Shown piece after piece: positions 1 through 38,743 of a stretch of DNA of 38,743 nucleotides. The stretch comes from a virus: the IMG/VR virus record IMGVR_UViG_3300050821_001417, positions 1 through 38,743 of that record. One strand, 5' to 3'. Numbering within the stretch: the stretch's first letter is position 1; each line of letters opens with the position of its first letter. Made by a program: the position numbers and the translations under genes. The notes below the pieces were generated by a model. It was not told the origin of the DNA. It searched no databases and saw nothing but the letters and a program-made list of their open reading frames with translations.

Positions 1-46
1 ACCCCGTCTTCGTATGGGGTTTTTCATTTAAAGGAAACAGATGTCA
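1..46. repeat. 46-bp terminal direct repeat, left copy
   Basis: These 46 bases are identical to the last 46 bases of the window. They hold the right part of a terminator hairpin, the ribosome binding site AAGGA and the first two codons of the adaptor gene. The genes on either side of the joined ends fit normal podovirus order, so the repeat is best read as the overlap left by assembling a circular or circularly permuted molecule. A true short terminal repeat is possible but less likely, because the ends fall at a start codon. Confidence 0.9.
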
Positions 47-1102
47 GTACCATATCAAGTTCAAAACGTCACAGCCGAGCAAGCAGATGGGAACATACTT
101 GTTTCTTGGACTGGTTCTTTAGGAGCCACAGGCTACATAGTCCAACGTTCAACAGATGGCGTAAATTTTACAACCCTAGCAACTCTAGGGTTAACGGTAA
201 GTTATGTAGACGCTTTACCTGGAATCAATATAATGTATTGGTATCAGGTCTTGGCGACTAACGTAACAGGCAATAGCCCTCCTTCTATCTATGCACAGAT
301 GGTCGCAGCTCCTCCTTCAGAGATGTCTTTATATGAACTTCGTTTAAGAAGCCAACAAGCCGCAGATCGTGTGAATTCAGATTTCGTTATTCCAAGTGAA
401 TGGAATTCCTTTATTCGTTTGGCTATGTATGAACTATACGACATCCTGATGACTTCATATGAAGACTATTTCGCACAAGCCCAGGCATTCATTCCTACCA
501 ACGGTACGACCGCAAACTATCCTCTTCCTGATGGTGTTACTAACTATCTAGGCGGATCTTATGGTGGCGCTTCTGGGACGCCAGCTCCTGCCTTCTATAA
601 ACTGGCAGGTATGGACTTGAATGTTAATACCTCGACAATAACTCCTTCTCGTGTCACCTTATTGAAATTCGATTTCATTAAACGTAATCAATACGTCTAT
701 CCAAATAGCACCAGCACGATCTATGGTGTTTATAACATGCGTTATCGTTTGATGGGTAACAATATCAATATCGTTCCCACACCAGCAGGTGGACAGAATT
801 TGATCATGTGGTATTCTCCTAAACTCCCTGCTCTTTTAAAAGATACAGACACTACGACTTTAGGGACTTCTGGATGGTTACGTTATGTAATTGTTCGTGC
901 TTCTAAATATGCATTAGATAAAGAAGAAGGAACGGATACATCAAAACAAGATGCAGAAATCTTATTTCTCAAAACTCGCATCGAGCAAGCTGCTTCCAAT
1001 CGTGATGCAGGTGTTGCAGATACCGTTTCTGAAACTCGCATCGATCCTGCTTATGGCGGAACTGGATGGGGTTCTGGTGGTGGATCTCAAGGTGGATGGT
1101 AA
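41..1102 (+). CDS. Head-to-tail adaptor with N-terminal fibronectin type III domain
   Basis: This 353-residue virion protein probably forms the ring joining the portal to the tail nozzle. Residues 1 to about 90 look like a fibronectin type III beta-sandwich, with a VSWTG strand, a GYIVQRSTDG strand and a YWYQVLATN strand. Residues from about 95 look like a podovirus adaptor, beginning with the helical stretch SLYELRLRSQQAADRV and continuing through WNSFIRLAMYELYDIL. The C-terminus is glycine-rich. The start follows AAGGA with 5 nt spacing. It lies downstream of the capsid genes across the circular junction and ends in a TAATG overlap with the next gene. The adaptor role rests on pattern and position; the Fn3 call is stronger. 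Confidence 0.75.
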   Translation: MSVPYQVQNVTAEQADGNILVSWTGSLGATGYIVQRSTDGVNFTTLATLGLTVSYVDALPGINIMYWYQVLATNVTGNSPPSIYAQMVAAPPSEMSLYELRLRSQQAADRVNSDFVIPSEWNSFIRLAMYELYDILMTSYEDYFAQAQAFIPTNGTTANYPLPDGVTNYLGGSYGGASGTPAPAFYKLAGMDLNVNTSTITPSRVTLLKFDFIKRNQYVYPNSTSTIYGVYNMRYRLMGNNINIVPTPAGGQNLIMWYSPKLPALLKDTDTTTLGTSGWLRYVIVRASKYALDKEEGTDTSKQDAEILFLKTRIEQAASNRDAGVADTVSETRIDPAYGGTGWGSGGGSQGGW

Positions 1103-1392
1103 TGGCTAAACTAAGTACGAGCTTGCCTATTGGTCAGATGATGCCTTTGTGGGCTGCACAACTTAATCCTTTGCTTGCCAATGTTTTAACGCAAGGACAA
1201 CCGCTTAATGATGTGGTTTTAGTGGCCAACACTCCTAAAACGTTTAACCATGGTCTTGGCAAGAATCAAACTGGTTTTATAGTTACGGATATTCAATCTG
1301 CGGCTATAGTCTATAGAACTCAACCTTTTAACGCACAGACGATCACCTTAGAAGCGTCTGCAAACTGCACAATCAACCTCTGGGTGTATTAA
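1102..1392 (+). CDS. Small tail-associated structural protein
   Basis: This is a 96-residue protein starting MAKLSTSLP. The reading frame opens earlier, at 1066, but the ATG at 1102 overlaps the adaptor stop as TAATG and follows a GGTGG-rich stretch, so it is the better start. The middle (KTFNHGLGKNQTGFIV) and end (ITLEASANCTINLWVY) suggest a small all-beta fold, a type often found beside the adaptor in podovirus-like contigs. It is probably a virion component. No enzymatic residues are visible and the exact role is unknown. Confidence 0.6.
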   Translation: MAKLSTSLPIGQMMPLWAAQLNPLLANVLTQGQPLNDVVLVANTPKTFNHGLGKNQTGFIVTDIQSAAIVYRTQPFNAQTITLEASANCTINLWVY

Positions 1393-2436
1393 ATGAGCTA
1401 TCCACTTCCAAATATGGGACTTACAGGAATTTCAATCGGAACCGATACTGGTACTACAATTGAAACTAATATAAATAGTAACACGACTATTATAGATAGT
1501 CATAATCACACAAATGGTCAAGGTGTACAGATTCCTTCACAAGGAATTCTGATAGCATCGGCTCTGCCGTTCAACAATCAGCAAGCCACCAATATGGGTG
1601 CTGTTATTTTTACAAATCAGACATCCTTGGCAACCTTGAATGCTCTATATACTATAGGCGGAGAACTTTGGTTTAATGATACTACGCAAGCAATCCAGAT
1701 AACTGCTGGTGGTGCTGTAAATGCTACATCTTCTGGTATCTCATCTGGCACTGCTACAGCGGCATTTAGTTCTAGCGTTTTAGTTGTTAACGAAGCAACA
1801 AATACCCCAGCAAGTATAAAAGTAGGCTCTGTTCTAGTCGGAGCCACGGGAACATCTGGATCTAACTATGTGACAATTGCTCCACCAGCATCTATCAGTT
1901 CTGGAGGATGGAATCTCACACTTCCAGCTATTCCTGGCAGTCAAAGTTTCGTGACCTTGGATTCATCTGGTAATTTCGGTACTCCCGCAGTTTATCCATT
2001 GACTGGAGCATCTATAGCCGCAACTACGGTGACACGCTCAAATCAAGTTGCGGTAGGACAACAGATCAGTGCGTCTTGCGGTTTCTATCATAGCACAACT
2101 GGCGGTGGAGCCGTAACTAATATGTCTGTGACGATTACTACTTCAGGTCGTCCAGTAATGCTGTCCATTCAAAATGATGGATCGGGCAATCAGTCCTATA
2201 TATCGACAACTGGTAATACAAATGCTTCGATCTATCTGAACTTCTATCGCGGTGCAACAATGTTAAACAATAACTATTACACTACTCCGATTGGATCAAG
2301 TACTGCGGTTGTTCCTGCAAACTTACAGTTCATGGATGTGGTCGGTGCAGGCACTTATACTTATACATTTCAAATTACGACGAGTTCTTCCAATCTAGAA
2401 GCTTTCTATCTGGTCCTAGTAGCGTATGAGTTATAA
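1393..2436 (+). CDS. Tail fibre-like structural protein
   Basis: This 347-residue protein is rich in Ser, Thr, Gly and Ala. Near residue 38 it has HNHTNGQGVQIP, a short pattern common in phage fibre proteins. The C-terminal 130 residues or so (from about ASCGFYHST to VLVAYEL) alternate hydrophobic and polar residues like a jelly-roll receptor-binding domain. It begins directly after the preceding stop and abuts the tail-nozzle gene, so it is probably translated with them. Fibre or tail-spike is the likely class; receptor and attachment point are unknown. Confidence 0.6.
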   Translation: MSYPLPNMGLTGISIGTDTGTTIETNINSNTTIIDSHNHTNGQGVQIPSQGILIASALPFNNQQATNMGAVIFTNQTSLATLNALYTIGGELWFNDTTQAIQITAGGAVNATSSGISSGTATAAFSSSVLVVNEATNTPASIKVGSVLVGATGTSGSNYVTIAPPASISSGGWNLTLPAIPGSQSFVTLDSSGNFGTPAVYPLTGASIAATTVTRSNQVAVGQQISASCGFYHSTTGGGAVTNMSVTITTSGRPVMLSIQNDGSGNQSYISTTGNTNASIYLNFYRGATMLNNNYYTTPIGSSTAVVPANLQFMDVVGAGTYTYTFQITTSSSNLEAFYLVLVAYEL

Positions 2437-5400
2437 ATGTTACAAAAACAAGCAGTCTCAGTCAATTTTGCACAGGGCATCAATACTAAGTTAGATCCTT
2501 GGCAGCTTCCAGTAGGACAATTCCAGTCCTTAGTAAATTCTATCTTTACTACAGGTCAACAATTGCGAAAACGCAATGGCTATATGGAACTTTCTGCATT
2601 GCCGAATGTAACGTATACATATTTAACCACTTTGAACAACAATTTGACTGCTCTTGGCTCAAATATAGCGGCCTATAACGAAACTTCTAGTACTTGGGTG
2701 CCAAAAGGTACGATTCAGCCTATGCAGGTATCTACTTTACCTGTAATTCGCAATACTTTGAATCAAACTCAGTGCGATTCTGTGATTGCATCCAATGGTT
2801 TGATGCTCGTAACGTATGATGAACTGAATAATTCGACTACAACATATAAATATGCACTTTTAGACTCAGTTACTGGTCAAAATATAGTTGCTCCAACTGC
2901 AATTCCTGCAATTGCTAGTGGAACTATCGCAGCTACCTCTAAGCCATACATAGTTGGAAGTTATTTCGTCGTCATAACCCCCGTTACGGTATCTGGAACC
3001 ACATATCTACAGTATTTTTCGATTCCTATAACTCTTCCTGCAACTGTACCTACTCCAGTAAAAGTTACAACAGAAGCTTACATTGCAACCTACACGAATC
3101 CTGGTTGGGACGCTGCTGTTATCAATAACTCATCGAATAATGCCATGGCCATAGCGTATAATACGACTTCTGGCGGTCAAGGCGTACATGTTGCGTCGTT
3201 AACACTTTCACAGATTGCCAATGCCCAAACTACTAGTGGAATTCATGATTTTACCAATGCAGCCTATAAAGGCTCTTTAGTTTCAGTATGTGTAGACGTT
3301 TCAAATCCTACAAGTCCTCTATTTTACATTTCATTTTGGAATAGTTCTAACAGCAATGCCTATACGGCTGCTGTATCCATAAGCGTCGGGGTTATCACGG
3401 CAGTTTTTACACCGCAGTTAATAGCTTCTTCAATTACTCTGGACAACATAACATCTGCTGCTACTGGCGGTTCAGCCACCGTTTTTGGTGATGTCGCAAA
3501 TACATATGGTTACGATGGAAGCATTGCCACAAATTTCATTGATGCCGTAACGGTTTCTAGCGCTGGAGCTGTGGGAACTCCTTTTGTTTCTTTGAGAAGT
3601 GTTGGCTTAGGATCAAAAGCATTCGTATTGAATGGCTCCATATATTATTTAGCCCTATATTCAAGTTCTTATCAGCCTAGTTATTTTCTAATCAATGGAT
3701 CTACCAGCACAGAATATGCGCCTGTTATTGTAGGTAAATTAGCCTACGAAAATGGTGGTGGGCCATTGATTCTTGGATTGCCAAATGTAACTGTTGCTGG
3801 GTCTGTTGCCCAAGTTACTTATCTCTATAAAGATTTCGTTACTACGTGGGATTATATAAATGATTCACAACAAAATGCAACTCCACCTGTCTATAGCCAA
3901 ACTGGCATAAACCTAGGCACTTTTGATTTCACCTCTTCTGGAATTGATACCGCAGAGATCGCAAATACGCTTAATCTTTCTGGTGGATTCTTAGGCATGT
4001 ATGATGGTTATCTACCTGTAGAACATAACTTTTTCCTGTGGCCTGATTACGTTGAGGCGACTACTGCCACTGGAAGTGGCGCTATCACAGCACAGCAATA
4101 CTATTATCAAGCCATCTATGAATGGACAGACAATGCTGGCAATATTCATCGCAGTGCCCCAAGTATCCCTATAACTATTACAACTACTACTTCTTCGTCG
4201 ACCAATACGATCTATGTTCCTACATTACGTTTGACTATGAAGACTGCCAATCCAGTGAAGATCATCCTTTATCGTTGGTCTACGGCAAATCAGGTTTACT
4301 ATCAAGTGACAAGTGTCACAGCACCTACACTGAATTCTACGTCAACAGATTACGTGACTATCACAGATACTCTTGCCGATTCATCTATCGTTGGCAATTC
4401 TATAATTTATACAAATGGTGGAGTCATTGAAGATGTCAATGCTCCAGCTACCAATATAATATCCTTGTTCGATACCAGACTTTGGATGGTCGATGCTGAA
4501 GATCCAAATCTCTTGTGGTATTCAAAACAAGTTATTGAGGCCGTTCCTGTAGAGATGTCAGATCTTTTAACTTACTACATCGCTCCCAACACAGGAACCA
4601 CGCAAAGTACGGGGCCAGTAACTGGCCTTGCGCCCATGGATGATAAATTAGTTATTTTCAAGCGTGATAGTATTTTTTATATAAATGGCTCAGGTCCAGA
4701 CAATACTGGCTCTAACAGTCAATATTCGCAGCCTATCTTTATTACTTCTACAGTAGGATGTGTTGACCAATCAAGCATAGTCTTGATGCAAAATGGTTTG
4801 ATGTTCCAATCTGACAAAGGTATCTGGTTACTGGGACGAGATCTATCAACACAATATATTGGCGCAAACGTAGAGGCTTTTAATTCTAGTACTGTAAATA
4901 GTTCAAATAACATTCCAGCCACCACACAGATTCGTTTTACGCTGAGCACTGGTCAGACTTTGATGTACGATTACTATTATCAACAATGGGGTACCTTCAA
5001 AGGCGTTCCAGCAGTTAGTTCATGTATCTATCAAAATTTACATACGTTCATAAATGGAAGTGGACAGGTATTTCAGGAAACTCCTGGAGTCTACATGGAT
5101 GGTCCAAATCCTGTTTTAATGTCGTTCACGACCTCATGGTTGAATCTTGCAGGCTTACAGGGCTACCAACGTGCGTACTTCTTCTATATCTTAGGACAGT
5201 ATCTTACGCCGCACAAATTGCAGCTTGAGATTGCCTATAACTATAATTCGGCCATCGTGCAATCTTCGTTGATTACGCCAAATAACTTCAGTTCTTCGCT
5301 ACCCAGCGCATTCGGTGTTCCTACTCCATTTGGATCAGTTACCAACGTAGAGAACTGGCGCGTGTTCTTGGCTCAACAACGATGTCAGGCATTCCAGATC

Positions 5401-5550
5401 ACTTTGAATGAATTATATGATGCCACTTTGGGTGTTCCCGCAGGCGCCGGTCTGACCTTGTCAGGTCTAAACATAGTAACGGGCTTCAAAAAAGGTTTCC
5501 GTTCAATCGGTCAAAATACCTCTGTTGGCGGTGGGGTGAACCGTGGATAG
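2437..5550 (+). CDS. Tail nozzle / packaged-DNA stabilisation protein (P22 gp10-like)
   Basis: This 1037-residue protein begins with VNFAQGINTKLDP and continues with VGQFQSLVNSIF and LRKRNGY. That opening resembles the family of podovirus tail proteins related to P22 gp10 and other tail-tube nozzle proteins. The remainder is beta-rich and repetitive, consistent with a propeller-like structure. It would close the tail channel below the adaptor and retain packaged DNA. It ends with TAG at 5548-5550, so TAG is used as a normal stop here. The acetyltransferase gene overlaps its last bases. The family call is from remembered pattern, not a search. Confidence 0.7.
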   Translation: MLQKQAVSVNFAQGINTKLDPWQLPVGQFQSLVNSIFTTGQQLRKRNGYMELSALPNVTYTYLTTLNNNLTALGSNIAAYNETSSTWVPKGTIQPMQVSTLPVIRNTLNQTQCDSVIASNGLMLVTYDELNNSTTTYKYALLDSVTGQNIVAPTAIPAIASGTIAATSKPYIVGSYFVVITPVTVSGTTYLQYFSIPITLPATVPTPVKVTTEAYIATYTNPGWDAAVINNSSNNAMAIAYNTTSGGQGVHVASLTLSQIANAQTTSGIHDFTNAAYKGSLVSVCVDVSNPTSPLFYISFWNSSNSNAYTAAVSISVGVITAVFTPQLIASSITLDNITSAATGGSATVFGDVANTYGYDGSIATNFIDAVTVSSAGAVGTPFVSLRSVGLGSKAFVLNGSIYYLALYSSSYQPSYFLINGSTSTEYAPVIVGKLAYENGGGPLILGLPNVTVAGSVAQVTYLYKDFVTTWDYINDSQQNATPPVYSQTGINLGTFDFTSSGIDTAEIANTLNLSGGFLGMYDGYLPVEHNFFLWPDYVEATTATGSGAITAQQYYYQAIYEWTDNAGNIHRSAPSIPITITTTTSSSTNTIYVPTLRLTMKTANPVKIILYRWSTANQVYYQVTSVTAPTLNSTSTDYVTITDTLADSSIVGNSIIYTNGGVIEDVNAPATNIISLFDTRLWMVDAEDPNLLWYSKQVIEAVPVEMSDLLTYYIAPNTGTTQSTGPVTGLAPMDDKLVIFKRDSIFYINGSGPDNTGSNSQYSQPIFITSTVGCVDQSSIVLMQNGLMFQSDKGIWLLGRDLSTQYIGANVEAFNSSTVNSSNNIPATTQIRFTLSTGQTLMYDYYYQQWGTFKGVPAVSSCIYQNLHTFINGSGQVFQETPGVYMDGPNPVLMSFTTSWLNLAGLQGYQRAYFFYILGQYLTPHKLQLEIAYNYNSAIVQSSLITPNNFSSSLPSAFGVPTPFGSVTNVENWRVFLAQQRCQAFQITLNELYDATLGVPAGAGLTLSGLNIVTGFKKGFRSIGQNTSVGGGVNRG

Positions 5551-5878
5551 TATGTATGCTCAATATGTTAAAGAACGAACCGATGACCATATTCTTGAGA
5601 CAGATCAAGGATTTGCGACCTATCGTTTCTTGAATGAGAGGCAGGTCTATATCGTGGATCTTTATATCAAGCCAGATTTTAGGAAAACAGGCATTGCAAG
5701 TGCCTTTTCAGATACTATAGTAGACATAGCCCGTGCGAAAGGTTGTGTGGAGCTTCTAGGAACCGTCGTACCTTCTGCCAAAAATAGCGCAGATAGTATG
5801 AAAGTCTTATTGGCCCATGGAATGATTCCTTTCAGTATTGAAGGCAATATGATCTTATTTAAAAAGGATATCAAATAA
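5543..5878 (+). CDS. GNAT-family N-acetyltransferase
   Basis: This 111-residue protein has the acetyl-CoA binding signature of GNAT enzymes. A strand (VYIVDLYIKPDF) is followed by the pyrophosphate loop RKTGIASAF and a long helix, then a C-terminal region with LLAHGMIPF. It would transfer an acetyl group from acetyl-CoA to an unknown amine or protein. GTG at 5543 lies about 8 nt after a GTGGGG stretch and overlaps the upstream gene by 8 nt. ATG at 5552 is the alternative and would remove three residues. The gene sits among virion genes and contains one copy of the repeated late element at 5699. Confidence 0.8.
   Translation: MDSMYAQYVKERTDDHILETDQGFATYRFLNERQVYIVDLYIKPDFRKTGIASAFSDTIVDIARAKGCVELLGTVVPSAKNSADSMKVLLAHGMIPFSIEGNMILFKKDIK
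5699..5722 (+). promoter_or_regulatory. Late element copy 1 (candidate phage promoter), inside the acetyltransferase gene
   Basis: The sequence is AGTGCCTTTTCAGATACTAT followed by AGTA. It differs from the copies at 32077 and 35677 at three positions. It lies on the + strand, 156 bp upstream of the start of the internal-virion-type genes. Its ACTATAG tail resembles the start-site part of T7-class promoters. As a member of a six-copy family it is likely functional, but it also encodes protein here. Confidence 0.55.
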
Positions 5879-7263
5879 TGGGAGCAATTGGCGGTTTACT
5901 TGGAATGGCAGGCGGAGCAGGTGGTAGTGGATTTTCTGGTCCACAAGCTTCGGGCGCAGGAACATCCGGAATCTATAATCCCACGTCAGTCGCTCAGCTA
6001 GGTACAGCCTATGGTGGCGTCCAGGGTGCTCAAACTGCACAACAGAATCTATTGTCGGCACTTCAGGGCCAGAATGGCCTTGGCAATCAAAGTCAAAATT
6101 ACAATCAACTTCAAGGCGTCATAAACGGGACGGGTCCAAACCCAGCCCAAGCTATGCTAGCCCAGCAAACAGGGCAGAACGTGGCACAACAAGGTGCCCT
6201 TATGGCTGGCCAACGTGGCGCAGCCTCCAATGTCGGCTTAATGGCACGCCAAGCGGCACAGCAAGGCGCAGCGACACAGCAACAAGCCGTGGGACAAGGC
6301 GCCACTATGCAGGCCCAACAGTCTCTTAATGCTATCGGTCAAGCTGGTCAGATGGCCAATACTCAGGCTGGTCAACAGATCGGTCAGACTAACGCCAATA
6401 CAGCAGCCCAACAAGCAGAGCAGGCTGCACTGATCAATGCACAACTTGGTGTAAATAATTCAAATGTCGGTATCCAAAGCAACATCAACTCTGTAAATGG
6501 TCAATTAGCCAATACTCAGATGCAAGGTGGGCAAGGTTTAATCGGCGGTTTGATGAATGGCGCTTCTAGCGTACTTTCTTCATTGGCGGATGGAGGAGAC
6601 GTAGAGCCTATCAGTACTACTAACTCTGAGATGTCCCCACAGAATGGACAATTGTTAAGTCCTACGCCCGCAGCTCCTGCTCCAGGACCGCAAAGCATGT
6701 TTGGTAAGTTCTTAAAAGGTGCAGTAAAAAAGGATAAAGGTCCTGGTACTGCTCCAGCAAGCGGTGCTCAAACTGGTCCACAAGCTCTTAAAGAGGGAAC
6801 CTCCAACTTGGTTCAAGCTCTAGCTGGACTTCATGGTTCTTCAGATCCCAGTTCTATTGGACAAAATGAAGGCGATGCCACTAATGCACCTGCTGGCCCT
6901 ATGGGTAATTTTGCTGCCCCTGACGATTCTGGCGATGATCAGCCATTAGGAGATATCGATACACCAGAATATGCCAAAGGTGGGAGGGTGCCTGCTTTGG
7001 TAAGCCCAGGCGAAAGATTCCTGAAACCTAAAGATGTCAAAGAAGTAGCAAAAGGCAAAAAGAGCCCAATGAAAGCTGGCGAGACTATTCCTGGCAAACC
7101 TAAAGTAGGCGGAGCCAAGAATTCATATGCAAACGATACAGTTCCTAAAAAACTAGAAGTAGGCGGCATCGTTTTGCCTCGTTCAGTTACTCAAAGTAAA
7201 AATCCTGAAAAAGATGCAGCAGCATTCGTTCGCGATGTGTTAGCTAAACGGAAGAGAAAATAA
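5878..7263 (+). CDS. Internal virion-type structural protein, Ala/Gln/Gly-rich
   Basis: This 461-residue protein starts at an ATG overlapping the preceding stop. Residues 1 to about 230 are Ala, Gln and Gly rich with repeated AQQ and GQ patterns, suggesting long helices such as those of ejected internal proteins. LADGG sits near residue 236 and YAKGG near 365. The C-terminus (PALVSPGERFL, IPGKPKVGGAKNSYANDTVP, GGIVLPRSVTQSKNP) is a pattern often seen at the end of uncharacterised podovirus virion proteins. It is the first of three adjacent genes sharing the GG motifs, probably injected with the DNA or forming an inner core. No enzymatic domain is visible. Confidence 0.6.
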   Translation: MGAIGGLLGMAGGAGGSGFSGPQASGAGTSGIYNPTSVAQLGTAYGGVQGAQTAQQNLLSALQGQNGLGNQSQNYNQLQGVINGTGPNPAQAMLAQQTGQNVAQQGALMAGQRGAASNVGLMARQAAQQGAATQQQAVGQGATMQAQQSLNAIGQAGQMANTQAGQQIGQTNANTAAQQAEQAALINAQLGVNNSNVGIQSNINSVNGQLANTQMQGGQGLIGGLMNGASSVLSSLADGGDVEPISTTNSEMSPQNGQLLSPTPAAPAPGPQSMFGKFLKGAVKKDKGPGTAPASGAQTGPQALKEGTSNLVQALAGLHGSSDPSSIGQNEGDATNAPAGPMGNFAAPDDSGDDQPLGDIDTPEYAKGGRVPALVSPGERFLKPKDVKEVAKGKKSPMKAGETIPGKPKVGGAKNSYANDTVPKKLEVGGIVLPRSVTQSKNPEKDAAAFVRDVLAKRKRK

Positions 7264-9062
7264 TGGATTTCAAAGGTTTTAAAAAAGCTTCTTGTGATAA
7301 GAATTGTACTATCCTAAAACATGAAGCTGGACACACTCTTAAAATAGCCCATAAAGCTCTTTCGCCTAAGATGCGCGAAGCATTAGAGAAATTACCTATG
7401 GCAGATGGCGGCGGAGTTGACCCTGACATAGATAGTTCCAGTTTTGCTGGCCCTCAGCAGGCACAGGCCGCACCTAAAAAACAGGGATTACTCGCCAAGG
7501 GTGGCAAAGTCCGTGGATATGACGATGGTGGTGATGTCGACGATTTTGCTACAAATGATGAATCTGTAACTCCGACTTCTGAAACTACCTCGACACCTTC
7601 TTTTGGAGGCGATCCCGCTGCAGCAGCTATTGCTAGTGGCGGCAAAGGCTCTGGTGGCGGTGGCGGTGGAGCAGCAGGTCTATTGGCCATGATGAAAAAA
7701 GGTGGCAAAGTCCGCAAATACGCGGAGGGAGATGAGGTAGCTCCTCCCACTGCCGATTCTCCTCAAGGCAGTGCGCCTCAGGACACATCATTACAGTTGC
7801 CTCCTACAGAAATCAACGCACCAAATCCAGGTGCTACGCAGAATTTTCCTCAGCCTCAACAGCCTCAGCCGAATAACGATTTTGACAAAGAAGACAAAGC
7901 TTGGCAACAAGATTTGCTTAATCAGCATATTACACCAGAAACTTACCATGATTTATTTGCAAAAAAAGATACTCTGGGCAAAATAGGTACTATCTTTGGT
8001 CTATTGGTAGGCGGCGCTGGCGGCGGCTTATCTCATCAGCCCAATGCTGCCCTACAGATGATGGACAAACAGATACAAAATGATCTAGAAGCGCAAAGAA
8101 GCTCTAAAACTAATGCCCATAACTTCTTAAAACTTGAGCAATCAAATCAACTAAATAACGCCATGATAAAAAATTATGGTGTACAAAATATTCATACTTT
8201 AGCAGAAGTCGATCAGCTTGTGAAACAGGGAGATCTTACAGAGGCCCAGGCAGATAGTTTAAAAGCCCAGACTAATTTGACTACTCTAGATGCTGCCCAG
8301 CAACGCGCTGGTCGTGTGGCTCAACAAGAAATTTGGAATAAAGTACAAAAGATGCCAGAAGGACCACAAAAGGTAAAGGCTATGCAGGCTTTCTCTTTGA
8401 TGTCTAATGGTATAGATGCTAAATATCAAAACATGAATGCTAACATGGCTGCTAAGATGCAATATTTTCAAAATGCAATGCAACCAACTGCTGGTGGTAA
8501 TGAAGAGCAAGACTTCCAACAGCGAGATCAGATGCTGCGACTTGGTGGTCAAGACAAAATTGCAGAAGATATGGAAAACAAGCATTTTCCTGGACTTGCA
8601 GGTAAAGCCTCAACTGCATTGACCCCACAAGACCGTGAAGAACTTAATAGTGGAATGTCCTTCCAACGTCAATTGGAAGACTTCCAAAAATGGACAGCAG
8701 CACATTCTGGAGATTTAAATCCTAAAGATATGCAAGAAGGCATTGCCAAGGCAGCAGACCTTCAGGGCGCTTATCGTCAGGCTACCCATGGCGGTGTTTA
8801 TAAAGAAGGCGAACAAAACTTCATTTCTAAACTCATAGACTCAAATCCTACTAAGTTTTTCAATAACATCCGTGTATTACCACAATTGAAGGCTATCGCA
8901 GAAGATAATAAAGTTCGTGTTGACCAAAAAGCCAAATCTTTGGGGTTTGGCGGTTATGGAGCACAAGCACAAAAGCAAGGACCACAACAAGAAGTCCGAT
9001 ATGACAAACAAGGAAACGCTTGGGTTAAAGGCCCTAACGGAAAACCAGTAAGGGCACCTTAA
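7263..9062 (+). CDS. Internal virion-type protein with repeated GGKV motifs
   Basis: This is a 599-residue protein. Residues 1-45 form a small N-terminal module (NCTILKHEAGHTLKIAHKAL). Then come MADGG at 46, LAKGG at 77, YDDGG at 86, a poly-Gly tract at about 130-136, MKKGG at 144 and YAEGD at 153. From about residue 200 the protein is mostly polar helix, rich in Gln, Lys and Asp, without motifs I recognise. It overlaps both neighbours by one base, so the three genes form one translational unit. Placement after the nozzle gene and before the fibres suits an ejection protein. HEAGH looks like a zinc-protease motif but is probably fortuitous. Confidence 0.55.
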   Translation: MDFKGFKKASCDKNCTILKHEAGHTLKIAHKALSPKMREALEKLPMADGGGVDPDIDSSSFAGPQQAQAAPKKQGLLAKGGKVRGYDDGGDVDDFATNDESVTPTSETTSTPSFGGDPAAAAIASGGKGSGGGGGGAAGLLAMMKKGGKVRKYAEGDEVAPPTADSPQGSAPQDTSLQLPPTEINAPNPGATQNFPQPQQPQPNNDFDKEDKAWQQDLLNQHITPETYHDLFAKKDTLGKIGTIFGLLVGGAGGGLSHQPNAALQMMDKQIQNDLEAQRSSKTNAHNFLKLEQSNQLNNAMIKNYGVQNIHTLAEVDQLVKQGDLTEAQADSLKAQTNLTTLDAAQQRAGRVAQQEIWNKVQKMPEGPQKVKAMQAFSLMSNGIDAKYQNMNANMAAKMQYFQNAMQPTAGGNEEQDFQQRDQMLRLGGQDKIAEDMENKHFPGLAGKASTALTPQDREELNSGMSFQRQLEDFQKWTAAHSGDLNPKDMQEGIAKAADLQGAYRQATHGGVYKEGEQNFISKLIDSNPTKFFNNIRVLPQLKAIAEDNKVRVDQKAKSLGFGGYGAQAQKQGPQQEVRYDKQGNAWVKGPNGKPVRAP

Positions 9063-11269
9063 TGGCCTATTTACCATGTACGAATCCATCATGTAAAAGT
9101 TATGGAAAACCACATCCCAATTGTAAGGATTACGATGGCCTTGGAGCGCAAGAACTTCAAAGTCTAGAATCTCAAGGCTGGGAACTGCCTGGTATTCGCG
9201 TAGGCAAGCAACCAAAGAAGATGGCTGAAGGTGGCGAAGCAAGCCACTGTTGTGCTAGTGATGTTGATCACCAACCTCATTGTCAATATTACGATGACGG
9301 CGGAGATGTAGCTCCTGATTGGGATAGTATGTCTACTACTCCTCCTCAAGCTGCTCAAACACCACAGGCATCTGAAACTCCTAACTGGGATGAACTTTCT
9401 ACAACAGCGCCATCAAGTGTTGCAACTCCTAATTGGGACGATTTATCTACTGTATCTCCATCTGAAAAATATGGAACTACTGGACAACAATTGTTAACTG
9501 GCATTGAAGGCGCCGCGCGCGGCGTATCTGCTGGTTTAAGCGATGTTGCTATTGGTGGTGCTAGAAAATTAGCAGAACAATATACTTCTAATCCAGATCT
9601 TTGGGCTCCTAACATGGAAGACGTTGCTGCTCGTGAAAGAGAAAATCCTACAATTGCCAGAGCTTCAGAGGCCGCTGGTCTAATTGGTTCTTTAATCAGA
9701 GGTGTAGGCATTCCTGGATTGATTTCCAAGGGTGTCGATCTGGCTTTAGTGCCAGAGATAAAATATGCTACAAAACTTACAATGAGAGGAAGTCAGTTAT
9801 TAGATGCTACTTTTACTCCCATAGAACGTACTGTTTTACAAAAAATGGGAAGTTCGGCTGTTAAAGGCGCAATAGAAACTAGCGCCTTACAAACTGGCGA
9901 TGAGATGTCTAAGGCCATGTTGGGTCAAGGCGATCCTGAGGCCCCCGTAAGTGCTGCATTAGCACATATCGGTGCGGCTGGATTGTTCGGCAGCATCACT
10001 GGTGGAGTTTTTGGCGGTGTCGGAGCTGGAGCTTCCAAGCTTAAGCAAATGACATTAGATAAAATGAACGATAAGGGTATAGATTTATTGGGTGGTATTG
10101 GCATAGGCGCTTTACATAAAGAAGCAGGTTCATCTCCTGAGATGATCGAGAAGGTAATGAAAACATTACCGAAATACGCTCCTGGCATAAAGATGTACAA
10201 TGAAGGATTAGAATCCTTAAGAACTGGAATGATCGGAGAAGGAACCAAACTGGTTGGCGGTGCTATCGGCGGTGCTATCGGCGGATGGCCAGGTGCAGCT
10301 TTAGGTTACATAGGTGCTAAAAAAGCTCTTGTAAAACCTATAGAATGGGTCGTAGATAAAGCCATAACAAAAGCCAATAAATATATCCCTGAAGCAGTTT
10401 TAACATCAATTTCAAAAAGCAGCCCACAAGGAATCGGCAGGGCCGTAGAGCATGCAGAAAATGTAAGCAAAGGTGCTAAGGCTATTTTTGATGGTGTAGA
10501 AAATATATTTAAAGTTGGTGGCCAACAGGCTATCGATGCTTATGCTACCGAAAGAGATCGTGAAAAGTTAAAAGATTTTATCGACAAAGGTGGAGTTGAT
10601 CAACAGATGCAAAATCAAATGCATCAAGATAACACTACTCCTCCAGCTTTTGCAGAAGGCGGAGAAGTACAAAAGCCCGTAAGTCCTCAGGTTTCTACCG
10701 AAACAGATCATCTGGCTAATATATATCCAGAGCAAAGCATGATAATGAACGCAGCCAAAAACCGTGTTTATAATTATTTGAATACTTTAAAGCCTAGGGA
10801 CAACTTGTCAAAATTACCATTTGATAAGGTAGAACCCAATCAAGAGCAAGAACGTAAATACAACAGAGCCCTTGATATGGCCGCGAAACCATTGGGAATT
10901 TTGAATCATATTAAGACTGGAGAATTGACTCCAGAACATGTGCAGCATTTTAATGCCATGTGGCCAGAACTCAAGAGTCATCTTGATAAGAAACTTACTG
11001 AGAAAATCATGGAATCCCAGATGAAAGATGAAAAACCTTCATATCGAACTAGACAGGGACTCAGCCTATTCCTTGGTTCACCCATGGATTCAACGTTTAC
11101 ACAGCCCAATATGGCCGCTATTCAAATGACGTTTGCCAGCCAAAAAGCTCAATCTGCAGCCCAGGCGCCCGTACCTAAAAATAAAAAGGGAACCGCTACT
11201 TTAACGAAGGTTGCAGATCAATATCAGACTCAGGATCAAGCAGCGGCGTCAAGGTCTCAAAAAGAATAA
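9062..11269 (+). CDS. Internal virion-type protein with Cys/His-rich N-terminus
   Basis: This 735-residue protein opens with CTNPSCKSYGKPHPNC (C6, C11, H18, C21), which could bind zinc. A second Cys/His cluster lies around residues 62-74. MAEGG (54), YDDGG (77) and FAEGG (about 530) tie it to the two preceding genes. Three copies of a PNWD[DE]LST-like phrase occur near residues 86-135. The middle has Gly-rich hydrophobic stretches (GAAGLFGSITGGVFGGVGAG and a similar one near 395) that could insert in membranes, as expected of ejected proteins. No lysozyme or transglycosylase motif was recognised. It converges directly on the leftward gene at 11270 with no spacer. Confidence 0.55.
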   Translation: MAYLPCTNPSCKSYGKPHPNCKDYDGLGAQELQSLESQGWELPGIRVGKQPKKMAEGGEASHCCASDVDHQPHCQYYDDGGDVAPDWDSMSTTPPQAAQTPQASETPNWDELSTTAPSSVATPNWDDLSTVSPSEKYGTTGQQLLTGIEGAARGVSAGLSDVAIGGARKLAEQYTSNPDLWAPNMEDVAARERENPTIARASEAAGLIGSLIRGVGIPGLISKGVDLALVPEIKYATKLTMRGSQLLDATFTPIERTVLQKMGSSAVKGAIETSALQTGDEMSKAMLGQGDPEAPVSAALAHIGAAGLFGSITGGVFGGVGAGASKLKQMTLDKMNDKGIDLLGGIGIGALHKEAGSSPEMIEKVMKTLPKYAPGIKMYNEGLESLRTGMIGEGTKLVGGAIGGAIGGWPGAALGYIGAKKALVKPIEWVVDKAITKANKYIPEAVLTSISKSSPQGIGRAVEHAENVSKGAKAIFDGVENIFKVGGQQAIDAYATERDREKLKDFIDKGGVDQQMQNQMHQDNTTPPAFAEGGEVQKPVSPQVSTETDHLANIYPEQSMIMNAAKNRVYNYLNTLKPRDNLSKLPFDKVEPNQEQERKYNRALDMAAKPLGILNHIKTGELTPEHVQHFNAMWPELKSHLDKKLTEKIMESQMKDEKPSYRTRQGLSLFLGSPMDSTFTQPNMAAIQMTFASQKAQSAAQAPVPKNKKGTATLTKVADQYQTQDQAAASRSQKE

Positions 11270-11683
11270 TTAAAGATTCATCATTAGAATTATCGTAAGA
11301 ACTATTAAAAATGTAATTATGAACACTATTTTAGATTTAGTATCAACATCAGAATAGACTGATTGTGATACAAAGAAATCTTGATTTATTGTTGTCTCCA
11401 CAGTTGGAGGATTTAATAAAGAATTCTTTGCTTGCCTAATATCTTCAATAGATTTTTGAACATTAATTAATTTTTCCTCAGAAAGAGACCTAATAGTTTC
11501 TACAGCTTTGGCAGCATCGTCGAAATCTTTATGCATAACTACCGATGAATCTGATGTTAATTTAATATAGGTTTTATATCTTTTTTTATTATCATCAGCC
11601 TTTGTGGGCTCAGCAGCACATAAACATCCTATAATAAATAGCCACACTAACGGCCCTATAATAATACCAATTAAAATTTCCAT
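11270..11683 (-). CDS. Two-TM protein, candidate unimolecular spanin
   Basis: The frame is open further upstream, but the ATG at 11683 lies one base after the stop of the previous gene and gives a clean 137-residue product. Residues 3-22 are hydrophobic and end in a lipobox-like IIGC (C20). Residues about 54-92 look like a coiled coil, and residues 118-135 form a C-terminal membrane segment. Lipobox, helical middle and C-terminal TM is the layout of T1-type u-spanins, which fuse inner and outer membranes at lysis. Against this, the N-terminus is acidic and lysines flank both membrane segments on the inner side, which may favour the opposite topology. The function is therefore tentative. Confidence 0.6.
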   Translation of the reverse strand: MEILIGIIIGPLVWLFIIGCLCAAEPTKADDNKKRYKTYIKLTSDSSVVMHKDFDDAAKAVETIRSLSEEKLINVQKSIEDIRQAKNSLLNPPTVETTINQDFFVSQSVYSDVDTKSKIVFIITFLIVLTIILMMNL

Positions 11684-11684
11684 A

Positions 11685-12029
11685 TTATGCTCTAATTTGT
11701 CCAGGATGCATTTTGCGCAATTGTCCGTGTGTTTTTTCTTTAAACAAAACATCACGCTCTAAACGATCTGTTCCCATTAAAGTTGCATCGATCATATCGA
11801 GAGGCAAAGAGCCAAATTCTGCGGGCATACCTGCAAATAATCCGATCCCATACCAACTATTGAACTTTTTATCGTAAGTTTGACCATAGAAATGATAGGA
11901 ACCAGAAGGATTAAGAAAATGAACCAGAAAAGTCTGGTTACTTAGTGTGGTCCTATCTTTTATCTCTTTTGGAGATTTCCAATTTTTGATAGTCTCTTTT
12001 TGAGATGAGGTCAATTTTGCTTTTTTCAT
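11685..12029 (-). CDS. DUF2958-like hypothetical protein
   Basis: This 114-residue soluble protein has the pattern PSGSYHFYGQTYD, then YGIGLFAGMPAEFGSLPLDMI, then RLERDVLFKEKT. It resembles the short DUF2958 family, in which a ligand-like strand precedes a 'GL...E.G.(V)SL..L' block and a conserved RD. The function of that family is unknown. The gene is second-to-last in a four-gene leftward cluster between the virion and fibre modules, with one base before the membrane protein gene. The family call is from memory of the pattern and should be tested. Confidence 0.6.
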   Translation of the reverse strand: MKKAKLTSSQKETIKNWKSPKEIKDRTTLSNQTFLVHFLNPSGSYHFYGQTYDKKFNSWYGIGLFAGMPAEFGSLPLDMIDATLMGTDRLERDVLFKEKTHGQLRKMHPGQIRA

Positions 12030-12039
12030 CTTATCATCC

Positions 12040-12327
12040 TTACGCTGCCCTAGCAGCGGTTTCTTTCCTTATTACATTTAGCTTATTATAGGAACTTTCT
12101 TTGATCAAGCCTTTTTCTTCAACTAGTATCACTCCGAGATGTTCTATAAGGTCTTCGCAGCCAACTACGCGATGTTGGGTAATAAGTTTAATTTCTACAG
12201 AAAATTCATCTGTCTCAAAAGAACCCATGGCTTCTATGGTTTTCTTTAAAGGCGCTAGTTGCTTCTCAAGCTTGGCTATCTCTTGTTTTAAGGCTAAAAA
12301 CGTTTGTAGCTGTTCGTTGGTTGTCAT
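12040..12327 (-). CDS. Small coiled-coil protein, unknown function
   Basis: This 95-residue protein begins with a heptad-like helix (LQTFLALKQEIAKLEKQLAPLKKTI) and ends with a small alpha/beta part containing VEIKLITQHRVVG. The start follows GGAG with 8 nt spacing. It overlaps the stop of the upstream 39-residue gene as TAATG, so the two are translationally coupled. There is no recognisable family. A DNA- or protein-binding accessory role is possible but unsupported. Confidence 0.7.
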   Translation of the reverse strand: MTTNEQLQTFLALKQEIAKLEKQLAPLKKTIEAMGSFETDEFSVEIKLITQHRVVGCEDLIEHLGVILVEEKGLIKESSYNKLNVIRKETAARAA

Positions 12328-12446
12328 TATAATACTCCTTTATCTACAAGATAGCTAAATAAGTTACAAGCCCCTATCAATGTCCACATGGCTATTGGTG
12401 CGGCTAAAATCATCAAGATACCTATAATCAGCATTAGAGTTATCAT
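12327..12446 (-). CDS. 39-residue membrane protein
   Basis: The peptide MITLMLIIGILMILAAPIAM continues for 19 more residues to a DKGVL end. It is hydrophobic over at least residues 3-30, giving one long or two short membrane passes. A strong purine-rich ribosome binding site (AGGGGGAA) lies about 5 nt upstream of the ATG. Its stop overlaps the next start (TAATG), which supports it as a real gene despite its length. It is the first gene of the leftward cluster that also holds the spanin-like protein, so a holin-type role is conceivable but unproven. Confidence 0.7.
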   Translation of the reverse strand: MITLMLIIGILMILAAPIAMWTLIGACNLFSYLVDKGVL

Positions 12447-12524
12447 CGTTCGTTCCCCCTATAAAACTAATTGTCTCAAGAATCAGGCTAAAAATCAAGT
12501 TTCATTTGTAAGATGTATCATAAT

Positions 12525-12548
12525 AGTGCCATTTCGTATACTTATGAG
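12525..12548 (+). promoter_or_regulatory. Late element copy 2 (candidate phage promoter) before the fibre cassette
   Basis: AGTGCCATTTCG is followed by TATACTTATGAG. It shares AGTGCCATT and ATACT with the other copies. It is intergenic, on the + strand, and ends 41 bp before the start of the first fibre-cassette gene. A TGTCTCA site lies upstream at 12472 and a TGAGAC overlaps its right end. This is one of the best-placed copies for a promoter role. Confidence 0.7.
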
Positions 12549-12589
12549 ACCCTATGTGGCAGATCGCCATATAGCGAACAGGAGATCCC

Positions 12590-13006
12590 ATGAGTACTCG
12601 TACCAACTTACGTCCTCAAATCGTTATACCTAGCCCACAAGGCTCCCCAGCCAATGGCAATTCCATGGCTACAAACATCACATCTGCCCCTACTATCCTA
12701 CAGTCTTTAAGCAAATGCTCTTATAGCGTGTCTTGGACCGGTACAAGTCCAGTTGGAGCGGTCTCAGTGCAGGTTAGTAATGATTACAGTCTTAATCCAA
12801 ATGGGACGACTAATAACGCTGGAACCTGGAATACCTTGGCTTTTGAATACAATGGTTCTTTGGTGACCTCTATCCCCATTACTGGAAATAGTGGCAGCGG
12901 GTTAATTGATATATTAGAAACATCTGCCTATGCCATACAGCTTGTATATACTGCGACAAGTGGTGTTGGAACAATGCAAGCCATAATTAATGGTAAGGTG
13001 GCCTAA
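12590..13006 (+). CDS. Beta-sandwich virion protein, fibre cassette (paralogue of 14140 gene)
   Basis: This 138-residue protein starts after AGGAG with 6 nt spacing. Its pattern (SVSWTGTSPVGAVSVQVS, then an acidic/Trp strand GTWNTLAF, then YAIQLVYTATSGVG and INGKVA) matches the 131-residue protein at 14140 segment by segment. That one has IQIVFTGTPTGSFKLQSS, NWTDIADSTF, YNYVRVVYTDTSGG and FNGKGA. The pair are therefore paralogues. They are probably small virion or fibre-associated beta-sandwich proteins. The gene is first downstream of late element copy 2. Confidence 0.7.
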   Translation: MSTRTNLRPQIVIPSPQGSPANGNSMATNITSAPTILQSLSKCSYSVSWTGTSPVGAVSVQVSNDYSLNPNGTTNNAGTWNTLAFEYNGSLVTSIPITGNSGSGLIDILETSAYAIQLVYTATSGVGTMQAIINGKVA

Positions 13007-14131
13007 ATGGCTGGGTTCTATGCCTTTTATCCTTCATCTAGCACTGGTTCAGGTGGGGTAACCAGCTTAAATACCCTGACTGGCGCCGTGACATTGGCTG
13101 CTGGATCTGGAATCTCTTTGACTCCTTCTGGCTCTACCATAACAATTGCCAATACAGGCTCTGGTGGGACCGTAACTTCAGTAGCATTATCTGACGCGAC
13201 GGGTCTATTTACTATATCTGGAAGTCCAATAACTACTGCTGGCACATTGATCTTGTCAGGACTTCAATCTCAAACTGCAAATAAGATGTTCGCTGGCCCT
13301 GCTACTGGGTCTTCAGCATCTCCGATGTTTAGAAGCATGGTTTTGGCAGATATGCCGACTATGGTAAATAATACAGTACTTGGTAACGCTTCTGGTGGTG
13401 TTGCAGTACCAGCGGCATTGACAACTACGCAATTGACTACTTTGGTTAATACGTTCACATCTACCTTAAGTGGCGCAGCGCCTTTATCTGGCGGTGGAAC
13501 TTCTAATTTTTTACGCGCCGATGGTACTTGGGCAGCTCCGACAAGCAGTGGAAGTGGTTTTACATATGTTGCAACTAATGGTGTTTATGGTGGAACAAAC
13601 TCGACTATTACTTGGACTGGCGAAGCAAATACCGTAGTCGGAGTAATTGATGAATTCTATTTAACCAGTGGAAATTATAATACTTTTTATGGTTTTGCTT
13701 CTGGAACAAATGTATCTACAGGCTCACAAAATACAGCTGTAGGAGCACTATCAGATCCAAACGCGACTGGAAATTATAATACCACTATAGGATATAATAC
13801 GTCGGTGACTTCTAGTTATAGTAACAGCACCGCAATAGGAGCTGGTTCTCAAGCGACAGGTGCAAATGCCGTTGCAATTGGCTATGAAGCTACTGCAGGA
13901 GCAAATCAAGTAGCTCTTGGTAATTCTAGTACTACTTCTACAATTTTACAAGGTGCTGTATCGATAGGCGCTCCTACTACCACCAATCAGCATTACATAA
14001 ATACAGCGACTGCTACACCAGCTTCTGGAGTAGGTACTTTGACAAATATGCCCTCTGGAGTATCAGGAAATCCTGCGGGATATATTCAAATAGAAATCAA
14101 CGGCAATATACACTATTTACCATACTGGTAA
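13007..14131 (+). CDS. Tail fibre with YadA-head-like repeats
   Basis: This is a 374-residue fibre. The N-terminal part (SLNTLTGAVTLAAGSGISLT, then a 'TVTSV...SGSPITTAGTL' block, then 'FRSMVLADMP') recurs in the two fibres downstream. The phrase FLRADGTWAAP near residue 170 is typical of phage fibre shafts. Residues about 243-305 carry AVGALS, TTIGYN, TAIGAG, VAIGYEA and VALGNSS units. These resemble the left-handed beta-roll repeats of YadA-type trimeric adhesin heads, so trimerisation is likely. It probably binds a host surface structure, which is unknown. Confidence 0.8.
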   Translation: MAGFYAFYPSSSTGSGGVTSLNTLTGAVTLAAGSGISLTPSGSTITIANTGSGGTVTSVALSDATGLFTISGSPITTAGTLILSGLQSQTANKMFAGPATGSSASPMFRSMVLADMPTMVNNTVLGNASGGVAVPAALTTTQLTTLVNTFTSTLSGAAPLSGGGTSNFLRADGTWAAPTSSGSGFTYVATNGVYGGTNSTITWTGEANTVVGVIDEFYLTSGNYNTFYGFASGTNVSTGSQNTAVGALSDPNATGNYNTTIGYNTSVTSSYSNSTAIGAGSQATGANAVAIGYEATAGANQVALGNSSTTSTILQGAVSIGAPTTTNQHYINTATATPASGVGTLTNMPSGVSGNPAGYIQIEINGNIHYLPYW

Positions 14132-14139
14132 GGAAAATT

Positions 14140-14535
14140 ATGTTAATATATAACGTCCCAAATATCATCCCTGCGAATACAGTGATGAACGCAACCATAA
14201 ACAGTTCAGCTATCCAGCTTGAGAATAACTATGGTTATAGTATCCAGATAGTTTTTACTGGAACACCTACTGGAAGTTTTAAATTACAATCAAGTTCAGA
14301 TCCAGTTACTAAAGCTAGTCTGAATTTTGGCGCAAATGGCGCTGTAACTTACACACCTACGAACTGGACTGACATCGCAGATTCTACGTTTACCGTAACT
14401 GCTGCTGGCAATGTAATGTGGAACTATACAGGTTTAGCTGGTTACAACTATGTTCGTGTAGTTTATACAGATACAAGTGGTGGCACAAGCACCGCCATTA
14501 TAGTGTCATCTACGTTCAATGGTAAAGGCGCATAA
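14140..14535 (+). CDS. Beta-sandwich virion protein (paralogue of 12590 gene)
   Basis: This 131-residue all-beta protein has the order IQIVFTGTPTGSFKLQSS, NWTDIADSTFTVT, YNYVRVVYTDTSGG and ending STFNGKGA. The paralogue at 12590 lies before the first fibre and this copy lies after it, so the fibre is bracketed by a duplicated gene. The start follows TAAGGAAA with about 5 nt spacing. A role as a small fibre collar or decoration protein is inferred only from position. Confidence 0.7.
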   Translation: MLIYNVPNIIPANTVMNATINSSAIQLENNYGYSIQIVFTGTPTGSFKLQSSSDPVTKASLNFGANGAVTYTPTNWTDIADSTFTVTAAGNVMWNYTGLAGYNYVRVVYTDTSGGTSTAIIVSSTFNGKGA

Positions 14536-14796
14536 GTGTTAAAGATAGTAAGCATAAGCAACGAAACACATGAAGTTACACTTCGTCACGAAGACGGAGA
14601 AGTATATTCTTTTGTGGTTCCTGAAGCTTCTAGAATTAGAAGTTCGGATAAGATGGCATATATAAAAAGCCAATCCGATGCTCAAGAGGCTATAAAAGCC
14701 ACGAAGACTAAGAGGGCTCAAAGAAAGCCTTATATTCTTTATGCAATCATGGTGGCTGAAACTTTGGTAATTTTTGCATTGTTAATGAGGCATTAA
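14536..14796 (+). CDS. Small membrane-anchored protein between fibre genes
   Basis: This 86-residue protein has a GTG start directly after the preceding stop, with AAAGG about 8 nt upstream. The first 35 residues look like a small beta domain (EVTLRHEDGEVYSFVVP). A basic stretch (KATKTKRAQRK) is followed by one membrane segment (residues about 66-83, YILYAIMVAETLVIFALL). A membrane protein inside a fibre operon is unusual. It might act in lysis or superinfection exclusion, but nothing here decides this. Confidence 0.7.
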   Translation: MLKIVSISNETHEVTLRHEDGEVYSFVVPEASRIRSSDKMAYIKSQSDAQEAIKATKTKRAQRKPYILYAIMVAETLVIFALLMRH

Positions 14797-17700
14797 GTGA
14801 GTTCACAGTACCGAGACATCCCAGGCTACGGAAATTTTCAATGGAAAGCACCCGTAGATACCGCAGCTGATCTACCCACAGTTAATAACTTGGTTGGTGA
14901 TGCTCGCGTTACGAAAGACACTGCTACCATATACGTATGGAACGGATCTGCTTGGGTAGCTTCTGGTGGTGGTGGCGGCGGAGTATCTTCGGTCGGATTA
15001 GCCGATGGATCTGCTACTGCAATATATTCAATCTCTGGAAGTCCAGTAACTAGCACTGGTACGTTAACTTTTACATTCAAAACACAGACTGCTAACACGG
15101 TCTTGGCTGGTCCTACTACTGGAAGCGCTGCACAGCCCACATTTAGATCTTTGGTTTCGGCAGATATTCCAAACAACGCGGCAAATACCACAGGTACAGC
15201 CGCAAATATCGTCGCTACATCAAATAATACTCTTGTAACACTTTCAAGTCTTTCATTACCTTATAGTCAGATCACTGGCGCACCTGCGGCTCTTACGGCA
15301 TCAGATTCTGTTGTAATAACTTCTGGCAACATAACGCTTGTTGGAGATTCTGCCACGCCTGGTGCTTCTAAATACTACGGCACTAATTCTGGCAGTACGT
15401 TAGGCTATTACTCTATCCCCGTTAGCGGTATCAACCAGTTAACAGGCGATGTTACGGCAGGTCCTGGAACTGGAAGTCAAGTAGCCACGTTAGCCACAGT
15501 CAACAGCAATGTGGGGTCCTTTGGGTCGTCTACTTCTATCCCGTCTATTACAGTCAATGCTAAAGGCCTTGTAACTGCTGCTAGCGGCAATGCCGTAGTA
15601 GCCCCTGCAGGCACCTTGACTGGAACTACGTTAGCATCTAATGTTGTAACAAGTTCATTAACCACAGTTGGAACTATCGGAACAGGCGTATGGCAGGGAA
15701 CTGCTGTAGGTGAAGCCTATGGTGGAACTGGTTTCACTAGCTATACTGCTGGTGATATGATCTATGCTAGCGCTCTAAATACATTATCTAAATTAGGCAT
15801 AGGAACTACTGGGAATGTGTTAACTGTTTCTGGTGGGGTGCCTATATGGGCAGCACCTGCAACATCTGGAACAGTGACAAGCATTGCCACAAACAACGGT
15901 ATTACCGGCGGTACGATCACAACCACTGGAACAATTGGACTAGCCACAATAGCCGCCAATAGCGTTCTGGCTAATACTACTGGCAGCAGTGCTGTTCCTA
16001 TCGCTAACACTTTGGGAACTGTAACAGAGGCTACGTCAAGCGTTTTAACGCTAAGTGGTTGGTCTGATGCTACTATCGGAAGTCCTACAATTCAAGTCAT
16101 AAAGGCTACGGGGTCAGTTTCTGGCTATTTAAGTTCTACTGATTGGACTACCTTTAATGGTAAACAATCTGCTTTGACCTTTGCAAATTCTATACAAAAT
16201 ACCTCGGGTACAGTAAATCTAGTTGGAGATTCCACAAGTCCTGGCAATAGTTTTTATTATGGAACCAACAGTGGTGGTACTAAAGGTTTTTACGTACTTC
16301 CAGCTGCTTCTGGAACCTCTACACCAACTGCTAATTCCATTTCTGAATGGGATGCCAATGTTAATATGTCTGCAAACATGTTCATTCCAGCATATACAAC
16401 AACAGCAAATGGCGGTACAGTAATAACTTTGACTGTTAGTTCTACATATTATCAATTCAATACCGGTTCTGGAACGGGAAATTTATATGTAATGCCCGTT
16501 ACCTCTACATTAGTTTTAGGTCAAACTTGGGAAATAGTAAACAATGGATCAAGCAATGTTACTGTTTTTTCTTCTAATGGCATAAACACAATAACGACCA
16601 TAAAAACCAATCAGGGGGCTAGAGTTACATGTATCTTAACTAGTGGAGTAACTGCGACTTCCTGGAGTGCTGAAACTTTTAGTTTATCTGTACTTGGTGG
16701 AACCGTAACAAGCGTAGGAATGAGTGTTCCCGCATTCTTATCGGTATCTGGATCTCCTATAACTTCATCTGGTACTTTGGCCGTTTCGTATTCTGGGACT
16801 GCACTTCCTATTGCCAATGGTGGTACCGCCGTTACGTCCGTAACTACGGCTTCTACGGCAACTGCATGGGCAGGCTGGGATGCAAATAAGAACATGTCTG
16901 CCAATAACTTTATTGAAGGATATGCTACTACAGCAACTGCTGCTGGCACAACGGCTTTAGTAGTCGGATCTGCTGACTTACAATATTTTACTGGAACCAC
17001 AACACAAACAGTAACCATGCCAGTTACTTCTGGCCTTGTTACTGGAATGTCTTGGACTATAGTAAATCTTAGTACTGGAGTAGTAACTGTACAAAGTTCT
17101 GGTGCCAATACAATACAAGCAATGGCGGCTAACACACAATTGGTATTGACCTGTATTGGCACTACACATACTACAACCGTCGATTGGAATTGGATATATA
17201 CTCCTGCACAAGCTGCGTTGCCTACGGCGGGAATAACTGCTCTTACAGGTGATGTAACAGCTTCTGGAACTGGAAGTGTAGCCACTACAGCAGCCGCTAC
17301 ACAAAATAACATTACCTCTATTCCTAATCTAGCAACAGTTGGAACTATCGGAACTGGAACTTGGCACGGTACATTGATAGGAACAGCATATGGAGGTACT
17401 GGTACCTCTTCTGCTGGAACACAATATGGAGTAACTTATTATTCCACCACTACTGCAATGGCAAGTACTGCCGCTGGAACTACTGGTCAAGTTTTAACTG
17501 CAACTACCAGTTCTGCTCCAACTTGGGCATCGCCAGCTGCGCCTACGTTAAATTATGCAGCTGGCTATCAGGCTGTTGGCGGCGGTGGCGGTGAAGGATG
17601 GACAGTTGCTAATCAAAGTTATTCATATGCTACCCCTACATGTACTGGAACCTCTACATATACTTCCAGAGTTTCTAGCGGTATTACCGTAACTCAACCA

Positions 17701-18075
17701 TCTTCTAGTCATATGGGTATAACCTTTACACCTTCTAGCGCTACAGCTGTGTATCAGGTTACTTGCACATTCAATATGGCCAATAACGGTGGAGGTTCGA
17801 GTGGAGTAGCTGGAACCCAACTATATAATAGTACACAAAGTTCCATAATAAAAACTGGACCAGACATAATGTTGCTTGGAAATTCTATAGGAGCAGCTTG
17901 GGTAGCGGTGACTATGTCTGCTATTTTTGCGCCTGCCAGCAATTCAGCACAAACTATATTAGTTCAAGCTTTTGAAAATAGTACAATTGGTCCAGACGGT
18001 ATTTTCTTAGGATATAACAATGGATCTTCAAATGCTCAAAACTGTGAGTGGACCGTACTCCAGATAGGACCTTAA
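14797..18075 (+). CDS. Large modular tail fibre
   Basis: This 1092-residue fibre has a GTG start preceded by GAGG. It is built of shaft modules: TANTVLAGPTTGSAAQPTFR near residue 105, LTGDVTAGPGTGSQ near 212, and AYGGTGFTSYTAGDMIYASA near 308. A second AYGGTG module lies near 865. YGGTG and 'GQVLT...P.WA' phrases are common in phage fibres. The last 160 residues after a GGGGG hinge form a distinct domain with Cys residues and a C1q/TNF-like strand pattern, likely the receptor-binding head. The N-terminus MSSQYRDIPGYG resembles MSSQYIDLPVEA of the next gene, so both may dock to the same tail site. Confidence 0.8.
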   Translation: MSSQYRDIPGYGNFQWKAPVDTAADLPTVNNLVGDARVTKDTATIYVWNGSAWVASGGGGGGVSSVGLADGSATAIYSISGSPVTSTGTLTFTFKTQTANTVLAGPTTGSAAQPTFRSLVSADIPNNAANTTGTAANIVATSNNTLVTLSSLSLPYSQITGAPAALTASDSVVITSGNITLVGDSATPGASKYYGTNSGSTLGYYSIPVSGINQLTGDVTAGPGTGSQVATLATVNSNVGSFGSSTSIPSITVNAKGLVTAASGNAVVAPAGTLTGTTLASNVVTSSLTTVGTIGTGVWQGTAVGEAYGGTGFTSYTAGDMIYASALNTLSKLGIGTTGNVLTVSGGVPIWAAPATSGTVTSIATNNGITGGTITTTGTIGLATIAANSVLANTTGSSAVPIANTLGTVTEATSSVLTLSGWSDATIGSPTIQVIKATGSVSGYLSSTDWTTFNGKQSALTFANSIQNTSGTVNLVGDSTSPGNSFYYGTNSGGTKGFYVLPAASGTSTPTANSISEWDANVNMSANMFIPAYTTTANGGTVITLTVSSTYYQFNTGSGTGNLYVMPVTSTLVLGQTWEIVNNGSSNVTVFSSNGINTITTIKTNQGARVTCILTSGVTATSWSAETFSLSVLGGTVTSVGMSVPAFLSVSGSPITSSGTLAVSYSGTALPIANGGTAVTSVTTASTATAWAGWDANKNMSANNFIEGYATTATAAGTTALVVGSADLQYFTGTTTQTVTMPVTSGLVTGMSWTIVNLSTGVVTVQSSGANTIQAMAANTQLVLTCIGTTHTTTVDWNWIYTPAQAALPTAGITALTGDVTASGTGSVATTAAATQNNITSIPNLATVGTIGTGTWHGTLIGTAYGGTGTSSAGTQYGVTYYSTTTAMASTAAGTTGQVLTATTSSAPTWASPAAPTLNYAAGYQAVGGGGGEGWTVANQSYSYATPTCTGTSTYTSRVSSGITVTQPSSSHMGITFTPSSATAVYQVTCTFNMANNGGGSSGVAGTQLYNSTQSSIIKTGPDIMLLGNSIGAAWVAVTMSAIFAPASNSAQTILVQAFENSTIGPDGIFLGYNNGSSNAQNCEWTVLQIGP

Positions 18076-18078
18076 TTA

Positions 18079-19275
18079 ATGTCATCACAATACATAGATT
18101 TACCAGTAGAAGCAGGAGGCTCAGCAGGAGTTTCTTCCTTAAACAGCATAACAGGAGCGGTTGTTCTTGTAGCTGGTTCGGGCATAACTTTGACTCCTTC
18201 TGGCCAAGACATCACCATAGCCTCAACTGGCGGTGGGTCTGGCACTGTAACTTCCGTAAGTGTAGCTTCAGCCAATGGATTTGCAGGTAGCGTTGCTAAT
18301 CCCACAACAACTCCAGCCATCACCATTTCGACTTCTATTACTGGGCTTTTGAAAGGTAACGGCACTGCGATCTCTGCCGCTACTGCTGGAACTGATTATG
18401 TAATTCCTAGTGTAGTTACCCTATCATCTCTTTCAATTTTAGGCTCACAAGTATCCTCGGCTGTAGCAAATGCGACTACTGCGGTGAATATCACTGCATC
18501 TAGCAATAGTACTTTGACTACTCTCAGTGCTTTAAGTTTACCTTATAGTCAAATCACTGGTGCTCCTGCTGCTGGTATCACACAACTTACTGGCGATGCA
18601 ACTGCGGGTCCTGGTTCTGGTTCACAAGCATTGACATTAGCCACGGTCAACTCTAACACAGGATCTTTTGGTTCTGCATCAAGTGTTGCAACTTTTACAG
18701 TAAACGCTAAGGGATTACTTACTGCCGCAGGAAGTACAGCTATCGCGATCTCAGGATCTGCGGTATCTGGTGGAACCTTTGGTGCAGTAAATGGATCTGC
18801 ACTCACCAACTTGTCAGCCGCCGCTTTAAGCGGTGTTTTGCCAGTAGGCGTAACTGGTGGATCTGGACTTTCAATTGCGACTTCGCAACTAACTGGAACG
18901 CTTCAAGCTGCACAATTTCCAGCTTTAACTGGTGATGTCACTACAACCGCAGGATCTTTTGCTACAGCATTAGTTGCAACTAGTAATTCGACTTTAGTCA
19001 CTTTATCAGCTTTAAGTCTTCCATATTCTCAAGTAACTGGAACGCCAGCAGCTATCACAGCTTTGACTGGACAAGTCACAGCTTCTGGTCCTGGTTCTGC
19101 TACTGCAACGATTGCAACCAATACGGTAACCAACTCGAATTTGGCTCAAATGGCAACAAATACTATTAAAGGTAACAACACTGGTGGCACAGCAAATGCT
19201 GCCGATTTAACTGAATCACAAATTAACACCATGATGTCTGGGTACATAGCAATGTACGCAGCATTTGGATTTTAA
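18079..19275 (+). CDS. Modular tail fibre (short paralogue)
   Basis: This 398-residue fibre starts MSSQYIDLP, close to the preceding fibre's start. It contains LTGDATAGPGSGSQ and the 'SLPYSQ[IV]TG[AT]PAA' unit, with a related TLSSLSILGSQ earlier. These units are shared with the 1092-residue fibre, so the two genes arose by duplication and module exchange. There is no separate receptor domain at the C-terminus, which ends MYAAFGF. It may be a connector or shaft segment onto which the following glycine-rich protein docks. Confidence 0.75.
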   Translation: MSSQYIDLPVEAGGSAGVSSLNSITGAVVLVAGSGITLTPSGQDITIASTGGGSGTVTSVSVASANGFAGSVANPTTTPAITISTSITGLLKGNGTAISAATAGTDYVIPSVVTLSSLSILGSQVSSAVANATTAVNITASSNSTLTTLSALSLPYSQITGAPAAGITQLTGDATAGPGSGSQALTLATVNSNTGSFGSASSVATFTVNAKGLLTAAGSTAIAISGSAVSGGTFGAVNGSALTNLSAAALSGVLPVGVTGGSGLSIATSQLTGTLQAAQFPALTGDVTTTAGSFATALVATSNSTLVTLSALSLPYSQVTGTPAAITALTGQVTASGPGSATATIATNTVTNSNLAQMATNTIKGNNTGGTANAADLTESQINTMMSGYIAMYAAFGF

Positions 19276-19284
19276 AAGGTAAAT

Positions 19285-20655
19285 ATGATTACAATTGTAG
19301 GAACATCAAATACACTTCAAGTTGCTATGGGCGGCGCGGCTACAACAACCAATCCGACCTACTTTTTAAGTTACGTATCGACAAATGCTGCGGTGGTAAA
19401 CACGCAATCAAATGCTTCTGGTTCATTAAACGGAGCAACGCCCGTCGCAGCTTTGGCTGGTAACGGAACAAATCAGTATAAAGTCGATCAAATGGACATC
19501 TATAATGCAGATACTGTTGTCCAAACTATTACAGTTTCGATGTTGATTTCTGCCACGACCATCAACTTATTCGTGGCAACTTTACAGCCAGGTTTTTCAT
19601 TGCATTATAGCGACGATGGTATTTCTTGGTTCGTTACAAATGCTGCTGGAGCAACAGTCAATACCGCTGCTTCGACTTCGCCAAACGTTCAGGTATTTAA
19701 TGCCACTGGAAATTTTACATGGACTAAACCCACAAGCTTCACACCTTCATTAGTTGAAGTAATTTGTGTCGGCGCTGGTGGTGGCGGCGGCGGCGGTGGC
19801 TCAGTAACAACGGCTGCTATCGTAATGGGCGGCGGTGGTGGCGGTGGTGGAGCTTATAACAGAAAATTATTCAATGCTTCCGATCTAGCTTCTACTGTGA
19901 ATGGCTCTGTTGGAACAGGCGGAGCTGGTGGAACAGTTGGAACTTCTGGTCAGGTCGGTGTCGTTGGTACTAATGGCACAGCCTCAATGTTCGGTGGAAC
20001 CACTCAAGCTACAGCTTATGTATATGCAGGTTTTGGTGGTGGTGGTGCTTTTGGAGCAGTAACTGGCGCAATCGGAACTGGTGGTTCTGGCGGCGGTACA
20101 GGCGGTAACGGAGCACAAGGAACAACTTCTGCTGCGACTGGTGGAACTCCTGGAACTGTAGCGGCTGGCTCTGGCGCAACTGGTGGTCAAGGAGCATATT
20201 CTTCGACTACTGCGGCTGGTGGATATGCAGAATACGGCGGAGCTGGTGGTGGTGGTCATACTGCGGTTCCTGCGAACTTTGCTGGTGGAACTTCCCTTTG
20301 GGGCGGTGGTGGCGGTGGAAATGGTGGCGGAGCTACTGCTGGTGCATTAATCGCAGCAACTACTGGTGGAGCATCTGGTGGAGCACCAGGATCTGGTGGT
20401 GGTGGAGCAATCGGAACATCTGGAGTTTCTCCTACTCAGGGTAGCCAAGGAGCTGGGGGTAACTCTACTCTTTCTGGCGCTGGTGGCGGTGGCGGTGGAG
20501 CAGGACAAGGAACTTCAATCGCGGGTGTTATCGGCGGTGCTGGTGGAGCACCTGGTGGTGGTGGCGGTGGTGGCGGTGCTGCATGGCAGTCTACTGGTAT
20601 TGCGGGAGTCGGCGGTGCTGGCGGTAATGGAATTGTAATCGTAACCTGTTGGTAA
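19285..20655 (+). CDS. Glycine-rich tail tip adhesin-type protein
   Basis: This is a 456-residue protein. Residues 1 to about 145 form a beta domain (including VDQMDIYNADTVVQTITVSM). A FNATGNFTWTKP strand leads into ICVGAGGGGGGGG at about 160. From there to the end the sequence is dominated by Gly runs separated by short loops, finishing NGIVIVTCW. This matches the glycine-rich domain found at fibre tips, and resembles the polyglycine sandwiches of T-even adhesins (established for S16 gp38). Loops between Gly strands would give host specificity. It begins after AAAAGG with good spacing. Confidence 0.8.
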   Translation: MITIVGTSNTLQVAMGGAATTTNPTYFLSYVSTNAAVVNTQSNASGSLNGATPVAALAGNGTNQYKVDQMDIYNADTVVQTITVSMLISATTINLFVATLQPGFSLHYSDDGISWFVTNAAGATVNTAASTSPNVQVFNATGNFTWTKPTSFTPSLVEVICVGAGGGGGGGGSVTTAAIVMGGGGGGGGAYNRKLFNASDLASTVNGSVGTGGAGGTVGTSGQVGVVGTNGTASMFGGTTQATAYVYAGFGGGGAFGAVTGAIGTGGSGGGTGGNGAQGTTSAATGGTPGTVAAGSGATGGQGAYSSTTAAGGYAEYGGAGGGGHTAVPANFAGGTSLWGGGGGGNGGGATAGALIAATTGGASGGAPGSGGGGAIGTSGVSPTQGSQGAGGNSTLSGAGGGGGGAGQGTSIAGVIGGAGGAPGGGGGGGGAAWQSTGIAGVGGAGGNGIVIVTCW

Positions 20656-20658
20656 TAT

Positions 20659-20910
20659 ATGGACGATAAAAAGTTAGATCGCATTGAAACCAAAATAGAT
20701 AAACTGGACAGCCGTCTTGATTCTGTAGATGTCACTTTGGCTAAACAACATGAAAGCCTAAAGGACCATATCCGTAGGACCGAGTTGTTGGAACAAGAAA
20801 TTAAACCAGTTGCCAAGCATGTTGCCATAATGAATTTCCTTGGAAAAGTTGCTTTTGTGTTGCTTGGATCAGATGGACTTTGGGAGCTTTTGAAATGGCT
20901 GAACTCATAG
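20659..20910 (+). CDS. Coiled-coil membrane protein, holin/XhlA-like
   Basis: This 83-residue protein has an N-terminal heptad coiled coil (LDRIETKIDKLDSRLDSVDV), a charged linker and a C-terminal hydrophobic segment (IMNFLGKVAFVLLGSDGLWELLKWL). The plan resembles XhlA-type haemolysin/holin accessory proteins and other phage proteins next to fibre genes. It follows the fibre cassette by three bases and precedes the DUF5675-like gene, a common place for lysis genes. Holin activity is a guess from layout. Confidence 0.65.
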   Translation: MDDKKLDRIETKIDKLDSRLDSVDVTLAKQHESLKDHIRRTELLEQEIKPVAKHVAIMNFLGKVAFVLLGSDGLWELLKWLNS

Positions 20911-21119
20911 TTACCGATGAATTGTTCTATATTCAAGTAGGTCCTGAGTTGGTCTACATGGACGATCAATATTTATTTCCAAAAGATGAAGCCGACGAAT
21001 TATACGATAAGATGGCCTTTGCTTTATCTGAGATGATAAATAACGGAACCAAAAAAGAGCGTAGGGAAGCCGCAAAGAGCCTCACGAACTTCAGGGTCAT
21101 TAGGTTAGAAGATATTTAA
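20895..21119 (+). CDS. Small acidic protein, unknown
   Basis: The best start is the ATG at 20895, with GGGAG 8 nt upstream, giving 74 residues. A TTG at 20880 in the same frame is less likely. The gene overlaps the previous one by 16 nt. The protein has a beta start (ELIVTDELFYIQVGPELVYM) and a helical, charged C-terminus (KKERREAAKSL). No family is recognised. Confidence 0.65.
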   Translation: MAELIVTDELFYIQVGPELVYMDDQYLFPKDEADELYDKMAFALSEMINNGTKKERREAAKSLTNFRVIRLEDI

Positions 21120-21283
21120 TGTCACGCGTAGATACTAAGAAAATATATCAAATATCTCTAAAGATACAGGAGCAGTCGCTCGATGTCATGCCCTCCAAAC
21201 GGACGAAGAAACACAAAGCCAAAAGTAGACAGGAAGCCCGTAAAGAAATCGCTCAAGAGAGTACAAGGCAAGACGAAGATTAA
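21119..21283 (+). CDS. 54-residue basic protein, unknown
   Basis: The ATG overlaps the preceding stop as TAATG. The product begins MSRVDTKKIYQISLK and has a Lys/Arg-rich helical C-terminal half (SKRTKKHKAKSRQEARKEI). Its ribosome binding site is weak, so coupling to the gene above is presumed. The second half of the gene overlaps another small frame that starts at 21183, so only one of the two may be expressed. Confidence 0.5.
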   Translation: MSRVDTKKIYQISLKIQEQSLDVMPSKRTKKHKAKSRQEARKEIAQESTRQDED

Positions 21284-21362
21284 ATTTCGTAAGGGCATGG
21301 ATGATGTCCAGTTTTTAGAATACTTACGAGCACTTAGAGATGTGATGGAACAAGATGAATAA
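21183..21362 (+). CDS. 59-residue protein overlapping its neighbour out of frame
   Basis: This frame lies in +1 relation to the 21119 gene and overlaps it by 101 nt. It has a clear AGGAG 10 nt upstream of its ATG. The protein begins MSCPPNGRRNTKPK, stays basic to about residue 36 and ends in an acidic amphipathic helix (MDDVQFLEYLRALRDVMEQ). Its stop overlaps the ATG of the DUF5675-like gene by 8 nt. The good ribosome site and coupling support expression. Nested small genes recall Rz/Rz1, but neither protein has a membrane or lipobox segment. Confidence 0.6.
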   Translation: MSCPPNGRRNTKPKVDRKPVKKSLKRVQGKTKIKFRKGMDDVQFLEYLRALRDVMEQDE

Positions 21363-21852
21363 ATTACTACAAATGATTCCTTGGCAAAAAATCGTAGACT
21401 ACATATCTCAATGGCTATCCAAACCAGAAGTCGTAGACGTGGCACCACAACAAATAACACTTAAATTGGTTCGTAAAGAATTTCGTGAAGATGGTATCTT
21501 CTCGGAACTCCAAAAACTCGATGGGACGTTGATAGCAAAAATTGGCGAACATAGTTATTCAAAGTTATCAAAAATTCCAAACGGAATGTATACCTGTGTA
21601 AAAGGCATGCATCGATTGGAACATATGACAGAAGATTTCGAATGTTTTGAAATTACAAATGTACCTGACCATACAAATATACTGATACATAATGGTTCAT
21701 ATTGTCAAATTGACAGCTCAGGCTGTTGCCTTATAGGTGCATCTACTGCAATCGTAAATGGGACGCAGATAATAGTTTTAAGCAAAATAACATTTGCAAA
21801 ATTTATGGAAGATATGGCTGACATTAAGTCTTTTATACTGATAGTTTCTTAA
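21355..21852 (+). CDS. DUF5675-like protein (possible cell-wall or lysis function)
   Basis: This 165-residue protein matches the DUF5675 pattern. Residues 36-81 give LKLVRKEF...IPNGMYTC, and residues 109-128 give ILIHNGSYCQID plus SSGCCLIG. The His-Asn and Gly-Cys pair is reminiscent of the active-site region of L,D-transpeptidase folds, but I cannot establish catalysis. Residues 1-22 are an amphipathic or hydrophobic N-terminus (LLQMIPWQKIVDYISQWL) that may associate with membranes. No conventional endolysin is recognisable in the genome, and this gene sits just after a holin-like gene. It is therefore the best available candidate for a wall-directed protein. Confidence 0.7.
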   Translation: MNKLLQMIPWQKIVDYISQWLSKPEVVDVAPQQITLKLVRKEFREDGIFSELQKLDGTLIAKIGEHSYSKLSKIPNGMYTCVKGMHRLEHMTEDFECFEITNVPDHTNILIHNGSYCQIDSSGCCLIGASTAIVNGTQIIVLSKITFAKFMEDMADIKSFILIVS

Positions 21853-22301
21853 AGTAAATGTTTCCATATTTTATTATTTACTATTGCGCTTATAACAGAA
21901 GTAGATATACCGAACTCTTTTGCTAACTTATGTCCATTACCAAAACGATACCTGCTTCTAATTTCCAGAACATCTTCATCAGTCAATTTGGACATTCCAT
22001 GTTTTGTTCCCATAAATTTTACTTTATGAAATTTGCTTCGTTTTTTATTGCCCATATCTCGCATATTTTCAGCATTAGTACCAAGAAATAAATGGTCAGG
22101 ATTAACGCAAGAAGGGACATCACATGTGTGACACACCAATAGGCCATTTGGTATAGGTCCTTTGTGCATTTCATATGAAAGCCTATGTACTCGTTTAGCT
22201 TTTTGATTTACATTAAAATATCCACGTCCTGTTTCATCTTTTGCAGCAGTCCATAGCCAACAGGTTTGTGTCTTATTAACTTTATCCCAAAATCGTTTCA
22301 T
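21849..22301 (-). CDS. HNH homing endonuclease
   Basis: This 150-residue protein opens with FWDKVNKTQTCWLWTA and has RVHRLSYEM (H39, R40). The core is VCHTC..PSCVNPDHL, with H58, N67 and H70 in an HNH fold and C57, C60 and C65 as likely metal ligands. A C-terminal helix-turn-helix (LTDEDVLEIRSRYRFGNGHK, then FGISTSVISAIVNNKIW) would read DNA. This is the free-standing HNH family common in phages. It is the last gene of the leftward operon, overlaps its upstream neighbour by 4 nt, and meets the rightward DUF5675-like gene tail to tail with a 4-nt overlap. Confidence 0.88.
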   Translation of the reverse strand: MKRFWDKVNKTQTCWLWTAAKDETGRGYFNVNQKAKRVHRLSYEMHKGPIPNGLLVCHTCDVPSCVNPDHLFLGTNAENMRDMGNKKRSKFHKVKFMGTKHGMSKLTDEDVLEIRSRYRFGNGHKLAKEFGISTSVISAIVNNKIWKHLL

Positions 22302-23200
22302 AATATCTCTTCAGCCAACGCACCCAGTTTCGTAAAAGTATTCATATACCGATCCAAAGTGAGATTCTCGATAAATAAATCTCTATTTGAGATACATGTT
22401 GACAAGAGATTTTGGACATCATGATCGCCTGGTTCCCATCTATCTATAGTATTTTCAATTGTTAAGAACCATTCAACGTTTTTCTTCTCCACTTTCTTGG
22501 ATTTTTTAGGTTTCTCAGACATAGACATAAATGGATTCTGTCTGTAAACCAGGTCCTGCATTCGTTCAGCAGAATAAAGTTCTCTTAACATGGCTATCTG
22601 ATTCTGTGAGCTAGCATATGTCTGAGGTGGAGAACCCGTATATTCTACTATACAACCTACATCATTGCAATTTTGAATAACGACATTGTGATTTGGTTCT
22701 TGAACGAGCATCTGACCTTGGCCCATCAAAAGCATATCGGTTTGTATCTCTTGAATCATCTGGTTAGTTCCCTGTTGCATCTGCTGCATAGCTTCTTGAT
22801 GAAAGGCGCCTTGTTGCATCTGTTGATTCTGCATTGCAGCAGCCTGTGAATGCTGAGACATAGCATTTTGGGAATTTTGTTCCGCAGCATTATTGGCTGC
22901 TTGGCTTTGATTCAAATCTCGACCAAGGATAAGACTATAAGAATCCCCTAACATTCCCCACGGCATATTATTCCTTTGCGTTGGTGGTTCCACTTCTTCC
23001 CAATTATCTAAAGATGCTTCTATCACAGGCAAGACTTCTGATTCAAGTCGAATCCAGCTCTCAATAAAGGATTCATAAGGTCGGCGTGAGTTACGAGCCT
23101 CTTCGATCAATTCATAATGGGCTGTAGGACTTATTAATAAAAGGTCGCCCAATTTATAATATTGGGTTCCTAAAAGATAAATATCGGAACGAATAAGCAT
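22298..23200 (-). CDS. 300-residue protein with a capsid-arm mimic and Gln-rich linker
   Basis: The N-terminal domain (residues 1-95) is unrecognised. Residues about 97-160 are Gln, Asn, Met and Ala rich and low in complexity. Residues 194-227 match the N-terminal arm of this phage's own capsid protein, sharing TYA.S.NQIA.LRELY, then M, VY, NP and M in the same order; by eye 19 positions are identical once a two-residue gap is allowed. A Lys-rich linker (EKPKKSKKVEKKN) leads to a C-terminal helical domain (residues about 240-300). No other capsid sequence is present, so it is not a capsid pseudogene. It could bind a capsid partner such as scaffold or portal. The gene is in the leftward operon, not the virion module. 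Confidence 0.8.
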   Translation of the reverse strand: MLIRSDIYLLGTQYYKLGDLLLISPTAHYELIEEARNSRRPYESFIESWIRLESEVLPVIEASLDNWEEVEPPTQRNNMPWGMLGDSYSLILGRDLNQSQAANNAAEQNSQNAMSQHSQAAAMQNQQMQQGAFHQEAMQQMQQGTNQMIQEIQTDMLLMGQGQMLVQEPNHNVVIQNCNDVGCIVEYTGSPPQTYASSQNQIAMLRELYSAERMQDLVYRQNPFMSMSEKPKKSKKVEKKNVEWFLTIENTIDRWEPGDHDVQNLLSTCISNRDLFIENLTLDRYMNTFTKLGALAEEIL

Positions 23201-23201
23201 A

Positions 23202-23381
23202 TTATTTGTTCTTCTCTTCTTGCTGTTTCTTGATTTTTCTCAAAAGATCTATGACTTTATCATGGTTAGATCTTAAGTTCTCTGATAGTTCCCACATGGC
23301 TTCCATCACTTCATTATAAGGACCGAATTTGTCAACGCAGCCATATTCGATAGGTTTAAGTTCTTTAATCTTTTTTTTCAT
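23202..23381 (-). CDS. 59-residue charged helical protein
   Basis: The ATG at 23381 overlaps the upstream stop (ATGA). The product begins MKKKIKELKPIEYGCVDKFG and ends in a Lys/Glu-rich helix (KVIDLLRKIKKQQEEKNK). It fills the otherwise empty gap between two leftward genes and stops just before the 300-residue gene starts. No family is recognised. Confidence 0.65.
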   Translation of the reverse strand: MKKKIKELKPIEYGCVDKFGPYNEVMEAMWELSENLRSNHDKVIDLLRKIKKQQEEKNK

Positions 23382-23641
23382 TTATCTTTCCTTGCGTTAA
23401 CAATATCTTCTAGCTCATTTAAACAAGCGTCTTCAGCATCGGGGTCAAGGTCACTCATCAAGCCTGCAAGATAGGAATCTCTTCGTTCACCAATGACATC
23501 AGTAATCTCAGATCTAAGAAAATCCCTATGCTCTGATTCGGTGGTGAATCGATCTAGTTGATCACGGATATATTCTAAGACATCTTCTAAATAAGAAATT
23601 TTACATTCTAAGGTTTCTAACCGTTGATATTCAGTCTTCAT
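23378..23641 (-). CDS. Acidic coiled-coil protein, unknown
   Basis: This 87-residue protein is helical and acidic. Its N-terminus (LETLECKISYLEDVLEYIRD) has heptad spacing and the C-terminus is rich in Asp and Glu. It overlaps the zinc-motif gene upstream by 11 nt and the next gene by 4 nt, consistent with one leftward transcript. A protein-interaction role is likely in general terms; nothing more can be said. Confidence 0.7.
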   Translation of the reverse strand: MKTEYQRLETLECKISYLEDVLEYIRDQLDRFTTESEHRDFLRSEITDVIGERRDSYLAGLMSDLDPDAEDACLNELEDIVNARKDK

Positions 23642-23942
23642 ATAATTTTCTCCATCCTTTTTTCTCTTTTAATTCTTGGACTATTGAAGGTTTTACAAGT
23701 TCTTTGATCCTAGCAGGGTCTGTAATAAGTTCACCTGATTCCAAACGAAAGCCAATGGGATAAGCCATGTTACGTATGTTCGGCTCAGCTTCTCTTTTTG
23801 GCCTAGGTCCCCTGAGCTTGGGAACATACGGTCTTGGATGCAGTGCACTATACTCTTTTTGATATTGACTATAGCAAGGCTTACAGCGGTACGGAGCAAC
23901 AGTTTCGTCAAAGGTATGAAGGCCTTTTTTACAAAGTTTCAT
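23631..23942 (-). CDS. Small zinc-ribbon protein
   Basis: This 103-residue protein has CKKGLH near the start and CKPC at residues 20-23. C4, H9, C20 and C23 could bind one zinc. A following basic tract (RPYVPKLRGPRPKREAEP) suggests nucleic acid binding. The N-terminal half resembles the Cys-motif segment in front of the HNH/AP2 protein upstream. However, no nuclease domain follows, so it may be a remnant or a stand-alone DNA-binding factor. Confidence 0.7.
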   Translation of the reverse strand: MKLCKKGLHTFDETVAPYRCKPCYSQYQKEYSALHPRPYVPKLRGPRPKREAEPNIRNMAYPIGFRLESGELITDPARIKELVKPSIVQELKEKKGWRKLYED

Positions 23943-24165
23943 CAGAATTCTCTATATGGATAGTTTCATCTACCATCGTGCATTTGTACCGACTAGCGTT
24001 TAAAAGCTCTATTAGCTCATTACAGCTCTTTTCAGGCATACCCCTTACCAGGATGGTCTGGCCATTCAAATTCTCGTTAGAGATGTGTCTGAAGTATTCC
24101 AGGGCTTCATTTGGGTAATATTTACTTTCGGGTTCTGGAGGGTCTGGGATGTAATTTTTAGCCAT
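23929..24165 (-). CDS. Small soluble protein, unknown
   Basis: The ATG at 24165 overlaps the stop of the tiny upstream gene as TAATG and gives 78 residues starting MAKNYIPDPPEPE. A longer in-frame start at 24222 would swallow that tiny gene and is less likely. The protein has an alternating alpha/beta pattern (TILVRGMPEKSCNELIELLN, then YKCTMVDETIHIEN), like a small sulphur-relay or swivelling fold. The family is not identified. Confidence 0.65.
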   Translation of the reverse strand: MAKNYIPDPPEPESKYYPNEALEYFRHISNENLNGQTILVRGMPEKSCNELIELLNASRYKCTMVDETIHIENSDETL

Positions 24166-24248
24166 TAGCGACCACCTAGGGCATCGGCAATCAGTGTAGC
24201 CGCCAAAATAATACTGAGACATAAAAAAGCTAATTGTTCGTTACTCAT
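24165..24248 (-). CDS. 27-residue membrane peptide
   Basis: The peptide MSNEQLAFLCLSIILAATLI ends ADALGGR. It has one membrane segment (residues about 6-23) with an acidic N-terminus. The stop overlaps the next ATG (TAATG), and the ATG lies one base after the stop of the upstream membrane protein. The perfect chaining supports translation. Function unknown. Confidence 0.6.
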   Translation of the reverse strand: MSNEQLAFLCLSIILAATLIADALGGR

Positions 24249-24249
24249 G

Positions 24250-24468
24250 TTAATGCCCCTTCGTCGGTACGGGGACATTTGTAGGCCAGCAGCGGGTGTG
24301 AAGCAGGACTTCACATTGATATACTTTAAGGCCATCGGCGAGACAGGATTTCATCGTTCTGTCTTCATAGGTAGCTGAACCATAGCCTAGGCCAGCGCAG
24401 ATACCGACGATAGCAGCAAGGCATGCAAATATAATTATGTTTGATATTTTATCTTCTGATTTACTCAT
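24250..24468 (-). CDS. Small single-TM protein with Cys-rich tail
   Basis: This 72-residue protein has one membrane segment (IIIFACLAAIVGICAGLGYG) after a short charged N-terminus. A tail of about 40 residues has three cysteines (CLADGLKVYQCEVLLHTRC). The tail would be periplasmic if the N-terminus is inside, allowing disulphides. It is one of three adjacent small membrane genes in this operon. Confidence 0.7.
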   Translation of the reverse strand: MSKSEDKISNIIIFACLAAIVGICAGLGYGSATYEDRTMKSCLADGLKVYQCEVLLHTRCWPTNVPVPTKGH

Positions 24469-24472
24469 ATTT

Positions 24473-24559
24473 TTATTTCCTTTTTATTAAAATATTTATT
24501 ATATGACCAATTACGCAACCTATACAGAATAAGCCTAGATAATATATAAAAATTTCCAT
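24473..24559 (-). CDS. 28-residue membrane peptide
   Basis: The peptide MEIFIYYLGLFCIGCVIGHI ends INILIKRK. It is a single membrane segment with a basic C-terminus, so N-out/C-in is expected. GGAG lies 6 nt upstream of the ATG. It begins one base after the stop of the HNH/AP2 gene. It is supported by the ribosome site and by filling an otherwise empty gap. Confidence 0.6.
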   Translation of the reverse strand: MEIFIYYLGLFCIGCVIGHIINILIKRK

Positions 24560-24560
24560 A

Positions 24561-25343
24561 TTATTCTCCAAACAATTCTAGTAACATTTTCTTGGCAGCC
24601 AAGTGAGCCTCTTCTTCTGTGGCATAATAGCCAGCGTTGTAAGTTTTACCTTTACGACTAAAGTTTCCAAACCATTTATTTCTAGCAGTTTCGGGAACAT
24701 GGGTCAAAAATGTTGCTCCCCATAATCCTAGTCCTATCCTGACGTTATCACGTCTATTACGCATATTAACACTTAACTCACATACACGCAAGTTGACCTT
24801 GCGATTATCCAAGGTTTGACCATTGATATGGTCTGTTGTTTCATTTTTACCAGAATGTCTGAACTGTGTATTCATTATATATCTGTGAACACCAAATTTT
24901 GTAGGAGTACCATGTGTTATTTCTTCTTCATAAGCGTGACGTGTTGGATAAATAACGCCAACATAATTCCCTGTTCTTCTAGGCGTGCTAGCATGCCATT
25001 TAAACTGCATGACATTTTCGTAGTCTTCTTTATCCACGATGAAATGTGTATCGTCAGTATAAGAATTAGTCGAAAAAGGCACTAAAGCCATTGTCTCAGG
25101 GTTATAGATAGAGGCTAATGTCGGCGGAGTTGGCTTAGGATGAGCTTCAATATACTTTTTACGTTTTTCTTGTTGACGTTTATTTTGAAAAATTCTTATC
25201 TTATCTCTATTATTAGAATTCCAAATTTTGTTAATGGCATTGTTGCAAATTTTACAACGAGCATCGTAACCACTTTTACGCTGTTTATTTTTAGTAAATT
25301 CTACCAAAGGTTTAATACCTAGGCATTTTGTACATTTTTTCAT
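24561..25343 (-). CDS. HNH homing endonuclease with N-terminal zinc finger and C-terminal AP2 domain
   Basis: This is a 260-residue protein. C4, C7, C30 and C33 form a zinc-finger-like start. Residues 103-195 are an HNH nuclease of the phage type: DKEDYENVMQFKWHAS, then VHRYIM (H153), then DHINGQTLDNRKVNLR (D171, H172, N174, N180) and NMRNRR. Residues 207-256 (WGATFL, then NKWFGNFSRKGKTYNAGYYA, then EEAHLAAKKML) are an AP2 DNA-binding domain. It overlaps the upstream winged-helix-like gene by 4 nt. It is a free-standing homing endonuclease, probably a mobile insertion in the operon. Confidence 0.9.
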   Translation of the reverse strand: MKKCTKCLGIKPLVEFTKNKQRKSGYDARCKICNNAINKIWNSNNRDKIRIFQNKRQQEKRKKYIEAHPKPTPPTLASIYNPETMALVPFSTNSYTDDTHFIVDKEDYENVMQFKWHASTPRRTGNYVGVIYPTRHAYEEEITHGTPTKFGVHRYIMNTQFRHSGKNETTDHINGQTLDNRKVNLRVCELSVNMRNRRDNVRIGLGLWGATFLTHVPETARNKWFGNFSRKGKTYNAGYYATEEEAHLAAKKMLLELFGE

Positions 25344-25819
25344 AGGTTTCCCTCTTTCTTTGGATATTCTTCTTTAAAATTATCTCGATTCAGCGCACTT
25401 GTCAAATCCAGTAAAGATTTAGTAGAATCTAGTACATCTAGTACGTGTGTCTGTGGGGAGGGGAAGTCACTCCCTGGGGAGGGGAAGTGTGTCTGTGGGG
25501 AGGGGAAGTGTGTCTGTACAGAGGGGTTTTTTGACTTTTGTAATTTTTCTACGTTTAAAATCATGATAGGAATATGACTACCCTGTGCTGTTGGGTAATA
25601 TTTACCACTATACATTATGAAGCCTTTTTTCTCAATTCCTCGCATGGCTCTACGAATATTGTCTTTGCGCATTTTATGTAAAAAGGTATGTATCCTAGTA
25701 GCACCAGCATGATAATCAGGAGCATCCATAAACCACATTGTAAAAACTTTAAATTCTGAATAGTTTAATTCTTCAGCGGCTAGGCTTAGCCAATATTTTG
25801 AGTTTGGTATATCTTTCAA
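25340..25819 (-). CDS. Winged-helix-like DNA-binding protein, candidate replication initiator
   Basis: This 159-residue protein leads the leftward operon. Residues 1 to about 93 fit a winged helix: ELNYSEFKVFTMWFMDAP, then TFLHKMRKDNIRRAMRGIEK as a recognition-helix-like region, then the wing GFIMYSGKYYPT. Residues about 99-125 are tandem QTHFPSP-type heptapeptides encoded by 21-bp DNA repeats. A 34-residue charged tail follows. A DNA-binding domain, repeats in the coding sequence and a short tail are also the plan of lambda O, whose gene contains its origin iterons. A transcription regulator is the alternative. No other replication gene is visible in the genome. Confidence 0.65.
   Translation of the reverse strand: MKDIPNSKYWLSLAAEELNYSEFKVFTMWFMDAPDYHAGATRIHTFLHKMRKDNIRRAMRGIEKKGFIMYSGKYYPTAQGSHIPIMILNVEKLQKSKNPSVQTHFPSPQTHFPSPGSDFPSPQTHVLDVLDSTKSLLDLTSALNRDNFKEEYPKKEGNL
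25447..25530. repeat. Four tandem 21-bp repeats (iteron-like, G-rich), candidate origin
   Basis: The units are 25447-25467, 25468-25488, 25489-25509 and 25510-25530. Units 1 and 3 are identical: GTGTCTGT then GGGGAGGGGAAGT. Unit 2 matches at 16 of 21 positions and unit 4 at 15 of 21. A period of 21 bp is two helical turns, the usual spacing of initiator-binding iterons. AT-rich stretches flank the array on both sides. Six GGGG runs on the + strand could also form G-quadruplexes. On the - strand the units encode QTHFPSP, so a purely protein-level repeat is the competing reading. Confidence 0.75.
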
Positions 25820-25823
25820 AAGA

Positions 25824-25880
25824 ATCTCCCGCCCGTAGGCATTGCGTTAGTGAGAACGCCTGCTCACTCAAGCGGGAGAT
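25824..25880. repeat. Inverted repeat in the leader of the leftward operon
   Basis: The arms ATCTCCCGC (25824-25832) and GCGGGAGAT (25872-25880) pair perfectly. The inside holds two mutually exclusive small stems: AGTGAG with CTCACT (25849-25854 and 25863-25868), or GCGTT with AACGC (25844-25848 and 25855-25859). It lies just upstream of the start of the winged-helix-like gene, so it would be part of that mRNA leader if transcription starts further right. It could be an RNA switch, an operator, or a barrier between divergent transcripts. Confidence 0.6.
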
Positions 25881-25996
25881 CTCGGGGAATGATGACAACA
25901 CTAGACTATCACATTGAATGATTGTCTCGCAAGAAAATTCTTTTGTGCCCGCAATCTTACTTCCAGATGATATATACTGAGACACAAGGAGTCCAA
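25881..25996. promoter_or_regulatory. Divergent control region between leftward and rightward operons
   Basis: This stretch separates the two divergent operons and holds no gene. TGTCTC lies at 25923 and TGAGACA at 25978, the same words that cluster before the terminase gene. TATACT at 25973 is a plausible -10 box for the rightward operon, without a convincing -35. On the opposite strand TTGCGA, 18 nt, TAGTCT is a weak sigma-70-type candidate for leftward transcription. Individual promoter calls are uncertain; the region as a control region is likely. Confidence 0.55.
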
Positions 25997-26524
25997 ATGT
26001 CCATTAAAACTGTAGTTTATTCATTTATTTCAAGGTTATTCGGCAGGAACCTAGTTCAAACTCCGCCTGAAGTTATCTCACTCCAGCTCGCGGAACGGCG
26101 TCCCTTGCCGCTAGGCCTGACCGATTTTCATGAATGGTCTGACCGCATCATTTCTGGTGCTCAAATCCCAGGAGTTGATGCAAAGAGTCAAAAGTTCGCG
26201 TTAGCAGCCATGGTTATGAGCATGAAGCCAACGGAAGCCTTTGTGGACGATGGGTATTTTATACAATGTCTCCGCAAGTCCGCAGCCAACCAAGTCTGCG
26301 CTTATTATATGGAAGAATTTCGTAATGAAGCCAAAACCCGTCTCGCCATGGAAGATGTCGCCAGAGCCGCCGCTATGCCTGTACCCTCACCCGTTATCGT
26401 ACCCCAAGCCCAAAACGTCACCACTGGCCCCATATTGAGCGTAGCACCCCAGCCAGCAGAAGTCCCCGCAGGCACCTCGGTCAAAGTACAAGCCCAAGAC
26501 CTAAGTCGTGGCCGTGGCAATTAA
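25997..26524 (+). CDS. First gene of the rightward operon, unknown
   Basis: The ATG at 25997 follows AAGGAG with 5 nt spacing and gives 175 residues starting MSIKTVVYSF. The open frame upstream to 25922 has only a TTG. The N-terminus (VVYSFISRLFG) is amphipathic, the middle (residues about 45-125) is a helical soluble domain, and the last 50 residues are Pro, Ala, Val and Gln rich and probably disordered, ending LSRGRGN. No family is recognised. Confidence 0.75.
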   Translation: MSIKTVVYSFISRLFGRNLVQTPPEVISLQLAERRPLPLGLTDFHEWSDRIISGAQIPGVDAKSQKFALAAMVMSMKPTEAFVDDGYFIQCLRKSAANQVCAYYMEEFRNEAKTRLAMEDVARAAAMPVPSPVIVPQAQNVTTGPILSVAPQPAEVPAGTSVKVQAQDLSRGRGN

Positions 26525-27051
26525 TGAAAAAGAAGGATGCTCCTTCTTGTGGGCATTTTAACATCGATCTCTCGTGCGAGATTTGTGGTGAACTGGCTGA
26601 CTATTGGACCATGATCCTCGAAGCCTCTGGTTTAGATGACGCAGAGCATATCAAACATGGAGAAGTCGTATTAAAACAACCACAAAGTATGATAACTCCC
26701 AAAGCTTTAGCGTTAAAAGTAAGTGGTGATAAATTATACAAAAAAGATGGAGTTTTTAAACAAGTAGGATCTAGCGATGCTTGGACTAGCGAAAAAGCCC
26801 AACTAGACGATCAGTTCAAGGCCTGTATAAAAAACGAAGACTGGAAAGATCCTGTAGATAAACTTGTTATGATTCGTCATGTCCAAGGTAAGTTAATAAA
26901 GGACATCAGTCAAGAACTCAAAGATCGTGGTTATAATAAGAATCATAGACAAACTATAAGATTTATTATCAGAAAGTATGAGTTAAAATGGAAGATCAAA
27001 AATTGGAAACCAGAGCAACTGAAATTGAAGCCGTGGAAGCCCAAGACGTAG
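26524..27051 (+). CDS. Zinc-knuckle and HTH-like protein, unknown
   Basis: This is a 175-residue protein. C9, H11, C18 and C21 (CGHFNIDLSCEIC) form a small zinc-binding motif. Residues about 120-160 (VMIRHVQGKLIKDISQELKD, then HRQTIRFIIRKYELKW) look like a helix-turn-helix with a basic end. It is therefore probably a DNA-binding factor, perhaps a regulator, but the family is not recognised. The stop-start overlap with the upstream gene is one base. A similar C.H...C.IC motif opens the protein at 29721. Confidence 0.6.
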   Translation: MKKKDAPSCGHFNIDLSCEICGELADYWTMILEASGLDDAEHIKHGEVVLKQPQSMITPKALALKVSGDKLYKKDGVFKQVGSSDAWTSEKAQLDDQFKACIKNEDWKDPVDKLVMIRHVQGKLIKDISQELKDRGYNKNHRQTIRFIIRKYELKWKIKNWKPEQLKLKPWKPKT

Positions 27052-27461
27052 CTTCTTACACGATCTTAAGTTATCCTGCAAGTGCCATTCCAGATACTTA
27101 TAGAGCATTAGTTTTTAGCAAATGGTTGAGATCATTAAGGTTTGGTAACAAATACTATAAGATGATCGACCAAGAAGCTTATTTCGCATTGTATCATCAT
27201 TACATCGAGATGCTTCTTCAAAGACCAGACGCAATTCTAAGACTCAGCGTGTTATCTGATGACCATGACGTAGTTCTTGGATTCAGTGTATCACGCAGTA
27301 ACATCCTAGACTATGTCCATGTCCAAAAAGACATGAGAAAACAAGGAATTGGAAAATCTTTAGTGCCTCAAAACATCAATACAATTACACATATAACCGA
27401 TATGGGTCTCTCCTTCTGGAATAATGTTATTCCTGATGCGAAGTTCAACCCGTTTATCTAA
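26988..27461 (+). CDS. GNAT-like acetyltransferase
   Basis: This 157-residue protein overlaps the preceding gene by 64 nt. VVLGFSVSRSNILDYVHV is followed by the acetyl-CoA loop QKDMRKQGIGKSL, the hallmark of GNAT motif A. The upstream half (KWLRSLRFGNKYYKMIDQEA) resembles phage proteins of this type that contain long helices before the fold. The C-terminus ends PDAKFNPFI. Its substrate is unknown. It is the second GNAT gene of the genome, and like the first it contains a copy of the late element, at 27081. Confidence 0.7.
   Translation: MEDQKLETRATEIEAVEAQDVASYTILSYPASAIPDTYRALVFSKWLRSLRFGNKYYKMIDQEAYFALYHHYIEMLLQRPDAILRLSVLSDDHDVVLGFSVSRSNILDYVHVQKDMRKQGIGKSLVPQNINTITHITDMGLSFWNNVIPDAKFNPFI
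27081..27104 (+). promoter_or_regulatory. Late element copy 3 (candidate phage promoter), inside the second acetyltransferase gene
   Basis: AGTGCCATTCCAGATACT is followed by TATAGA. It matches the copies at 32077 and 35677 through the first 18 bases. It lies on the + strand, 370 bp upstream of the gene at 27474. In this gene it is read in the same frame as the other two coding copies, giving SAIPDT. That leaves a protein-level constraint possible, but the intergenic copies argue for a DNA-level signal. Confidence 0.5.
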
Positions 27462-27473
27462 CAAGGAGACAAT

Positions 27474-27809
27474 ATGTTACTCAACTCAACACTGTCAGTA
27501 CGAGAAGCTCTGGATCTAAGCCATGGCGAAGCAAGGGAAAAGGGTTTTTTAATCGATGCTTTCATTACTTCTTTTAAGGATTTCACGACTCTCGCAGGCA
27601 TAGAAGGAAGCAAGGTTATTTATACAGAAGTGGCCTTTCCTGATATCAAATATCAAGGTATGGAAATCTCATCTCCCAGCGGAAAATATTGTGTTATTCC
27701 AGATTATAACATGACAGAAGGTTCTGTAGCTTGTTTTGGATCAAAAGTATCTCAAAAATCTGCTTATCTATCTTTTTTGGCAGATAAAACATTAACGGAA
27801 TGGACTTAA
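27474..27809 (+). CDS. Hypothetical protein
   Basis: This 111-residue soluble protein has an excellent AAGGAG ribosome site 7 nt upstream of its ATG. An N-terminal helix (LSVREALDLSHGEAREKGFL) precedes a beta-rich region (KVIYTEVAFPDIKYQGMEI). No motif or family is recognised. The strong ribosome site and the 12-nt gap from the acetyltransferase gene suggest independent, efficient translation. Confidence 0.7.
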   Translation: MLLNSTLSVREALDLSHGEAREKGFLIDAFITSFKDFTTLAGIEGSKVIYTEVAFPDIKYQGMEISSPSGKYCVIPDYNMTEGSVACFGSKVSQKSAYLSFLADKTLTEWT

Positions 27810-27810
27810 C

Positions 27811-28188
27811 ATGTCTAAGATCCAACTGTCGTTCGCAGAACTTCATAATGGCTTGTTCCTCGCTGGCACAAACCATGGAACAAAGCTTCAAATCACCAAG
27901 AATAACGTACAGTTAGTCTATGATGACGAAGCTCAAACTCTCTTTGTAAAGTTCAAGAACGCCATCGCTATCGTACCCAATTCCAATGTGGCTTCGATGA
28001 CGCCGATCAATGCAGATCCGTTCCAGCTGTATTTTAAGCCATTTACTGAGGTCCCGGTAGCACCTATCACACATGTCAACCATCCGATCAGAGCGAATAT
28101 CGATCATGCACAAGTGTCAACCCCACATGACCATGTATTTGCTACTACTGCTGGTTTAACTGGTGCTCCAACCCCAAAGAGTAAGTAA
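27811..28188 (+). CDS. Hypothetical phage protein
   Basis: This is a 125-residue protein. Residues 1-70 are beta-rich (LSFAELHNGLFLAGTNHGTK, then VKFKNAIAIVPNSNVASM), resembling a small OB- or SH3-like fold. The remaining third is His and Pro rich (THVNHPIRANIDHAQVSTPH) and probably flexible. It starts two bases after the upstream stop and shares one base with the next gene. The family is unnamed and the function unknown. Confidence 0.7.
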   Translation: MSKIQLSFAELHNGLFLAGTNHGTKLQITKNNVQLVYDDEAQTLFVKFKNAIAIVPNSNVASMTPINADPFQLYFKPFTEVPVAPITHVNHPIRANIDHAQVSTPHDHVFATTAGLTGAPTPKSK

Positions 28189-28421
28189 TGAAGAAACCGA
28201 TAGATGGTGAAGCCATAAAGACTATCAAGATATTGCCACCAGATGAGTATATAGTTTTATTTGAATCGCTAGGCGCTAACAGACAAGAAGAAGCAGTTAC
28301 TTTTGGGAACACGACTTATATCGGTGTAAATTTTTGTGGTGTTTTATATCTAATGAGTAATGAAAAACTACTTAAATCCTTGGATTTTAAGTTAATTTCT
28401 TTTAATAAGGCAAGCAACTAA
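28188..28421 (+). CDS. Hypothetical protein
   Basis: This 77-residue protein begins MKKPIDGEAIKTIKILPPDE and has a beta/alpha pattern (VTFGNTTYIGVNFCGVLYLM). It overlaps both neighbours by one base, so it is firmly embedded in the rightward operon. No family is recognised. Confidence 0.65.
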   Translation: MKKPIDGEAIKTIKILPPDEYIVLFESLGANRQEEAVTFGNTTYIGVNFCGVLYLMSNEKLLKSLDFKLISFNKASN

Positions 28422-28951
28422 TGAAGAAATCTAACCCTTATGTAATTCCTACACAATCTATCTCAGTAGAAGAAGCCAAGAAGATCTATTGGCCTAAGGA
28501 TTACGTTCCTAAGGCCTCTAGCACCGTCCAGGTTGCGTCCATGCAAGCTACCTTAGACAGGGACCCTAGCCAAGACGCAGTCCATTGGAACAGACAGATA
28601 GACGTAGAGAAAGCCCAAGTCTTTAAGACTGGCGAAGAGTCAGCAGCCTATGCCGAACAACGCAAAGCCACTTATGGACGTAACGCAGACCATGTAGAAT
28701 CTACAAGACGCAGATCAAAGAACACCCAAGGCACAGACCCAGATGCTTCTGCTACTACGCCAGAACAAAAAGCCAAGGCAGTACATGCATTCACAGTTAG
28801 TCCTCCTGCTACACCAAATGAAGAGGAATTACGTAGACTTAAGACCTTAACGCCTATCATTCCCTATATACCAGAACCCGTAAAGGAAAAGCCTCCTGAA
28901 AAAGAAGGATGGTCGGTCATGGAACTGATCAACTTTTGGAAGAAAGACTAA
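28421..28951 (+). CDS. Hypothetical, largely disordered protein
   Basis: This 176-residue protein is rich in Lys, Glu, Pro, Ala and Gln. There are few hydrophobic clusters until the C-terminal PIIPYIPEPVKEKPPEKEGW and a closing helix (SVMELINFWKKD). It probably acts as a binding adaptor through that C-terminal helix. It overlaps the next gene as TAATG. No family is recognised. Confidence 0.65.
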   Translation: MKKSNPYVIPTQSISVEEAKKIYWPKDYVPKASSTVQVASMQATLDRDPSQDAVHWNRQIDVEKAQVFKTGEESAAYAEQRKATYGRNADHVESTRRRSKNTQGTDPDASATTPEQKAKAVHAFTVSPPATPNEEELRRLKTLTPIIPYIPEPVKEKPPEKEGWSVMELINFWKKD

Positions 28952-29379
28952 TGGACTCAGAATTATCATTCTTATTGGATTTATTGTTATCTTATAAATT
29001 GCCTAAGGCAGTCCAGAACCTCATTAGGATGCGTATCAAGGCCGTAGAGCAATGTCAACCTGCCAAGATAATCCAGCCAACCCCCCAGCCACAAAGGCCT
29101 GCTAAAAGTCCAACGGCTCAGTCCCCACATACCGAAGCTTTATTGGCTCATCATGGATTGCTTAATCCTGTAACTAATGCCATAAACCAAGGTGTAATAG
29201 ATACACCACATCAACAAGCAGAACAAGTAACACCAGAAGCCATAGTAGCTTCACCACAGGCAGCTCAAGCAATGCAAGATAGACAAAGGCTAATCAACCA
29301 GTCTATTAATGCTTCTTCTGGAGTATATGAAAAAGGTTCAACAACACCAGTTAAACTTGGTGGGCAAAGGCCAGGATAA
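28951..29379 (+). CDS. Hypothetical protein with helical head and Gln/Pro/Ala-rich body
   Basis: The ATG at 28951 overlaps the preceding stop (TAATG) and gives 142 residues starting MDSELSFLLDLLLSYKLPKA. An in-frame ATG at 28909 lies inside the previous gene and is less likely. After a 35-residue helical head comes a Pro-rich tract (KIIQPTPQPQRPAKSP), then an Ala/Gln-rich helical region. It may be a dimerising head with a flexible body. Function unknown. Confidence 0.65.
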   Translation: MDSELSFLLDLLLSYKLPKAVQNLIRMRIKAVEQCQPAKIIQPTPQPQRPAKSPTAQSPHTEALLAHHGLLNPVTNAINQGVIDTPHQQAEQVTPEAIVASPQAAQAMQDRQRLINQSINASSGVYEKGSTTPVKLGGQRPG

Positions 29380-29531
29380 TGTTTATACGTTTTCATAATT
29401 GGGTATTTTTTATAGGACACGACAAACGCATATATCCTGGTTGGCACTGTTATCTAGCAGAACTGTCTAATCCATTCAAATCATATAGGATATTCAAGTT
29501 TAGTACTAATAAAGAATTCAGAGAAGGATAG
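29379..29531 (+). CDS. 50-residue protein, unknown
   Basis: The ATG overlaps the preceding stop as TAATG and the frame ends in TAG one base before the next start. The product begins MFIRFHNWVFFIGHDKRIYP and is aromatic and basic, ending FKFSTNKEFREG. The perfect fit between neighbours supports it as a gene. No family is recognised. Confidence 0.6.
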   Translation: MFIRFHNWVFFIGHDKRIYPGWHCYLAELSNPFKSYRIFKFSTNKEFREG

Positions 29532-29532
29532 A

Positions 29533-29721
29533 ATGTCAACTAGAGATGAGATAAAAGCCAAAGTAACTGAGGATTTAGCTTCTCTTGTGGCTATTGGTAA
29601 TGATTACAAGGTCCATAAAACAGAACAAGCATCCAGTAGATATATGAACGCTATCTTAATCATGGCTGAGTTACTAAAGATCTATCAAGATGATGTGTTA
29701 AAATTACAAGGTAGTAAGTAA
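29533..29721 (+). CDS. Small helical protein, unknown
   Basis: This 62-residue protein is predicted helical throughout (MSTRDEIKAKVTEDLASLVA, then YMNAILIMAELLKIYQDDVL). It follows AGAAGG with 6 nt spacing and shares one base with the next gene. It could pair with the following protein, the candidate small terminase. This rests on adjacency only. Confidence 0.65.
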   Translation: MSTRDEIKAKVTEDLASLVAIGNDYKVHKTEQASSRYMNAILIMAELLKIYQDDVLKLQGSK

Positions 29722-30065
29722 TGGCATTGTGCCCTCATGGATATACAGGAACAGCGATTTGTTTGATCTGTCAACAAATTGCGTCAGCCAATATAGCCAA
29801 ACCAATACCAAAGTATCGTGGTGCGTCTATTAACTTAGATAAAGTGCAGAGACGTTTGCAAACTGCATTGGCTAGAGATTCTGAGAGATTATTAGAATTA
29901 GCACAGCGCGAAATGCTTGGCAAGATAGAAGCCGATAAACTTTGTAATTATATGAAATTAATCAAGATTTTAAAGCAAATGGAAGAAGCTGAAGGCAATA
30001 AATTGTCTGAAGAAGAGTTAGAAGATATTGCCAAGAAAGATTCGTCAGAAACTGATGAAACATAA
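29721..30065 (+). CDS. Zinc-motif helical protein, possible small terminase subunit
   Basis: This is a 114-residue protein. C4, H6, C14 and C17 (CPHGYTGTAICLIC) form a small zinc motif like the one in the 26524 gene. The rest is a long helical region (LQTALARDSERLLELAQREM, then YMKLIKILKQMEEAEGNKL) able to oligomerise. It is the last gene before the terminase large subunit, separated from it by 521 bp. Small size, DNA-binding-type motif, helices and location fit a small terminase, but no specific family signature supports it. Confidence 0.55.
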   Translation: MALCPHGYTGTAICLICQQIASANIAKPIPKYRGASINLDKVQRRLQTALARDSERLLELAQREMLGKIEADKLCNYMKLIKILKQMEEAEGNKLSEEELEDIAKKDSSETDET

Positions 30066-30067
30066 TT

Positions 30068-30096
30068 TGTCTCAAACTGAGACAGTGTTTTTACAA
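30068..30096 (+). terminator. Palindrome with T-rich tail, probable terminator of the rightward operon
   Basis: TGTCTCA-AAC-TGAGACA is a perfect 7-bp dyad starting two bases after the last stop of the operon. It is followed by GTGTTTTTACA. Stem, short loop and T-run fit a weak intrinsic terminator. The same words recur seven more times downstream without T-runs, so it may also be an operator for a dimeric regulator. Confidence 0.5.
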
Positions 30097-30586
30097 CTCA
30101 AGTCCATTATAACTGAGCTGAAGCGCGTTTTATGACAGTATTGTATTGAAACGTTGTCTAACGAGGCGCTTGCGCTCTGAGACACCATAACGTCAGCTTA
30201 TATTGTCTCATTCCGATACTATAAGCGCTTCTTATATTGGCTCAGTTTGAGGCGTGAGACACTATAAGCCTGTCTTATAACGCTGTCTCAATAGCCAGAA
30301 TGGTACGTCTCAATATGAAATTAATACACTTTAACCAAAATACATGGTACAATAAGGGAGTGGCGGGTGGGGGTCACACCTTAAATTCAAGCTTTTGTCC
30401 CAGGGTCTATGTGTCTTTAAATCGATCTGGGGTTTCCTGCAACGTATTCGATCTCATCTTGACGGTATTGGTTGCCGCATCAGTTCAAAACCTGGGCCAA
30501 AACCTACTGTCTGGTCTGGTTATTGCAGAGGGAAACCCTGTGTCTCTATATCAAACGTATCAAAATGAGACAATGCTCGGGCCAGA
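30097..30586. promoter_or_regulatory. Gene-free control region upstream of the terminase gene
   Basis: No convincing gene lies here. A frame of 102 codons from 30300 has no ribosome site and overlaps the terminase start. The left part is repeat-rich. TGAGACA or TGTCTCA sites occur at 30178, 30204, 30255 and 30284, with near copies at 30306. CTTATATTGTCTCA (30197) and CTTATATTGGCTCA (30231) are a direct repeat. GATACTATAAGC (30215) and ACACTATAAGC (30259) resemble T7/SP6-type start regions, and CATTCCGATACTAT at 30210 overlaps the late-element core. The right part (30350-30560) lacks repeats I can see and could hold a packaging site. The last TGAGACA is at 30566. Confidence 0.6.
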
Positions 30587-32074
30587 ATGGATCTCGGCAT
30601 GGCTGTAACACCGCGTAAAGCCAGGGCTATCCTCGATAAGCGCAAAGCGCAACGTCATGTCCTAGACCCTGACAGCATATTTGACCCCAAGTTCCCACAG
30701 CAACGGACATTCTGTGAAGATCCAGCCAAGCTTAAAGCCTTGTTCTGTACGCGTAGAGCAGCCAAGTCGTATACTGCTGGACTCTATATGGTATCGGAAG
30801 CATTGAAGAATCCTGGGGTTAACTGTTTGTTCATAGGACTGACAAGAGCTTCTGCCAAGGGCATCATCTGGAAAGATGTGCTTCGTGTCATAGACAAGCA
30901 GTTCAACATAGGTGCTGTCTTCAACCTGGCTGAGTTGACGATGACCCTCCCTAATGGCTCGTTTATTGCATTAACGGGGGTGGACTCTGATCAAAGTGAG
31001 ATGAATAAACTCTTAGGTAAAAAATACAGACTAGTCACCATAGACGAAGCCTCCATGTACACCGTGGACCTACGCCATCTGGTATATGGTATCTTAAAGC
31101 CTGCCATGGCAGATCAGTCTGGAACCATCTGTCTCATGGGTACCTCCTCTAACTATACGAGAGGACTGTTCTTTGACATAACCACAAAGAAAGAGCCAGG
31201 GTGGAGTCTCCACTCTTGGACAGCCCACGACAACCCTTATGTCGCAAAACAATGGCAAGCCCAGCTTGACGAGATCGACCGTGACAGGCCCCTCTTTAAA
31301 GAGACACCCCTCTATAAGCAGTGGTTCTTAAATCAGTGGGTGGTAGAGACAGACAAGCTAGTCTATAAGTATAACCCCGACCGCAACATGTACACCGACC
31401 TACCTAAAGGCCTTAATCCTGCTGGCTGGACCTATGTTCTTGGTATCGACCCTGGCTGGGAAGACGACTCCGCTTTTGTGTTGACAGCCTTCCATGAGAA
31501 CGACCCCACTCTATATGTGGTTAAGGCTTTCAATAAGAAGCACATGACATTCGACCAAGTAATTGAAAAGACTAGGGAGTTCATGATAGATGCCCACATG
31601 GCTCCTGCCAAGGTAGTCATTGACGTAGCTGCGAAGCAGGGTGTCGAGACCATGCGCATCAGATCTTCTATCCCCTACGAGTACGCTGACAAGATGGGTA
31701 AGACTGACCACATAGAAATCCTCAACGGCGACCTCATACAAGCCAAGATCAAGATCCATCAAAGCTGTGGGAACCTCATAGATGAGTTGATGGGCCTCGT
31801 TTGGAAGACTGATGGCGACAAGGTAGCCTATCCCCGCAAAGAACACCCCGCTTTACCTAATCACCTTTGTGACGCATTGCTCTATGCTTGGCGCATGGGT
31901 TTTCATTACCACTTTTCTAGCCCTGATCGCATCCTTGTAAAAGGTTCAAAAGAATGGTACGAGGCACAAGCCATGGATATCTGGGAACGAGAAGGCGAAC
32001 ACATCCGTAGACAGCAAGGTACGGACGATAAAGGTTGGCCAGATGATTCTGGTGGCTTTGGCACATTGGGCTAG
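30587..32074 (+). CDS. terL: Terminase large subunit
   Basis: This 495-residue packaging motor cuts and translocates DNA into the prohead. The Walker A-type loop is CTRRAAKS (residues 54-61), a terminase-style variant lacking the usual Gly residues. Walker B is LVTIDEA (149-155) and the coupling motif is LMGTSS (183-188). The RNase H-like nuclease has LGIDPGWEDDS (D288), VVIDVAAK (D346) and NHLCDALLYAW (D429). Length is typical. ATG at 30587 or at 30599 could be the start; neither has a clear ribosome site. It stands alone after the control region and is followed directly by a late-element copy. Confidence 0.95.
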   Translation: MDLGMAVTPRKARAILDKRKAQRHVLDPDSIFDPKFPQQRTFCEDPAKLKALFCTRRAAKSYTAGLYMVSEALKNPGVNCLFIGLTRASAKGIIWKDVLRVIDKQFNIGAVFNLAELTMTLPNGSFIALTGVDSDQSEMNKLLGKKYRLVTIDEASMYTVDLRHLVYGILKPAMADQSGTICLMGTSSNYTRGLFFDITTKKEPGWSLHSWTAHDNPYVAKQWQAQLDEIDRDRPLFKETPLYKQWFLNQWVVETDKLVYKYNPDRNMYTDLPKGLNPAGWTYVLGIDPGWEDDSAFVLTAFHENDPTLYVVKAFNKKHMTFDQVIEKTREFMIDAHMAPAKVVIDVAAKQGVETMRIRSSIPYEYADKMGKTDHIEILNGDLIQAKIKIHQSCGNLIDELMGLVWKTDGDKVAYPRKEHPALPNHLCDALLYAWRMGFHYHFSSPDRILVKGSKEWYEAQAMDIWEREGEHIRRQQGTDDKGWPDDSGGFGTLG

Positions 32075-32076
32075 AC

Positions 32077-32100
32077 AGTGCCATTCCAGATACTATTGTA
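32077..32100 (+). promoter_or_regulatory. Late element copy 4 (candidate phage promoter) upstream of the head genes
   Basis: AGTGCCATTCCAGATACT is followed by ATTGTA. It begins two bases after the terminase stop and ends 24 bp before the TTG start at 32125. All 24 bases are identical to the copy at 35677. Being intergenic, on the + strand and close to a start with its own ribosome site, it is a strong promoter candidate for the head-gene operon. Confidence 0.75.
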
Positions 32101-32124
32101 TATACCATTTTCAAGGATATCCAA

Positions 32125-32367
32125 TTGCTCCCATTTTTAAAACGTACTAAAGAAGGCTCGGCATCCATGCCTGTCGATCACATCAAACGTGACGCAGATG
32201 AAGATAAGGAACCCAACATGGATTCTATGGAAGTTTGTGCACAAGAATTGTGTGACGCTGTTCACGCCAAAGATGTAAAAGCTATAGCTGCCGCTTTAAG
32301 AGCAGCATTTGAACTATGTGACCTAGAGCCTCATGAAGAAGGCCCGCACACTAACGAGGAAGAATAA
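32125..32367 (+). CDS. Small head-operon protein, unknown
   Basis: This 80-residue protein has a TTG start supported by AAGGA 7 nt upstream. The N-terminus MLPFLKRTKEGSAS resembles small proteins often encoded just before podovirus portal genes. The rest is acidic and helical (ALRAAFELCDLEPHEEGPHT). It overlaps the next gene by one base. It is probably a virion or assembly accessory; no function is established. Confidence 0.75.
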   Translation: MLPFLKRTKEGSASMPVDHIKRDADEDKEPNMDSMEVCAQELCDAVHAKDVKAIAAALRAAFELCDLEPHEEGPHTNEEE

Positions 32368-33170
32368 TGCCGCTAATTAAAGGAAAATCTCCCAAAGCCT
32401 TTTCTAAAAATGTCGAAACCGAGATGCACGCTGGAAAGGGACAAAAGCAAGCCCTTGCAATCGCTTATTCCATGAAGAAGAAAGCCAAGAAAATGGCTAA
32501 AGGCGGAGATCCACAAGATCCTGTCGAAGACTCTCGCGAGCAGTCCCACGCACACGAATCGGACATGGTTGATTCCATTCCAGAAAATGATGAACATCCT
32601 ATGAAATCTCGTAAAGAACGAATGCTGGAAGCTTTTCATAAATATGCTGAAGGTGGACAGATCAAAGATAACTATCAATCGCCAGACAAACCCCACGTCG
32701 ACATGGCTATGATCGATCCTCAAGACGAATATGATCCGATGCATCCTGGCAATGACGTAAAGCACAATGAATCCGCAGAAGAAGAATCAGCTCGAATGCT
32801 CAATCAGCATGGAGAACACGAAGAAGGTCCACAAGGCCCCAGAATGGCTGAAGGTGGACAGATCAAAGATAACTATCAATCAGAGGCTCATATGGAAGAC
32901 ATGGTTGGTCGCATAATGAAGATGCGTCAACAGATGTACTCTGAAGGTGGAAGAGTTGCAAATGAAACAGATCAAGATGCAGCAGGCGAAAAACCTAATC
33001 AGTTCGACGATCTGGTACTTCGTGATGATCTCGAATCGACCTATGGCGAAGACGATAATGCTGGCGATGACATAGGAAACAAACAAGAAGATCATGATCG
33101 CGAAGATATGGTTGCTCGTATCATGAGATCGAGAAGCAAATCCAGTGGTAAGCCTCCCTATAAAGCATAG
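32367..33170 (+). CDS. Acidic head-operon protein with repeated [Y/M]A[E/K]GG motifs
   Basis: This is a 267-residue protein. The N-terminus MPLIKGKSPKAFSKNVETEM continues to the QKQALAIAYSMKKKAKKM helix, a module seen in many phage proteins. MAKGG (43), YAEGG (93), MAEGG (160) and YSEGG (191) are the same short motifs as in the three internal-virion-type proteins. EDMVGRIM (177) and EDMVARIM (246) are a second internal repeat. The rest is highly acidic and probably disordered. Motif sharing suggests it is a virion protein that meets the same partner as the internal proteins. Start coupling is by a one-base overlap. Confidence 0.7.
   Translation: MPLIKGKSPKAFSKNVETEMHAGKGQKQALAIAYSMKKKAKKMAKGGDPQDPVEDSREQSHAHESDMVDSIPENDEHPMKSRKERMLEAFHKYAEGGQIKDNYQSPDKPHVDMAMIDPQDEYDPMHPGNDVKHNESAEEESARMLNQHGEHEEGPQGPRMAEGGQIKDNYQSEAHMEDMVGRIMKMRQQMYSEGGRVANETDQDAAGEKPNQFDDLVLRDDLESTYGEDDNAGDDIGNKQEDHDREDMVARIMRSRSKSSGKPPYKA
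32646..32881 (+). repeat. Exact 35-bp direct repeat within one gene
   Basis: The 35 bases at 32646-32680 recur at 32847-32881, 201 bp apart and in the same frame. They encode AEGGQIKDNYQS both times. Exact identity at the DNA level, including silent positions, points to a recent internal duplication or gene conversion rather than protein-level selection alone. Recombination between them would delete 67 codons in frame. Confidence 0.9.
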
Positions 33171-33178
33171 GAATAGCC

Positions 33179-33466
33179 ATGATCAACTCTTTAGAGGATC
33201 TAGAAAAGCTCCTGATTCTTTGTCGTGCGCAAGGCGTCACAGAGATTAATTTAGGAACCGTTAGCTTAAAACTTGGCGAGTTGCCAGTTGATATGGCATT
33301 ACTCCAAGCTCAGTACCAAGAGCAAGGCGAAGGACAGATGGTTTCATACGATCAGTCCGCCCTCGATAGGATGGTCGGCATGCCGATCAACCCCACAGAC
33401 GAACAACTTATGGATATGTTTCATCCATTAGAAGACAATATAGAGCCATTAAATGAAGATAACTAA
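33179..33466 (+). CDS. Small acidic protein before the portal gene, unknown
   Basis: This 95-residue protein begins MINSLEDLEKLLILCRAQGV and has a strand-turn (INLGTVSLKLGELP), then an acidic C-terminus. AGGAATAG lies just upstream of the ATG. It overlaps the portal gene by 14 nt, so both are probably co-translated. Similar small genes precede portals in related phages, with no known function. Confidence 0.7.
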   Translation: MINSLEDLEKLLILCRAQGVTEINLGTVSLKLGELPVDMALLQAQYQEQGEGQMVSYDQSALDRMVGMPINPTDEQLMDMFHPLEDNIEPLNEDN

Positions 33467-35384
33467 AGGCAAAGGCTCTCCAGGCCGCATCAAGATGAAG
33501 ACCAGAGGTGATGGAACTAATCCAGATACCGCCATGCTTGCAGAGTGGTGGAAGGCCGAAGACGATGGTCAACTGGCCATGGAACTTACCAGTACGGCAG
33601 CTTATCTAAAAACTAACCAGACATATCGCGTTAGACAGATCGCTGTAGCTGTGCGTATGTATGCAAATCTTTCAGTATATAACTATGCAGGTTCTACGGT
33701 TGCTAAGATGGACCGTACCAGGACTTTGCCTGATGATCGTCCTACATTTAATTTAATTCAAGCCTGCACCGACACTCTCGTTTCACGTTTAAGTCAGATG
33801 CGTCCCGAACCTAAATTCCTTACAGATAACGCAGACTACCGACAAAGACACCTATCACAGCGGCTCAACTCCTTCATGCTTGGTGAATTCTACCAGACTA
33901 AGGCATACGACAAAGCTACAAAAGTCCTAAGAGATTCCATAGTTACAGGCACAGGCGCTTTAAAGGTCTACGAAGGTGACGATGGCAAGGTATGCGTCGA
34001 CCGCGTTCTTTGTGCAGATCTTTACATGGATGACAATGATGGCATCAATGGTGAACCGCGTCAACTGATTCAGCTAGCCTTGATGGATCGTGATAAGGTC
34101 ATCGCCAATAGTCCTAAGAAAGCCAGAACAGTAATCGAAGAAACACCTAACAGTGTTCCAGAAAACGCTCCAGATTCAGCTCGCACTACTTCTGACCAGA
34201 TCATGGTCGTTGAAGGCTGGCGGTTACCTTCTGGTCCAGATCCCGATGCTCCTGGGTACGTTCCAGGCAGACATACTATAGCTACGACCATGGGCGTAAT
34301 TCGCGACGAACCATGGAATAAACCTAAGTTCCCTTTTATATTTATGACATACTCCGATCCGTTCTTGGGATTTTGGGGCCAAGGCCTTGCTTCTCAGTTG
34401 TTCGGAACCCAGATGGCTTTGACACGTATTCTTTATACAATTTCCAGAGCAATTACTCTTGTTGGTGTTCCTAGGATTTTCATCGAGCAATCTTCTAAGG
34501 TTGTTAAAGCACACAATAATAACGAGGTCGGTGTAATTATTACCTATAGTGGTACTAAACCTTCTTATGAAGTCGCACCGTCCAACGCTCCTGAACTTTA
34601 TGCAGAACGCGACAAGTTGATCCAATACGGTTTCCAACAGTGTGGCGTATCTTCCATGCAGGCTACCTCACAAAAGCCTGAAGGACTTGATAGCGGCGCT
34701 GCTATTCGTTCATATGATGATATAGCAACAGATCGCTTCGCAGCTTTAAATAAGAAATATGAAAATATGTTCGTCGATTTGGCTTATCTCATAGCAGATA
34801 CAGCTAAAGATATAGCTGAACGCGATGGCAAATATCAGACCGTCTTTCCTAATAAAGATGGAACCAAGGAAGTGGATCTTCCTGCTATGAAGTTCTTGAA
34901 GAACCCTTTCGTTATTCAATGCTTCACTGAAAGCTCTTTACCTAGAACTCCCGCTGGACGCATACAGACTGTTACCGAGCAGGTGCAAGCTGGAATATTG
35001 ACTCTTAAAGAAGGTCGACGTTTGATGCGCTTTCCTGATCTTGAACAGAATGAACAATTGGATAATGCCTCAGAAGAGCGTATATTCCAGATGCTTGATA
35101 GTATTGTCGAAGATGGCAAATATATTGCTCCAGATGCATTCCTGGATCTACAGTTGGCTACACAACTTACAGTCCAATACATTAATCTGTATCTGGCAGC
35201 TAAGTTAGAAGAAAACAAAGCAGATTTGCTTAGACAGTTCTTCTCTACTGTTCAAGGCTTAATCACTGCGTCTCAACCACCTCCTATGCCGCAACCAATG
35301 CCTCAAGCTAACCCACAGCCAGCTCCAACAAGCCCATTAGTTCCCAATAGTCCGAATCCTGCAGCAGCAACGCAAGCAGCTTAA
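33453..35384 (+). CDS. Portal protein
   Basis: This 643-residue protein is large and helical with a long central beta region, as in podovirus portals. It has TLVSRLSQMRPEPKFLTDNA near residue 105, and a central segment with YSDPFLGFWGQGLASQLFGT, RILYTISRAITL and VGVPRIFIEQ. The C-terminus is Pro, Ala and Gln rich (residues about 605-643). It would form the dodecameric ring at the packaging vertex. It stands between the terminase and the scaffold-like and capsid genes, the usual order. The call rests on length, context and remembered pattern. Confidence 0.85.
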   Translation: MKITKGKGSPGRIKMKTRGDGTNPDTAMLAEWWKAEDDGQLAMELTSTAAYLKTNQTYRVRQIAVAVRMYANLSVYNYAGSTVAKMDRTRTLPDDRPTFNLIQACTDTLVSRLSQMRPEPKFLTDNADYRQRHLSQRLNSFMLGEFYQTKAYDKATKVLRDSIVTGTGALKVYEGDDGKVCVDRVLCADLYMDDNDGINGEPRQLIQLALMDRDKVIANSPKKARTVIEETPNSVPENAPDSARTTSDQIMVVEGWRLPSGPDPDAPGYVPGRHTIATTMGVIRDEPWNKPKFPFIFMTYSDPFLGFWGQGLASQLFGTQMALTRILYTISRAITLVGVPRIFIEQSSKVVKAHNNNEVGVIITYSGTKPSYEVAPSNAPELYAERDKLIQYGFQQCGVSSMQATSQKPEGLDSGAAIRSYDDIATDRFAALNKKYENMFVDLAYLIADTAKDIAERDGKYQTVFPNKDGTKEVDLPAMKFLKNPFVIQCFTESSLPRTPAGRIQTVTEQVQAGILTLKEGRRLMRFPDLEQNEQLDNASEERIFQMLDSIVEDGKYIAPDAFLDLQLATQLTVQYINLYLAAKLEENKADLLRQFFSTVQGLITASQPPPMPQPMPQANPQPAPTSPLVPNSPNPAAATQAA

Positions 35385-35424
35385 CATCCTAACCCTCAAC
35401 AAGTAAGTTGAAAAAGGAATATAT

Positions 35425-36423
35425 ATGAAGATAAGTCCACTAGCCTCAGGCACAGGTTCCCCTGGCCAAGTATCAGGTTCCGTAGAAGTTGGCAAATCTG
35501 CCAGTTCACAAAAATTGGCAGCAGCCAAAGCAATTATGACTGGAGAGACTCCTATCCGAGTTTCCCAATCAGATACCCCCACAGATCCTCAAGTCAGCAG
35601 AATTCAGGAACGACGTCTAAAGATGAGCACGAATGCTACCCCTGGACGCCATGAAGTTCCTATAGAAGTTGAACAAAGTGCCATTCCAGATACTATTGTA
35701 GAGGCCCAAGCGACTACTGAAGATACGAAGCCGCTTAGCCCTCAGTTTGCCGCCCTTGCAAAACAAAGGCGGGCCCTTCAGCAAGAACGGGCGCAATTTG
35801 AAAAAGAAAAGGCATCAGCTCAACCTACCCAAGATGGTAGTTCCGATCTGTTAGCCCGTATCAAATCAGAGCCGCTGAGTGTATTGCGAGAACAAGGTGT
35901 TCTTGACGATGACAGATTCTACAATGCTATGACAGAACATATTCTGTCCAATCAAGGCATAAGTCCCGAGATCCAAAATCTGAAAGCAGAGATCAAAGCC
36001 CTTAAAGAAGGCGTTGATAAAACTTTCATAGATAAGGAAGCTCAACAAAAACAAGCAGTTCTCTCAGAGATGAGAAAAGAAGCTGTTCTGTTGGCTAGAG
36101 AAGGTGACGCCTACGAATTGATAAGGGAGACTCAAAGTATCCCAGACGTCATTTCGCTGATTGATCGTACCCATGCTACCTCGGGAGAAGTCCTAGACGT
36201 ATCAGATGCGATGGAGCTTGTAGAGAATGAGTTGCTCAAAGAAAGCCTCAAGATCGCAAACATGAAAAAAGTGCAAAGCAAGCGCGAGCCTGCCTATGCC
36301 ACCCAGCAGCAACAAAATCAACCCCGACAGATGAAAACATTACAAAACCGTGACGCTTCTCCCACGACTCTGGATAGAAAAACCAGAGCAATTATGGCGA
36401 TGAACGGCACACTAAAGAAATAA
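35425..36423 (+). CDS. Scaffold-like head assembly protein
   Basis: This 332-residue protein is charged and helical. Residues 1-75 are Ser, Gly and Pro rich, residues about 108-130 form a coiled coil (FAALAKQRRALQQERAQFEK), and residues 180-225 form a second. The end is basic (RKTRAIMAMNGTLKK), as in scaffolds that touch the capsid. Location between portal and major capsid genes is the classical place for scaffold. AAAAAGGA is upstream of the ATG. It contains late-element copy 5 at 35677. No protease domain is visible. Confidence 0.75.
   Translation: MKISPLASGTGSPGQVSGSVEVGKSASSQKLAAAKAIMTGETPIRVSQSDTPTDPQVSRIQERRLKMSTNATPGRHEVPIEVEQSAIPDTIVEAQATTEDTKPLSPQFAALAKQRRALQQERAQFEKEKASAQPTQDGSSDLLARIKSEPLSVLREQGVLDDDRFYNAMTEHILSNQGISPEIQNLKAEIKALKEGVDKTFIDKEAQQKQAVLSEMRKEAVLLAREGDAYELIRETQSIPDVISLIDRTHATSGEVLDVSDAMELVENELLKESLKIANMKKVQSKREPAYATQQQQNQPRQMKTLQNRDASPTTLDRKTRAIMAMNGTLKK
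35677..35700 (+). promoter_or_regulatory. Late element copy 5 (candidate phage promoter), inside the scaffold-like gene
   Basis: It is identical over all 24 bases to the copy at 32077. It lies on the + strand, 736 bp upstream of the capsid gene, so an internal promoter could boost capsid expression. The frame reads SAIPDTIV in this gene, matching the frame used in the two acetyltransferase copies. Confidence 0.6.
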
Positions 36424-36435
36424 GGAATTTAACAA

Positions 36436-37731
36436 ATGGCTATCGCTCCAACATACGCAAATAGTTCTAACCAGATTGCAGCCCTCAGAGAGTTATATAC
36501 GGATGACAAGGACTATATGAAAAATATCGTGTACGCTAAAAATCCGTGGCTCGCCATGGTACCCAAAAATGAGTCACCAGATGGCTTTGCTGGAAAATAT
36601 ATTCCAGTCCCGCTAGAATATGCTAACCCTGCTGGTCGCGCGCACGTCTTCGCTAACGCGCAAAACCAACAAACGGCAAGTTCTGTTATCTCGTACTTCG
36701 TGTATGCGATTCAGGATTATCAACTCGTAACGATCACTAACCTCTTGATGGAACAAACTAAGTCCAATGCAGGAGCATTCGTCGATGAAGCTTCGCGCAC
36801 CATGGATAATGGTTTCCGTAACATCTCAAACAACATGGCTTTTGAGCTTTTCTCTGGTGGTACTGCTTCACGCGGTGTTATCTCGACTGCTTCTTTGGCT
36901 TCTAGTGTTGTAACGATTCAGTTGTCCAATCCGCAAACGGTTGTGCAATTCGAAGTCGGCATGACCCTTCAAAATAGTGCTACCGATGGTGGCGCAGCTC
37001 TCTTGGAAAGTTCTGTAATTGATGCTATCCAACTTACCTCTGTTAACCGTGGTACTGGCGTAATTGTCGGTTCTGTTGTTCAAGGTACGGGCGCATCATT
37101 CGCAACTGGCAACTTCTTGCAAGTTCTTGGTGACATCGGCTCTGCTGGTGCATCGACTATCGCTGGATTGCTTGGTCTTTCTGGAATGGCAGCTTGGGTT
37201 CCGTCGTCTGATCCTGCATCGAACGATAATTTCTGGGGAGTTAATCGTTCTGCAGATCCCACTCGTTTGGCTGGTCTCAGATACAATGCTTCGGCACAAA
37301 GTATCTCGGAAGGTGTTACTAACGCATTAGCTTTGGCTAACCGTGAAGGCGCAGCTCCTGATTTGCTCCTGATCGATTTCGTATCGTATGCAACTTTGAT
37401 CAACGAACTCGGCGCGAAAGTGCAGTATGTTCAGCTTGATCACGATGAAGTCGAAGTTTCTTTTGAAGCTATCCACTTCCATTCTGCTTATGGCAAGATC
37501 CCAGTGTTGGCTGATCGTTCAGTTCCTGCACAAACTTGCTACGCAGTAACAACGGATTCTTTCAAACTCCGTACCCTTGGAAAAGCACCTCACGTGTTGA
37601 CTTATGGTATGGAAGGTCTCGAAGGCCTCCGCGTCGGTACTGCAGACGCACTTGAGATTCGTATCGCGTACTACGGAAATCTGATTTGTAGCGCCCCCGG
37701 TTACAACATGTGGATTCAACTGTCTGCATAA
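36436..37731 (+). CDS. Major capsid protein
   Basis: This 431-residue protein has an N-terminal arm (MAIAPTYANSSNQIAALREL), then an E-loop-like region (GKYIPVPLEYANPAG and the following 40 residues), then a beta/alpha core ending MEGLEGLRVGTADALEIRIA, consistent with the HK97 fold. It would form the icosahedral shell. AAGGAA precedes the ATG by about 8 nt. An intrinsic terminator follows. The arm segment TYA.S.NQIA.LRELY is mirrored in the leftward-operon protein at 22298-23200. Confidence 0.88.
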   Translation: MAIAPTYANSSNQIAALRELYTDDKDYMKNIVYAKNPWLAMVPKNESPDGFAGKYIPVPLEYANPAGRAHVFANAQNQQTASSVISYFVYAIQDYQLVTITNLLMEQTKSNAGAFVDEASRTMDNGFRNISNNMAFELFSGGTASRGVISTASLASSVVTIQLSNPQTVVQFEVGMTLQNSATDGGAALLESSVIDAIQLTSVNRGTGVIVGSVVQGTGASFATGNFLQVLGDIGSAGASTIAGLLGLSGMAAWVPSSDPASNDNFWGVNRSADPTRLAGLRYNASAQSISEGVTNALALANREGAAPDLLLIDFVSYATLINELGAKVQYVQLDHDEVEVSFEAIHFHSAYGKIPVLADRSVPAQTCYAVTTDSFKLRTLGKAPHVLTYGMEGLEGLRVGTADALEIRIAYYGNLICSAPGYNMWIQLSA

Positions 37732-37757
37732 TCGACAGATAATAGTCTGATTTTTAT

Positions 37758-37788
37758 AGGCCTAGAGAAATCTAGGCCTTTTCTTTTT
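37758..37788 (+). terminator. Intrinsic terminator after the capsid gene
   Basis: AGGCCTAGA-GAAA-TCTAGGCCT is a perfect 9-bp stem with a GAAA tetraloop, followed by TTTCTTTTT. This is a textbook rho-independent terminator. It ends the capsid transcript; the late-element copy beginning two bases later would restart transcription for the next gene. Confidence 0.95.
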
Positions 37789-37790
37789 AA

Positions 37791-37814
37791 AGTGCCATTT
37801 AGGATACTATTGAA
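37791..37814 (+). promoter_or_regulatory. Late element copy 6 (candidate phage promoter) after the capsid terminator
   Basis: AGTGCCATTTAGGATACT is followed by ATTGAA. It lies directly behind a strong terminator and 89 bp before the ATG of the next gene. That is where a promoter is needed. In the coding frame used by other copies it would contain a stop, so here it is a DNA-level signal only. The 89-nt leader to 37903 holds no gene and ends in a ribosome site TAAGGAA. Confidence 0.78.
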
Positions 37815-37903
37815 GCTATGTAATGGTTTATGTAGCATACTGCAGCAGAGGTGGTCCGAGGCCCTGTTGAGAGAAATACTCGGTTATATAAGGAATCAAC
37901 CCT

Positions 37904-38647
37904 ATGTCAGTAGCACGCGGTCTTGGCCAAAACGGTGGTCGTCTCTATTCTAATATTACAATGCCAGCAGATATCGAACTGAATTTCACAGTCGATGCAA
38001 CAAATGGCAACGGACTCGGTGTCCGATCTATCAAATCGAATGGTTACGTTCGTAACGTATTTATGCACACCTCAGCTACCCCCGGTCCCGGTGAAGGAAT
38101 GACAAATCCCAATCCAGCTGTAGGTTTTATCTTGCTTCAAATGAAGCAGAATTTTAACTATGCTTTGTCAGGATCTAATTCTATCGTTTCTCCAATAGTA
38201 AGTCCTACGACTTCTACGAATTCTGGCATGACTGTCGGTCAAGCCTATGTTATCACGGTCCTTGGAACTACTACTCTTGCAGAATGGCAAGGTATTGGTC
38301 TCCCTGCTGGACTCACCCCTACCGTTGGTCAGAGTTTCATCGCTCTTACAACTGGTACTGGCGGATCTCATACTGGCAAAGTAGGCCTTCCTGGTGTCTC
38401 TGGAGTAACTTTGATCGAGACTGTTGGTGATCCTAACCAATCTATCTCGAATAGCGCCATTGCATCAAATGGTGGAGCATTTTTACTTCTGCAATGTTTA
38501 GGCGCAACAAGTTCTAGCGTTACCACTTTAATTCCAACTGCTCCTGCTAATAACTCAGTAATTGCATTGCGACTTCGCTGGGATCGCTCTACTGTCAGTA
38601 TTCCTGATGGCGGAAATTCCAATTCTGCGGGTTCAGGCGGACTGTAA
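37904..38647 (+). CDS. Capsid-associated structural protein (possible decoration protein)
   Basis: This 247-residue protein starts MSVARGLGQNGGRLYSNITM. It is beta-rich with many Gly, Ser and Thr, and includes YVRNVFMHTSATPGPGEG and GQAYVITVLGTTTLAEWQGI. It ends SNSAGSGGL. It is transcribed from its own element copy after the capsid terminator, which would allow high expression. Position and composition suggest a head decoration or minor capsid protein. Similar openings occur in uncharacterised proteins next to capsid genes of podovirus-like contigs (memory, not search). Confidence 0.65.
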   Translation: MSVARGLGQNGGRLYSNITMPADIELNFTVDATNGNGLGVRSIKSNGYVRNVFMHTSATPGPGEGMTNPNPAVGFILLQMKQNFNYALSGSNSIVSPIVSPTTSTNSGMTVGQAYVITVLGTTTLAEWQGIGLPAGLTPTVGQSFIALTTGTGGSHTGKVGLPGVSGVTLIETVGDPNQSISNSAIASNGGAFLLLQCLGATSSSVTTLIPTAPANNSVIALRLRWDRSTVSIPDGGNSNSAGSGGL

Positions 38648-38693
38648 TAGTTTCGTTTTACAATTAGATTAATGACCGATGAAGATACGGTCC

Positions 38694-38721
38694 AAAAACC
38701 CCGTCTTCGTATGGGGTTTTT
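38694..38721. terminator. Intrinsic terminator spanning the circular junction
   Basis: AAAAACCCC and GGGGTTTTT pair across a 10-nt centre (GTCTTCGTAT), with a further G-T and T-A pair possible. The T-run gives termination rightwards and the A-run leftwards, so it may work both ways. It separates the decoration-type gene from the adaptor gene. The right arm and loop appear again at positions 1-24 because of the terminal overlap. Confidence 0.85.
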
Positions 38722-38743
38722 CATTTAAAGGAAACAGATGTCA
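38698..38743. repeat. 46-bp terminal direct repeat, right copy
   Basis: These bases are identical to positions 1-46. The ATG at 38738 is the same start codon as at position 41, so the adaptor gene appears here as a two-codon stub. It should not be annotated as a separate gene. Confidence 0.9.

Follow-up and report, generated by a model that had tools for sequence, protein, structure and literature searches.

Four 21-bp repeats inside an orphan early gene as the likely replication start site of an uncultured phage

The DNA analysed here, referred to as the window, is the whole of the 38,743-bp virus record IMGVR_UViG_3300050821_001417, which comes from an uncultured phage of soil or freshwater. 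The window begins and ends with the same 46 bp, repeated exactly (1-46 and 38698-38743), and the genes flanking the end junction are neighbours in sister phages. We conclude from the terminal repeat and from this synteny across the contig ends that the genome is complete. The terminal repeat also contains a terminator-like hairpin (ACCCCGTCTTCGTATGGGGTTTTT).

The gene of interest, ORF 25340-25819, opens the leftward early operon. Across a gap of ~180 bp it diverges from a rightward operon that runs to the terminase and structural genes. Its TTG start is preceded, 6 nt upstream, by the Shine-Dalgarno sequence GGGAG, and the features in and around it are listed in Table 1. The early leftward operon also carries two HNH endonuclease genes (21849-22301 and 24561-25343), the second of which immediately follows the candidate initiator, its start overlapping the initiator stop. 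In a further early leftward gene (22298-23200), a segment near the C-terminus resembles the N-terminal end of the probable major capsid protein (36436-37731; 38% identity over 63 aa, BLASTP E 1e-9); a piece of the capsid protein has apparently been copied into this gene.

Table 1. Features of the candidate initiator gene and its surroundings (positions in the window)
Feature	Position	Strand	Basis or sequence
Candidate replication-initiator gene	25340-25819	-	159 aa, TTG start, ORF call
N-terminal helix-turn-helix/winged-helix-like domain, residues 1-95 (putative)	25535-25819	-	weak profile matches
21-bp unit 1	25506-25526	-	CCCCTCTGTACAGACACACTT, coding strand
21-bp unit 2	25485-25505	-	CCCCTCCCCACAGACACACTT, coding strand
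21-bp unit 3, inner part divergent	25464-25484	-	CCCCTCCCCAGGGAGTGACTT, coding strand
21-bp unit 4	25443-25463	-	CCCCTCCCCACAGACACACGT, coding strand
Short charged C-terminal tail, ~33 aa, candidate host-replisome contact	25343-25442	-	translation; function inferred only
AT-rich low-stability flank, N-terminal side, candidate unwinding region	25531-25610		weakest 1.8% of 50-bp windows
AT-rich low-stability flank, C-terminal side	25306-25442		weakest 1.6% of 50-bp windows
mRNA leader hairpin pairing the Shine-Dalgarno GGGAG (25826-25830)	25824-25880	-	RNA folding

The ORF contains four 21-bp tandem units, as the earlier note had claimed. The best register is 25443-25526 on the plus strand, 4 bp off the 25447-25530 given there. 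The array occupies codons 98-126, and its 21-bp phasing corresponds to two helical turns. It is the genome's top tandem array by TRF (score 111; the entry scoring 75 is the same array, followed by one of 58) and also ranks first by lag identity (0.78; runner-up 0.64). Its self-identity was 49/63; when the codons of the gene were shuffled 20,000 times, the highest value obtained was 36. A search of the window for near-copies with up to three mismatches found matches inside the array only (0 expected). No hairpin within the array was more stable than in shuffled sequences, and no Rfam match was obtained.

The array DNA itself forms a stable helix, unlike its flanks. The AT-rich DNA that had been noted around the array was borne out, the least stable 50-bp stretch on each side falling in the genome's weakest 1.6-1.8%; an unstable AT-rich flank of the kind expected of an active replication origin is thus present on both sides. 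The flank on the C-terminal side also holds two copies of a 9-bp repeat, ATCTAGTAC, at 25427-25444. Upstream of the gene, the leader hairpin had a minimum free energy of -33.6 kcal/mol (z -4.0), and none of 200 shuffles was as stable. Its position over the Shine-Dalgarno sequence, ahead of the TTG start, suggests that translational control is likely.

The G-rich character of the plus strand raises another reading, in which pairs of GGGGAGGGG fold into a quadruplex and act through it on replication or transcription without any iteron-binding protein. Seven of the 31 plus-strand runs of at least four G lie in the 84 bp of the array, and their pattern would let four tracts form a quadruplex whose central loop has 12 nt. 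However, unit 1 lacks one tract, and ACAGACACACTT, for which a quadruplex would have no need, also belongs to the conserved part of the unit. We consider this reading highly improbable.

The codons of the array are atypical (lowest 0.3% of windows; CCC, TCC and CAC are rare codons), and GC3 is 66% in the array versus 25% in the remainder of the gene, but since the units are copies of each other only about seven of these codon choices are independent. All four copies share one reading frame and differ non-synonymously, so that slippage may have produced a peptide repeat. Because of the single frame and the lack of a homologue, selection at the DNA level and slippage or a peptide repeat are inseparable in the window.

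We compared the 159-aa protein with several collections. Pfam yielded no family at E 0.1, including PF04492 (replication protein O) and RepA_N, and there was neither an NCBIfam match nor a convincing PHROG match. The models phrog_186 and phrog_428 (DnaD-like/O-like), which several sister phages match, found nothing in the window genome (G000), nor did the HTH_36 profile (PF13730). No homologue was detected in phages or plasmids (tblastn), in viral contigs, in 62 sister records or in 399 Burkholderiales genomes. Two Burkholderiales matches were rejected as relatives, as they covered the repeat peptide only, in spurious frames. The exact 19-mer of the repeat was absent from the viral contigs searched, and BLASTP of the protein against the initiator of sister phage G032 gave nothing. 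The protein is an orphan, with relatives in none of the collections searched.

Two comparisons gave a weak signal. When all 104 ORFs of the window were aligned by hhalign with two independently built winged-helix initiator profiles, the 159-aa protein ranked first, although the probabilities were as low as 2.8% and 5.5%; the aligned part was a putative recognition helix (residues 51-71). A PHROG helix-turn-helix profile also matched weakly (E 0.079). AlphaFold2 modelled the protein with a pLDDT of 38 from the single sequence and of 69 from a two-sequence alignment. With the latter model, Foldseek returned nothing at E < 0.001 and VIA-align nothing at Z >= 8; phage neck and pilus proteins headed the matches. 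The winged-helix-like character previously assigned to residues 1-95 therefore agrees with the weak PHROG and hhalign signals and found no support from structure comparison by Foldseek and VIA-align; judged from the sequence, it is plausible. The ORF probably encodes a DNA-binding protein.

Searches with terminase and portal proteins gathered sister phages that belong to a large uncultured family. Their portal proteins are 65-76% identical to that of the window phage, and the gene order of the late region is shared, while the early regions are not conserved among the sisters. The portal protein of the family had no match in 50,697 cultured-phage records. Among GTDB genomes the portal profile found nothing, and the terminase profile found one phage contig in a Burkholderiales MAG, which gives a weak hint that the host may belong to the Burkholderiales. 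Many sisters carry long microsatellite arrays in small early-region ORFs (L006, L009, L010, L012, L015, L004; periods of 6, 9, 12 or 18 bp, up to ~380 bp), which the window phage lacks.

Seven of the sisters examined have recognisable O/DnaD-like initiators, all unrelated to the 159-aa protein, and the DnaB_C helicase model matched in 8/34 sister phages. No helicase, polymerase, primase or other initiator was recognisable in the window genome in PHROG scans of nearly all ORFs and Pfam/NCBIfam scans of part of them. This supports the earlier claim that the genome shows no other replication gene, although the absence is weak evidence because many of the ORFs have no known function.

GC skew had been expected to place its cumulative minimum near 25.4 kb. 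The raw minimum lay instead at 5346, 18.6 kb away. This failure matters because the raw minimum falls within 1.2 kb of the initiator gene in five of seven sisters. Raw skew is, however, shaped by gene orientation and local composition. When skew was calculated from four-fold (synonymous) sites only, with strand means subtracted, it was significant in none of the genomes tested, neither the window nor the sisters. The skew test is thus weak, and the corrected skew neither supports nor refutes an origin at the array.

Repeats also cluster at a second place, 30068-30572, where the DNA ahead of the large terminase gene is mostly non-coding and contains seven copies of TGTCTCA/TGAGACA in both orientations. 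The same segment holds three 22-nt copies of GACACTATAAG..TCTTATA. If this were the origin, the array inside the gene would be secondary or autoregulatory. In favour of an origin here, 505 bp without a conserved gene contain 7 of the 15 copies in the genome, and whole-genome shuffles never gave 15 copies. But the cluster adjoins the terminase gene, as packaging sites often do, no comparable cluster was present upstream of the terminase in 21 sister records, and helix stability across the segment is ordinary. A packaging or regulatory site fits it better, and we regard an origin there as improbable.

We compared the array with the genes of 17 winged-helix initiators, which were picked by protein profile or protein BLAST, blind to repeats (seven from sister phages, one from the Burkholderiales MAG phage contig and nine from annotated phages). 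Clustered 10-mers were counted in each gene and compared with codon shuffles. In 11 of the 17, at least three clustered copies were found, a count reached by no more than 3/60 shuffles. The clusters lie almost all at about codons 91-150 (in G032 extending to 178), directly after the DNA-binding domain. Ten of these 11 genes have their copies in two or three reading frames, which indicates that the DNA is kept while the peptide differs. Copies repeatedly stand 11 or 22 bp apart (in phi575, Lc-Nu, KLEP17-4 and L165). With three initiators lacking repeats (G036, G008, SL25) and three borderline (SP276, G016, G049), such repeats are common but not universal. For the background level, a similar count was made on 805 ORFs of 120-360 aa from these genomes; three copies were reached by 61, among them many microsatellite ORFs.

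Individual cases illustrate the multi-frame pattern. Sister phage G032 has the motif TGTCAAAATGACA in two frames, which translate it as CQNDT and as VKMT, and homologous initiators of Staphylococcus phages retain a variant of this motif in different frames. At 32529-32707, within its DnaD-like initiator gene, G032 (IMGVR_UViG_3300032893_000184) has six copies of TGTCAAAATGACACGATC in two frames, a motif that Staphylococcus phage initiators share. The initiator gene of G025 carries three copies of ACGGACCAAATTG, one in each of the three frames. The window array matches the comparison clusters in position and has a 21-bp spacing, but its copies keep a single frame, and the in-gene iterons of G032 are a cleaner example.

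These comparisons also bear on the possibility that the gene encodes a helix-turn-helix protein regulating transcription from the divergent early promoters, the repeat (QTHFPSP) being a disordered, slippage-expanded peptide linker with no role as a DNA site. The place of the gene, at the head of the leftward operon and ~180 bp from the divergent rightward one, would suit a regulator, as would repeats in one frame with non-synonymous differences; moreover, the helix-turn-helix similarity is generic, and no homologue turned up among initiators. On the other hand, the placement and helical phasing of the array match those of in-gene arrays in real initiators, its codon choice is atypical (with the caveat of about seven independent positions), and a regulator would leave the genome without any recognisable initiator. 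We therefore consider a regulator unlikely.

Of the readings weighed, we find most likely that ORF 25340-25819 is an orphan member of the known class of phage initiators with in-gene iterons (lambda O, DnaD-like), and we favour this assignment with some reserve, as it is based on architecture and comparison and not on homology. The four 21-bp repeats are likely the replication start site of the phage. The repeats lie inside the candidate initiator gene, directly after the putative DNA-binding domain, as in that class, whereas known initiators have C-terminal domains far longer than the ~33-aa tail, which we counted against the assignment. Of the lambda-O-like interpretation in the earlier note, the architecture stands, being common to most of the winged-helix phage initiators examined, including those of the sisters, with precedents in lambda and pSK41; it is weakened by the missing homologue, a fold that structure prediction did not confirm, the skew minimum elsewhere, the single-frame repeats and the second cluster at 30068-30572.

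By analogy with lambda, DnaD-like phages and pSK41, the N-terminal domain of the candidate initiator would bind the 21-bp repeats in its own gene. Four units of two helical turns each would place the protomers on one face of the DNA, so that the array is wrapped and bent, and one of the AT-rich flanks beside it would melt. The charged tail, or a bound host factor, may in turn recruit the host's DnaB helicase and replisome; one of the unassigned early proteins or a host factor may help the ~33-residue tail in this. Translation of the initiator would probably be held low by the hairpin over the ribosome-binding site.

A bolder version is that the protein represents a minimal, undescribed initiator type, in which a helix-turn-helix domain, an origin-coding linker and a ~33-residue tail suffice to recruit the host replisome, the 38.7-kb phage having no further replication protein of its own. 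We put this forward tentatively and hold it to be rather doubtful. If the initiator assignment is true, an origin and its initiator have been located in a large uncultured phage family, and so short a tail would provide a compact model for the hijack of a host helicase by an initiator. The recurrence of multi-frame in-gene repeats in unrelated winged-helix phage initiators may furthermore serve as a sequence-only origin test in phages without cultured relatives.

Several known systems place repeats within a replication gene. In Francisella phage KIRK, putative origin repeats lie in the replication-protein gene Fhv_0043, which has an internal peptide repeat (PMC7924643). In contrast to the window protein, Fhv_0043 has 240 aa and a replisome-organiser-like neighbour, and the KIRK origin is likewise only predicted. 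The Rep protein of pSK41 (RepA_N) binds four boxes located centrally within rep by its winged helix-turn-helix, and the protein stretch encoded there is a dispensable linker (PMC5703833). The window gene shares with it the four in-gene units, which here follow a putative N-terminal domain of this kind (PMC5703833), but pSK41 Rep has 319 aa and a C-terminal domain that binds DnaG, and the window protein has no Pfam match.

The DnaD-like/O-like initiators (PHROGs 186, 428 and 678) resemble the window gene, whose own winged-helix domain is putative, in having in-gene repeats directly after that domain at helical-turn spacing. Examples are those of Staphylococcus phages phi575 and fPfSau02, Lactobacillus phage Lc-Nu, Pseudomonas phage KLEP17-4 and sister phage G032. 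Their repeats run through several frames, unlike the one frame of the window array, and the window protein misses their PHROG models. Their C-terminal regions are ~90-200 aa long, often with an adjoining loader or helicase gene, compared with the ~33-aa tail in the window.

Lambda O shows no sequence similarity to the window protein and is longer, with a C-terminal part that binds P; the window unit, at 21 bp and largely without dyad symmetry, also differs from that of ori-lambda. In lambda O the N-terminal DNA-binding part precedes the repeats, the same order as proposed for the window protein. The origin of lambda and Stx phages lies in the middle of gene O, where four or six iterons are accompanied by an AT-rich region, and in lambdoid O genes, iteron base changes that were neutral for the protein abolished plasmid replication (PMC7466680). 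The window locus resembles this arrangement in its four repeats inside a candidate initiator gene and in its AT-rich flank (PMC7466680).
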